Shown in pieces: positions 1 to 41,782 of a stretch of 41,782 nt of DNA. The stretch spans positions 1 to 41,782 of the IMG/VR virus record IMGVR_UViG_3300012984_000024. One strand, 5' to 3'. The translations under genes were made by a program, and so were the position numbers. The notes beneath the pieces were generated by a model, which was not told the DNA's origin, searched no databases, and saw nothing but the letters and a program-made list of their open reading frames with translations. Position 1 is the first letter of the stretch, and each line of letters begins with the position of its first letter. The DNA is from a virus.

Positions 1-42
1 CCCCAGTTGGTCATTATCCGCAAACCGGGCCCCCCCCCCCCC
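1..42. repeat. Left copy of an imperfect end repeat with C13 tract
   Basis: Positions 1-29 resemble 41645-41674. The shared blocks are CCCCA, GGTCAT, ATCCGCA and GGG, in the same order with single-base indels, and each copy is followed directly by a C tract (C13 at 30-42 here, C19 at 41675-41693). It is best read as the same locus sequenced twice across a homopolymer, that is, the closing point of the contig. A true terminal repeat is the alternative. Confidence 0.6.
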
Positions 43-51
43 TCCCTTTTC

Positions 52-93
52 CTCTCTTAGCTTCTCTCTATTGTAAAAAAAAAATTAAGAGAG
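52..93. repeat. Inverted repeat in low-complexity DNA beside the poly-C tract
   Basis: CTCTCTTA (52-59) pairs with TAAGAGAG (86-93), and TTCTCTC (62-68) can alternatively pair with GAGAGAA (89-95). An A10 run (75-84) lies in the loop. The stretch is low in complexity, so part of it may be sequencing decay after the C tract. Confidence 0.35.
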
Positions 94-370
94 AAAGACT
101 ATCACCACTCAGGTACGCACACGAAGCAGGAAAAGGGTCACAAACCTCTCGTTATGGAGTTATCGGCTGTTATGGGGGCAATATGGGGAGTTTCCCCCTC
201 CAATATTCCACCCCTCGCAATGCAATAGAGGCTGTTAGAACCCTGCCCCCTGCCTGCAATACTCTCCCCTAGATATTCTCCCCTTCCCTGCCCTTATACC
301 CGCCTGGGCCTTTCCCTTTCCCCTCTATTATCCCCTTCTCCCCTGGGTAGCCTGCTCCATTCCGATACTA

Positions 371-407
371 CCCTCAAGGATTATCCGGGTTTCCCCCTAT
401 ACTCTGA
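371..407 (+). promoter_or_regulatory. Possible late promoter resembling the early control regions
   Basis: CCTATACTCTGA (396-407) has a good -10 hexamer, TATACT (398-403). It resembles the words CGCCTACACTCTCA and CGCCTACACTATCA found on the - strand before two early operons. As there, a CCCT-type half site (CCCTCA, 371-376) lies 21 bp upstream. No sigma70 -35 is present. This is an inference from pattern similarity only. Confidence 0.35.
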
Positions 408-501
408 CCCCCCGGGTATACCCCGATTCGCGATCTGAGGGGGTGGGGGTTTAGCCTGGCTATACAGTGACAGTGAATTAGGCCCACTTTCAAGAGGACT
501 A

Positions 502-530
502 TTGACTAGAGGGGAGATAAGGGCTAGAGT
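502..530 (+). promoter_or_regulatory. Candidate sigma70 promoter for the late genes
   Basis: TTGACT (502-507, 5/6 to -35) is followed by a 17-bp spacer and TAGAGT (525-530, 4/6 to -10). The first late start codon is at 550, so the leader would be about 15 nt and carry the AGGAGG site at 539-544. Confidence 0.45.
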
Positions 531-549
531 TCGGGGGTAGGAGGCCGAT

Positions 550-1026
550 ATGCCGGAAATTGCGAAGGTGCGTTATACCCATGACGCGATGATTGACGAG
601 ATTTTGCTGAATCCCGCTATTTCCCAGAATGAGCTGGGGAGGATTTTTGGCTTTTCTGCGGCTTGGGTTTCGATTTGCGTGAATTCCGATGCTTTCCAGG
701 AACGGCTGCAAGAACGAAAGGCGGAAATCGTCGATCCGGTAATGCGGGCAACGATCCAAGAGAAAGTTGACGGCGCAGCCTCCCGCGCTATGGACCGGAT
801 TATCGAGCGCCTGGATTCCCCTACCTCTGGCGCAATTAAAACCGCCGATCTTGTTTCTATCGCGAAACTCGCCGTCGCGCCAAAGGCTTCCCAGACCCCG
901 GCCCCACAGACGAACCTCTACGTAATGCAAATCCCGGCCCCGGCCCAAAACGCCCAGCAATGGCTCGCTAATCGCTCCGACCCCCGGGGGGCTGTTCCTT
1001 TAGTCGAAGAAGTACCCCGGGGTTAA
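550..1026 (+). CDS. Small terminase subunit-like HTH protein
   Basis: 158 aa. A helix-turn-helix of the kind found in small terminase subunits lies at about residues 15-45 (leucine-rich first helix, then GFSAAWVS as recognition helix). A helical segment of about residues 55-95 could mediate oligomerisation, and the C-terminal tail is Pro/Ala-rich. TerS proteins recognise the packaging site and hand DNA to TerL. The start is fixed by AGGAGG at 539-544. It is the first late gene, and six virion-type genes and a methyltransferase separate it from TerL, whereas the two subunits are usually adjacent. It could instead be another DNA-binding regulator. The role is inferred from the HTH, size and position. 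Confidence 0.6.
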   Translation: MPEIAKVRYTHDAMIDEILLNPAISQNELGRIFGFSAAWVSICVNSDAFQERLQERKAEIVDPVMRATIQEKVDGAASRAMDRIIERLDSPTSGAIKTADLVSIAKLAVAPKASQTPAPQTNLYVMQIPAPAQNAQQWLANRSDPRGAVPLVEEVPRG

Positions 1027-1048
1027 GCCCTAATCCTAGGAAAATCTC

Positions 1049-1354
1049 ATGGCTTATCCAATCTCCAACCTCATTCCGATTTCGACTGGGGGTAATTGCC
1101 TGAAGCTGACTATCGGCACGGGTAATACTCAATCCGCCGCCTTTACTGCCCCGGCCCCGGTCTACGTGAATGTGTATTCCACCGTCGATTGCTTTTGCCG
1201 CCAGGGGCCAAACCCCACCGCAGTTGCTGACGGAACGGACCAATTCATCCCCTCTGGTCTAATGTACCGAGCTGGCCCCATCGCCATCGGTAATAAAATC
1301 GCCTTCATTACCCCCGCTGGAACAGGAGTCGTCTATGTTTCCCCAGAAAATTAA
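1049..1354 (+). CDS. Small virion-associated protein, unknown
   Basis: 101 aa, beta-rich and low in charge, with many Thr, Gly and Ala residues, as in small capsid-decoration or tail-accessory proteins. No domain is recognised. An AGGA precedes the ATG. The 3' end overlaps the next gene by 20 nt, which suggests translational coupling within the late operon. The virion role is inferred from composition and the string of similar neighbours. Confidence 0.65.
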   Translation: MAYPISNLIPISTGGNCLKLTIGTGNTQSAAFTAPAPVYVNVYSTVDCFCRQGPNPTAVADGTDQFIPSGLMYRAGPIAIGNKIAFITPAGTGVVYVSPEN

Positions 1355-1577
1355 GGATTTTTTCAAAAGTTTCCCGAAACAAGTCGCTGCCTCTGCGGAA
1401 ATTCCGCTTGTTGTCGATCCTGCCTCTATCGACCCAGATCCGCACGAGGCCGATATGCAAGAACTCCATCGTCTGACCTCGGAAAACATCGCCCTCGGCA
1501 TGGAAATCGACAAAATCCGGGAAAAGCGCCGGGTAATCCAGCAACGGGTCACTTATCTCATTAATAACCCCCGCTAA
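1335..1577 (+). CDS. Small coiled-coil protein, unknown
   Basis: 80 aa. The N-terminal third is basic, the middle is Pro/Asp-rich, and residues about 42-75 form a charged helix with heptad-like spacing, probably a coiled coil. AGGAG seven bases before the ATG supports this start even though it lies inside the previous gene. No family is recognised. Charged helical proteins of this size occur as minor virion or assembly proteins, but that is only an inference from position. Confidence 0.65.
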   Translation: MFPQKIKDFFKSFPKQVAASAEIPLVVDPASIDPDPHEADMQELHRLTSENIALGMEIDKIREKRRVIQQRVTYLINNPR

Positions 1578-1586
1578 GGAAAAATC

Positions 1587-2009
1587 ATGGCTTCAGGCGT
1601 CTATGGTGCGATGTTGAATAATTCCCTGAAGGGGAATATCGACTTTGATACCGATACTTTCTACGGGATGCTGGTCACTTCGGGTTATACCCCTGACTTC
1701 GACACTCACGATTTCCGGAATGATGTAACGAATGAGGTTTCGGGCACTGGTTATACCGCCGGCGGTGCTGTTACTACGGTAACGGTTTCTGCCTACGATA
1801 CAGTGAATAACCGCCAAGAGCTAATCCTCGGTGGTTTCACCCTCACAACCGCCACCATTACCGCCCGAGGCTGCGCTTATTACAAACGCCGTGGTGGCGC
1901 TTCTTCCGCTGACGAGCTTGTCTATTTCGACGATTTCGGCTCTGACGTCTCTTCCGTCGCCGGTAATTTCGTCGTCAACGCCTCCACCGTTCGCTACGCC
2001 AATCCGTAA
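1587..2009 (+). CDS. Phage structural protein, beta-rich
   Basis: 140 aa. It begins with a short helix (GAMLNNSLKG) followed by alternating hydrophobic strands rich in Thr, Val and Gly, including a YKRRGG turn and an acidic YFDDFGSD segment. Proteins of this appearance are common in podovirus and siphovirus virion modules, where they are usually annotated as structural or tail proteins. A good TAAGGA site precedes the ATG. No enzymatic motif is seen. It belongs to the late operon with its neighbours (gaps of 9 nt on both sides). Confidence 0.7.
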   Translation: MASGVYGAMLNNSLKGNIDFDTDTFYGMLVTSGYTPDFDTHDFRNDVTNEVSGTGYTAGGAVTTVTVSAYDTVNNRQELILGGFTLTTATITARGCAYYKRRGGASSADELVYFDDFGSDVSSVAGNFVVNASTVRYANP

Positions 2010-2018
2010 GGATTCTCC

Positions 2019-2519
2019 ATGCTCACCAATCCCGCACATTTTACGATTCTCAAGACCGCCATTAACTCCGAAACCGATCCGGCCTTCGTTGCTGCTCGGA
2101 CTGTCGGGGAAATTGGGGTCATGGCCGATTTCTACAATACCCTCAGTCAGAAGGTAATCTGGAAAACCTCCGTTACCCGTGCGGAAATCTATCACACGAC
2201 TTCCACCGAGGGTACTACCTGGAATTGGACGACTTATAAACAGCAATCGGTTACAGAGCAGAATGCCTGGACCCAAATGTTCATGGGCGATGTTGCGAAT
2301 ATGTCCTTGCCGAATCTCCGGGCTGGTATCACCGCTATCTTCACCGGTTCAGCCGCGCAGAATCAGCAAGCCGCACATATTCTCTCCGTCGGTAAACGTT
2401 TTGCACGAAAAGGTGAAGCCATCTATGTCGCAGGCCAGGCCGATTCCCTGAATCCCGGTATTGCCGTCGTCGAGGGTTTCATCACTAACTCTGATATCAT
2501 CACTGCCTTGGGGTCTTAA
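2019..2519 (+). CDS. Conserved phage protein, probably virion-associated
   Basis: 166 aa. The N-terminal half (residues about 8-50) is helical and includes INSETDPAF and a FYNT turn. A Trp-rich segment (TTWNWTTYKQQ, about residue 68) follows, and the C-terminal half is Ala/Gly-rich. The overall pattern matches a protein often seen beside head or tail genes in podophages, where its function is undetermined. An AGGA (2010-2013) precedes the ATG, and the next gene starts 2 nt after the stop. Confidence 0.65.
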   Translation: MLTNPAHFTILKTAINSETDPAFVAARTVGEIGVMADFYNTLSQKVIWKTSVTRAEIYHTTSTEGTTWNWTTYKQQSVTEQNAWTQMFMGDVANMSLPNLRAGITAIFTGSAAQNQQAAHILSVGKRFARKGEAIYVAGQADSLNPGIAVVEGFITNSDIITALGS

Positions 2520-2521
2520 TC

Positions 2522-2998
2522 ATGGCACTAGCCTTCGGTACATCAACCTCCATCACGATTACCGCAGGTTCCCTGACTGCGGGATCGAATCGGTCCTCTG
2601 CGGCCGTTACTACCGCCACAACAAACAACACTGCGGGTATTGAGCTGACGGTAAATGTCCTCACTACCTCCAGTGCCCCAACGGGTAATAAGCAGGTTAT
2701 TGTCTATGGCTATAAATCTGAGGATGGCACAAACTACAGCGGCAATAGCTCCACCACGGATAACGTCGATGGTACGGATAAAGCCCTGACTGCAATCGGC
2801 AATCCGACGAATCTTACCTATATCGGCACTCTCCAAATGAATCAAGGTGCTGTCGCTGTTACTGTTCGCCAAGTCTTCGAGATTACCGGTGCCTTCGGCT
2901 GTATCCCTGCGAAATGGGGTATCGTTCTGGTAAATGACACCGGCGTAACTCTCGGCGCTACTGTAACCGCAACTTATCGCGAGTTCTACTACACCTAA
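2522..2998 (+). CDS. Structural protein, Thr/Ala-rich beta protein
   Basis: 158 aa. It is built of alternating strands rich in Thr, Ala, Val and Asn, with almost no Lys or Arg, and ends in an aromatic FYYT tail. Composition and layout fit a surface-exposed virion protein such as a head decoration or tail component. No catalytic motif is present. The start codon follows the previous stop by 2 nt in the context TAATCATGGC, and the next gene begins in the same context. Translation is probably coupled, since no strong SD is visible. Confidence 0.65.
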   Translation: MALAFGTSTSITITAGSLTAGSNRSSAAVTTATTNNTAGIELTVNVLTTSSAPTGNKQVIVYGYKSEDGTNYSGNSSTTDNVDGTDKALTAIGNPTNLTYIGTLQMNQGAVAVTVRQVFEITGAFGCIPAKWGIVLVNDTGVTLGATVTATYREFYYT

Positions 2999-3000
2999 TC

Positions 3001-4140
3001 ATGGCGATTAAACCCGCTCATTGGGCTCCGAAGCGTTGGCGGCAACCCCAACAAGCCGTTGGCCTGGATCGAAACAACTCTTTAATCAAAGGGCTCTGTT
3101 TCATGTGGGAGGCGTTCGCCCATCGGAGGGAGTTTATTTCGGGGATTCCTGCTTCAACGGTCAATACCCAGGTTATTTCCGGCCCTAATGAGCGAATTGG
3201 CTCAAACTTTACTGGGCAAATCAACACTGAATGGCCGCAGCAGTTTATCACAACCAGTAATGGCTCGGGAACTGGGGATTTTACAATCTCCGTCCGAAGC
3301 CAGGATTTTTCAGCTGGTACTCTTGAACATATCTTCGCTCAGAAGAATGATGCCGGAGGTTCCCCTTTTACCCAAGTCGCTTTTTTCGCCAATGGCTCCG
3401 CAGGCGGTGGGGATCAGTCGGGTAGTTTTACCTTTTTTACCTACCCTAATTCTGGTTCTGGCGCGGACAGCATTGAGGTTACCTCGATTCTTGATGGACA
3501 GTTTCATACCTGGACCGGGCGAAGGCAAGGAGTAGTTCTTACCCTTTTCCGCGATAAGGTGCAAGTAGGTCAGACAACGGCTAGTGCTGCTCTTAATATC
3601 CTCCAAAGTCCTTCCCGTTATACTGCGGTGGGTTCCGCAGGTAATTCTTCCACTGCTTCGCATAAAGGCCGGGTGGCTTTTGCCCGTGCATGGAATCGGG
3701 CTCTTAGCGATGATGAAATTCGCCAACATAGCGACAATCCCTACCAAATTTTCCAGAACGCAAAGCATCTTGTAACTCTTGCCGGTGGTTCTAGTGGTGC
3801 GTCTGCTGGTGGGTCTACCTCTACCGTTACTCTCAGCCGGACAGGTGGGGGTGCTTCGGGTATTAGCAATGTTTCTGGTGGCGGTTCGCTTTATACTGTC
3901 ACCTTGTCTCGTTCTGGCGGTGGGGCTTCTGCCTCTGGTAGTGCTTCCGCAGGCGGCTCAACCTACACTGTGACCTTATCCCGCACTGGCGGCGGCGCCT
4001 CTGGAGTTAGAAACGTCTCAGCCGGCGGCTCTCTTTCCGTAGTAACCCTCTCCAATACCGGCGGCGGAGCCTATGCCCCCGTTGTCGGTGGCGCGAAAAA
4101 GGGTAATCGCCTTAACTTCCCAATTTCCCTCCATCTATGA
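3001..4140 (+). CDS. LamG/concanavalin A-like virion protein with Gly-rich repeats
   Basis: 379 aa. Residues about 30-255 look like a ConA/LamG-type jelly roll, with the closing motif usual for phage members of this group (RAWNRALSDDEI, followed by NPYQIF, about 228-251). Such domains bind carbohydrate or form exposed virion decorations. Residues about 262-363 hold four imperfect copies of a unit containing VTLS[RN][TS]GGGA separated by Gly/Ser linkers. The C-terminus is short and basic. It lies among small structural genes and overlaps the methyltransferase gene as ATGA. A surface role (decoration or tail adhesin) is inferred. Confidence 0.7.
   Translation: MAIKPAHWAPKRWRQPQQAVGLDRNNSLIKGLCFMWEAFAHRREFISGIPASTVNTQVISGPNERIGSNFTGQINTEWPQQFITTSNGSGTGDFTISVRSQDFSAGTLEHIFAQKNDAGGSPFTQVAFFANGSAGGGDQSGSFTFFTYPNSGSGADSIEVTSILDGQFHTWTGRRQGVVLTLFRDKVQVGQTTASAALNILQSPSRYTAVGSAGNSSTASHKGRVAFARAWNRALSDDEIRQHSDNPYQIFQNAKHLVTLAGGSSGASAGGSTSTVTLSRTGGGASGISNVSGGGSLYTVTLSRSGGGASASGSASAGGSTYTVTLSRTGGGASGVRNVSAGGSLSVVTLSNTGGGAYAPVVGGAKKGNRLNFPISLHL
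3784..4090 (+). repeat. Tandem Gly/Ser/Thr-rich coding repeats
   Basis: Four imperfect copies of about 23-27 codons encode VTLSRTGGGA-type blocks joined by GGS-rich linkers. Copies differ at the DNA level (ggtgggggt, ggcggtggg, ggcggcggc), so the array is old or selected for protein sequence and is not a fresh duplication. Arrays like this can expand or contract by recombination. Confidence 0.75.
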
Positions 4141-4769
4141 AAAACCACCCTCTTTATTCCGATCCGAGCCTTGTTGAGCTAACCACAAAAATGCTCATGG
4201 CCCAGGGGAAAACGACGCTTCAGATTTACCAATACGGAGAATCCGAAGCCGAGCATGCAAAGATTCTTCTGGACGCGCTGAATCTTCCGGAAAATGCCAA
4301 AGTTCTTTCCCTTGGTTGCGGGGTTGGCGGGATGGAGGCTCATTGGAAAAAGCTCCGGCCTGATCTTCAGTTTACCTTGGTGAATAACTCCCGCGAACAG
4401 CTCAATCTTTGCCTTTGCGAAGGGGAAAGAGTCTGCCAAGACCTCCAGGAGTTCGAGGCTTACCCAGAATATAACTGCGTCATCCTTGCCTATGTCCTGG
4501 GCCATGTCGATCCGAAACAAGCTCTTGCCGTCGCTAATCGCTGCCTTCTCCCCGGCGGCATGCTGCTAATAAACGACCTCTTTGAAGGTTCCGAGGCGTT
4601 TAACGAATCCTTTTTCTACGATTCTCCGTCCTTTGAAATAATTGACGAATTCGCGGCGAAGAGTTTTTACCTCTTCTACCCCATTCCCGTTGAGCGTCTA
4701 AGCATAATCCCCGATTTCCCCCTCCCAGTCGAGGCTTTTCCTGGTGTGTTTATTTTGCAAAAATCATGA
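4137..4769 (+). CDS. Class I SAM-dependent methyltransferase
   Basis: 210 aa. Motif I of class I methyltransferases is clear (VLSLGCGVGGME, residues 56-67), and the DxxY/F-like and post-motif strands follow (YNCVILAYVLGHV, about 112-125; PGGMLLINDLFEG, about 139-151). The layout resembles UbiE/COQ5-like small-molecule methyltransferases. The DPPY or PC signature of DNA methyltransferases is absent, so a DNA target is unlikely. It overlaps the gene before and the terminase after it as ATGA, so it is made together with virion proteins. The substrate is unknown; a sugar, lipid or virion protein is possible. Confidence 0.8.
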   Translation: MKNHPLYSDPSLVELTTKMLMAQGKTTLQIYQYGESEAEHAKILLDALNLPENAKVLSLGCGVGGMEAHWKKLRPDLQFTLVNNSREQLNLCLCEGERVCQDLQEFEAYPEYNCVILAYVLGHVDPKQALAVANRCLLPGGMLLINDLFEGSEAFNESFFYDSPSFEIIDEFAAKSFYLFYPIPVERLSIIPDFPLPVEAFPGVFILQKS

Positions 4770-6226
4770 GTCTTTCCCCGACCGTTATTTGGGAGCCGCA
4801 GCCTGGGCCTCAAACCGACCTCGTAACATGCCCGATTTTTGAGGTATTCTATGGTGGTGCGCGGGGAGGCGGGAAAACTGAAGCATCTATTGGTGATTGG
4901 TTTTCCCACGCCGGACAGTATGGGGAAATGGCCTCTGGCCTCTTTGTCCGTCGGAAACTAACTCAGCTTATCGACGTTATCAAGCGTTTCAAGCGCTATG
5001 GCGCAAAAGTCGGCGCAAAGTGGTTTGAGCAGAAAAAAGAACTCCACATGCCGAACGGGGCTATTCTAAAATTCGCCTATCTTGAGTCGAATGAGGATGC
5101 TGAAGAATACCAGGGCCACGAATATACCCGGATTTATGTCGAGGAAGTGACGAATTTCCCTTTTCCCGATCCTATTAACATGCTGAAGGGCACTCTTCGC
5201 TCGGCTGCGGGTGTTCCCTGCGGAATGCGCCTGACCGGAAACCCTGGCGGTCCTGGGCATCATTGGGTGAAGGATCGCTATATCAACCCGAATCCGAAAG
5301 GCTACCAAGTTATTCGTGAGGAAGAAGAAGTCGTTATGCCTGACGGCACCCTCACAATGGCGGCAATTGAGCGGGTGTTTATTCCTGCTCGTTTGCAGGA
5401 TAATCCAAAGCTGCTTGAGAACGATCCGACGTATATCCTCCGCTTGCGCCAGACGGGTTCTGAAACCCTCGTTAAAGCCTGGCTTGAGGGCAATTGGGAC
5501 GGCGTTGATGGCACATTCTTCTCCGAGTTCGATGAGAATAAGCATATCTACCGCGGTCGCCTGATCCTACCTCCGCATATTACCCGATTCCGCGCCCTAG
5601 ACTGGGGTTCGGCTAAACCCTTCAGCGTGGGTTGGTATGCGGTTTCTGACGGCACCTTTGGTTTCGCGAAGCATGCGATTATCAAATACCAAGAATGGTA
5701 CGGTTGGACAGGCAAACCCAATGTCGGACTAAAAATGTCGGCGAATATGGTAGGGCAAGGTATTCTCAAGCGTGAGGTTGATCTAAAACCCTCCTACGGT
5801 GTGGCTGACCCCTCGATCTTCGCTAATAACGGCGGCCCCTCAATCGCTGAAATGATGCTTGTTGAAGGGTGCTCTTGGTTCAGAGGGGATAATGCCCGTC
5901 AACCTGGCTGGGAACAAATGCGTAAGCGCCTAGCCGCTGGTGACGATCTAACTTCAACCCTTCTCATCTTCCATGAGTCCTGCGAGAATACCATCAGAAC
6001 TCTGCCATATCTTCAGCATGACGAGAAAAACGCTGAAGACCTCGATACCGATGCAGAAGACCATGCCGGGGACGAAACGCGATATGCGATTATGTCCCGG
6101 CCTTACATGCGGGTGGAGCGAAAACCCAATAACCTAAACCTCCAAAACGCCCGCGCACTGCCAACGATCAACGAATTAATCCAACGTAGGATGGAACGAA
6201 ATGCCAGCGGAAGAAGTCGGTATTAA
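4766..6226 (+). CDS. Terminase large subunit
   Basis: 486 aa, usual length for a TerL. The ATPase domain has Walker A GGARGGGKT (residues 30-38), Walker B IYVEEV (123-128) and the coupling segment TGNPGGPGHHW (157-167) found in many Terminase_6-type proteins. The nuclease domain starts at ALDWGSAKP (about 277), with a second acidic site in GVADPS (about 348). TerL pumps DNA into the prohead and cuts it. It overlaps the methyltransferase by 4 nt and the portal gene by 26 nt. The neighbouring head genes suggest headful packaging, but the sequence alone does not prove this. Confidence 0.95.
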   Translation: MSLSPTVIWEPQPGPQTDLVTCPIFEVFYGGARGGGKTEASIGDWFSHAGQYGEMASGLFVRRKLTQLIDVIKRFKRYGAKVGAKWFEQKKELHMPNGAILKFAYLESNEDAEEYQGHEYTRIYVEEVTNFPFPDPINMLKGTLRSAAGVPCGMRLTGNPGGPGHHWVKDRYINPNPKGYQVIREEEEVVMPDGTLTMAAIERVFIPARLQDNPKLLENDPTYILRLRQTGSETLVKAWLEGNWDGVDGTFFSEFDENKHIYRGRLILPPHITRFRALDWGSAKPFSVGWYAVSDGTFGFAKHAIIKYQEWYGWTGKPNVGLKMSANMVGQGILKREVDLKPSYGVADPSIFANNGGPSIAEMMLVEGCSWFRGDNARQPGWEQMRKRLAAGDDLTSTLLIFHESCENTIRTLPYLQHDEKNAEDLDTDAEDHAGDETRYAIMSRPYMRVERKPNNLNLQNARALPTINELIQRRMERNASGRSRY

Positions 6227-8201
6227 ACCGGAAGCACAAGAGCCCGATGACGCCCAGCGCGTTGCGGAAGCGACTATCTACGCCCTGAAACTGCTCGACG
6301 CGGTAAAAGAGCGGGAGCAGGAATTCACCAAAGGCTGGTGGAAGGAAGCGGAGAGTATTTCTGAAATCTACGGTGGGGATGCGAAGGTCGCTCCTACGGC
6401 TGAGATTCCGTATAACATTCTCTACTCCAATACTGAGGTATTGCTGCCGAGTCTGTATAGCTCAACCCCGAAGCCGGACGTTCGCAGTCGTTTCCGTGAG
6501 CAGAACGTAAAACCCCTTCCGCAGCTTATCGAGAAATATCTAACAGTCGGCGCTGACCCGGCCTCTCCGGGCGGGGATTGCTTCGATAACGCCATGCAGG
6601 ATTGTGTTCTATCTTCCCTTGTTCCGGGTTTGGGCTATGTTCGAATCCGCTATATCGAAGACCGGTCTTTTCCGATTACTTACGAATCAGGGCACTTCAA
6701 AACCCTAGTTTGGGGAAAGGCCTCTCGTTGGTCAAAAGTCCCCTGGGCGGCTTTCGTCCATCCGATGAAGCGGGATCAGTTGTTTAAGCAGTTTGATATT
6801 CCCTTGGAGCAACAGTCGGAATACACCCCCTCCAGCGAAGCTGAAGACGATAAAGACGATTGCTGCGTCTACGAAGTCTGGGATAAAGCTTCGGGAAAAG
6901 TCTATTTCCTCTGCGAAGAGTGGTCGAAAAAGCTAATCAAAAGCGCCGATGATCCGCTGGGTCTGGAAAACTTTTTCCCGACTCCTGGCCCGTTGCTGCT
7001 GACGATGAAGCCTGGAAAACTCCAGCCTGTGCCGCTGTATGCGTATTATCGCAACCAAGCCGAAGAGCTGAACCGCGTTTCTGTCCGGTTGCAGAAGGTT
7101 ATCGCAGCGATTAAGGTCCGTGGTGCGTATAACGGCCTGCTCGGGGATGACCTTGCCAAACTTCTCACCGATGATGATAGCGATAACAAGCTCATTAAAG
7201 CCGAGGAAGCGGGGCTGCTTGCTCAATCTGGTGGTTTCGATAAGCATATCTGGCTGCTCCCCATTGAAAAGCTAATCACCGTTGCTCAGGAACTCTATAA
7301 AGCCCGAGAAGCGACGAAACAGGTAATCTACGAACTGACCGGTATTAGTGATATTATTCGGGGTTCCTCTGTCGCCTCGGAAACGGCTACTGCCCAAGAC
7401 CTGAAGAATAAATGGGGAACGGTTCGTCTCCGCAGGATGCAAAAGATCGTGGCGGATTATGCCCGCGATCTTTTCCGCATGACCATTGATTGTTCTGCCG
7501 ATCATGTTCCGCCGCAGCGGTGGTTGGAGATTGCTCAAATGGCAATTCCGACTGAGCAGGAAAAGGCTCAGGCGAAAATGCAGATGCAGCAGCAGCTTGC
7601 TACGTTGCCGCCGGGTACTCCCCCTCCGAAGCCCGATCCGAAGCAAATCGAGCTTCTGCAATCTCCCTCGATTGAACAGGTGCTGGGGCGTATTAAATCC
7701 GACATGAATCGGACTTATACCATCAATATCCAAACCTCTTCGACGGTAGATTTGGATACTGCCCAGGATAAGGCTGAAGTTTCGGAATTTATGGCGGCGA
7801 TGGGCCAGCTTCTCCCGGGGTTGCAGGGGCTATCTAGCATTGGCCCCTCTGGCCTTGAGGCCGCTAAAGCCATCCTTATGGCCGTTTGCCAACGCTTCAA
7901 ATTCGGTGTTGACGTTGCTGATGTTATCGGGAAAATCGAGCCTCCACCGACTCCCCCACCGGAGAATAAAGGCCCGACTCCCGAAGAACAGCAAGCAGCC
8001 GCTGCCGAAGCTCAGTACAAAATGCAGGAAATCGCTGCAAAAACCGCTATCCTCAAAGCTAAAACTGAGTACGAAATTGCTAAAATCGAGGCCGACAAAC
8101 AAAAACTTGGCCTTGACATTCAAGCGGCGACCTTGCGCTTACAGCAACAACGCACTAAACTCCCGGCTAAGGAACCAAAAAGTGCCAGTGTATCGGATTA
8201 A
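6201..8201 (+). CDS. Portal protein
   Basis: 666 aa, close in size and context to P22-like portals. The start lies 26 nt inside terL. The N-terminal part carries the PYNILYSNTEVLLPSLY segment and a conserved WxxFVHPMKRDQLF-like region (about 175-190). The central helix includes RVSVRLQKVI and the stem-like ELTGISDIIRGSS segment (about 377-389). The C-terminal 150 residues are Pro/Gln-rich and then a long charged helix, likely the barrel or crown region. Portals form the dodecameric DNA gate at one vertex and bind TerL and the scaffold. Confidence 0.92.
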   Translation: MPAEEVGIKPEAQEPDDAQRVAEATIYALKLLDAVKEREQEFTKGWWKEAESISEIYGGDAKVAPTAEIPYNILYSNTEVLLPSLYSSTPKPDVRSRFREQNVKPLPQLIEKYLTVGADPASPGGDCFDNAMQDCVLSSLVPGLGYVRIRYIEDRSFPITYESGHFKTLVWGKASRWSKVPWAAFVHPMKRDQLFKQFDIPLEQQSEYTPSSEAEDDKDDCCVYEVWDKASGKVYFLCEEWSKKLIKSADDPLGLENFFPTPGPLLLTMKPGKLQPVPLYAYYRNQAEELNRVSVRLQKVIAAIKVRGAYNGLLGDDLAKLLTDDDSDNKLIKAEEAGLLAQSGGFDKHIWLLPIEKLITVAQELYKAREATKQVIYELTGISDIIRGSSVASETATAQDLKNKWGTVRLRRMQKIVADYARDLFRMTIDCSADHVPPQRWLEIAQMAIPTEQEKAQAKMQMQQQLATLPPGTPPPKPDPKQIELLQSPSIEQVLGRIKSDMNRTYTINIQTSSTVDLDTAQDKAEVSEFMAAMGQLLPGLQGLSSIGPSGLEAAKAILMAVCQRFKFGVDVADVIGKIEPPPTPPPENKGPTPEEQQAAAAEAQYKMQEIAAKTAILKAKTEYEIAKIEADKQKLGLDIQAATLRLQQQRTKLPAKEPKSASVSD

Positions 8202-8547
8202 GTGCAAAGCCTGCGGGAAGACCGATGATATATTCCGCAAAATGTCGGAATATGATAATCTTCCCGTTTGCTCTTGCAGCGGAACCTACGAACGGGTAAT
8301 GTGCGCCCCTGCTGTTATGCGGGGGATTGAAGCCTACATTTCCCCTGGCACCGGTAAATACATCGAAACCCGAGAGCAACAGCGAGAAGACCTAAAGCGC
8401 TCAGGCGCTATTCTTCACGAACCTGGCCTAGAACAAGATATTGCCCGGAATAAGGCTGAGAAAGCCGAGAAAGATTTTGCCCCTGTAGCTGCTGCCGTCG
8501 ATGCGACGGTTACCCAATTAGTTAATAAAGGTCTAATCGAAAGCTAA
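8182..8547 (+). CDS. FmdB-like zinc ribbon protein
   Basis: 121 aa. The real start is the GTG at 8182, preceded by AAGGAA (8169-8174) inside the end of the portal gene. It yields MPVYRIKCKACGK with Cys8 and Cys11. A second pair (Cys30, Cys32) completes a small zinc ribbon of the FmdB type. The rest is helical and charged and ends LVNKGLIES. Proteins of this kind are often found between portal and scaffold genes in podophages; their role in head assembly is undetermined. Confidence 0.75.
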   Translation: MPVYRIKCKACGKTDDIFRKMSEYDNLPVCSCSGTYERVMCAPAVMRGIEAYISPGTGKYIETREQQREDLKRSGAILHEPGLEQDIARNKAEKAEKDFAPVAAAVDATVTQLVNKGLIES

Positions 8548-8549
8548 AC

Positions 8550-9554
8550 ATGCCGTTCCCTGAAGAAGAATCGAGTTACCCGGATACTTTCGCCGCTGAT
8601 GTTGCTGGTGAAATTGGCGATAGCCTGTTCTCGAATACCCCGGAAGTGCAAGAAACCCCGGGGGATGGGGAAAATGGCGAGGTAAAGCCCGTCGCCGCTG
8701 CTGAAACGCCGCCTGAGTCGAAGCCCGAAGGGGAAATTGTCCCTGGCCAGAATTCCCAAGTAAAGCCCCTTCCGAAGTCTTGGAAAAAGGATATGGCCCC
8801 GCTATGGGAAAAAGCCGATCCTGCTTTGCATGAGTATGTCTACGCCCGCGAAGCCGATATGATGCGCGGGATTCAGCAATACAGCCAAGGGGCCCAGCAA
8901 TGGGGAAATCTGATTCAGCCTTTCGCCCCTCTTCTCCAGCAGCACCCTGACGTTAACCCCGTTCAGCTGCTTCAGGGTCTGATGAATACCCACCTGCAAT
9001 TCCTGAGCCCGGATGTTCCGGTGTATCAGAAACAGCAGATGGTGAAGAATCTCCTCCGGGATTACGGTATTAGCCTGGATGCGTCTTCTGCTCCGGCTGA
9101 TGGCAGCCAACCCGCTGGACCGGACCCTGCGCTAATCGCCGAACTGAACCAGCTCCGCAAGACGGTCAACGACCTCAAAGCCGGTTTCACTGCGAATCAG
9201 CAAAAAGCCTACGATGATGGCGTTGCCGCACAGCTAAAAACTGTCGAAGCATTCGCCACCGATCCGAAAAATGAATTCTATTCCGAAGTTGAGGACAACA
9301 TCCTTCACCTTCTCCAAACGGGTGCTGCGCCTGACCTCGCTAGCGCCTATGAACTTGCTTGTTATGCCAATCCGACGGTTCGTGCTAAAATCCTTGCCAA
9401 ACAGCAAGCGGTTAATAAGCCTTCGGTACAGCGGGACAAAAAAGGTCAATTCGTAAATGTCGATACCGTGGATTCTACCAACCGACGCACCCCGAAGTCT
9501 GGTACTATCGACGATACCATCGACGCCATTGTTTCTGCTCATTACAAGCACTAA
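8550..9554 (+). CDS. Scaffolding protein
   Basis: 334 aa. It starts 2 nt after the zinc-ribbon gene. The N-terminal 75 residues are acidic and Pro/Glu-rich, the middle is Gln-rich and helical (SQGAQQWGNLIQPF, LLQQHPDVNPVQLLQG), and the C-terminal part is helical with a basic end that could contact coat protein. Acidic, helical proteins placed directly before the coat gene are typical scaffolds that direct capsid assembly and are lost on packaging. The assignment rests on order and composition. Confidence 0.75.
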   Translation: MPFPEEESSYPDTFAADVAGEIGDSLFSNTPEVQETPGDGENGEVKPVAAAETPPESKPEGEIVPGQNSQVKPLPKSWKKDMAPLWEKADPALHEYVYAREADMMRGIQQYSQGAQQWGNLIQPFAPLLQQHPDVNPVQLLQGLMNTHLQFLSPDVPVYQKQQMVKNLLRDYGISLDASSAPADGSQPAGPDPALIAELNQLRKTVNDLKAGFTANQQKAYDDGVAAQLKTVEAFATDPKNEFYSEVEDNILHLLQTGAAPDLASAYELACYANPTVRAKILAKQQAVNKPSVQRDKKGQFVNVDTVDSTNRRTPKSGTIDDTIDAIVSAHYKH

Positions 9555-9566
9555 TAGGAGTCCTTT

Positions 9567-10544
9567 ATGGCTTCCCCGAATGCAATCTTCACCGAGATTG
9601 TTTCCACGACTTTCCGGAATCACTCCAAGGAAATCACGGACAACTTCTCGAATCACAATGCTCTCTATCGCAAGATGGCGAAAAAGGGCAAGACTCGCTC
9701 GGAGTCGGGTGGTTATAGTATCGTTCAGCCGCTGGAATACGCTGCTAACGGCACTTACCAGCGATACTCCGGTTTTGACGTTCTGAACGTTTCGCAAAGT
9801 GACGTGTTCACGGCTGCGGAATTTAACTGGCGCCAAATCGCGATCAACGTCGTTTCCAGCGGCTATGAACTCCGCGTGAATGCCGGCCCGCAGCGTCTGG
9901 CGAATCTGGCGAAGTCTCGAATCAAGAACGCTATCAACACCTTCGGGAATAACTTCTCGGCGGATATGTATGCGGACGGTTCGCTGACCAACCAAATCGA
10001 CGGTCTGCAAAAGCTGGTGGCTGATACTCCGACCAACACTGTCGGCGGCATCAATGCCGGTACTTGGGCTTTCTGGCAGAATAAGGTTCAGTCCGCAGCG
10101 GCCCCGATCCAGGGTGGCGGCGCGATTGTTCCCTCCGCTACCCAAGGCGTGATGGAGTCTCTGATGCTCCCGCTGTTGATCGAGCTGACTCGTAATAACG
10201 ACAAGCCCGATCTGATCGTTGCCTCGAATGACTATTACCAATTCTTCGAGGGTGGCCTTGTCTCCAACAAGCGCTACGTCGATCAGGATTCCGCAAATGC
10301 CGGTTTCATGTCGCTGCAATATCACGGCATCCCCGTGATCTTCGACGGCGTTTCCGGTATGGCGGCTTCCCGGATGTATTTCCTTAACACGAACTACATC
10401 GAAATGGTGACCCACTCGGAAGCTAATATGACTGTCATGGATGAGGCCAAGCCTTATAACCAAGATGCCGTCATTGTGCCGATCCTGTGGATGGGCAATA
10501 TGGTCTGCTCGAATCGTGCCCTCCAGGGTATCGTGAAGGCTTAA
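9567..10544 (+). CDS. Major capsid protein
   Basis: 325 aa. It is the product directly after the scaffold and has a very strong SD (TAATAGGAG). The N-terminal helix is followed by a Gly/Tyr-rich segment (SGGYSIVQPLEYA), and the C-terminal part carries the domain usual for HK97-fold phage coats, with PDLIVASNDYYQFF (about 213-226) and a GIPVIFDG strand (about 252-259). Coat subunits of this fold form the icosahedral shell. The length is typical of a minimal HK97-fold coat without a fused protease or delta domain. Confidence 0.88.
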   Translation: MASPNAIFTEIVSTTFRNHSKEITDNFSNHNALYRKMAKKGKTRSESGGYSIVQPLEYAANGTYQRYSGFDVLNVSQSDVFTAAEFNWRQIAINVVSSGYELRVNAGPQRLANLAKSRIKNAINTFGNNFSADMYADGSLTNQIDGLQKLVADTPTNTVGGINAGTWAFWQNKVQSAAAPIQGGGAIVPSATQGVMESLMLPLLIELTRNNDKPDLIVASNDYYQFFEGGLVSNKRYVDQDSANAGFMSLQYHGIPVIFDGVSGMAASRMYFLNTNYIEMVTHSEANMTVMDEAKPYNQDAVIVPILWMGNMVCSNRALQGIVKA

Positions 10545-10557
10545 TAGGAGTTACATC

Positions 10558-11310
10558 ATGCGTCTCGCTATTGTTGATGCTGTCGGCCCGAAGCTGCTGG
10601 ACTTTTCGTTGTCTGACGACGTTAAGGAAATGGCTCTGGGCACCCCGTTCGGGGCTGTGGGCACGGATTATGACACTACTGCAAACGTCGCCAATTGGGG
10701 CGCTTGCGAAGTCATGTACGTGTCGAGTAACGGCGCTGCCGTTATCACCCCTGGTACGATTGTGGTTCTGGATAAGAACTTCCGTATCAGCGCCACGGCT
10801 GCCTCTGAGGCCAATACCGGCCGCCCGGTTTATGTCACGCTGACCAATTTCCAAATTGGCAGCACGACGGAACAGTATGGTTGGGTACTCCGCGCAGGCG
10901 TGTGCCCGGTCCAGTATTCCGTCGCGGCAACGACCGGTAACGTTTATGGTGGTACGGCTGGTAAAGCCACCCCCACCGCTGCCGCAGGTGTTCAGATTCT
11001 GAATGCTCGCTGCCTGATCGCTGGCGCTTCGACTTTCACCCGAGCCGGTACTACCCGTACTGGTTCCTCGAAGGTTCGTTTCCCCTCGGTCGCAGGTATG
11101 TATGTGGGTCAGGCGATTTCCGGTACTGGCGTTCCCGCCAGCTCGGTTATTTCCTCGATTGACACGAACGGTACGGATGTGATTATCGGCTCCGCCATCG
11201 GCACGCCGGTTGTTGCAACCGCCTCCGGTACTGTCACGGTTACTCTGACGAATACCGGTTATGGTATCTGCCAGATCGACCGTCCGGTGTTCCAAGGCCA
11301 GATTACCTAA
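10558..11310 (+). CDS. Capsid decoration-like / head accessory protein
   Basis: 250 aa, beta-rich. It starts 13 nt after the coat gene with the same TAATAGGAG site, so it is probably made in large amounts. The N-terminal half looks like a small barrel (GTIVVLDKNFRIS, PVYVTLTNF). The C-terminal 85 residues contain the pattern VGQAISGTGVPASSVISSI, common in exposed phage decoration and tail domains. A strong terminator follows directly, which closes the head-gene unit. Role inferred from position, SD strength and fold-like composition. Confidence 0.65.
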   Translation: MRLAIVDAVGPKLLDFSLSDDVKEMALGTPFGAVGTDYDTTANVANWGACEVMYVSSNGAAVITPGTIVVLDKNFRISATAASEANTGRPVYVTLTNFQIGSTTEQYGWVLRAGVCPVQYSVAATTGNVYGGTAGKATPTAAAGVQILNARCLIAGASTFTRAGTTRTGSSKVRFPSVAGMYVGQAISGTGVPASSVISSIDTNGTDVIIGSAIGTPVVATASGTVTVTLTNTGYGICQIDRPVFQGQIT

Positions 11311-11318
11311 TCTGACCC

Positions 11319-11351
11319 GGGGGAGGGGAAACTCTCCCCCTTTTCTTTCTT
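11319..11351 (+). terminator. Intrinsic terminator after the capsid genes
   Basis: GGGGGAG (11319-11325) pairs with CTCCCCC (11334-11340) over an 8-nt loop, followed by TTTTCTTTCTT. It lies 8 nt after the decoration gene and would reduce transcription into the adaptor and tail genes, a common arrangement after the coat gene. Confidence 0.85.
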
Positions 11352-11374
11352 GATAAATACCCCAAGGATTTCTC

Positions 11375-11989
11375 ATGTCGACTGTGGACAACAATCGCCC
11401 TCCGTATGTAACTTTTGAGCGCCGTGCGGTCGAGGATCGTAGCAAGAGCCTCGAAAGTGGTCAATATTCCTCGATGGATGTGGACTTCGCGATTATCACG
11501 CGCCCTGGCTCGAAGGATGATCTGCACAAGGAAGCCGGTCCTTGGCTGGAGGAAATGAAACTGAAGGCCCGAAAGCAGGAAATCCCCCAAGAATGGGCGA
11601 CTCATTTTTCTGCGCTGTATAAAGCTTTCCTCGAAGGCGAAGAACTACCGACTACCGGCACTCCGCTGAAGACATGGCCGGTTATCAACCCCGCTGCGCT
11701 GAAGGATTTGCTGAAGAACGGCATTCGCACTGTCGAGGATTTGGCTGATCTGCCGGATTCTGACCTGCCGACTATCGGTATGGGTGCTGTTGCTCTGAAG
11801 CAAAAGGCTAAGGCTTGGCTTCTCGCTGCGAAGGATACTGGCAAAGTCGCCGAACAAGTCGCAGCGCAGAATGTTCAAATCGCTCAGCTGGTTGAGCTTG
11901 CGAAAAATCAAGCCAAGGAACTGGACGAATTGCGGAAGCAACTCCCGCAGCCAGATCGGGCTGAACGCCCTAAAACTGTCCCTATCTAA
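11375..11989 (+). CDS. Conserved head protein, unknown
   Basis: 204 aa. The N-terminal region has mixed charge. Residues about 107-150 (LLKNGIRTVEDLADLPD, then GMGAVALKQKA) resemble helix-hairpin-helix-like repeats seen in phage head proteins located between coat and adaptor genes. The C-terminal 50 residues are a Gln/Leu-rich helix. AAGGA precedes the ATG. No catalytic motif is seen. It may be a head completion or assembly factor, which is an inference from order. Confidence 0.65.
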   Translation: MSTVDNNRPPYVTFERRAVEDRSKSLESGQYSSMDVDFAIITRPGSKDDLHKEAGPWLEEMKLKARKQEIPQEWATHFSALYKAFLEGEELPTTGTPLKTWPVINPAALKDLLKNGIRTVEDLADLPDSDLPTIGMGAVALKQKAKAWLLAAKDTGKVAEQVAAQNVQIAQLVELAKNQAKELDELRKQLPQPDRAERPKTVPI

Positions 11990-11998
11990 GAGGTTAAT

Positions 11999-12712
11999 AT
12001 GGTCACCACTGTCCTGACGATTGTGCAAGATTTCACCGAGAAAATGGGGTTGCCGACTCCATCGGGGATTATTGGCTCCACGGACAAAGGGACTAGGCAG
12101 CTAAAGGCGCTGATGTACGAAGTCGTCCGGGATTTGAGCGAGTATAACTGGCAAACCCAGAAGTTACTCAAAACCTTCGTCTCGACTGCGGTTGAGGATC
12201 AAGGGAAAATCCTGACGATCTTTGGCGCGGGTTATCATTCTCTCGTGGCAGATACCATGTGGAATGACACCCGCGTTAATCGGATTTACGGGCCGATTAC
12301 CGATATCGAGCATCAAGCTCTGAGGAATCTTCCGGCTGCTGGGCCGGAATTTCAATTTTGGATTTCTAACGGGCATCTCTATATCACCCCTGCGCTAACT
12401 GCAGGGGAAACACTATCGGTTTTGTACCGCACAAAATACGGCGTTCTAGCCGTTGATGGCGTTACTACTAAAGAGCGCATTGACCAAGATGACGATTCCC
12501 TCCTTTTCCCTGATATCGTCGTTGCCAAATGCCTCGAATACAAATGGCGTCGGCAAAAGGGTGAAGCTGGTTGGGAGGATATCTACAACGATTACATGGG
12601 GAATCTTGCGGATAATATCATGACCGAAGGCGGTCCTACTCTATCTCTGGGCGGTGTTCCCCTGGCTCCGCGTCCTGGCATCGTTATCCCAGCGGGGTCG
12701 TGGAATGTTTAA
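11999..12712 (+). CDS. Head-tail adaptor, P22 gp4-like
   Basis: 237 aa. It begins with a helix followed by GIIGSTDKGTRQLKALMYEV and DLSEYNWQ (about 20-58), a layout recognisable from the P22 gp4-like tail accessory factors and connectors. The C-terminal half has strands and helices with VVAKCLEYKWRRQKGE (about 178-193). These proteins form a ring under the portal that closes the packaged head. It comes directly before the gp10-like gene, as in P22, and overlaps it by 8 nt. Confidence 0.75.
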   Translation: MVTTVLTIVQDFTEKMGLPTPSGIIGSTDKGTRQLKALMYEVVRDLSEYNWQTQKLLKTFVSTAVEDQGKILTIFGAGYHSLVADTMWNDTRVNRIYGPITDIEHQALRNLPAAGPEFQFWISNGHLYITPALTAGETLSVLYRTKYGVLAVDGVTTKERIDQDDDSLLFPDIVVAKCLEYKWRRQKGEAGWEDIYNDYMGNLADNIMTEGGPTLSLGGVPLAPRPGIVIPAGSWNV

Positions 12713-14219
12713 AGCCCCTCGTGGTAGGCTATCGAATAAGTCCTACAATCTTCCAGCCCCAGTTCAGGGGCTTGATGCTGTTTCCTCTATTATGCAAATG
12801 GGGGAAAAGCGCGCGTTGTTAATGGAGAATTTCTTCCCTCAGCCTGATGGGTTGGTGATGCGTGATGGGAATACCGCGCATGTGACGGATTTTACCCAGC
12901 CTGTCGAGCGTCTGCATGTGCATGCAGCGACAAACGGCGGGGAAAGCCTCTGGGGAACGACTGTTAACGGGATTTATGACTGCACAATCGCCGGTACTAT
13001 GCCGGCTGTGTCGATGGCCCTGACCAACGGCAAGACAATCTCTTCATCCATCGCAACTGGAGCGGGGAATTATCTGATGCTGGTAAACGGCACAGATACC
13101 CTGAAGCAATATGACGGCACTTCCTGGACTTCCGTCCCGACTTTCGGGGGGACTGCTACAAGTATTTATTCCTACGTTGAAACTTACCGCCAAAGACTAT
13201 TTTTTGTCAAGCGAAACTCCCTTGAAATTGAGTACCTCGCTGCGAATTCCATTAGCGGAACCGCAACTAATTATCCCCTCGGCGCACTGTTTAGGCTTGG
13301 GGGATACATTGTCGCGCTCGGGACATGGACGGTTGACGGCGGCGTCGGCCCGGAAGATTCGCTTGCGGCGGTATCGAACAAAGGCGAAGTCGTTATCTAT
13401 TCAGGCGCAGACCCAGCAACGTGGTCGCTGAAAGGCGTCTATTTCATCGGCCGTCCGTTGGGGGAAACCCCGATGTTCAAATACGGTGGTGACTTGCTGG
13501 TGCTGACGGAAAATGGTGTTTTTCCCCTCTCCAGCGCAATTCAGTCAACGGCCATCGACCGGCAGAAAGCAGTGACGGGGGATATTAAACCTGTCCTAAC
13601 CCGGGCAGCGCAGTCGTTCCGGGTGAATCAGGGTTGGCAGATTATCTCCAATCCAGCCGTGCCCTATCTGATGGTGAATATCCCCTCCACCCCTGTGCGG
13701 AAGCAGGCAGTAATGCACGCGCAGACCGGTGCTTGGACGCTATTCTCTGGCTGGGAAGCTCTCTACTTCGCCCGTGTGGCGAATGAAATGTATTTTTCCA
13801 CGAATAACGGAGTCTACCGCGTTAACGGCTTCAATGACAATGGTGCAAATATCACCGGGAAGTTCATTCAAGCTTCTAGCCGCCTCGGCTACAACACTAA
13901 TAAAAAAATCGAAATTGTCCGCCCGTTTCTAAACTCCAACGGTGGCTTTACCTACAGCCTGGGAATCTCCTGCAACTTCGTTAACCCGAAAGAACTCTCC
14001 CAAATTACCCCTCATCCTGAATCTACCCCTTCAGATTGGGGTTCTGGTTTGTTTGGCGAAGCCATCTGGGGTGGGGATATTGGTATCACCCAAGATTGGG
14101 TTTCTACCGGCGACGAATACTCCCTCTGGAAAGCCATCTACTTCAAAGTCGTCACAAATTCCTCTAGAATCTTTTATTATGGCTCGGACCTTGCCTTCAA
14201 CGTCGGTGGGAAATTCTAA
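12705..14219 (+). CDS. Packaged DNA stabilisation protein, P22 gp10-like
   Basis: 504 aa from the ATG at 12705. This start is preferred over 12654 because it begins in the normal overlap with the adaptor gene. The NLPAPVQGLDAVSSI motif near the N-terminus and the FPQPDGLVMRDG segment (about 43-54) are typical of gp10/tail-tube-like proteins. The remainder is a long series of beta blades (GGTATSIYSY, FFVKRNSLEIEYL, GVYRVNGFND). In P22, gp10 forms the ring that joins gp4 to the tail needle. Length and order match. Confidence 0.8.
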   Translation: MFKAPRGRLSNKSYNLPAPVQGLDAVSSIMQMGEKRALLMENFFPQPDGLVMRDGNTAHVTDFTQPVERLHVHAATNGGESLWGTTVNGIYDCTIAGTMPAVSMALTNGKTISSSIATGAGNYLMLVNGTDTLKQYDGTSWTSVPTFGGTATSIYSYVETYRQRLFFVKRNSLEIEYLAANSISGTATNYPLGALFRLGGYIVALGTWTVDGGVGPEDSLAAVSNKGEVVIYSGADPATWSLKGVYFIGRPLGETPMFKYGGDLLVLTENGVFPLSSAIQSTAIDRQKAVTGDIKPVLTRAAQSFRVNQGWQIISNPAVPYLMVNIPSTPVRKQAVMHAQTGAWTLFSGWEALYFARVANEMYFSTNNGVYRVNGFNDNGANITGKFIQASSRLGYNTNKKIEIVRPFLNSNGGFTYSLGISCNFVNPKELSQITPHPESTPSDWGSGLFGEAIWGGDIGITQDWVSTGDEYSLWKAIYFKVVTNSSRIFYYGSDLAFNVGGKF

Positions 14220-14701
14220 TGATTATCTGGGACTGTCCTGAGCTTATTAATGACTGGGTTAACACGAAAGGCGGTGGCCATGCCCCACGAAATTCCTGTA
14301 CAGCCCTTGGATACGCCGACGATCAAGGTAAACTCGCCGCAGGGGTGGTTTTTCATAGCACTAATGGCGTCCACTGCTATGTCAATATCGCTATTACTAG
14401 CGGTGTTTTTCCAGTCTCTCTCCTGAAAGCCTCACTTCGGTACGCTTTCGGCCAGCTTAAACTGCGCCGATTGACTTTCATCATCGCCGAGGGTAACATA
14501 CCCTCAATAAACCTTGTGCGCGAATTAGGCGCGAATCCCGAAGCGACACTTCAGGATGCAGATATTAACGGGAACTTGCTCATCTTCGCGCTGTTCCCGC
14601 GAAACTGCAAAATATGGAGTCGCATAAATGGGCAAGAGTTCGGACGCACCAGCAGCACCGAATCCGGAGAAGATCATCCCCCTGCAAACGCAGGCGAATA
14701 A
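14219..14701 (+). CDS. GNAT-family acetyltransferase
   Basis: 160 aa. The central GNAT elements are visible: strands GKLAAGVVFH and CYVNIAI (about 38-60), a helix LKASLRYAFGQLKLRRLTF (about 69-87) in the acetyl-CoA-binding region, and the characteristic AEGNIPSINLVRELG (about 91-105). Similar GNAT-like genes lie among tail genes of other podophages. The substrate is unknown; modification of a virion protein or a host factor are options. The last 74 nt overlap the next gene in another frame, so its C-terminal 24 residues may be unimportant. Confidence 0.75.
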   Translation: MIIWDCPELINDWVNTKGGGHAPRNSCTALGYADDQGKLAAGVVFHSTNGVHCYVNIAITSGVFPVSLLKASLRYAFGQLKLRRLTFIIAEGNIPSINLVRELGANPEATLQDADINGNLLIFALFPRNCKIWSRINGQEFGRTSSTESGEDHPPANAGE

Positions 14702-15857
14702 GGATACCTTCGATTACGCAACTAATGCGAGTCGGATTAACCAAGTATCCCCAACGGGGACTGTTTCTTGGTCAAAAATCCCTGGAGCTGAACAGACTGT
14801 AAAAGGCACTGCCTTGAATGGTGCAGCGTTTGATGATGCGGCGTATATGGCCGCTAATCCAGACGTTGCAGCTTCAGGGCTTTCGGCTATGGAGCATTAT
14901 GCTCGATATGGTCGGGATGAAGGCCGGCAGGCTTTTTACAAAGATACTACGCAGCCGGGTATGGATACCTGGACGCAGACGACTGCCCTTTCGCCGGAAC
15001 AGCAACAGCTGTATGACGCGAATACCAAGAGTCAGTTGGGTCAGGCTGGGTTACTCCAAACCGCCACAGATCGTCTCGCTCCTACCCTTTCGCAGAATGT
15101 GGATTATTCTGGCGTTCCCGGCCTTGTGAAAGGTTTGGCTAACCCGAATCTGCCGCAGGGTGCGAATGCTGAATCCCTGACGAATGACCTTGCTGGTTAT
15201 CGTTCGGCTATTGGTGGCCTTGATCCGAAGCAGTTTGCTCAAGATGCGGCTGATGCGCAATATCGCCAAACCGCGCGCTATCTTGATCCGCAGGTCAAGC
15301 AAAACCAATCCGCGCTAGAAGCTCGGTTGAGCGAACAAGGCTTCGTCCCAGGCACTCCGGGTTATCAGCAAGCCATGCAGAATTTCATGGATACGAATGC
15401 CCGTTCATATGCTGATGCGCGGGATCGGGCGACAACCCTTGGTGCGAGTATTGGGCAAGGGCAGTTTGGCTCTAGCCTTTCTGGCATCCAAGCCCAAATC
15501 GCCGCCGCGCTGCAAGGCAGCCAAACGGCTAATACCCTCGCTAACAGCGAACAAGGTCGGGAACAGGCTGCTGGTAACTTCCAGAATAACGCTCGGACGC
15601 AATCCATCGCTGAGATTCTGCAACAACGTGCCCAGCCGCTGAATGAGCTTAACGCTCTGCGCACGGGTACTCAGGTGCAGACTCCGACTGGGAATGGTCA
15701 AGCGGCTACCCCGAATATGGCGAACACGGATGTTATTGGCCCATATAACCAAGCGTATCAAGGCCAGATTGACACATATAACGCCGATGTTGGTTCTAAG
15801 AATGCGACTTGGACAGCTTTGGCTCAGGCAGCGGCGGCAGCTGCGGCGGCATATTAA
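14628..15857 (+). CDS. Internal virion / ejection protein, Gln-Ala-rich
   Basis: 409 aa. The N-terminus is hydrophilic. Residues about 73-103 carry the phage and surface-protein motif YMAANPDV followed by HYARYGRDEGR. The rest is Gln/Ala/Asn-rich helix with long stretches rich in Gln, and a poly-Ala C-terminus. This composition and its place between the stabiliser and the other ejection proteins fit a minor virion protein that leaves the head with the DNA. It overlaps the GNAT gene by 74 nt and the CysH-like gene by 1 nt. Confidence 0.7.
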   Translation: MGKSSDAPAAPNPEKIIPLQTQANKDTFDYATNASRINQVSPTGTVSWSKIPGAEQTVKGTALNGAAFDDAAYMAANPDVAASGLSAMEHYARYGRDEGRQAFYKDTTQPGMDTWTQTTALSPEQQQLYDANTKSQLGQAGLLQTATDRLAPTLSQNVDYSGVPGLVKGLANPNLPQGANAESLTNDLAGYRSAIGGLDPKQFAQDAADAQYRQTARYLDPQVKQNQSALEARLSEQGFVPGTPGYQQAMQNFMDTNARSYADARDRATTLGASIGQGQFGSSLSGIQAQIAAALQGSQTANTLANSEQGREQAAGNFQNNARTQSIAEILQQRAQPLNELNALRTGTQVQTPTGNGQAATPNMANTDVIGPYNQAYQGQIDTYNADVGSKNATWTALAQAAAAAAAAY

Positions 15858-16552
15858 TGAATATCAATGACTTTCTTGACCGGAATCCGAAAACCGTCCT
15901 GATGCTTTCAGCAGGGAAGGATTCGGCTGCTTGTCTGAAAATGCTGCGGTCGTATCTTCATCGGATTCTGGTGGTGTGGGTAAATCAAGGGAATCCTTAC
16001 CCTGAAACTGTGGAATATATGAACCGGATTTCCAAGGATATCCCTCATTTCCACATTGTCAACGGAAATCAGCCGGAGTTTATTCGGAAGAATGGCTATC
16101 CCGCTGATGTTGTCCCTGTGCAGGTTCTCCTTGAGCCGATTATGTTCGTCCCTTTTACAGCCTGCTGCTCTGCCAATTTTTGGCAGCCGCTGACTGGCTT
16201 CCTAAAAGCTCTAGAAATAACTGGCGTGATTCGCGGCCAGAAAGCCTCAGATGTTCTCAAATCTCCGGCAGTCTCTGGCACGAAAATTGGAGGCTTTGAA
16301 TACTTCCATCCCATCGAAGATTGGACTGATGAGGATGTGGTCGAATTTCTTGGAAGTGATATTCCCGATTCGTATAGGCGTGGGCTTCATGCTAGCCTGG
16401 ACTGTGTTAATTGTACTGCTTATACCGCTGATAATGGTCGCCGTGTGGCGGAACTTGAAAGACTTGCGCCTAGTGCGTATCAAGAAATAATCACTGTTCA
16501 TGGGGTTTTGAAGGAAAAGCTTGCAAAAGCCCAGGAGTTGCTAAATGGCTGA
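15857..16552 (+). CDS. PAPS reductase-like (CysH-like) PP-loop enzyme
   Basis: 231 aa from the ATG in TAATG (15855-15859). The PP-loop SAGKDS (18-23) binds ATP or a nucleotide sulfate, RGQKASD (126-132) and HPIEDWTDEDV (151-161) are the usual core motifs of PAPS-reductase/ATP-pyrophosphatase proteins, and Cys183 and Cys186 (DCVNC), with a CC pair at 103-104, could hold a cluster or do redox chemistry. Family members reduce sulfonucleotides or transfer sulfur (CysH, DndC). It overlaps virion genes on both sides (1 and 8 nt), so it is made late. The substrate is unknown. Confidence 0.85.
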   Translation: MNINDFLDRNPKTVLMLSAGKDSAACLKMLRSYLHRILVVWVNQGNPYPETVEYMNRISKDIPHFHIVNGNQPEFIRKNGYPADVVPVQVLLEPIMFVPFTACCSANFWQPLTGFLKALEITGVIRGQKASDVLKSPAVSGTKIGGFEYFHPIEDWTDEDVVEFLGSDIPDSYRRGLHASLDCVNCTAYTADNGRRVAELERLAPSAYQEIITVHGVLKEKLAKAQELLNG

Positions 16553-17897
16553 CCAAATTTTTCCGCAAGAGTACCAAGAGCAAATTGACGCTGCGGAGCG
16601 GAAACGCCAGCTTGCTCAGATGCTGCAACAGCAGGCGATGGGTTTTAAGGGTGCTCAGAGCCAAGGTCGAATTGCGTCGAAAACTTCTCCCCTAGCTTGG
16701 CTAGCAAACGCTGGCACCCAAATCGGCACGGCTTACATGGCCGGTAAAGCTCAGGAAGAGGGTTCAGCCGCTAAAAAAGCTTTCGAGGCAGATCAAATTG
16801 CGGAAACACAGCGAATCCAAAATCTTCCAACGGTCGATGAGCAAATTAAAGCAGGCCAAGCGTCGAAGTTTCCTATTGCGAAGCAACTGGCAAAGACTTT
16901 ATACGACACACAGCAAAAACGTCTGGAGCTCGGCTCTAATGCCTTGAAGGACGCTGACCCTGCGACGGCGTATCAGATTGCACAGTCGGGACAGATGCCT
17001 GGGGCCTACAAGCTTCCGGAACCGAATACTCCTGCGGTTAAGACTCTGCCGGATGGAACACAGTATATCGAAACTCGGGACCGTAAGGGCCAGCCTGGGA
17101 TTCATTTCCCCCCGAAGGGAGTTAATGTTAATCTCCCAGGAAATGAAGCGAATACTGCGCTGGATATGCTTAAAACTGACCTAAAAGGTCGGCAAGGTTC
17201 TGCGGAAATTGCTCGGGATACTCTTGCAGCTAATTCTAGGGCAGTGGACGCACTGGAATCTGGCGCAAAGGCCGGTGGTGCGGAAGGTGTCAAGCAAGGT
17301 ATTCGTTCGGCGCTACAAGCATTCGGGGTTAATGTGCCGGAAAATGCTCCGACCACGCAACTTCAGCAAGCGCTGGGGAATGAGTTGTTGAATAACGCCC
17401 GGAAACTGGCACCTGTTACTGGAACGGATATTAAGGTACTTGAGGGAATTCTTGGTAATATCAACTCCGATCCAACCGCTTTGACGAAGGCTATTGCGTT
17501 TAATCATGCAATGGCGTTGAAATCTTTGGGCGGCTATAACAACTACTTGGCGGAGCAATCGGGTAATCTTAAAACCCCTTACGCTGCTGATCTATTCCGT
17601 GGGGCAGGTTCTGGCTTTGAAATGCCGAAATCTCTAATCGGGCCAGCTGCCTTTCAAGCTGAAACGGCTCGGAATTATAAAAACATCGGTGGTGATTTGA
17701 GTACGTTTATCGATCCGGTTACCGGCAAGCCGATGGACCCGAATACGCAATTCAATATCAAACAGCCGACAGCTGGTTTCCCTGGGGTTAATCCAGCTAA
17801 CGCGCCCGCTGCGCCGGTGGAGACTAATCAGCCGCTGACCATCGACCAGCTTACCCCGGCACAGAAGCAACAACTTCGGCAATTGCTAGGTAATTAA
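16545..17897 (+). CDS. Internal virion / DNA ejection protein
   Basis: 450 aa. The N-terminal 30 residues form a Gln-rich helix (QEYQEQIDAAERKRQ), followed by a small amphipathic segment (LAWLANAGTQIGTAYMAG, about 49-66). The middle is hydrophilic helix, and the C-terminus is Pro/Ala-rich and then helical (LTPAQKQQLRQLLGN). No enzyme motif is seen. Placed between a CysH-like enzyme and a larger Gly-rich ejection-type protein, it most likely belongs to the set of head-internal proteins that form the DNA channel at infection, as in P22 gp7, gp20 and gp16. Confidence 0.65.
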   Translation: MADQIFPQEYQEQIDAAERKRQLAQMLQQQAMGFKGAQSQGRIASKTSPLAWLANAGTQIGTAYMAGKAQEEGSAAKKAFEADQIAETQRIQNLPTVDEQIKAGQASKFPIAKQLAKTLYDTQQKRLELGSNALKDADPATAYQIAQSGQMPGAYKLPEPNTPAVKTLPDGTQYIETRDRKGQPGIHFPPKGVNVNLPGNEANTALDMLKTDLKGRQGSAEIARDTLAANSRAVDALESGAKAGGAEGVKQGIRSALQAFGVNVPENAPTTQLQQALGNELLNNARKLAPVTGTDIKVLEGILGNINSDPTALTKAIAFNHAMALKSLGGYNNYLAEQSGNLKTPYAADLFRGAGSGFEMPKSLIGPAAFQAETARNYKNIGGDLSTFIDPVTGKPMDPNTQFNIKQPTAGFPGVNPANAPAAPVETNQPLTIDQLTPAQKQQLRQLLGN

Positions 17898-17898
17898 T

Positions 17899-19797
17899 AT
17901 GCCAATCGTCAAACTTCCTGATGGCACTCTTGTTCAGCTCCCCGATGAAGAACAGGGGATGCTGGATAAACTCGCCTCTACAGGAAAAAAGGTTGGGGCT
18001 GACCTAGCCGCTGGTTTTGGTCAGACGGCGAATCTCATCCCAAAAGTCGCTGGCATGGCGATGAATCTGCCTAGTAAGCTGCTGACGGGGCTGGGTAATC
18101 TCACCGGCCTTGCTCCGGATATGAAGCTAAAAGTCCCTGGCAGCGAGGCTGGCCCGGCTGTTGAGGCAGTCGGTGATTCTGGTATGCAAGCCTGGGAACA
18201 ACTTGGCCGCGAATCTGGCTTTGAACCCGGCTATAAAAAAGCCATTACCCAAGGCGTCGGGGGTTCCCTGGCGTTTCCTATCGTTAACGCACAGCAGCCG
18301 GTTCGCTCGTTGCTGGGAATGACCGTCGGTGGCGGTGCAGGGGGTGCAGGTGTTGAAGCTGGAAACAAATTCCTCCCTGAAAACCCGCTGGTGGCTGCTT
18401 TGCTGGGTGGTCTTGCTGGGGGAACCGGTGCTTTTGTTGCTGGCCCTCGTCAGTCCGTGGGTAAGGCAGATATTCGGCGCGCCTTGAATGGTCTAACGCC
18501 ACAGGATTACCAAGATGCAGAACGAAATATCCAACTCTTCTCGAACGCTGGGGCTACTACGCCGACTCTTGCTGAAGCCTTTCCGCCTGGTTCTGGTATT
18601 ATGGCTCTGGCGAATAAGGTTCGTGGAGGGTACACGGACAACGCGCTCCGACTGAAAACTCAGGGGCGACCGGCGGATTTGGAGAATCTGGGTTTTGAAT
18701 CCATGAACCGGGTTGCTCCGCCAGTGGATGCGAATGCCGTGGCGAATGATACCGCTGGGGCAGCGAATCTATTTATCCAGAACCTCAAAGGGCTGCGTGG
18801 GGATGCGCTGGGTAATCGATTGCAGGGGGATATGCTGCCACCGGTGGGGGTTCGGCTGATTCGGAATGATCTGCGGAAACTTGCCGCTGCCCAGGATCGT
18901 CCGACCGCCCGCGATGCGTTTGAGGAAGTTGCCCGCGCTCTTACCTCGGCTAAGGGTGGCCCGATTATCAATACCCAAGAAGCTTCTTTTGCCCTTAAGG
19001 GTCTGAAAGACTCTGCGAAGAACCCCAATGCCGTTCTTTCTAATGGTCGGGCTATTTCTGGAGTCGATCTGTCACGGGCTATTCAAGGTGCCGAAAGCGG
19101 TATCGGGGATTTGTCGCCAGCATTTGCGCAGGGTATGGCGGATTTTAAGCGATTTTCCCGTGGCCCGGTGGCTGACGCAGTGCAAGGCCCGATTGGTGCG
19201 TTGGCTGACCGGAATCCGTTGATTGCTGGGCAGACGCCGGTGGCGAAACTAGAAGGGTTTGTTGCTGGGAATAGCCCGCAAACGGTTGAGGGCACGGCGA
19301 GGAATCTGGCTACGCCAGCCTTTACCGGTGAGCAGCCTGCGAATCCCCTCGAAATCGCGCGGGCGCTGATGCAGAATCGGACTCAGGCCGGTACGACGAA
19401 CCCCGGTGCGGCTATTCGTGGGCTGGAAGGCTCTCCCAAGCAACAGAATCTCGAAGCCCTTATTCGCGCTGGTGGGGGAAATCCCCAAGCTGCAATGGAG
19501 CCTCTTGCAGCAGCTGATCGCCTCCAGCCTTTTTCCCAACCTGCGAATATGCAGGAAATGCCTATGATGCAGTTGCGGCAGGCGCTGCTGCGACCTTTCC
19601 GTACTGCGGATATGATGCTGACGGCTTCGAGTGAGAAAAAGGTCCAGCACGAAATCGCCCAGCTTCTAGCCGATCCTGCGAATCTGAAAAAGATCCAGGA
19701 AATCGCGATGTTTAATCCGAACGTCCGCCGAGCGCTGATGGCTGAGGGCGGGATTCTCCCCTTCGTTGTTGACCAGAATAAGGATGGGGGTAAATAA
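17899..19797 (+). CDS. DNA ejection protein with membrane-active Gly-rich segment
   Basis: 632 aa, the largest of the ejection set. It starts 1 nt after the previous stop. Residues about 137-182 are a very Gly/Ala-rich hydrophobic stretch (MTVGGGAGGAGVEAG and VAALLGGLAGGTGAFVAG) that could insert into a membrane. The remainder is helical and Ala-rich with repeated QNLEALIRAGG-like helices. In P22-like phages such proteins are stored in the head and form a conduit through the cell envelope. No lytic transglycosylase motif is visible. Confidence 0.68.
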   Translation: MPIVKLPDGTLVQLPDEEQGMLDKLASTGKKVGADLAAGFGQTANLIPKVAGMAMNLPSKLLTGLGNLTGLAPDMKLKVPGSEAGPAVEAVGDSGMQAWEQLGRESGFEPGYKKAITQGVGGSLAFPIVNAQQPVRSLLGMTVGGGAGGAGVEAGNKFLPENPLVAALLGGLAGGTGAFVAGPRQSVGKADIRRALNGLTPQDYQDAERNIQLFSNAGATTPTLAEAFPPGSGIMALANKVRGGYTDNALRLKTQGRPADLENLGFESMNRVAPPVDANAVANDTAGAANLFIQNLKGLRGDALGNRLQGDMLPPVGVRLIRNDLRKLAAAQDRPTARDAFEEVARALTSAKGGPIINTQEASFALKGLKDSAKNPNAVLSNGRAISGVDLSRAIQGAESGIGDLSPAFAQGMADFKRFSRGPVADAVQGPIGALADRNPLIAGQTPVAKLEGFVAGNSPQTVEGTARNLATPAFTGEQPANPLEIARALMQNRTQAGTTNPGAAIRGLEGSPKQQNLEALIRAGGGNPQAAMEPLAAADRLQPFSQPANMQEMPMMQLRQALLRPFRTADMMLTASSEKKVQHEIAQLLADPANLKKIQEIAMFNPNVRRALMAEGGILPFVVDQNKDGGK

Positions 19798-20429
19798 TGC
19801 CTTGGAATGGCTTAGGGCTGTATGTCCTTGACCCGACGTTCTCCCCGGAGATTAACGGAACGATCGTTGATGCCGTTCGGTATAATGGTCTGACAACGGA
19901 TATTGCCGACGGTATCTCCCAGGCTCTTGCGAAGAACGGGGAGAATACTCCTACCTCGAACCTGCGAATGGGAGGCTATAAGCACACCGGCGCAGCCCCT
20001 GCAACGGCGGCAGGTCAGTATGTAACCTACGAGCAAGCGGCGAGTTTGGGGATTATTGACCCGGATGGGATTGCCTACCTCGCTCGACCTAACGTGTTTA
20101 CGAAGGGCCAGCAGGTTACTCCGGTTGCATTGACCTCAGCAACGACGGTTACTATCGACGCGGAGACTGGCAATCACTTCACAATCCTCCTTGCGCATAA
20201 TGTAAATTTCGCCAATCCCACGAATCTTCGGGATGGGGAGATTATCAACATCCTGCTGAAACAGGCTGCGACTGGAAACAAAACCATCACCTTCGGCTCG
20301 ATGTTTAAATTCATCGGCGGCACTGCCCCGACAATGACCCCGACCGCGAACTCATATGATATCTTCGCCGGGCAGTATTACGCTGCCTACGGGATTATCG
20401 TTTGTAACTACGGCAATAATTTCGCGTAA
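19797..20429 (+). CDS. Tail fibre / spike N-terminal (virion-binding) protein
   Basis: 210 aa. It overlaps the previous stop by 1 nt (TAATG). Residues about 65-88 carry the common phage fibre-stem signature NLRMGGYKHTG followed by APATAAGQYVTYEQ, which marks adsorption proteins attached to the tail. The C-terminal 100 residues are a small beta domain ending GIIVCNYG. The protein is short for a whole fibre, so receptor binding is probably done by the next two or three proteins, which it may anchor. Confidence 0.75.
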   Translation: MPWNGLGLYVLDPTFSPEINGTIVDAVRYNGLTTDIADGISQALAKNGENTPTSNLRMGGYKHTGAAPATAAGQYVTYEQAASLGIIDPDGIAYLARPNVFTKGQQVTPVALTSATTVTIDAETGNHFTILLAHNVNFANPTNLRDGEIINILLKQAATGNKTITFGSMFKFIGGTAPTMTPTANSYDIFAGQYYAAYGIIVCNYGNNFA

Positions 20430-20848
20430 TGTTTACCTTTCTGCGATTAATGGCATATTTACCGGATGTACTTTTAACATCCCAGCCATACGCTGTTGTT
20501 TTTTCAGATGAGATGGATTTTAGCGCATCGGGCACTATTTCAGGCAGGCTAGATAATTGGCCCCCGGAAGGTTCCGATCATACTGCAACTGTATTATCCG
20601 GGCAGTTGCGGAGTGTGGTACAGACGTATCCCGATTGGCCGTTTGAAGGCGCTGACCTTACGGCAACTATAGTAAGCGGCGCAGTGACTAGAGTGGTTGT
20701 AGACTACATAGACTGGCCCTTTGAGGGAAGCGATCTCACCGCCACTGTTCAATCGGGTGTTTTGACAAGGGTTGTTATAAATTACGTAGATTGGCCTTTC
20801 GAGGGCTGCGATCTTACGGCAACTGTTATTAGCGGGAGTCTGGTATGA
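20429..20848 (+). CDS. Tail-associated repeat protein (26-residue repeats)
   Basis: 139 aa. After a 42-residue hydrophobic leader it consists of three full and one partial copy of a 26-residue unit, consensus DWPFEGxDLTATVxSGxL followed by TRVVVxY. Such short beta repeats occur in phage tail proteins next to fibres. It overlaps the fibre gene by 1 nt and the next gene as ATGA. Codon and base use is more AT-rich than in the rest of the late block, so this gene was probably acquired with its neighbour. Confidence 0.7.
   Translation: MFTFLRLMAYLPDVLLTSQPYAVVFSDEMDFSASGTISGRLDNWPPEGSDHTATVLSGQLRSVVQTYPDWPFEGADLTATIVSGAVTRVVVDYIDWPFEGSDLTATVQSGVLTRVVINYVDWPFEGCDLTATVISGSLV
20555..20845 (+). repeat. 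78-bp coding tandem repeat (3.7 copies)
   Basis: Units start at residues 43, 69, 95 and 121 of the encoded protein, each 26 codons. Copies 2-4 share WPFEG and TAT-VxSG; copy 1 has WPPEG. DNA copies differ at many third positions, so the protein sequence is what has been kept. Confidence 0.8.
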
Positions 20849-21768
20849 ATATGCCAAAACAAGTTGTTATTGAGCAAGCTACGAAAGTCGCTGGTTATTT
20901 CAAGCTAGAAGTTATTCGCGCCGATGGCACTATAAAATCGACGCACGAATTTAAAAACTTGGTTTTGAATGCCGGTTTAGATCGCTGGGCTATTAATACC
21001 GCAGATGGCTTTTGTCATGTTGGAACTGGATCGGCTACTCCAGCGATTACTGATGTGGCTTTACAAACCAAAATCGCAACAACTGGCACCGGAATCTCTA
21101 ATACAACCACTGTACAAGGATCATCACCTTATTACAATCAAAATACTCGGGTATACCAATTTGCTGCTGGAGTGGCTGCTGGAAATTTAACAGAAATCGG
21201 AATTGGTTGGAATACTACACAACTTTTTTCACGGGCTTTGATTGTAGATAGCGGCGGTTCGCCTACGACTTTAACGATCCTTGCCACAGAAATTCTGAAT
21301 GTTACCTATATTTTTCGGGCGTATCCGCCAACAGCGGATAATACAGTATCTGTGACTATTAGTGGGACTAGCTATACTATTGTATCTAGGCCTAGTCTTG
21401 TGACTAATATCAATTTCTGGTCTGCACCGACCTTAACGAATGGGTTAAATACTAACAATAATAATGTATCACAACCCGCAACTTATCCGTCTACTTCTAC
21501 ACTAGGCGCGGTTACCTCTGCGCCTAGTGGGACGCAGCTGGCTTGCCCTAGTACAGCATATTCATGGGCGACTTATACTAACGGTAATTATTATCTCGAT
21601 ATTACGATATCGCTTGGAGTTGCTGACGGTAACTCAGCCGGTGGGATTGGGGCCATGAGTATTCAGCCACGATCAGGCGCTTATCAGCTTAGTTTTTCTC
21701 CAGCTATACCCAAAGATAGTACAAAAACTTTTATACTGACTGTTAGACATTTCTTTACGAGGCATTAA
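20845..21768 (+). CDS. Tail fibre / receptor-binding structural protein
   Basis: 307 aa. Residues about 30-75 show the motif found in many phage tail proteins (FKNLVLNAGLDRW followed by CHVGTGSATPAITD). After it come TEIGIGWN (about 115) and a SRALIVDSGGSPTTLTIL strand pair (about 130-147). The second half is Ser/Thr/Asn-rich and probably forms the exposed beta region. The gene is clearly AT-richer than the head genes and lacks the GGGGA words common elsewhere. This fits a recently exchanged host-recognition module. Confidence 0.7.
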   Translation: MNMPKQVVIEQATKVAGYFKLEVIRADGTIKSTHEFKNLVLNAGLDRWAINTADGFCHVGTGSATPAITDVALQTKIATTGTGISNTTTVQGSSPYYNQNTRVYQFAAGVAAGNLTEIGIGWNTTQLFSRALIVDSGGSPTTLTILATEILNVTYIFRAYPPTADNTVSVTISGTSYTIVSRPSLVTNINFWSAPTLTNGLNTNNNNVSQPATYPSTSTLGAVTSAPSGTQLACPSTAYSWATYTNGNYYLDITISLGVADGNSAGGIGAMSIQPRSGAYQLSFSPAIPKDSTKTFILTVRHFFTRH

Positions 21769-22353
21769 ATGGCTTTACCGCAAAATGCCTTATCGGTTAC
21801 AGTTGTTCCGGGGGTGTTGCTTCCTCCAGATAATTGGTCCCGGGCGAGCGATTTGGTGGATTATGACCTTGGGCCGAATGCGGTAGGTGACCCGAGTCTG
21901 GGGCTGAATTATCAGGTTTGGCAGGCAGAACTACAAGGGAATAACATCGTCTGCTTCCCCTACACTACTGGCACACCTCAAACCGTAATCACCACCGATA
22001 CCGGAATCACAGCCCTCAGCTTTAGCTTCGATCAAAATGCCCGCCCGTATGTTGTATACCAATCTGGTGCAAATACCAAACTCTACTGGTATGATTCCTC
22101 TCTCCCCGGCTTCACAACCACAACCTACACCGGGATTAGTTCCTTTTTTCTCTCTCTCGATGAGAAGCGATCGGTTGAGTCTAATAACTCAGATGTTCTC
22201 TTTCTCTATATTCGCTCATCCAATCTCTACTACCGGCAGCAACGGGATCGGTTTTTGACAGAGAGGCTGCTAAAATCTTCCCCGATTGGCGGGACGAAGA
22301 TCGTTAAAGCGGGACAGAATAATGCCCTGCGCTTTCAAATTCATTTAAGATAA
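21769..22353 (+). CDS. Virion structural protein, C-terminal tail module
   Basis: 194 aa. The N-terminal part is rich in Pro and aromatic residues (VPGVLLPPDNWSR). The second half has a recognisable pattern found near tail genes of other podophages: DVLFLYIRSSNLYYRQQRDRF (about 142-162), then IVKAGQNNALRFQIHLR at the end, with strands resembling beta-propeller blades. It directly abuts the previous stop. It is probably part of the tail or adsorption apparatus; there is no catalytic signature. Confidence 0.62.
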   Translation: MALPQNALSVTVVPGVLLPPDNWSRASDLVDYDLGPNAVGDPSLGLNYQVWQAELQGNNIVCFPYTTGTPQTVITTDTGITALSFSFDQNARPYVVYQSGANTKLYWYDSSLPGFTTTTYTGISSFFLSLDEKRSVESNNSDVLFLYIRSSNLYYRQQRDRFLTERLLKSSPIGGTKIVKAGQNNALRFQIHLR

Positions 22354-22362
22354 GGGGATAAT

Positions 22363-22584
22363 ATGGCGCCGCAGGGACAGCAACGGGCTTCGATCACAGC
22401 GGAGATTCGTGCTTGGGTGGGGGTGGGGATTGCGTTGTTTGTGAATACGGTAGGGCTGGTCTGGTGGGCAGCGACCCTGAGCGCCGAGGTCCGAGCGACC
22501 CGGGAGCTGCTAGACGCCCAGCGTACAATCTACCTCGACCACGAAACCCGTATCCGGGCGCTAGAACAGAAAAAGCCCCAATGA
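22363..22584 (+). CDS. Small membrane protein, holin- or spanin-like candidate
   Basis: 73 aa. One hydrophobic helix (about residues 19-41, VGVGIALFVNTVGLVWWAA) is followed by a charged helical tail with heptads (VRATRELLDAQ and LDHETRIRALEQ). This shape, one membrane helix plus a coiled coil, is seen in XhlA/holin-like and related small phage lysis proteins. It is the last late gene and its stop lies in the loop of a terminator hairpin. The lysis role is inferred from shape and place only; no endolysin gene is next to it. Confidence 0.6.
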   Translation: MAPQGQQRASITAEIRAWVGVGIALFVNTVGLVWWAATLSAEVRATRELLDAQRTIYLDHETRIRALEQKKPQ

Positions 22585-22593
22585 CGGGGCTTT
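22572..22593 (-). terminator. Intrinsic terminator for the leftward early operon
   Basis: AAAGCCCC (22572-22579) pairs with GGGGCTTT (22586-22593) over a 6-nt loop that contains the late operon's last stop codon. Read on the - strand the stem is followed by TTTTT, so it ends transcription coming from the HTH gene. Confidence 0.8.
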
Positions 22594-22602
22594 CGGAGAG
22601 GG

Positions 22603-22625
22603 ACCGGCTTAGGGCCGGTTTTTTT
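22603..22625 (+). terminator. Intrinsic terminator for the rightward late operon
   Basis: ACCGGC (22603-22608) pairs with GCCGGT (22614-22619) over a 5-nt loop, followed by T7 (22619-22625). It lies within the 3' end of the convergent HTH gene. With the neighbouring hairpin it gives each strand its own terminator. Confidence 0.85.
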
Positions 22626-22863
22626 CTGCCTTGATTTCTTCGATGATGGGGATGAGGCAGTAGGGTTGGTTTTGGCATTCGATTTTTCCGGCCTCCAGGC
22701 GACGGTAGTGATACCAGATTGTATGAGGGGAAACGCCGATGAATTTCGCCATTTGCTTTGGGGTTTCTCCCCTGGCTTGACATAAACCAAGATAGCCCCG
22801 GAGGCAACAATATTCCTCAGAATACGCCTTCGCAATAAGTCGGTATGATGCTGGGTTTTTCAT
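22609..22863 (-). CDS. Small helix-turn-helix protein
   Basis: 84 aa. A sigma70-region-4 or Trp-repressor-like HTH occupies about residues 33-58 (GETPKQMAKFIGVSPHTIW, then YHYRRLEAGKI). Cys residues at 19, 20, 28, 63 and 69 are unpaired. It overlaps the DUF3987-like gene as ATGA and is the last gene of the early operon. It may regulate early or late transcription or bind origin DNA; nothing in the sequence decides between these. Its 3' end contains the terminator of the opposing late operon. Confidence 0.75.
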   Translation of the reverse strand: MKNPASYRLIAKAYSEEYCCLRGYLGLCQARGETPKQMAKFIGVSPHTIWYHYRRLEAGKIECQNQPYCLIPIIEEIKAEKNRP

Positions 22864-24050
22864 AGCTTCGTTACCGTCCTTTTAACTCGGTCGATAGTGA
22901 TGTACTGAGCCTCAATCATACCCATCAGAATTTTCTCGAATACCTCTGGCTCGGGGTAATAGCGGTGCATATAGCGATAGAGGACATTGAAATCCGCTGT
23001 GCCGTTATAGCGTTCGAGGAAGGCTAGAACTTGGAGGGCGGCGTTAGAGTCTGCTGTCATACCGATTTTGTTGTAGACCTTCGGCATGTTCCCTTCGAGT
23101 TCGGTGATTAGTGCTACCGCACGCTCTAGCAAGGCGCGGGTAATCACCAGATCATTCCCCTGGGAAACCGCGAGAATCATCGCTACCTTATGGACTAGGG
23201 TTTGCTTCCGCGCGATGTAGCCGCCGATGAGAGTTTTATCCAGCTTCGGGGCTTCGACCTTATGGAAGTGTTCGTACCATTCCGTGCCCCATTGGTAGGC
23301 ATCTTCGGTCAGGGTAAAAGGCCCGACGAGTTGGGAAATTCGTTCAAGGTCGCGGGTAAGTTTGGCTTGGCGTTCTTCATAATCCGGCGGCATGTGCCGT
23401 TGGGGATAGGCGATATACCGAGACTTTTCCTCGCCATAGACGAACAGCATCCGGGAGGTTAGTCCCCCACCGATTAGGTACTGTGGGACATTCTCCGCAA
23501 TCCAGCTTGGGGTTGTGCAGGCGATCATATTCAGGCTCGGGGTGGGGATTAACAACTCCCCGTCCATCCGAGTCCGTTTTTTCATTTCGTATCCGTCCCA
23601 GATATGGATAAGCTGGTTCACCATATCAATGTCTTTCATGTTCAGAGTAATACCGAACTCGGAGGAATTGATATAGAGAGGATACTGCGTTGCGTTTTCC
23701 GTTGGGGAGATTTGGAACTCATCCCCTACTTCGAGGAAGGCGTCATAGAGAGATTGCCAGGTTAGGGTAGTCGGACCTTGGTGGATTCCGGGGATTTGGC
23801 GAAGCAGACGCATACCAAGATCAGAGGTCGAGGATTTCTGGACAATACCCGGAGGGGCTACTAACAGCGTGTAGAGATTTGGATACCAGGTAAAAGTCCC
23901 CATCGGCAGCCAAACCCTACGCCGCAACGCCGCACCAATAGTCGCCACCGCTACCCAAAAGTAGAAATACGATGGCGCTTCCCCCCAGGTGGTATTATTC
24001 ATGAACTCCGTAATCCAGTCCGGGAGTTCACGAGGTTGTGGATTTGTCAT
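22860..24050 (-). CDS. DUF3987-like ATPase (primase/helicase-type phage protein)
   Basis: 396 aa. The pattern WVAVATIGAALRRRVWLP (about 28-45), LLVAPPGIVQKSSTSD (about 62-77) in the Walker A position, and SEFGITL (about 130-136) matches phage DUF3987-like proteins, which resemble the ATPase half of primase-helicases. The P-loop is degenerate: A/P and Q replace the two usual Gly residues, but Lys-Ser is kept. It overlaps the polymerase and HTH genes as ATGA, so it is part of the replication operon and may act as replicative helicase or loader. A separate primase domain is not visible. Confidence 0.7.
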   Translation of the reverse strand: MTNPQPRELPDWITEFMNNTTWGEAPSYFYFWVAVATIGAALRRRVWLPMGTFTWYPNLYTLLVAPPGIVQKSSTSDLGMRLLRQIPGIHQGPTTLTWQSLYDAFLEVGDEFQISPTENATQYPLYINSSEFGITLNMKDIDMVNQLIHIWDGYEMKKRTRMDGELLIPTPSLNMIACTTPSWIAENVPQYLIGGGLTSRMLFVYGEEKSRYIAYPQRHMPPDYEERQAKLTRDLERISQLVGPFTLTEDAYQWGTEWYEHFHKVEAPKLDKTLIGGYIARKQTLVHKVAMILAVSQGNDLVITRALLERAVALITELEGNMPKVYNKIGMTADSNAALQVLAFLERYNGTADFNVLYRYMHRYYPEPEVFEKILMGMIEAQYITIDRVKRTVTKL

Positions 24051-26446
24051 TTACAGTGGCCCCAGCTCTGCGTTGAGGTTTTAAAGCCAACGGGGATAAT
24101 CAGTGGGTCATCATAAGGGATAATGATGCTACTGAGTTCTTTAAGCTTGGCGAGTTCATAATCCCTATTCGCTGTCGGGTATTGCCCGGCGAGGGAGTCA
24201 TGAACCTGGATTAGCAGCTCGGTTTTAATCTCCCCACGAAGTTGCGCGCTGTCGATATTCACGAGGGCTCGGTTGATAACTCCTGCGACGGTTGACTGAG
24301 GGAGCCAGCCGAGGAACTCAGGCAGATTGAATCGACCGAAATTATAGAGTCTAGCACCGAATCTATTTTCGAGATAACCTTGCGTTGTGACTGCTCGCTC
24401 AGTGCTGGTATGCCAGAGGCGTACTCCGGGATGCGCCGCAAACCACTTTGCTCGGAATAGCGAAGCTTCATGCACCGTAATTCCCAGGGTTTGAGCAAGT
24501 TTTCGATCACCCACACCGTAATTAGTAGCGTGGACGCCGGCTTTCGTTTTGCCCCGGTTACTTTCCCCAATCTTGCTACGGTGATCGAGGTAATTTGGAT
24601 GGGATTCTTGGAGTTCTTCATAAGGGATGCCTTTGATGTTGAATACATCGCAGGCGTTAACACAGTGCATGTCGAGGCCCAAACGCAGGGCTTTTTTCAT
24701 GTCGGAGTCATTAGCCTCCCAGACGACAACTTGGAGGTCGGCCCGGTCCAAGTCCATGTCGAAGAATTCTTTTCCCTCATCGGGGATAAAGAGTTTTCGG
24801 ATGTTAGGGAGTTTGATGTAATTTTTGTCTTTGATCTTCTGCTTTTCGGCAACGGGGATATTTTGGAGGTTCATGCCGGACCCGAAAGCGTTTTCCGAAG
24901 ACGAAAACCTGTAGGTTATCGGACCCGCCACGGAGAATGAGCATCGCATTCTCTGATCGGCGTCGAGTTTTGCATCTATGAATGTTCCCAGAAACACCCC
25001 GATAGATCGGAGTTCTACGATTAATTGGCATAGTGGTTTCAGCAGAGGTTCACGCTCTGCGATGATAGCCATTGTGGGGGAGTTGGTTGTCAGGGATTCT
25101 GTGCCAAGCGCTTTTACCCCGGGGAGGCCTAGGTCATTATAGAAAAACTTAACAAGCTGGGTCGGGGATTTTGGGTTGAGTTCATGCCCGACGATGTAGT
25201 TTAAGGAATCCTGGCGGGTGATTTGGGCTTGGACGAGTTCCGTTCGCAGCACCGAGCGTTGAGCAGTGTCGAGGCGAATACCTCGATTCATCATCCGTAG
25301 GACGGGGAAGAATAAACTCTGCTGAAAGTCGAAGTGAGGAGTATTACGTTCCGCTGCATCCTTACAGATTTCGTTATCAATCTCATAGGTAATACAGGCA
25401 TCTTTGCAATTATACGTCCAGTATTGCTGCTCACCGATTTTCGGGTCCCATTCTTTAATCTCGTCTTTCCAGTAAACATGATCCTGGGCGTACATGCTGG
25501 AGAGAAAATCCAGACCCTTTCGGATATTAGAGAAGAGGGAATGGTGCGCGATCATTGTGTCGCGGACTTTAAAGGGCAGGAATCCCCAATGCCGCCAGAA
25601 ATATTGGCAGTCGTAGGAGTAGTTTTGGCCTATCCAAGTGACGTTGGTGTGGTGGAATAACTGCGCGTAAAGCGCAACAATGTGTGTTTCCTCTTCCTCA
25701 GTCCAGTAGAAGGGATTTTCTGGATGAATCACAAGATGGGGTATGCAGATTGCTTCTGTCTCGCTCCAGGCGATTCCGAAGCAGGCGATATATCCAGCTC
25801 GCGTTTCAAGGTCACCGCTAAGACGGAGCGGCCCAGCTTCGGCTTTCCGAAGTAGGTCCAAGAGACAATCATTAACTTGAGAAAATGAGGGTTGAATTGT
25901 AAAGGCGTAATCACGGGGGACTTGCTGATGGGTGTAGATTCGATAGGCTCGGTTAATATCCATGCGAAGGACAAAAGCCTGATCGGGTTGTTTTGTGAGG
26001 GTGCGGGGGTGGATGGTTGGGAGCAATGTGAAGGGGTAGCCGATGGGCGTCAGGCGGGAGCCACGCCATTTGGCGATCTGGGTTTGCCCCGTGAACCATG
26101 CCAGCGGAGCTTTGCCAAGGGTGATGACGAGCTTAGGGGCGACTTCCTTCAGAATCAAGTCGAGGTTCTGGAAGCCAGCGGCAAGCGTTGGGTGATACCA
26201 TTTTCCCCCTTTATTAACCCAACCCGGCCCTGGGCAGGTTTTACGCTCGCTGATCCAATTGTCGATATCGGGGACGCCGAATTTATCCGCAGGGGGAGCG
26301 GTATCGGTTACTGTCGCGAAGAAACAGGAGGTTGTGGTTAGGCCGAGCTGGTTGAGGATATTTGCGACAGCACCAAAGCCGTCGCCAGAGCGGTCGGGAT
26401 AATCCCCGATGATTGCGATTTCCGCAGGGATGGGGCCTCGACGCAT
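24047..26446 (-). CDS. Family A DNA polymerase with N-terminal UDG-like domain
   Basis: 799 aa. Residues 1-170 resemble a uracil-DNA glycosylase fold (GDYPDRSGDGFG 14-25; PTIHPRTL 143-150). The 3'-5' exonuclease has D212 and E214, NYSYD (275-279) and YNCKD (345-349). Polymerase motifs are TYRFSSS (511-517), motif A DLDRADLQ (565-572), motif B from R631 and K635 to NYG (642-644), and motif C QVHDS (747-751). By alignment the usual motif A Glu is Asp570, and the O-helix Phe/Tyr position is His639. UDG-like N-termini are known on SPO1-like polymerases. It is followed by the DUF3987-like gene (4-nt overlap) and is the likely replicase. Confidence 0.93.
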   Translation of the reverse strand: MRRGPIPAEIAIIGDYPDRSGDGFGAVANILNQLGLTTTSCFFATVTDTAPPADKFGVPDIDNWISERKTCPGPGWVNKGGKWYHPTLAAGFQNLDLILKEVAPKLVITLGKAPLAWFTGQTQIAKWRGSRLTPIGYPFTLLPTIHPRTLTKQPDQAFVLRMDINRAYRIYTHQQVPRDYAFTIQPSFSQVNDCLLDLLRKAEAGPLRLSGDLETRAGYIACFGIAWSETEAICIPHLVIHPENPFYWTEEEETHIVALYAQLFHHTNVTWIGQNYSYDCQYFWRHWGFLPFKVRDTMIAHHSLFSNIRKGLDFLSSMYAQDHVYWKDEIKEWDPKIGEQQYWTYNCKDACITYEIDNEICKDAAERNTPHFDFQQSLFFPVLRMMNRGIRLDTAQRSVLRTELVQAQITRQDSLNYIVGHELNPKSPTQLVKFFYNDLGLPGVKALGTESLTTNSPTMAIIAEREPLLKPLCQLIVELRSIGVFLGTFIDAKLDADQRMRCSFSVAGPITYRFSSSENAFGSGMNLQNIPVAEKQKIKDKNYIKLPNIRKLFIPDEGKEFFDMDLDRADLQVVVWEANDSDMKKALRLGLDMHCVNACDVFNIKGIPYEELQESHPNYLDHRSKIGESNRGKTKAGVHATNYGVGDRKLAQTLGITVHEASLFRAKWFAAHPGVRLWHTSTERAVTTQGYLENRFGARLYNFGRFNLPEFLGWLPQSTVAGVINRALVNIDSAQLRGEIKTELLIQVHDSLAGQYPTANRDYELAKLKELSSIIIPYDDPLIIPVGFKTSTQSWGHCK

Positions 26447-26752
26447 TTACAGCCCTTCACTCTTCAACGCATGGCCAATAAACTCCGAGAGCATTGCGAC
26501 TTCGGTTTGATCCATCGTCGCTGCCCAGCCAAAGCCGAATAGCATGCTCATGGAATACATGCAGCCGCTGGTAGGGCAAGGGCGGAGTTTGGGATTTTTC
26601 CCACCAGCATAAGCCGCGACTTCGTACATCCAGTTTGCGTATGCAAAGAACATGTCCGAGGTCATTACGGCCGGAAGGCGCTTACTCCATTGGGTTGGAG
26701 GGCTGTTGTCGACTGGTTTTCCGAGGTCGGCAGGGGTGTAGGTTTTTTCCAT
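26447..26752 (-). CDS. Hypothetical protein
   Basis: 101 aa from the ATG at 26752, preferred over a TTG 18 nt upstream because GGAG lies 10 nt before it. It directly precedes the polymerase gene. Residues about 40-70 are helical with aromatic residues (MFFAYANWMYEVAAYAGG), and two Cys flank CPTSGC (about 59-64). A short hydrophobic helix (MSMLFGFGWAA) follows. No family is recognised. It may be a small partner of the polymerase, judged only from the adjacent position. Confidence 0.65.
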   Translation of the reverse strand: MEKTYTPADLGKPVDNSPPTQWSKRLPAVMTSDMFFAYANWMYEVAAYAGGKNPKLRPCPTSGCMYSMSMLFGFGWAATMDQTEVAMLSEFIGHALKSEGL

Positions 26753-26889
26753 CTTCGATCTTCTCCACAAGAGAAAACAGCAAAGAAAACTGGCTCATCC
26801 ATCTTCGGCGAGACGTCAGGGCAGGTACAAATAAAAGGGGTTGCTAATCCCGGTTTAAGGTAAAAGCAACCCGTGCAGGTGTTAGGCAT
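26665..26889 (-). CDS. Small Cys-rich (zinc-binding-like) protein
   Basis: 74 aa from the ATG at 26889. Cys residues in CTGC (4-7), CTC (21-23) and SCGEDRRW (about 40-47) could bind zinc. Only the N-terminal half looks like protein; the C-terminal third overlaps the next gene by 88 nt in another frame. It is kept because the Cys pattern resembles small phage zinc proteins and because the space would otherwise be empty. The SD is weak. Confidence 0.45.
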   Translation of the reverse strand: MPNTCTGCFYLKPGLATPFICTCPDVSPKMDEPVFFAVFSCGEDRRWKKPTPLPTSENQSTTALQPNGVSAFRP

Positions 26890-26900
26890 TGGGGGATGGC

Positions 26901-27116
26901 TTACCAATACCAGCCGATCTTTTGGGCATCTTCTCGGGTCATTTCGAGAAGATTCGGGGGAGCGGCGTCTTGGAGTGCGGAGAGGCGCTGGGCGTCATTA
27001 TTCAGTTCTTCGATTCGGCTTTCAATCCAATCGTTCCAGGTTTGGGTTTTGTTCTGAGCATCATCGCCAAGTACCGATGAGCGATTCGTATATCCAATAT
27101 GTCCAAACAAACTCAT
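26901..27116 (-). CDS. Hypothetical helical protein
   Basis: 71 aa from the ATG at 27116, chosen because GGAG lies 9 nt upstream; the ATG at 27122 would be only 3 nt from it. The product begins MSLFGHIGYTN, then has a charged helix (WNDWIESRIEELNND) and ends in WYW. No family is recognised. It follows a 200-nt leader without genes. Confidence 0.6.
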   Translation of the reverse strand: MSLFGHIGYTNRSSVLGDDAQNKTQTWNDWIESRIEELNNDAQRLSALQDAAPPNLLEMTREDAQKIGWYW

Positions 27117-27321
27117 TTTCATATTCTCCAGATTAAACATTATGGTGGGCCTTTCACCCACCGGGGGATTGCAATAGAGGCACCGACTGGCGGCTTTTAT
27201 CCCCTACATCCTCTCAGCTTTTCTGTCATCGGTCAGCCGCAGACAGCTCGGCGGTGAAAGGTCGGGCGGGTAACCATGAGAGAACCCCGCCCCCCTAGGG
27301 ACCGACTACCCTTCGCGAAGC
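27117..27321 (-). promoter_or_regulatory. Structured intergenic region after the ssDNA-binding gene
   Basis: No coding frame of more than 14 codons with a start is seen on the - strand. The region holds GGGCGGG (27264-27270) paired with CCCGCCC (27286-27292), GGTGGG (27144-27149) paired with CCCACC (27157-27162), and a palindrome CTTCGCGAAG (27311-27320). None is followed by a T run, so they look more like attenuating or processing structures than terminators. Confidence 0.5.
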
Positions 27322-27783
27322 TTAGACCTTCGTATAACCCGAGACTTCATCCAGAACAACGTCCGGTTCAGTCGGATGGGGCTTGTGGCTAATCTGCAAA
27401 CGCAGGAACTGGCCAACCAGCATATTCAGCGGCTTACCGTTAACGCCAGCGGCTTCACGAAGGCGGCCTAGGCGGATATTCTTATTCGGGCCGACCGCAA
27501 TCGAACCGTTTTGCATATCCAACATCACGCCGACAGTGGTGGTGGCCTTTTCCGGAGCACCAGGGATTTGGCTCAGGTATTCCTGATCCGTGATTTCGAC
27601 CTTGGCGTCGAGTCGCGTCCAGGGTTGGCCGGGGTTTTTAGAGCCCGGCTTGGAGATACCGTCGGAGAACGAGATTTCCATAATCTGTCCGACAACTTCA
27701 CCGACCGGGAGGGGATCACGGCGGGTGGCGTTAGCTTCCAGATTTTCGTTCACGAGGGTAACAGGGTCAAAAAGTCGAGACAT
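27322..27783 (-). CDS. ssDNA-binding-like protein
   Basis: 153 aa. Strand-rich with few helices. PVGEVVGQIMEI (about 26-37) and TRLDAKVEI (about 56-64) form a small barrel-like pattern, and GRLREAAGV and VGQFLRLQISHK (about 106-134) resemble the second half of phage DUF669/SSB-like proteins. It has its own strong promoter and leader, as expected for a protein needed in quantity. It lies two genes after the Sak4-like ATPase, a usual place for an ssDNA-binding partner. The assignment rests on pattern and context. Confidence 0.6.
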   Translation of the reverse strand: MSRLFDPVTLVNENLEANATRRDPLPVGEVVGQIMEISFSDGISKPGSKNPGQPWTRLDAKVEITDQEYLSQIPGAPEKATTTVGVMLDMQNGSIAVGPNKNIRLGRLREAAGVNGKPLNMLVGQFLRLQISHKPHPTEPDVVLDEVSGYTKV

Positions 27784-27799
27784 GAGAGTTTCCTTAAAG

Positions 27800-27841
27800 G
27801 GTTAAATGCCGGAGGGAGGTAAAACCTTCAGAGCCAATCCG
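27800..27841 (-). promoter_or_regulatory. Structured 5' leader of the ssDNA-binding gene
   Basis: GCCGGA pairs with TCCGGC about 24 nt apart, enclosing an inner AGGT/ACCT hairpin. It lies between the promoter and the start codon at 27783, where a protein that binds single-stranded nucleic acid could control its own translation. That use is a guess. Confidence 0.35.
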
Positions 27842-27864
27842 GCGGGTTGGTGGTCTGAAAGGGG

Positions 27865-27893
27865 ATTATGGCACAGTTGAAGGTCTATGTCAA
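27865..27893 (-). promoter_or_regulatory. Near-consensus sigma70 promoter
   Basis: On the - strand: TTGACA (27893-27888), a 17-bp spacer, then CATAAT (27870-27865, 5/6). It is the clearest promoter in the window. The -35 overlaps the stop codon of the upstream gene. It would drive the ssDNA-binding gene and, by read-through, the polymerase operon. Confidence 0.85.
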
Positions 27894-28303
27894 GGGACAA
27901 ACATCGCGATAATAAGTCGGATGTGTGGTTCGAGGAAAGGGGCATCCTGCGGCGGGACTTGGATTAGGCGGTAGGCGAATGTTTCCATTGAAACGGAAGA
28001 AACATCTTCGCTAAAGTGAGGAAGGTTAGGCAAATTATCAGCCATTATTATCCGAATAGTCATCCCATCCCCGTAGATTGATTCGTTTTTCTTAAACTCC
28101 TGTTCCCCATTTTTAGGCCCACCGATGAATTGGATGCAAACATCCGTCACCGGAGGCTGGGCCATACGGGTATTCTGGTAGGTAGGCTTTATGGTTTTAT
28201 TATTCTGCGCCTGCATGATCGCCCGAATCTCGTCTTTCAGCTTTTCCGCTTCCATTCGGCGGATTTGCTCTTCCCGATGATTCAGGCGCTCAAGATCAGC
28301 CAC
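27890..28303 (-). CDS. Hypothetical protein downstream of the Sak4-like ATPase
   Basis: 137 aa from GTG at 28303, which overlaps the stop of the ATPase gene by 8 nt and has AAGGA 5 nt upstream. The N-terminal 35 residues are a charged helix (LERLNHREEQIRRMEAEKLK). The C-terminal half is a small alpha/beta-looking domain (VCIQFIGGPKNGEQEF, FAYRLIQVPP). No family is recognised. Its 3' end overlaps the -35 of the next promoter. Confidence 0.7.
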   Translation of the reverse strand: MADLERLNHREEQIRRMEAEKLKDEIRAIMQAQNNKTIKPTYQNTRMAQPPVTDVCIQFIGGPKNGEQEFKKNESIYGDGMTIRIIMADNLPNLPHFSEDVSSVSMETFAYRLIQVPPQDAPFLEPHIRLIIAMFVP

Positions 28304-29159
28304 GGTAGTCCTTACTGGCGACCTCTGCGCGGGAAAGCCACTTCGCGTATATAGCCCCGAAATCGGCGGGAAGTTTTGAGGTAATAGGGAGGTTTCGGGT
28401 TTTAACGTCGGCTTGGGAGTTTGCGGTGTCCCAGAAGAACTTGTCTCCTTCTCTTGAGGCAAGGATAACATCGGAGAAAGGCTGGAGAATTGTAGCGGCA
28501 ATGGCTTTACCTGGAACGGAAACGGTAATTTTGTTTCCGCCCAAGATTTGATCCAGCTCTCGTTCAACGTGGGCGATGATAACGACATGGCAGTTACATC
28601 CTGAGGTTAGTTTGTGGATGCAGGACATGAGAACCTGCTGCACAATGCCCCAATCCGAAACATCCCGAACGGGTTTCATGCCGATTTGCATATCGAAGGC
28701 GATTTTGATAAGCGCGGAAAGGGAGTCGATGACGAGAACCGCGCCGTTTGTCCAGGAGTCAACGGGTCCGAATTTCTTCCCGGTTTTCTGGTCCGAAAAG
28801 TCATTCAGAATCGTGTACATTTCCGTCATCTGGTTATTTTTCGATCGGTTCATATCCTTCATCCGAGCCAAGCCGGCGAGGTCGAATTTACCGATGTTAT
28901 CCGCAGCGGAATAAAGCTGATCGAAGCCTTGGGTTTTGGGCTGAAGATAGTGCCAGTGTAGGTTATCCGGGATAGGCTCATTGTTGTCGGAATAGGAGCC
29001 AATGAGAGTCTCCAGCCCAGGTTCGAGGAATAGAGCGAAGGTTTCGAGGCCGGTATTTGCGAGGGATTTGAGCGCATAGGTTTTACCCGTGCCGGATGGC
29101 CCCATTAAGAGGACGTTGAAGCCAGGGTATTGGGGATTGATGAGAGTCTGGGCAGTCAT
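28296..29159 (-). CDS. RecA/RAD51-like ATPase, Sak4-type
   Basis: 287 aa from the ATG at 29159. Walker A is GPSGTGKT (20-27) and Walker B is VLVIDSLS (141-148). HVVIIAHVERE (191-201) fits the strand carrying the sensor residue in RecA-fold ATPases of the Sak4/AAA_24 type. Such phage ATPases promote single-strand annealing or recombination with an SSB partner. An SSB-like gene lies two genes downstream and a Cas4-like nuclease upstream in the same operon, so together they may form a recombination-dependent replication module. Confidence 0.82.
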   Translation of the reverse strand: MTAQTLINPQYPGFNVLLMGPSGTGKTYALKSLANTGLETFALFLEPGLETLIGSYSDNNEPIPDNLHWHYLQPKTQGFDQLYSAADNIGKFDLAGLARMKDMNRSKNNQMTEMYTILNDFSDQKTGKKFGPVDSWTNGAVLVIDSLSALIKIAFDMQIGMKPVRDVSDWGIVQQVLMSCIHKLTSGCNCHVVIIAHVERELDQILGGNKITVSVPGKAIAATILQPFSDVILASREGDKFFWDTANSQADVKTRNLPITSKLPADFGAIYAKWLSRAEVASKDYRG

Positions 29160-29160
29160 G

Positions 29161-29367
29161 TTATGCTTTCTTAGGTTTAATGAGGTTGTTATAGCGAGTG
29201 CCGTGGGCAAGTTTATGCAAGCCACGAGGGGGCTTTAGCGCCGGGGATTCGGAAGTCCAGAAGATATTGGTGCAGACCTCGCAATATCTCCGGCGCCAGA
29301 TGGTGTTTGAGAGATTCCGTGTTTCAAGCACGGAATTCTTCGCGCCGTGGCAATGCGGGCACTTCAT
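29161..29367 (-). CDS. NrdR-like zinc ribbon protein
   Basis: 68 aa. MKCPHCHG at the start and YCEVCTNIFWTSE (about 28-40) give a CxxC...CxxC ribbon with the spacing and RRR linker of the NrdR N-terminal domain. The ATP-cone of NrdR is absent, so it is not a full NrdR. Phages often carry such small ribbons; DNA binding is possible. It overlaps the next upstream gene by 4 nt and ends 1 nt before the ATPase start. Confidence 0.78.
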   Translation of the reverse strand: MKCPHCHGAKNSVLETRNLSNTIWRRRYCEVCTNIFWTSESPALKPPRGLHKLAHGTRYNNLIKPKKA

Positions 29368-29612
29368 GAATCGGCGGCTGGGAGATTTTCGACCTCATCC
29401 CGTGCCATAAACGCCCGAACAGCCGCGGCGAGAAGGGCCAGGCTTGTTTCCCCATAGGAAACCGTACCGTCTTTCTGGGTAACCTCAATCACCACCGAGG
29501 ATTTTCTCGAGGCCATACCTTTCGGCAAGCGCCCGATTTTCGTAATATCCCCCAAAGCCTTCATATTGGGGAATTCGCCTTCAGCATTCAAAATCAAATC
29601 TAATTGCGGCAT
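29364..29612 (-). CDS. Hypothetical protein
   Basis: 82 aa. The N-terminal half has a strand-loop pattern with a basic turn (GRLPKGMASRKSS) and the C-terminal half is VVIEVTQKDGTVSYGETSLALL followed by a helix. No family is recognised. It overlaps the zinc-ribbon gene as ATGA. Confidence 0.65.
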   Translation of the reverse strand: MPQLDLILNAEGEFPNMKALGDITKIGRLPKGMASRKSSVVIEVTQKDGTVSYGETSLALLAAAVRAFMARDEVENLPAADS

Positions 29613-29615
29613 ACG

Positions 29616-29939
29616 TCATCCTTTTAAAATTTGCTCAGATGCCCTCAGCGCTTCATACCGAAGAACGCTATAGGGGAGATATTCGAGACACTTTTCGAGG
29701 TTTCCCCCGGAGAAGATATCCCACCAGATGAGGGGTTTGAGGATCGATCCTCCCCGGTTGTGTCGGGTTCCATGCTCTGAACATGGCTGATTCGCGCAGA
29801 TATAAACCCCGTTTGAATTGAGTTCCAGTCGGCCCCAGATTTCTCCGCAGGTTTGGCAGTAGTACCGGATTCCTCGTTGGTTTCCCGCGAAAGGCTTTTC
29901 GAGAGAGTATCCCTCGTCTCCAAGAACCAGGCTTCGCAT
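29616..29939 (-). CDS. Zinc-finger-like hypothetical protein
   Basis: 107 aa. YYCQTCGEIW (about 26-35) and YICANQPCSEHG (about 46-57) form a plausible four-Cys ribbon with a small loop. The C-terminal half is helical (KCLEYLPYSVLRYEAL). The coding signal here is clearly in this frame, although the upstream frame stays open for another 295 nt. A weak GGTGA precedes the start. Confidence 0.65.
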   Translation of the reverse strand: MRSLVLGDEGYSLEKPFAGNQRGIRYYCQTCGEIWGRLELNSNGVYICANQPCSEHGTRHNRGGSILKPLIWWDIFSGGNLEKCLEYLPYSVLRYEALRASEQILKG

Positions 29940-30067
29940 TCTATCACCAGACTTTCTTGAAGAGGGATATCCCCTTCAGCCATTGCTTGTGAAGAGCGAT
30001 ATAACAGCGTCGAGGCCATTGCGAGGAGGTTTTGGAGTAGCAGCTCTCGCTCGGAATAGGGTCGCAT
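29645..30067 (-). CDS. Hypothetical helical protein with long overlapping tail
   Basis: Up to 140 aa. The first about 55 residues look real: SERELLLQNLLAMASTLLYRS and then an acidic amphipathic helix. The rest runs opposite frame to the zinc-finger gene, is Ser/Thr/Gly-rich and looks like an accidental extension. The true product may end early, or coding may pass to another frame. Confidence 0.45.
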   Translation of the reverse strand: MRPYSERELLLQNLLAMASTLLYRSSQAMAEGDIPLQESLVIECEAWFLETRDTLSKSLSRETNEESGTTAKPAEKSGADWNSIQTGFISARISHVQSMEPDTTGEDRSSNPSSGGISSPGETSKSVSNISPIAFFGMKR

Positions 30068-30372
30068 ACTGGTTCCACTTCGGGGACGTAAAAATACCGG
30101 AAGAATTCTTCAGAGGTTATCTCCATCCGGGTTCCCGGCGCTTCACCCCAATGAGTCGGGCGATACCCGATGAGGTGGGCTAGATTCCCACCACTCTGCA
30201 TCGGGTAGAGTTGGAAGATTCTCACCCGACGAGAGAGGCCGGTTTCCGGGTTTTCCAAGACCCACACGCTCCCGACGGTAAGCGCGGAGGTATTCGAGCT
30301 TTGCTTCGAGGCGTGAGATTGCGGAATCGGCGTCGATGCGTTCGAGATTGGATTGGACAAGGCTGGATTCAT
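29944..30372 (-). CDS. Hypothetical protein, start uncertain
   Basis: Up to 142 aa. Residues about 34-110 look real (GSVWVLENPETG, RVRIFQL, LIGYRPTHWGE, ITSEEFFRYFYVPE). The N-terminal 33 residues lie inside the previous gene in another frame and are Ser/Pro/Asn-rich. The ATG at 30372 has AAGGAAG 7 nt upstream, but this may be chance from Lys-Glu codons. GTG at 30267 and ATG at 30201 are alternatives. The last 30 residues overlap the next gene. Confidence 0.5.
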   Translation of the reverse strand: MNPALSNPISNASTPIPQSHASKQSSNTSALTVGSVWVLENPETGLSRRVRIFQLYPMQSGGNLAHLIGYRPTHWGEAPGTRMEITSEEFFRYFYVPEVEPVCDPIPSESCYSKTSSQWPRRCYIALHKQWLKGISLFKKVW

Positions 30373-30445
30373 AATCGGCTTCCTTTTTCGCGATTTGGTC
30401 GAGAAGGGGGACGGGTTTGAAATAGGAGGGAAGGGGGAATTTCAT
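30143..30445 (-). CDS. Hypothetical coiled-coil protein
   Basis: 100 aa from ATG at 30445, in ATGA overlap with the upstream gene. Residues about 12-56 are a strong heptad helix (YESSLVQSNLERIDADSAIS, then RLEAKLEYLRAYRRE). After about residue 60 the frame looks non-coding, while the next frame looks coded. Confidence 0.6.
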   Translation of the reverse strand: MKFPLPSYFKPVPLLDQIAKKEADYESSLVQSNLERIDADSAISRLEAKLEYLRAYRRERVGLGKPGNRPLSSGENLPTLPDAEWWESSPPHRVSPDSLG

Positions 30446-30723
30446 TGGATGGTTACTCCGGGAGCTGCGGGAAAAGGCGTGGCGATACATTTAGCAATTT
30501 CAGCATGAAGAGCGTTCACCTTCGCCGCCGTTTGCGCAACAGCGGTGTCGATATTGCTGCTTTCCACGCTGGCATTCATCATAATCTGAAGCGCTCCGGC
30601 TGCTCCTGTAAAAAACGTTTTCTTCAGAATATGCAAAGTCTCCGGGGAGAAATTGCAGGAGGGTTGAATAACCTGCTGGAACATCGCATCCCAGGTTTGT
30701 TCGAGATTCTGGTAGTTCGTCAT
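30442..30723 (-). CDS. Hypothetical helical protein
   Basis: 93 aa, mostly helical. LEQTWDAMFQQVIQP and TLHILKKTFFTGAAGALQIMM suggest a small helical bundle, and a second helix (AAKVNALHAEIAKCI) follows. No family is recognised. It starts 2 nt after the previous stop and is coupled to the next gene by ATGA. Confidence 0.65.
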   Translation of the reverse strand: MTNYQNLEQTWDAMFQQVIQPSCNFSPETLHILKKTFFTGAAGALQIMMNASVESSNIDTAVAQTAAKVNALHAEIAKCIATPFPAAPGVTIQ

Positions 30724-30725
30724 AA

Positions 30726-31049
30726 TTAGTTTCCCTTGTTTTCTTCCGCGATGCGGGCGGCTTCGTCGATCTTCACAAATTCGATAGCGTCAGATCGAGT
30801 AGAAGTTCCATAATGTCGGAACTGTACGCCACCAGCGCTGCTAAGATACACACGATCCCAAACCCCAGTAGAATCCCGATAGATAATCGGAGGGTGGTTA
30901 TCAACGCGGGGCCAATCCAGCTCAGTGAAAAGTTTTTCAAGAACGTTCTCCATGTCGTTGGTGACGGATGTTCGGCCGAGGTTCAAATCCTCGATGCAAA
31001 GAACGCCGTCGATGATAGAAGAGGAAAAATCAGACGCGGTATCACTCAT
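30726..31049 (-). CDS. Hypothetical protein
   Basis: 107 aa from ATG at 31049, which overlaps the nuclease stop by 8 nt; the longer reading from 31181 is rejected because it would run through the nuclease gene. The central part is strand-rich with Trp and Tyr residues (WPRVDNHPPIIYRD, GVQFRHYG), and the C-terminus is a charged helix (IDEAARIAEENK). No family is recognised. Confidence 0.68.
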   Translation of the reverse strand: MSDTASDFSSSIIDGVLCIEDLNLGRTSVTNDMENVLEKLFTELDWPRVDNHPPIIYRDSTGVWDRVYLSSAGGVQFRHYGTSTRSDAIEFVKIDEAARIAEENKGN

Positions 31050-31995
31050 TGGGAATCTCCTGAATAGGGATAATGGTTTCAGTTCGGTCAACGGGGTTCC
31101 AGATTTTCCGCTGGAATTGTCCTTCCAGCCAGGGGGTCGGATTAGCCGACATACAGGGTTGCTGGAACATACAACCACCATAAGCAGAACAGCCTTCGGA
31201 GAGGTTCACATCCCAATACCCTTCCTTCCAGCACTGAATAGCGCGTTTGATATCCCGGATTACCTGGATTCGCCATTCTTCAACGTGGTGCGGAGTGCGG
31301 ACGGTGATTGCTTGGGCGTGGTTTATCGAGGTTTTGAGAATCGCGATTCCTCGGACAACGACTTGGGAAACGGGGATACCGAGTTCCCGCGCTGCCCAGG
31401 AATAGCCGGTGAATTGGGCACGGCGATTCCATTGGTTAGCCCAGGACGGGCCGAGGGACGAGGTTGTTTTATCGTCGTAGATCGAAAGCGCTCCGGCGTA
31501 GGTCGCCACCATGTCAGCACGGCCGGCCCAGATAATAGGCTCATCGGTATCAGGATGCCGGAGGTTGTCAACGTCGAGGGGATGAGCGAAAGAGAATTCG
31601 ATCATCGGACCATTTTTCCCGGCGTAGGGCTGAACGGGATCGGTGGCGAGGGGAAAAGCAGCGAAGTAATAGGAGAAGGCTTCGATAAGCCGGTCGAGGG
31701 ATTTGTTAGAGCCAGAGCCGCGCTCGGGAGGGATGAAGTCGCCATAGGCGAGAATCATCGCCTCCAGGCCAGCGGCTTGGGCGTCTACGGCGGTCATCCC
31801 GATTTGATAGAACATCCGTCGAGCGACCTCAAGCCCTTCCGCCCAGGCTTTCCCGGCGTGCAGGTGTACGCTTTCCCCGGGGTATTTGAAATGCTCGATA
31901 TATTCCCAGAAGGCTTTTCGCGGGCATTCGACAAAGGCAGACCGGAGGGAATTATCCCAGACGAGGGGAAATTGTGGGCGGAAGGGGGTGGACAT
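31042..31995 (-). CDS. Cas4/RecB-like PD-(D/E)XK nuclease with Fe-S cysteines
   Basis: 317 aa. The N-terminal SAFVECPRKAFWEY (19-32) supplies Cys24, and HLHAGKAWAEG (44-54) fits the conserved His motif. The catalytic core is GRADMV (158-163) with D161, YDDKT (173-177) with D174 and K176, and Q194 in AQFTGYSW. Cys269, Cys275 and Cys281 at the end complete a four-Cys set as in Cas4/AddB-type [4Fe-4S] nucleases. Family members resect DNA ends. No cas1, cas2 or CRISPR array is present, so a role in phage recombination or packaging-associated processing is more likely than CRISPR adaptation. Confidence 0.85.
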   Translation of the reverse strand: MSTPFRPQFPLVWDNSLRSAFVECPRKAFWEYIEHFKYPGESVHLHAGKAWAEGLEVARRMFYQIGMTAVDAQAAGLEAMILAYGDFIPPERGSGSNKSLDRLIEAFSYYFAAFPLATDPVQPYAGKNGPMIEFSFAHPLDVDNLRHPDTDEPIIWAGRADMVATYAGALSIYDDKTTSSLGPSWANQWNRRAQFTGYSWAARELGIPVSQVVVRGIAILKTSINHAQAITVRTPHHVEEWRIQVIRDIKRAIQCWKEGYWDVNLSEGCSAYGGCMFQQPCMSANPTPWLEGQFQRKIWNPVDRTETIIPIQEIPNE

Positions 31996-31998
31996 GGT

Positions 31999-32229
31999 TT
32001 ATTCCTTAACAAGCCCAAGGGCTTTTTGGATTTCGTGTTGGGCGTAGAAAACCCCAGCTCGGAAGGCTTCATTCGCGACTTCAGTGATTATCTCGACTTC
32101 CTTTGCGGTGTCGAAACGACGCTGAGGCCAGAGGGTTCCTGAGTAGAACCCGTTTCCCGAGCCGGGGCCATCGGCATAATATTTCCCATCGTGGCCGTGT
32201 TTGATGGAATATCGTGCCTCGGGTTGCAT
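31999..32229 (-). CDS. Hypothetical protein
   Basis: 76 aa. The first half has Gly/Tyr-rich strands (YYADGPGSGNGFYSG) and the second is a helix (EVEIITEVANEAFRAGVFYA). Such short strand-plus-helix proteins are frequent in phage early operons. No function can be assigned. It starts exactly at the last base of the upstream stop and precedes the nuclease by 3 nt. Confidence 0.65.
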   Translation of the reverse strand: MQPEARYSIKHGHDGKYYADGPGSGNGFYSGTLWPQRRFDTAKEVEIITEVANEAFRAGVFYAQHEIQKALGLVKE

Positions 32230-32468
32230 TATTCCACCTTGGTCAAGCGAAAGATTTGCAGGGTCGCCGCGTCGGGCTTCCAGCCGTCATCGGAAAGAAC
32301 TTCATCCCGATTACCGCTACCGCGCATGGCCCAGATTTGGCCCTTTTCATCGACTTCGACAAGAAAGCCGTCTTGATCCCCGTTGCAGAGATAGAGCCCG
32401 GGGATTTCGCTGATTTTCTTTAGCAGCGGCGGGCGGGTGTCGATGTTGGATTGAGTAGAATCAGACAT
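32229..32468 (-). CDS. Hypothetical protein
   Basis: 79 aa. Central strands (PGLYLCNGDQDGFLVEVDE, then GQIWAMRGSG) are followed by LQIFRLTKVE. It looks like a compact beta fold. The SD is AAGGAAAAA. No family is recognised. Confidence 0.65.
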   Translation of the reverse strand: MSDSTQSNIDTRPPLLKKISEIPGLYLCNGDQDGFLVEVDEKGQIWAMRGSGNRDEVLSDDGWKPDAATLQIFRLTKVE

Positions 32469-32478
32469 GATTTTTCCT

Positions 32479-32679
32479 TTAGTATTTCAGAGCTTTGAAA
32501 ATCGTGGCTTCACCGGAAGCCTTACGGATGAGGGAGAGCATTCCCCGACATTCAGTGAGAGAACCGGAATGGAGGATTTTGCTATCCCGGTCGGTTACGA
32601 GAATATACTCTCGTTCAAAACTATCCAACGGTAATTCGGGAATATCAATCCCCGGAATATCGAGTTGACCGGATTTCAT
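32479..32679 (-). CDS. Hypothetical protein
   Basis: 66 aa. The N-terminal Pro/Ile-rich segment (DIPGIDIPELPLD) is followed by strands and one helix (EYILVTDRDSKILHSG, LTECRGMLSLIRK). It overlaps the upstream gene as ATGA. No family is recognised. Confidence 0.65.
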   Translation of the reverse strand: MKSGQLDIPGIDIPELPLDSFEREYILVTDRDSKILHSGSLTECRGMLSLIRKASGEATIFKALKY

Positions 32680-32864
32680 TTCTTTTCCCCCATTTTGAAG
32701 TCGACAAGAGCTTGCGCCGAGAACATTTCCGAGTCCAGGGCTTTGCGACAGGGAGTCCAGCCGAGGTCATCGGTGTAATAACACACCCAGCCATAATGCT
32801 GATGGGCGGTATTCATTTCAATACCTCGTTGGCAGCCGCGTTGCGGGAGGGATTCGACGATCAT
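32676..32864 (-). CDS. Hypothetical protein
   Basis: 62 aa from ATG at 32864, in ATGA overlap with the upstream gene and with GGAG 8 nt before it. An internal ATG at 32816 also has a good SD (GAGG) and would give a 46-aa product starting MNTAHQHYGWVCYYT. Trp, Tyr and Cys residues are frequent. No family is recognised. Confidence 0.6.
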   Translation of the reverse strand: MIVESLPQRGCQRGIEMNTAHQHYGWVCYYTDDLGWTPCRKALDSEMFSAQALVDFKMGEKK

Positions 32865-33070
32865 TGGATATTCTCCAGGCGAAGGGCGGGATTATAGGAG
32901 TACAGAGCGGCGTAGGAAAGCCGCTTTGCATCCTTGATGGCTTCGGCCATTTGATGAAGGGGGATTTCCCCGGGGTATTTGGCCTTGAAGATTTGGGTGG
33001 CAAGCCTCGGGGCTTGGGCGAGTCGGCGGTCGATAACTGCTTGAGCTTCGACGATATCGAGGATAATCAT
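32861..33070 (-). CDS. Hypothetical helical protein
   Basis: 69 aa. Mostly helical: DIVEAQAVIDRRLAQ, then a short Pro/Gly turn, then HQMAEAIKDAKRLSYAALYS. It overlaps both neighbours by 4 nt. No family is recognised. Confidence 0.65.
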   Translation of the reverse strand: MIILDIVEAQAVIDRRLAQAPRLATQIFKAKYPGEIPLHQMAEAIKDAKRLSYAALYSYNPALRLENIQ

Positions 33071-33363
33071 AGGGAGTGGTCCGTGTATTCTTCGCGAACT
33101 TTTGCAAGAGATTCTTCGGTAATCGAGGCTTTGATATGGCCAAGGCTGCCGTCGAGCTGATTTGCGAGGTCAGAGGCTTCCGGGTTGTTGGGGAGATTTT
33201 CCCGGAGGAATTTTGCAGCATCAGCAGCGATGCAACGGGCATCGTCATACGGATTCCGCTGGGATGCGCGCTTAACGAATCCCTGCTGATACAAAGAACC
33301 CTCCGCAATCAACATAGCTTCACGAACGGACCAGATGGTGTTTTCAAGAGTAGGGCGGGGCAT
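33067..33363 (-). CDS. Hypothetical helical protein
   Basis: 98 aa, charged and helical throughout (TIWSVREAMLIAEGSLYQQG, ARCIAADAAKFLRENL, SLAKVREEY). No domain is recognised. It overlaps the next gene as ATGA and starts 3 nt after the previous stop. Confidence 0.65.
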   Translation of the reverse strand: MPRPTLENTIWSVREAMLIAEGSLYQQGFVKRASQRNPYDDARCIAADAAKFLRENLPNNPEASDLANQLDGSLGHIKASITEESLAKVREEYTDHSL

Positions 33364-33366
33364 GGT

Positions 33367-33615
33367 TTAATCCTCCAGGAAATATTCAATGAACGGAATA
33401 GCACCGAGGCCGTGGATGGCGTAACCCATCAAATCCAGGCCGTAATGCACGATAAAATGATGCGCAATCGGATCAGGCATGAGCGCGGCAGCTTTCGCCG
33501 TGCTAACGCCAAAAATCATAATCCCGAACCCAGCCCACATGCGATGGGCGAGAGTATGATCTTTGCCGATAGCGTGGTGACAGATTGCTTTCGGCAGGTG
33601 GATAAAGTCGATCAC
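33367..33615 (-). CDS. Small His-rich, partly hydrophobic protein
   Basis: 82 aa with ten His residues. One hydrophobic helix lies at about residues 27-45 (WAGFGIMIFGVSTAKAAAL) and a weaker one at about 58-78. The His residues cluster around them (HHAIGKDHTLAHR, AHHFIVHYG). It could be a small membrane protein that binds metal, but no family is recognised. It lies next to two other small membrane proteins. The SD is AAGGAGAAA. Confidence 0.65.
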   Translation of the reverse strand: MIDFIHLPKAICHHAIGKDHTLAHRMWAGFGIMIFGVSTAKAAALMPDPIAHHFIVHYGLDLMGYAIHGLGAIPFIEYFLED

Positions 33616-33625
33616 GGTTTTCTCC

Positions 33626-33781
33626 TTAGCGGCAGAGTTGAGCGATTTCGGAAGAGGTGTAGCCTTTTTCCATGGCGGTTGTTTTGCAGGAGGCGGTTAC
33701 CAGAAGAACTGACACCAGCACTGCGAAAAACGCCAGGATTAGAACAATGATAGTGATATAAAGCCAGTTGTCTTCACTCAT
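33626..33781 (-). CDS. Small single-pass membrane protein
   Basis: 51 aa from ATG at 33781, coupled to the previous gene as ATGA. Residues about 6-29 are a very hydrophobic helix (YITIIVLILAFFAVLVSVLL), then a Cys and a tail ending MEKGYTSSEIAQLCR. Small phage membrane proteins with such tails are common in early regions. TASC is a weak lipobox-like site. The function is unknown. Confidence 0.7.
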   Translation of the reverse strand: MSEDNWLYITIIVLILAFFAVLVSVLLVTASCKTTAMEKGYTSSEIAQLCR

Positions 33782-33903
33782 ACTACCACCTTTGTCAATT
33801 CCCAGACAAAAGCCCCGATAAAACACGCCGTGGCAAAAGCCGCGAGGTTTGCCAGAACCTTCAGAGCATTCGGGCCATCTTCGAGAGATTCCTTTTCCTT
33901 CAT
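33778..33903 (-). CDS. 41-residue membrane protein
   Basis: Start ATG at 33903 with AAGGGA 6 nt upstream; the stop overlaps the next start as ATGA. The N-terminal 15 residues are charged (KEKESLEDG) and residues about 16-34 form a membrane helix (VLANLAAFATACFIGAFVW). The coupling on both sides and the SD show that it is a gene despite its size. The function is unknown. Confidence 0.75.
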   Translation of the reverse strand: MKEKESLEDGPNALKVLANLAAFATACFIGAFVWELTKVVV

Positions 33904-33914
33904 GATTTTCCCTT

Positions 33915-34157
33915 TCAGAAAAAGTCTACGTCAGTAGCTTTGGTTTTTTCGGCTTTGTTAACCTGAACGCGATTAGCCGAGAGGTCACGTTCAGCGGAGA
34001 GGATAAAAGCCCGGAGGTCTTCGAGGGGGATTTTTTCCCCGGATTGGATTCGGGCTTTCATTTCGAGAGCAGCGAGCCGCTGGGCTTCAGTGAACCCGCT
34101 CTGTGTTTGCTTTGCGGCTTGCGGCGAGTCGTTCGAGGCGGGCGATTGTTGCGTCAT
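33915..34157 (-). CDS. Small helical protein ending in VDFF
   Basis: 80 aa. The N-terminal 22 residues are Gln/Ser-rich and overlap the upstream gene. Then comes a helix (QRLAALEMKARIQSGEK), a conserved-looking LEDLRAFILSAERDL, and a Lys-rich linker to the C-terminal DVDFF. It resembles the product of 35651-35863 in layout and ending, so the two are probably paralogues. The C-terminal peptide is like a sliding-clamp-binding motif. The start at 34157 has GGAAG 9 nt upstream. Confidence 0.65.
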   Translation of the reverse strand: MTQQSPASNDSPQAAKQTQSGFTEAQRLAALEMKARIQSGEKIPLEDLRAFILSAERDLSANRVQVNKAEKTKATDVDFF

Positions 34158-34386
34158 ATTCGCGGGCTTCCTGAATGCAAAGGTGGAGGGAGAGGAAGGG
34201 ATAAGCCAGCTTGACGATAGCCCAGGCTTCTACCTCAGAGTCTGCCCGAACCTGCATCCGCTCAAGCGGGGAGAAGCGATCCGGCTTCGTCAGGACGGGA
34301 AAGGTTTTGACGGAATAACCCTGCTCTTGGGTCACAGGGTCGGTGTAATCATTGCGCTGGATGCGCAGGACGACATAGGAGGGCAT
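34087..34386 (-). CDS. Hypothetical protein
   Basis: 99 aa. The N-terminal half has strands (YVVLRIQRNDY, GYSVKTFPVL) and the C-terminal half is a helix with EAWAIVKLAYPFLSLHLCIQ, then ATIARLERLAASRK. No family is recognised. Its last 71 nt overlap the VDFF gene in another frame. Confidence 0.62.
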   Translation of the reverse strand: MPSYVVLRIQRNDYTDPVTQEQGYSVKTFPVLTKPDRFSPLERMQVRADSEVEAWAIVKLAYPFLSLHLCIQEAREYDATIARLERLAASRKANTERVH

Positions 34387-34395
34387 GGGGAATCC

Positions 34396-34770
34396 TTAGA
34401 GCTGTTCGTAATTGGCTTCGATATAATCGGCGATTTCGGGGAAAGTGACTCCGGCATCATTGGCCATTGCGAGGGAGGGGTAAGTACCTTTGCCCGGAAA
34501 AGGCAACGGGAGTTTATCCCTACGAGTGCCGACATTTTGGTGAAAATCAGCCCATTCCAGCACCGGCTGAGGTACTAGCCAAACTTCCCCCATATAGCAC
34601 TGAGGATCGGTTTCATTCACTGCAATCTCAGGATTAGCCTTGGCATGGACATTGCAGAGAACCCCAAGGCAGCACATTTTGTTTTCGGCATTCCGGAGTC
34701 GCCCACGAGTTTGCAGGATTTTCCCCGAACGTAACTCAGCGACAAGCGCCATAGCGATATCTTTCTTCAT
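34396..34770 (-). CDS. Conserved phage hypothetical protein (CCLGVLCN motif)
   Basis: 124 aa. LVAELRSGKILQTRGRLRN followed by KMCCLGVLCNVHAKA (about 31-45) is a pattern found in many phage early proteins of unknown function. The rest has strands and a helix (YPSLAMANDAGVTFPEIADY). It overlaps the upstream gene as ATGA. No catalytic role is known to me. Confidence 0.7.
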   Translation of the reverse strand: MKKDIAMALVAELRSGKILQTRGRLRNAENKMCCLGVLCNVHAKANPEIAVNETDPQCYMGEVWLVPQPVLEWADFHQNVGTRRDKLPLPFPGKGTYPSLAMANDAGVTFPEIADYIEANYEQL

Positions 34771-35045
34771 ACCTTTTCCCCTTTGCGGGCAGCGATGGCT
34801 TTTCCCGCGTCGATTGATTCCCGAAGGTCTGCGAGGTCGTCGATCCAGAAATTACGAAAATTCCCTTGGTCGATTTCGCAGATTCTCCAATGGCCGTAGG
34901 AGACCCAGACACCGAGTTTTTCGAGACGAACAACATCGGGTTCGAGTTCCTTAATCCTGGCGTCAAGCCGAGCGATTTCGTCCCGGGCCGCGCATTGGAG
35001 GGCGTAGGATGGGGGATTATCCCGCAAGGCTTGACGGAGTTCCAT
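34767..35045 (-). CDS. Hypothetical protein with N-terminal coiled coil
   Basis: 92 aa. An N-terminal helix with heptads (ARDEIARLDARIKELEPDVV) is followed by an aromatic strand segment (GVWVSYGHWRICEID) and a short C-terminal helix. No family is recognised. It overlaps the CCLGVLCN gene by 4 nt. Confidence 0.65.
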   Translation of the reverse strand: MELRQALRDNPPSYALQCAARDEIARLDARIKELEPDVVRLEKLGVWVSYGHWRICEIDQGNFRNFWIDDLADLRESIDAGKAIAARKGEKV

Positions 35046-35047
35046 GA

Positions 35048-35389
35048 TTAGGCTTCCTTGCGAACAGGAAGTTCGCCCTTGACGACGACCATGCCGATGA
35101 TTTTCTTCAGATTCGCCGCGTGGCGTTCCAGCTTCATCAGAAGGGAGTAGAACTCGATTTCACTGTAGGCATCGGCTTCATCATCCGGGTTCTTCGCAAT
35201 GTCGATGAGGTCGGTTTCTAGCGCCTTGGCCGGGGCGATCATATAATCCCGGACAAAATCTGAGAGCAGGGACTTCCGCTGCTCAAACGTCAGCGTAGCC
35301 ATCAGGCCAGCTTTTTGCAGGGATTGCACCAGCTCCATCTTTTCATTGTTGGTCTGGGTTTCGTCGCAGGTCTTTTCATCGGTGCACAT
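35048..35389 (-). CDS. Hypothetical helical protein
   Basis: 113 aa from ATG at 35389 with GGAG 9 nt upstream; longer readings from 35545 are rejected because they run through the leader. It is mostly helical (MELVQSLQKAGLMATLTFEQ, then AYSEIEFYSLLMKLERHAAN, LKKIIGMVVV). No family is recognised. It follows a gene-free stretch of 92 nt with an inverted repeat. Confidence 0.65.
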   Translation of the reverse strand: MCTDEKTCDETQTNNEKMELVQSLQKAGLMATLTFEQRKSLLSDFVRDYMIAPAKALETDLIDIAKNPDDEADAYSEIEFYSLLMKLERHAANLKKIIGMVVVKGELPVRKEA

Positions 35390-35451
35390 GGGAAATATCT
35401 CCATTGAGATTCGGGGAACGGCCCGAGCCGAGTGGGGGAAAATTCCACTGA

Positions 35452-35469
35452 TTAGGGGATTATCCCTAA
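35452..35469. promoter_or_regulatory. TTAGGG-N6-CCCTAA inverted repeat
   Basis: TTAGGG (35452-35457) and CCCTAA (35464-35469) flank GATTAT. It lies in the gap before the gene at 35389 and resembles the ATAGGG/CCCTAT repeats at 36.97 and 38.48 kb, so it may be another copy of the same operator type. On the - strand the centre contains GATAAT, a possible -10, without a clear -35. Confidence 0.45.
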
Positions 35470-35481
35470 CCGCTGGGATCT

Positions 35482-35640
35482 TTAGCGGAGAATTTGCGCT
35501 GTATACCAAGCCAGCATGATGCCGTCGAAAACAGCCCAACCCCAATGAATCCCTGCTTTTGTAACATCAAGGTAAAACAAGACGAGGAAAATCAGGAAGA
35601 AAAGAACGTTTATTACCAATACCCAATTTACGCTGGACAT
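35482..35640 (-). CDS. Small two-helix membrane protein
   Basis: 52 aa from ATG at 35640 with AAGGA 7 nt upstream. Two hydrophobic helices (about 5-23, NWVLVINVLFFLIFLVLFY; about 31-48, WGWAVFDGIMLAWYTAQI) are joined by a short loop. No family is recognised. It is early and so unlikely to be the lysis holin, though that cannot be excluded. Confidence 0.68.
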   Translation of the reverse strand: MSSVNWVLVINVLFFLIFLVLFYLDVTKAGIHWGWAVFDGIMLAWYTAQILR

Positions 35641-35650
35641 GATAGATTCC

Positions 35651-35863
35651 TTAGAAAAAGTCAACCTGGGATTCGTCAACTTTGGGTTTAGAGTTCCGGG
35701 TCTTTTTCCCTTTTTCCACTGCGATAGGGGAAGCGAGGAAGGTTTTTCGGATCGTTCGGATGAACTTGGCGACGATATCGAGGGAGGGAGTTTCCCCTCT
35801 TTCCGCCGCTGCCCGATGGGCGGAAAGTTCGGCCTTGGTGAAAGTATCGGTGGGTTCAGTCAT
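35651..35863 (-). CDS. Small helical protein ending in QVDFF
   Basis: 70 aa. It has the same order as the 33915-34157 product: a charged helix with ERGETPSLD, then VAKFIRTIRK, a Lys-rich linker and a C-terminal SQVDFF. QxxFF at a free C-terminus resembles the bacterial beta-clamp-binding motif (QL[SD]LF). It overlaps the upstream gene by 8 nt. Clamp binding is an inference. Confidence 0.68.
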   Translation of the reverse strand: MTEPTDTFTKAELSAHRAAAERGETPSLDIVAKFIRTIRKTFLASPIAVEKGKKTRNSKPKVDESQVDFF

Positions 35864-36215
35864 TGGGATTTTTTCTGACCTTGGGGGTGTTAGGGTCGTT
35901 AATATCCGCGAAGAAAGCTGCCTCGATTTGTTTGTATATTTCGTGGTTTTCGAGCATCAGTTCAGGGTCGAGAGCGACAAGCATGGTAATCAGCGCTCGA
36001 TGGACTTGACGGTAAATGCCAGTAACATCCCGGGGAAGCTCGGGGAAAGCGCCATACAGAGCAGATTTGAAGGCGACGATAGATGCCGCCCGGAATTCCA
36101 GGGCATCGCATTCCGGCTTGCCTAGAGCAGCTTGTCGAGCCTTGGCAGCATCCAGCATTTCCCCAATCCGGGAATTGGAGAGGGAAAGGAATTGATAATC
36201 AGGCTTCTTGCTCAT
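35856..36215 (-). CDS. Hypothetical helical protein
   Basis: 119 aa from ATG at 36215; the longer frame to 36479 lies over the next gene and is rejected. It is helical throughout (SNSRIGEMLDAAKARQAALG, EFRAASIVAFKSALYGAF, VHRALITMLVALDPELML). The C-terminus is polar. No family is recognised. Confidence 0.65.
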   Translation of the reverse strand: MSKKPDYQFLSLSNSRIGEMLDAAKARQAALGKPECDALEFRAASIVAFKSALYGAFPELPRDVTGIYRQVHRALITMLVALDPELMLENHEIYKQIEAAFFADINDPNTPKVRKNPND

Positions 36216-36217
36216 GG

Positions 36218-36589
36218 TTAGCTTTCGTTGGATGGGAGGGAAAAACCATAGAGGTCCAGGCATGCAGGGCAGATGCGGGATTTTTCCTCGTGGATAATCA
36301 CCGGGTTCTTCGGTCCATCGAGGGGGATTTGATGATTGGTATTCAGAAGGGCAGTGGAGCGGCGGGCGCCAAGGCCATTTTCCTCGGTGTGGAAAATCCC
36401 CATCAGGGTCAATACAGAATCCCCGCAACCCGTGCAGATATGCTTGCGGCAGCGGGCGGTATAGCCTTTGGAAACCCAATTATTCGCGCCAGTCCATTCC
36501 GAGGATTTGCGCTTGTTTCCGAGGTTTCCAGATTCCAGTAAAAACTGGTGCTGTTCCTCGTTCAGATCGTCGAGAAGATCAGACGGCAT
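36218..36589 (-). CDS. Zinc-ribbon-like hypothetical protein
   Basis: 123 aa. Four Cys in two pairs, CRKHICTGCG (about 47-56) and CPAC (about 107-110), could hold one zinc ion. Between them lies a polar segment with basic residues (GLGARRSTALLNTNHQIP). The N-terminus is an acidic helix. It overlaps the upstream gene by 11 nt. No closer family is recognised. Confidence 0.68.
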   Translation of the reverse strand: MPSDLLDDLNEEQHQFLLESGNLGNKRKSSEWTGANNWVSKGYTARCRKHICTGCGDSVLTLMGIFHTEENGLGARRSTALLNTNHQIPLDGPKNPVIIHEEKSRICPACLDLYGFSLPSNES

Positions 36590-36929
36590 TTTTGCCTCCT
36601 GCTAGGATACGGTCGAGGGCATCGTCTGCGGCTTCAAGGGCAGAAACAATCGGGGCTTTGGATAGTGCCGCCTGAATATCTTGAGCTGCCTGGGAGGTAT
36701 CCCGCAGACGAATAATAAAGGCCGGGGGATTTTCCCTGATATGGAAGGAAACCATATCAGCGAGTTCCCCCCGGTTTTCAGCACGAAGGGCACCGCGTAG
36801 CCCTTGGAAGTCCAGGCGCATTGCCTTGGGGTTATTCGTGGGGATAATGAATTCCCCAATGTCTGCCGCCCGTTGGAGGGCGATCAGCATTGAAGGGGGA
36901 TACGCAGCGGAGATTTTAGATCGGCTCAT
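36579..36929 (-). CDS. Hypothetical protein, first gene of the large early operon
   Basis: 116 aa from ATG at 36929. The start is close to the promoter-like word at 36933-36945. It has mixed helices and strands (LIALQRAADIGEFIIP, MVSFHIRENPPAFIIRL, ALEAADDALDRILAGG). No family is recognised. It is the first gene read from this control region and leads an operon of about 30 genes. Confidence 0.66.
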   Translation of the reverse strand: MSRSKISAAYPPSMLIALQRAADIGEFIIPTNNPKAMRLDFQGLRGALRAENRGELADMVSFHIRENPPAFIIRLRDTSQAAQDIQAALSKAPIVSALEAADDALDRILAGGKNAV

Positions 36930-36932
36930 GCT

Positions 36933-37014
36933 GAGAGTGTAGGCGATGAGGGGAGGGATTGATATAGGGGTTACCCTATGATATAGGGGTATAGGATGTA
37001 ACAAATTGTAACAA
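36933..37014 (-). promoter_or_regulatory. Early control region A (promoter word plus ATAGGG operator)
   Basis: The - strand word CGCCTACACTCTC (36945-36933) is shared with control region B. Upstream of it the + strand shows ATAGGG (36964-36969), CCCTAT (36974-36979) and ATAGGG (36983-36988), forming two overlapping inverted repeats, and an 11-bp direct repeat GATATAGGGGT (36961 and 36980). Further upstream TTGTTACA occurs twice. A weak sigma70 match (TTGTTA, 15 bp, TATCAT at 36983-36978) overlaps the repeat. Confidence 0.6.
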
Positions 37015-37040
37015 CCATGCTCCCCTATTTTCCCCAAGAG

Positions 37041-37064
37041 AAAGGGGCTTATTACAGCCCCTTT
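37041..37064 (-). terminator. Probable terminator of the 37-kb operon
   Basis: AAAGGGGCT (37041-37049) and AGCCCCTTT (37056-37064) form a perfect 9-bp stem with a 6-nt loop, 3 nt after the stop of the 53-aa gene. On the - strand it is followed by CTCTTGGGG, which is only partly U-rich, so the terminator may be weak. Confidence 0.65.
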
Positions 37065-37067
37065 AGT

Positions 37068-37229
37068 TTAGGTTTTAGCCAGCATCCAAGTCAGCCGTTT
37101 TGCGGCAGTCCAGGGATTGTGCTTTCTCCCCGGGCCTTTCTTGGTCCAGGAGAAATTCTTGTTCGGGGTAGAATCCCCGTCAGGAATGCCCAGCGATTGA
37201 CGCAGGCGGACGGCGGGATTGGTTTTCAC
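37068..37229 (-). CDS. 53-residue basic protein
   Basis: GTG start at 37229 with AAGGA about 9 nt upstream; no other start exists in this frame. The product is basic (NKNFSWTKKGPGRKHNPW, then TAAKRLTWML), which suits nucleic-acid binding. It stops just before the terminator stem. No family is recognised. Confidence 0.7.
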   Translation of the reverse strand: MKTNPAVRLRQSLGIPDGDSTPNKNFSWTKKGPGRKHNPWTAAKRLTWMLAKT

Positions 37230-37242
37230 GGGGATTTTTCCT

Positions 37243-37641
37243 TCAGTTGGAGTAACGAGATTCTACGATTTCCCGGCGACCGAAATGAGGGTGCAGGATT
37301 TCGTGGGAATAGGAGTGCCGAGTGCCAACGGTGGTCAGGGCTTTGGCGATATCGGACGCATGCGGGGAAACCTCGACCAAATGCCCGGAAACAAAGAGCA
37401 TGTGAACGGGGATATTCGACCAGTCCCGCTTGATGTTGTCGGAGAGGATGACGGACTCCATCGGCCGCTTGACCCAGACCTTGGGGAAAGTCGGGGAAAC
37501 GCAGGATTGCGCTCCGTGGGTTTTGATGGCCTTCTCGATACGCAGGCGCTTGTTTTTTGCTGTGCGCTGCATCTGCATCTTGCTGGAAGGGTTCCGAGCG
37601 TGGCGGCCGAACTTCGCGCCCTTTTTTTCCTTGGTTGCCAT
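37243..37641 (-). CDS. Basic hypothetical protein
   Basis: 132 aa. The N-terminal 40 residues are strongly basic (GAKFGRHARNPSSKMQMQRT, then KNKRLRIEK), as in a type of small phage protein with unknown role. The remainder has strands and His-rich loops (TVGTRHSYSHEILHPHFG). No family is recognised. It begins after the 17-bp inverted repeat. Confidence 0.65.
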   Translation of the reverse strand: MATKEKKGAKFGRHARNPSSKMQMQRTAKNKRLRIEKAIKTHGAQSCVSPTFPKVWVKRPMESVILSDNIKRDWSNIPVHMLFVSGHLVEVSPHASDIAKALTTVGTRHSYSHEILHPHFGRREIVESRYSN

Positions 37642-37678
37642 GATTAGCCCTTTCTAGGCTGTTGGGGGAGGGAGAGAA

Positions 37679-37775
37679 CTTTTCTTATCTGCTGGTGCGG
37701 AATTTACCTAGTCTCCGTCATTCTCCCCTCAGGAAGCTATCCCAGGGGGAAAATCAAGCCAGCAGATAAGAAAAG
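37679..37775 (-). ncRNA. Possible structured RNA closed by a 17-bp perfect inverted repeat
   Basis: CTTTTCTTATCTGCTGG (37679-37695) is the exact reverse complement of 37759-37775. The 63-nt apical region contains a smaller CCCCT/AGGGG stem. A 17-bp match at this distance is very unlikely by chance. It may be a riboregulator, a processing site, or a DNA cruciform; the sequence does not decide. Confidence 0.5.
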
Positions 37776-37791
37776 GGGGGAAAATCCCCCC
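37775..37791 (-). terminator. Intrinsic terminator
   Basis: On the - strand GGGGGG, a 5-nt ATTTT loop, CCCCCC and then TTTTCTT. It lies 6 nt after the stop of the 201-aa gene. The T run overlaps one arm of the 17-bp inverted repeat, so the two structures exclude or extend each other. Confidence 0.8.
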
Positions 37792-37796
37792 AGGGT

Positions 37797-38402
37797 TTAG
37801 AACCCGGCTTCGTCTTCGCCGGATTCGGCGATCTTTTTGGCCATTGCGGCAGCCTTCTCGGCCTGGCGCTCTGCCTTGACCTCGGCCAGAGCCAGTTGGT
37901 AGCGCGGGAGGGCCTTGAGGGTCTTTTTCTGGTCATCAGTGAGCGCTGCGAAGTTGACCGCTGCTTCTTCGATGGTCGAGGTGAATTCCTCGCCCTTCGA
38001 TTCGGCACGCATCTTGCGGAAACGGTGCGCGGCTTCGACTTCCAGGGGATAATCCGCCGAGCCACCGGCGACACGCTCGATTTTCCAGGTGCCGGCCAGC
38101 AGAGCGGCGAAGCCCTTTTCGACGGCGGCACGGAGAGCTTCGGGGGTGCGATCATCGGCGGACAGCTTCGAGGTATAACCGCGAGTCCGGGAAATCAGGC
38201 CCTCGGTAACAGCAGCGGCGATAATGTGCTCGGGGACCAGGGCCGGATTCAACAGCAGGGGTTCCAGGCCCTTGCCGAAGTCGGCGCGAATTTCGCCGGA
38301 TTCCAGAACCTCAAACGACATTTGGCGGGTTTTCGCCGGTGCGTCGGTCGAGGGGGAGTCGGTGCTCTGGTTTTCGGACTGGGTGACTTGTTCGTCGGAC
38401 AT
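37797..38402 (-). CDS. Hypothetical early protein, 201 residues
   Basis: From ATG at 38402 with GGAG 9 nt upstream; the ATG at 38417 has no SD. The N-terminal 25 residues are acidic and Ser/Thr-rich. The middle has strands and helices (SFEVLESGEIRADFGKGLEP, EALRAAVEKGFAALLAGTW) and the C-terminal 60 residues form a long Ala/Lys/Glu-rich helix. It is the only gene between control region B and a strong terminator, so it is probably made strongly and early. No family is recognised. Confidence 0.7.
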   Translation of the reverse strand: MSDEQVTQSENQSTDSPSTDAPAKTRQMSFEVLESGEIRADFGKGLEPLLLNPALVPEHIIAAAVTEGLISRTRGYTSKLSADDRTPEALRAAVEKGFAALLAGTWKIERVAGGSADYPLEVEAAHRFRKMRAESKGEEFTSTIEEAAVNFAALTDDQKKTLKALPRYQLALAEVKAERQAEKAAAMAKKIAESGEDEAGF

Positions 38403-38442
38403 TTGGGGTAACTCCATCGAGGAAAAAGGGTTAAGGAACAGT

Positions 38443-38491
38443 GATAGTGTAGGCGCTACAGACCACACTGGAATAGGGACAAACCCTATTC
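38443..38491 (-). promoter_or_regulatory. Early control region B (promoter word plus perfect inverted repeat)
   Basis: The - strand word CGCCTACACTATC (38455-38443) matches control region A. GAATAGGG (38471-38478) and CCCTATTC (38484-38491) form an 8-bp perfect inverted repeat around ACAAA. The ATAGGG half-site is 17 bp from the word here and 18 bp in region A. No good sigma70 -35 is visible, so an activator or a phage factor may be needed. Confidence 0.6.
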
Positions 38492-38499
38492 CGCTAGGG

Positions 38500-38679
38500 T
38501 CATGCGTCGCAGAGCGAGCCAAAGGCCAGAACGGCCTGAGCGCGGGCGGCGTCGATTGCTTGGGGGGAGTGCGAGAACGAGGCATCAGCGCCGCTCAGAC
38601 GATCCTGCACGGCTACAACACGGCCAGACACAGCATCGAGGAGAACCCGCAACGAGTCAAAGAAAAAGACTTCAAACAT
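38500..38679 (-). CDS. 59-residue hypothetical protein
   Basis: ATG at 38679 with AAGGGG 7 nt upstream. The product begins with a hydrophobic segment (MFEVFFFDSLRVLLDAV), then a polar middle and an Ala-rich helix ending CDA. Codon use and SD show a real gene. No family is recognised. It stops 9 nt before the inverted repeat of control region B. Confidence 0.68.
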   Translation of the reverse strand: MFEVFFFDSLRVLLDAVSGRVVAVQDRLSGADASFSHSPQAIDAARAQAVLAFGSLCDA

Positions 38680-38725
38680 GGTGCGCCCCTTTCGTGATGT
38701 TGCGGGCTAGCGTTGATACGACAAG

Positions 38726-38744
38726 GGGATTCTAGGCGAATCCC
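38726..38744. repeat. GGGATTC/GAATCCC hairpin between operons
   Basis: A perfect 7-bp stem with a 5-nt loop, 9 nt after the stop of the vWA-like gene on the - strand. No clear T run follows, so it may be a weak terminator or an RNA-stabilising 3' end. Confidence 0.5.
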
Positions 38745-38753
38745 TGGGAAGGG

Positions 38754-39563
38754 TCAAGCGGTGATTGACAGTTCTTTGATGATTTGTTCAGCGGCTTCAA
38801 TGGCGCGGTCCATAATGCCGCCAAGCCACAGATAATCGGCGGGAAGGGGAGAGTGTTGCGGGCAGGGAATACCATCACCCCGCGCATCGCTGCAAGCGGT
38901 CATTAACGGGCCGCAGATTGTGCGGAAAAAGGCGGGGGAAAGGGCAAGGGAAATTCCGGCGATATCGGAACAGTTGACTTTGGTTTCTACGATTAAGCCC
39001 TTAGTGCCGGTGGAGGTGACAAAGCGATAATTCCCGCACATGGCGATTGTGAGGGAAGCAGAACCCCCTGCCATTGTATAGTCCCAAATAGCGCGGGCAA
39101 TTCGTGCGGTCAGTTTTCCCATTGTCTCGGCGTCGATACCAGCGGACATAAAGAACCCCAGCTTAAAAGCTTTCGGGGGGAGTTTTGCACGCTGGCGGGT
39201 GCGTGCGGATAGAGGGATATTAGCGAGAACTGCGGGGATATTCCAGACTGCGCCAGTAACCGCAGCGCGGGGGTTAGATAACCGGGTTGCTTTGTGGGGG
39301 AGTTTTGCGGATTCGCTCTTGACAAGGGAAAGGGGGTAATCGGCAATATGGGTTTTGTCGAAGTCTTCGCGCTTTTGTTTATCTAGCCCTTCCCAGATTG
39401 AGCCAGAATGCCAAATGTCTGAGTTAGTATCCCGCGCATGCTCTAGCGCGATTCTGTGCGCGTGCAGGGTAGAAGAGAATGACAGCTTGCCATAAACCCC
39501 CTGAGGGGTTTCTACCGTAGAGTATTCCGGCAGGGCATTGATTGCTTGGGTATTAGCGCGCAT
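38754..39563 (-). CDS. Probable vWA-like partner of the AAA+ ATPase (DUF7192-like)
   Basis: 269 aa. The C-terminal 150 residues alternate strands and helices in the order expected for a vWA-like fold: FKLGFFMSAGIDAETMGKL (about 137-155), ASLTIAMCGN (about 172-181), LIVETKVN (about 193-200), then SLALSPAFFRTI (about 207-218). The MIDAS DxSxS is not intact; its place holds MSAGIDAE, so metal binding is doubtful. It starts 3 nt after the AAA+ gene, as in CobS/CobT and MoxR/vWA pairs. The fold is inferred from pattern; there is no known substrate. Confidence 0.6.
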   Translation of the reverse strand: MRANTQAINALPEYSTVETPQGVYGKLSFSSTLHAHRIALEHARDTNSDIWHSGSIWEGLDKQKREDFDKTHIADYPLSLVKSESAKLPHKATRLSNPRAAVTGAVWNIPAVLANIPLSARTRQRAKLPPKAFKLGFFMSAGIDAETMGKLTARIARAIWDYTMAGGSASLTIAMCGNYRFVTSTGTKGLIVETKVNCSDIAGISLALSPAFFRTICGPLMTACSDARGDGIPCPQHSPLPADYLWLGGIMDRAIEAAEQIIKELSITA

Positions 39564-39566
39564 GGC

Positions 39567-40826
39567 TTAATTCTCCAGAAAACGGCGGGTTTCGGTGAGG
39601 CGCAGAATATCCTGCCAGACTTCAGATAATGCGCCAGACTTCAAAACATCGGTCAAAACGTCGAGTTTAGGCAATCCACACTCAAGCAATGCTGCGCCGG
39701 TTTTGGTATGCCTAGGGGTGGCGTTAACGTCAACGATAGAGCGCTGGGACATAAACCGACGAACAGCCCTAACAACCTCAAGCCAAGCGGTATGCGTGCC
39801 AGCCATAGCGGCCTCGATACCATCGTCAATGCCCCAATGGATGCGAACCCCAAAACGCGCCAACGTGGCACCATCCAGCCGATTCCGGCCAGCATATTCC
39901 ATGCTCGCTCCGTTGCCGTCGGTGTTCATATTGAACACGGCCATAAAATCCGGGTGTTGTTTGTACATATTGCCATCGCCGAACATAGCAAAACCATTGC
40001 CGTCGAATATCGGGTTTGCTGCAAGCATGGCATCGGGTAAGCCAGCGTCTGCCTCATCCCAAAGCAAAACCCCACCTTGGGTATAAGCCTTAAATGTAGG
40101 GGTTTCGTGGAATGTCCCTTGTGCATCCCTATGGCCTAGAAACTGGTGATCCATTGTCACAGGGGTTTGCAGGTGGAAAGGTAGATTAAAAGCCTTTGCA
40201 GCGTTATGCACGGCCATGGATTTACCCGTGCCAGCAGAACCCGTGAGAATCACCCGGCGATTAATCTGGAGATATTTCAGAAGCTTCGGATAATCCCGAT
40301 GATGGCCATTAGGATCAATGGTAACGCTGGGTTTGTTGGGGATGTTGAATTGAATGGGTGCGCGTTCTTTCAGGGAAGCCAGTTCCCGGGTGACATATTG
40401 CGCGTGATCGGAAAGGGCCTTTGATATCGGCTCCAGCGCCCGGGGGATATCGTGGGTGTTAGCTTTCCCGGTTTTGAGTTGCGCAATCTCAGACAGAATC
40501 CGGGTGATGGTCTCAGGGGGTACGGAATAGCCCTCAAGGGCTTTTGCAGGTGCGGGGGAGGGGGAAGGCTGGTTCAGTTCTTCAGCATCGTCCAGCGCGT
40601 CTGCAAAGGGATTTTTACCCGGGTCATTCCATGCTGGGGCGGATTCCATGCGCTTGAGGGTAGCAACAGTCGCACGCATGATGCCAGGGGAAAGCGTAAG
40701 CTTTTCAATAATCCCCGCTTTGTCATACCCGGGCGTACCGCTTTTCCAGCGCAGCCCTGCCATACGCGCAGCGGTTGCCAATTTCGTGATATTGGTTTGC
40801 TTCAGATATTCAGTTTCAGCGTACAT
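39567..40826 (-). CDS. CobS/MoxR-like AAA+ ATPase
   Basis: 419 aa from ATG at 40826 with GGGGA 6-7 nt upstream. Residues 1-60 look like an extra DNA- or partner-binding helical region, and 60-160 is a linker with Pro/Ala. The AAA+ core has Walker A GSAGTGKS (196-203), Walker B VLLWDEAD (253-260), an asparagine strand MAVFNMNTDG (295-304) and an arginine-finger-type GRNRLDGATLARF (313-325). The core resembles CobS and MoxR-group ATPases, which remodel protein or metal complexes with a vWA partner. The role in phage is unknown. The next gene probably encodes the partner. Confidence 0.82.
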   Translation of the reverse strand: MYAETEYLKQTNITKLATAARMAGLRWKSGTPGYDKAGIIEKLTLSPGIMRATVATLKRMESAPAWNDPGKNPFADALDDAEELNQPSPSPAPAKALEGYSVPPETITRILSEIAQLKTGKANTHDIPRALEPISKALSDHAQYVTRELASLKERAPIQFNIPNKPSVTIDPNGHHRDYPKLLKYLQINRRVILTGSAGTGKSMAVHNAAKAFNLPFHLQTPVTMDHQFLGHRDAQGTFHETPTFKAYTQGGVLLWDEADAGLPDAMLAANPIFDGNGFAMFGDGNMYKQHPDFMAVFNMNTDGNGASMEYAGRNRLDGATLARFGVRIHWGIDDGIEAAMAGTHTAWLEVVRAVRRFMSQRSIVDVNATPRHTKTGAALLECGLPKLDVLTDVLKSGALSEVWQDILRLTETRRFLEN

Positions 40827-40843
40827 ATTGATTCCCCTTTTTA

Positions 40844-40999
40844 TTAAGCCTTGATGATGATATTTGCAAGCCAGATGCCAAATTCCCATTTCGGCATGCC
40901 GTGCTTGCGGACGTAGTATTGCTCTGCCCAGACTACCCCATGCGTGCAAACTGTGTCTGCAAACAGAGCCGAAAAGTGAACAGTGTTAGAACCCTTCAT
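40844..40999 (-). CDS. 51-residue hypothetical protein, first gene of the right operon
   Basis: ATG at 40999 with AAGGGGA 6 nt upstream. The product is mixed (NTVHFSALFADTVCTHG, EQYYVRKHGMPKWEFG, IWLANIIIKA) and ends in a hydrophobic segment. It has an SD and normal codon use. It stops 18 nt before the AAA+ gene. No family is recognised. Confidence 0.68.
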   Translation of the reverse strand: MKGSNTVHFSALFADTVCTHGVVWAEQYYVRKHGMPKWEFGIWLANIIIKA

Positions 41000-41089
41000 G
41001 ATTTTCCCCTTAGCAAACAAATTCCCTTACATGCAGGAAGCATGCCAGCGCTAACTCATTGATTCGTTTAAGGGGCGAATCCCCGATAT

Positions 41090-41143
41090 GACAAAAATCG
41101 TCAGATCAGGGACAAAAATTGTCACATCTCGACCAAAATGGGC
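41090..41143. repeat. Three tandem GACAAAAAT repeats (20-21-bp spacing)
   Basis: GACAAAAATCGTCAGATC (41090) and GACAAAAATTGTCACATC (41111) share GACAAAAAT-N-GTCA-N-ATC, and GACCAAAATGGGC (41131) is a degenerate third copy. Each of the first two contains its own inverted repeat (TGAC/GTCA; GACAA/TTGTC). Two-turn spacing suits an operator or iteron array upstream of the 40999 gene. Confidence 0.7.
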
Positions 41144-41405
41144 ATATTCAGGGTTTTCCCTTATGGCATGGTTCGTGCTAAGGGCGGCAGGTGGATAGAA
41201 ACACGCGCGCCCGCATGCACGCGCGTAGCAAAACCCATGCCAGATTATATAAGCCCAGGGAAAACCCCTAGAACACTGGGTTTTTATCCATACCCCTAAA
41301 ACGCATCAGATCGCTCTATGCGCTCTTTTCTCTTTTACCCTTGTCTGGGTATTACCCTGCCCCTGAAAATGCCGTATGCGCGGTTTTTCACATTATGAGA
41401 GTGAG

Positions 41406-41449
41406 TTATCCACAGGGTTATACAGACTCTATCCACAGGGTTATCCACG
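41406..41449 (+). other. Phased array of DnaA boxes, likely replication origin
   Basis: TTATCCACA (41406-41414, perfect), TTATACAGA (41418-41426, weak), CTATCCACA (41429-41437, 8/9) and TTATCCACG (41441-41449, 8/9) lie in the same orientation with spacings of 12, 11 and 12 bp, about one helical turn. The pattern is a 23-bp near-perfect duplication containing TATCCACAGGGTTAT. This suggests that host DnaA is recruited here. Confidence 0.8.
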
Positions 41450-41644
41450 TTTGTAAGAATTAGGGGAGAGGTTTTTATCCGTGAAAGGGGATAAGGCGAA
41501 GGGTGGCGTGGGGGTTGGAGCTGGCCCTGTGCAAAGGGGTCGCGCAGCCACGCAATGCCACCGCCACGCTGTGCGCGCTTGCGCGCTGGCTCAGGGTGTG
41601 CCTAGCGCTTGCAAGGGCTAATCCCTATATAGACCCCATACAAC

Positions 41645-41693
41645 CCCCATGTAGGTCATATCCGCATAACGGGTCCCCCCCCCCCCCCCCCCC
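41645..41693. repeat. Right copy of the imperfect end repeat with C19 tract
   Basis: The sequence before the tract matches 1-29 in order with small indels (GGTCAT, ATCCGCA, GGG). The C19 tract (41675-41693) is followed by CT-rich and then A-rich sequence, as is the left tract. See the left copy. Confidence 0.6.
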
Positions 41694-41782
41694 TTCCCTC
41701 CGCTCCCCTTCCTTTCTTCTTCCCTTCAACATTCAAAACAAAATACAAAATCAACTTCATCACACACCATACACACAAGAAA

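Follow-up and report, generated by a model that had tools for sequence, protein, structure and literature searches.

The window analysed here, a virus contig of 41,782 bases, encodes a large terminase, a portal and a capsid protein on its plus strand, and a primase, a DNA polymerase and an exonuclease on its minus strand. Two adjacent minus-strand open reading frames (ORFs), separated by 3 nt and with coordinates that we confirmed, lie at the end of this strand of replication genes; the structural genes, including those of the tail, are encoded on the opposite strand. The features of the locus are as follows.

39567..40826, minus strand: AAA+ ATPase of the NorQ/CbbQ/CobS type, phrog_249, 419 aa (ATG at 40826, stop at 39567)
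38754..39563, minus strand: probable divergent DUF7192 partner with a predicted NorD-like vWA fold lacking the MIDAS, 269 aa (ATG at 39563, stop at 38754)
40844..40999, minus strand: ORF upstream of the ATPase, 51 aa, taken from the ORF list; putative member of the system
40356..40826, minus strand: extra N-terminal region of the ATPase, residues 1–157, delimited by the secondary structure of the model
40098..40139, minus strand: helix-2 insert beta-hairpin of the ATPase, about residues 230–243, placed by model strands and conservation
39189..39278, minus strand: predicted finger of the partner, residues 96–125, placed by model secondary structure, conservation and relative position
39132..39173, minus strand: predicted first vWA strand and degenerate MIDAS loop of the partner, residues 131–144, placed by model and alignment

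In the initial annotation, the pair formed a separate operon, close to the origin and led by a 51-aa protein. An ORF of this length does lie at 40844–40999, but no relatives of it were detected, and it belongs to no family in Pfam, PHROGs or PADLOC; the contig of one relative (G001) ends at the place where its counterpart would lie. For a separate operon, the only grounds are promoter-like matches, which are too near chance level to delimit one. For proximity to an origin, they are a DnaA-box-like cluster at 41406–41449, in which three such sites, one of them exact (TTATCCACA), fall within 44 nt. Across the window, 21 DnaA-box-like matches with at most one mismatch were observed against 7.6 expected, and the cluster is a possible replication origin. 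At 41090–41131, about 100 bp upstream of the 51-aa ORF, the near-palindrome GACAAAAATYGTC occurs in two exact copies 21 bp apart, the only exact ones in the window, together with a weaker third copy; from its sequence, this repeat looks like a repressor operator or an iteron. The contig ends (41660–41782) in a long C run, after which the sequence is rich in pyrimidines and in A; this may be a true terminus or have arisen in assembly. Near the pair, a minus-strand gene (37797–38411) encodes a 204-aa protein without a family match that shares 57% identity with its counterpart in G001. Elsewhere in the window, an ORF at 28296–29225 matches AAA_24 (4.6e-11) and probably encodes a RecA-like phage ATPase, and a PD-(D/E)XK nuclease is encoded at 31042–31995.

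DNA comparison of a 25-kb stretch of the window returned no close phage, and the capsid protein is 62% identical to that of an uncultured phage and at most 43% identical to those of isolates. Scans of viral and genome contigs with single window proteins as queries gave no matches, nor did a genome scan with a two-sequence ATPase alignment or a motif scan specific to the Walker B of the window ATPase.

The first gene product had been described as a CobS/MoxR-type AAA+ ATPase, and this assignment was borne out by Pfam (AAA_5, 1.8e-7), by PHROGs (phrog_249, labelled ‘porphyrin biosynthesis’, E 5.9e-38 over residues 138–378, the AAA+ core) and by PDB sequences, of which CobS (6.1e-7) and midasin were nearest; the ATPase family profile added CbbQ and NorQ as PDB relatives. 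Against the CobS equivalog model TIGR01650, the protein scored 25.2 bits, with a cut-off of 558.55, and the PADLOC defence ATPase IetA was matched at E 0.03 only, mainly over the P-loop. The AlphaFold model of the ATPase (pLDDT 84.9) finds its best PDB folds in CbbQ2 (6l1q, 3.4e-12) and NorQ (1.9e-11), and features of the MoxR/NorQ/CbbQ clade are present, namely Walker A and B, sensors, arginine finger and helix-2 hairpin. In an alignment of 114 sequences, Walker A (G196–K202), Walker B (D257–E258), N301, R324 and R372 are conserved, the Walker, sensor and arginine-finger residues being invariant or nearly so, and on these residues the ATPase should be catalytically active. The hairpin strands of the helix-2 insert lie near residues 232–233 and 239–240 of the model, and G231, G237 and T242 are conserved in the family; by analogy with NorQ (PMC13036017), this hairpin may be the contact for a finger of the partner.

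The extra N-terminal region noted previously extends from residue 1 to about 157 and is modelled as four helices, a disordered stretch and long helices, with a helical bundle at residues 1–62, disorder at 69–95 and a long helix at 124–155. It has no Pfam match, and its helix-loop-helix resembles SAP/Rho-N-like modules to the eye. Family N-termini vary widely in length and type, a CxxC being present in 17 of 114; the window type is common only to one close relative (L098; phmmer 1.9e-25) among the 114 family members. A role as a target-recognition module is possible.

Direct sequence searches with the partner gave nothing significant in Pfam, PHROGs, NCBIfam, PADLOC or the PDB. The gene after the ATPase is a DUF7192/phrog_1909 gene in seven phages from different hosts, and the window partner aligned to a profile of these seven DUF7192 proteins with an hhalign E of 5.3e-6. 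An iterated hidden Markov model built without the window protein also found it, at E 1.4e-7. Profile searches and gene position thus identify the partner, in all likelihood, as a very divergent member of this function-unknown family (PF23822/phrog_1909): Pfam PF23822 matches 117 of 119 partners, and the window partner falls below direct detection. A profile of the 119 partners found no PDB relative by sequence, and no profile match to vWA or CobT was seen in the partner sequences.

The vWA-like character that the initial annotation gave this protein emerged from its structural model (AlphaFold, 119 sequences; mean pLDDT 81.4, pTM 0.79). Its four best matches among 350,542 PDB chains are 9qh6_G, 9qh8_G, 9qhd_G and 9qhe_G, all from NorQ–NorD complexes; since chains A, B, C, E and F of those entries match the ATPase, chain G was taken as NorD. 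By absolute standards these matches are weak (E at best 1.4e-3, TM about 0.25), and with E-values so modest and TM-scores so low a vWA fold is taken as likely. Against a viral library, every named match in the best twelve was DUF7192 (1e-11), followed by CobT-like and vWA proteins. Structure prediction of each protein alone therefore led from the ATPase to CbbQ/NorQ and from the partner to the NorD vWA chain, the two models pointing independently to one known complex.

The partner had also been suspected of having lost its metal site, and we find that the aspartate of the DxSxS motif is replaced by G136, the DxSxS positions reading G136, F138 and S140. This comparison covers the DxSxS part of the MIDAS motif. 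Within the family, 44 of 119 sequences carry N at the first MIDAS Asp position, 26 carry D and 18 carry S, and the strict D-x-[ST]-x-S pattern appears in the aligned columns of only four of the 119. The first vWA strand and the MIDAS loop are still moderately conserved across DUF7192, for which reason the surface of the loop may keep some function. NorD offers a precedent, since mutations in its MIDAS spare NorQ binding while abolishing target activation (PMC9976466); a partner lacking the MIDAS could by the same token still work with the ring, and, its metal site being lost, it probably grips its target in another way.

Just before the first vWA strand, residues 96–125 of the partner are modelled as a strand, a short helix and a strand, with a pLDDT of 97–98 over residues 101–120. 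This segment is better conserved than the protein overall (mean 1.48 versus 1.06 bits), its conserved sites being G104, position 115, P117 and position 120; the window partner departs from the consensus at two of them, with N for G at 115 and A for M at 120. Residues 197–224 are also among the best-conserved parts and include a helix (210–224) in which R214 is conserved at 98%. In NorD, the finger comprises residues 403–448 and precedes the MIDAS residues T534 and D562 (PMC13036017, PMC9976466). Read from secondary structure, sequence position and conservation, residues 96–125 are predicted to form a NorD-like finger.

The two genes are rarely apart. Among 158 ATPase ORFs, the partner lies directly downstream in 134, directly upstream in 11 and is present as a cut partner in three; eight further ORFs are cut off by the contig within 450 nt and two have no partner. 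With the upstream order included, DUF7192 thus adjoins the ATPase in 148 of 150 judgeable ORFs, a count in which a few loci overlap the same contig and for which most loci had been selected through the ATPase, by motif or similarity, and not through the partner. A median of 1 nt separates the two genes. Separate searches for the two genes returned 236 Staphylococcus phage records each, and the ATPase is present in more than 400 sequenced phages, many of them staphylococcal. Two DUF7192 places are frequent in mycobacteriophages, where 97 records contain 172 such places, and at four contig loci (L041, L064, L073 and L079) tandem DUF7192 genes follow one ATPase, which suggests interchangeable adaptors. 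No natural ATPase–DUF7192 fusion was found among the loci, and PF23822 had no match in 14 control genomes.

The relative L098 (contig of 40,704 nt) has the pair at its contig end, ATPase and partner following each other as in the window and at about the same distance, which speaks against a chance arrangement; many small early genes went undetected there. Its ATPase is 55% identical to that of the window (P0001) and its partner 40% over 242 residues. The capsid protein is 92% identical to the window's, but several structural proteins diverge as much as the pair does, and we make no claim of rapid arms-race evolution.

The pair is no one-off: it is a divergent member of the ATPase–DUF7192 pairs, a widespread uncharacterised module found in hundreds of phages. 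The underlying reading, a MoxR/CobS ATPase with a degenerate vWA protein, stands on the family searches, the two models and the conserved pairing. Tailed-phage pairs of PHROG 249 and DUF7192 agree with that of the window in order, size and families; they occur in Staphylococcus phages of the K/G1/Sb-1 type, in phages of Listeria, Mycobacterium and Gordonia, and in Sinorhizobium phage phiM5, where the pair occupies the same place near the genome end and sits close to the terminal repeat. In contrast to these, the window partner is missed by both Pfam and PHROG and has G at the MIDAS position, and the window ATPase has an N-terminus common to one relative only.

Among characterised machines, NorQ–NorD (Paracoccus denitrificans, Jhaorihella thermophila) provides the nearest or near-nearest solved structures for both proteins, combining an AAA+ ATPase that has a helix-2 insert with a vWA partner whose finger precedes the MIDAS residues. 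NorD, however, is about 70 kDa, with an N-terminal domain, a linker and an intact MIDAS, compared with 269 aa and no MIDAS in the window partner, and the window shows no recognisable nitric oxide reductase. CbbQ–CbbO, the Rubisco activase, contributes the best fold match of the ATPase; no Rubisco was recognised in the window. CbbO is larger than the window partner and has a MIDAS motif. CobS–CobT is likewise a two-gene cluster whose AAA+ protein is similar by sequence, but the window pair lies far below the CobS equivalog cut-off, lacks the MIDAS and has no CobN beside it in the window. MoxR–vWA chaperones of jumbo phages and of Acidianus two-tailed virus (p618/p892) are also virus-encoded pairs of a MoxR AAA+ and a vWA protein (PMC7824862, PMC4124505); their partners have recognisable vWA domains, fused to a peptidase in jumbo phages, where the role is a proposal.

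We consider it reasonably probable that the pair is an ATP-driven remodeller of the NorQ/NorD kind, coupled through a finger in the pore and binding its target without a metal. By analogy with NorQ–NorD and CbbQ–CbbO, the ATPase would form a hexameric ring, on which one DUF7192 protein would sit as a vWA-type plug, its finger (residues 96–125) entering the pore and touching the helix-2 inserts. The finger of NorQD occupies the pore of the ring, and a twist of the vWA domain driven by ATP hydrolysis has been proposed there (PMC13036017). With its finger in the pore, the DUF7192 plug would similarly be twisted by hydrolysis, and the torque would pass to a bound target, which would be opened or dismantled. 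Since the MIDAS site is lost, the target would not be held by a metal-bridged carboxylate; it may instead be gripped by the N-terminal part of DUF7192, by the ATPase through its variable N-terminal domain, or by both. Judged from gene position only, the most likely target is a host protein complex encountered at an early stage of infection: location at the end of the minus strand is weakly consistent with a role that is early and directed at the host, and the phiM5-like place near the genome end, on the replication strand, is compatible with early action. The purpose suggested in the initial annotation, remodelling of a host complex or anti-defence, is possible. That the pair is more specifically an early counter-defence or host-takeover machine, with a metal-site-less adaptor and exchangeable ATPase N-termini aimed at different host complexes, is a tentative idea that we regard as rather doubtful; if it is true, one remodeller that can be re-aimed would be carried by hundreds of phages, including those of staphylococci.

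Virus papers have discussed related pairs as ‘cobST’ or as MoxR–vWA chaperones (PMC8651126, PMC7824862, PMC7911831). For virus cobST clusters, as for archaeal tailed viruses and cyanophages, a cobalamin hypothesis has been published (PMC8651126), and the vitamin-B12 reading recurs in publications on phages, with the function described as uncertain in some of them (PMC11288001, PMC11705849). Under this hypothesis, the pair would be an auxiliary cobalt-chelatase, in which a phage CobS–CobT drives host CobN, inserts cobalt and raises cobalamin supply. The resemblance of the ATPase to CobS, the porphyrin label of phrog_249 and a distant relationship to cyanophage CobS proteins speak for it, but the resemblance is unspecific, CbbQ and NorQ being the nearer folds, and the CobS equivalog cut-off is missed by a wide margin (25 bits, cut-off 558). 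The partner lacks the MIDAS site that CobT has, the window encodes no CobN, and CobN occurs in only five of 14 control genomes, E. coli and B. subtilis being among those without it. The occurrence of the pair in 236 Staphylococcus phage records also argues against a chelatase, as staphylococci are not known to synthesise cobalamin de novo. Taken together, we find the chelatase very improbable. The ‘porphyrin biosynthesis’ label itself is spread over hundreds of phage ATPases whose partner, where checked, is DUF7192 and not CobT, and is probably a misleading annotation.

A virion-assembly chaperone that remodels phage structural proteins, as proposed for the jumbo-phage MoxR–vWA pairs and p618/p892, has these precedents in its favour (PMC7824862, PMC4124505), as well as the presence of the pair in phages of many types. 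The same phages, however, are of very different size, and eight phage records share no common structural neighbour; furthermore, the pair lies on the replication strand, opposite the terminase, portal, capsid and tail genes, and that of phiM5 is close to the terminal repeat, so that we think this role unlikely. A McrBC-like machine directed at replication or host DNA, in which a finger partner couples the ring to nucleic acid at the ATPase N-terminal domain, would draw on McrBC, which has the same finger-in-pore arrangement but no vWA domain (PMC13036017, PMC9976466). To the eye, the N-terminal region (ITKLATAARMAGL...YDKAGIIEKL) resembles a helix-extended loop-helix nucleic-acid binder, CxxC-bearing N-termini occur in the family, and in Alteromonas phage PT11-V19 the pair sits between helicase and primase genes. 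Set against this, the N-terminal domain lacks Pfam support, N-termini are very variable and the pair includes no nuclease, which together make such a machine distinctly unlikely.

No paper naming DUF7192 was found in the literature searched, and the fold assignment and finger reading consequently appear to be unreported. The ATPase, although present in so many phages, goes under the label ‘porphyrin biosynthesis’ or is called hypothetical. Seen as a NorD-like vWA plug that lacks a MIDAS, DUF7192 acquires a mechanism that can be tested, and this view speaks against the vitamin-B12 annotation in common use; the family would also show whether the finger-in-pore principle works where there is no metal-bridged target.
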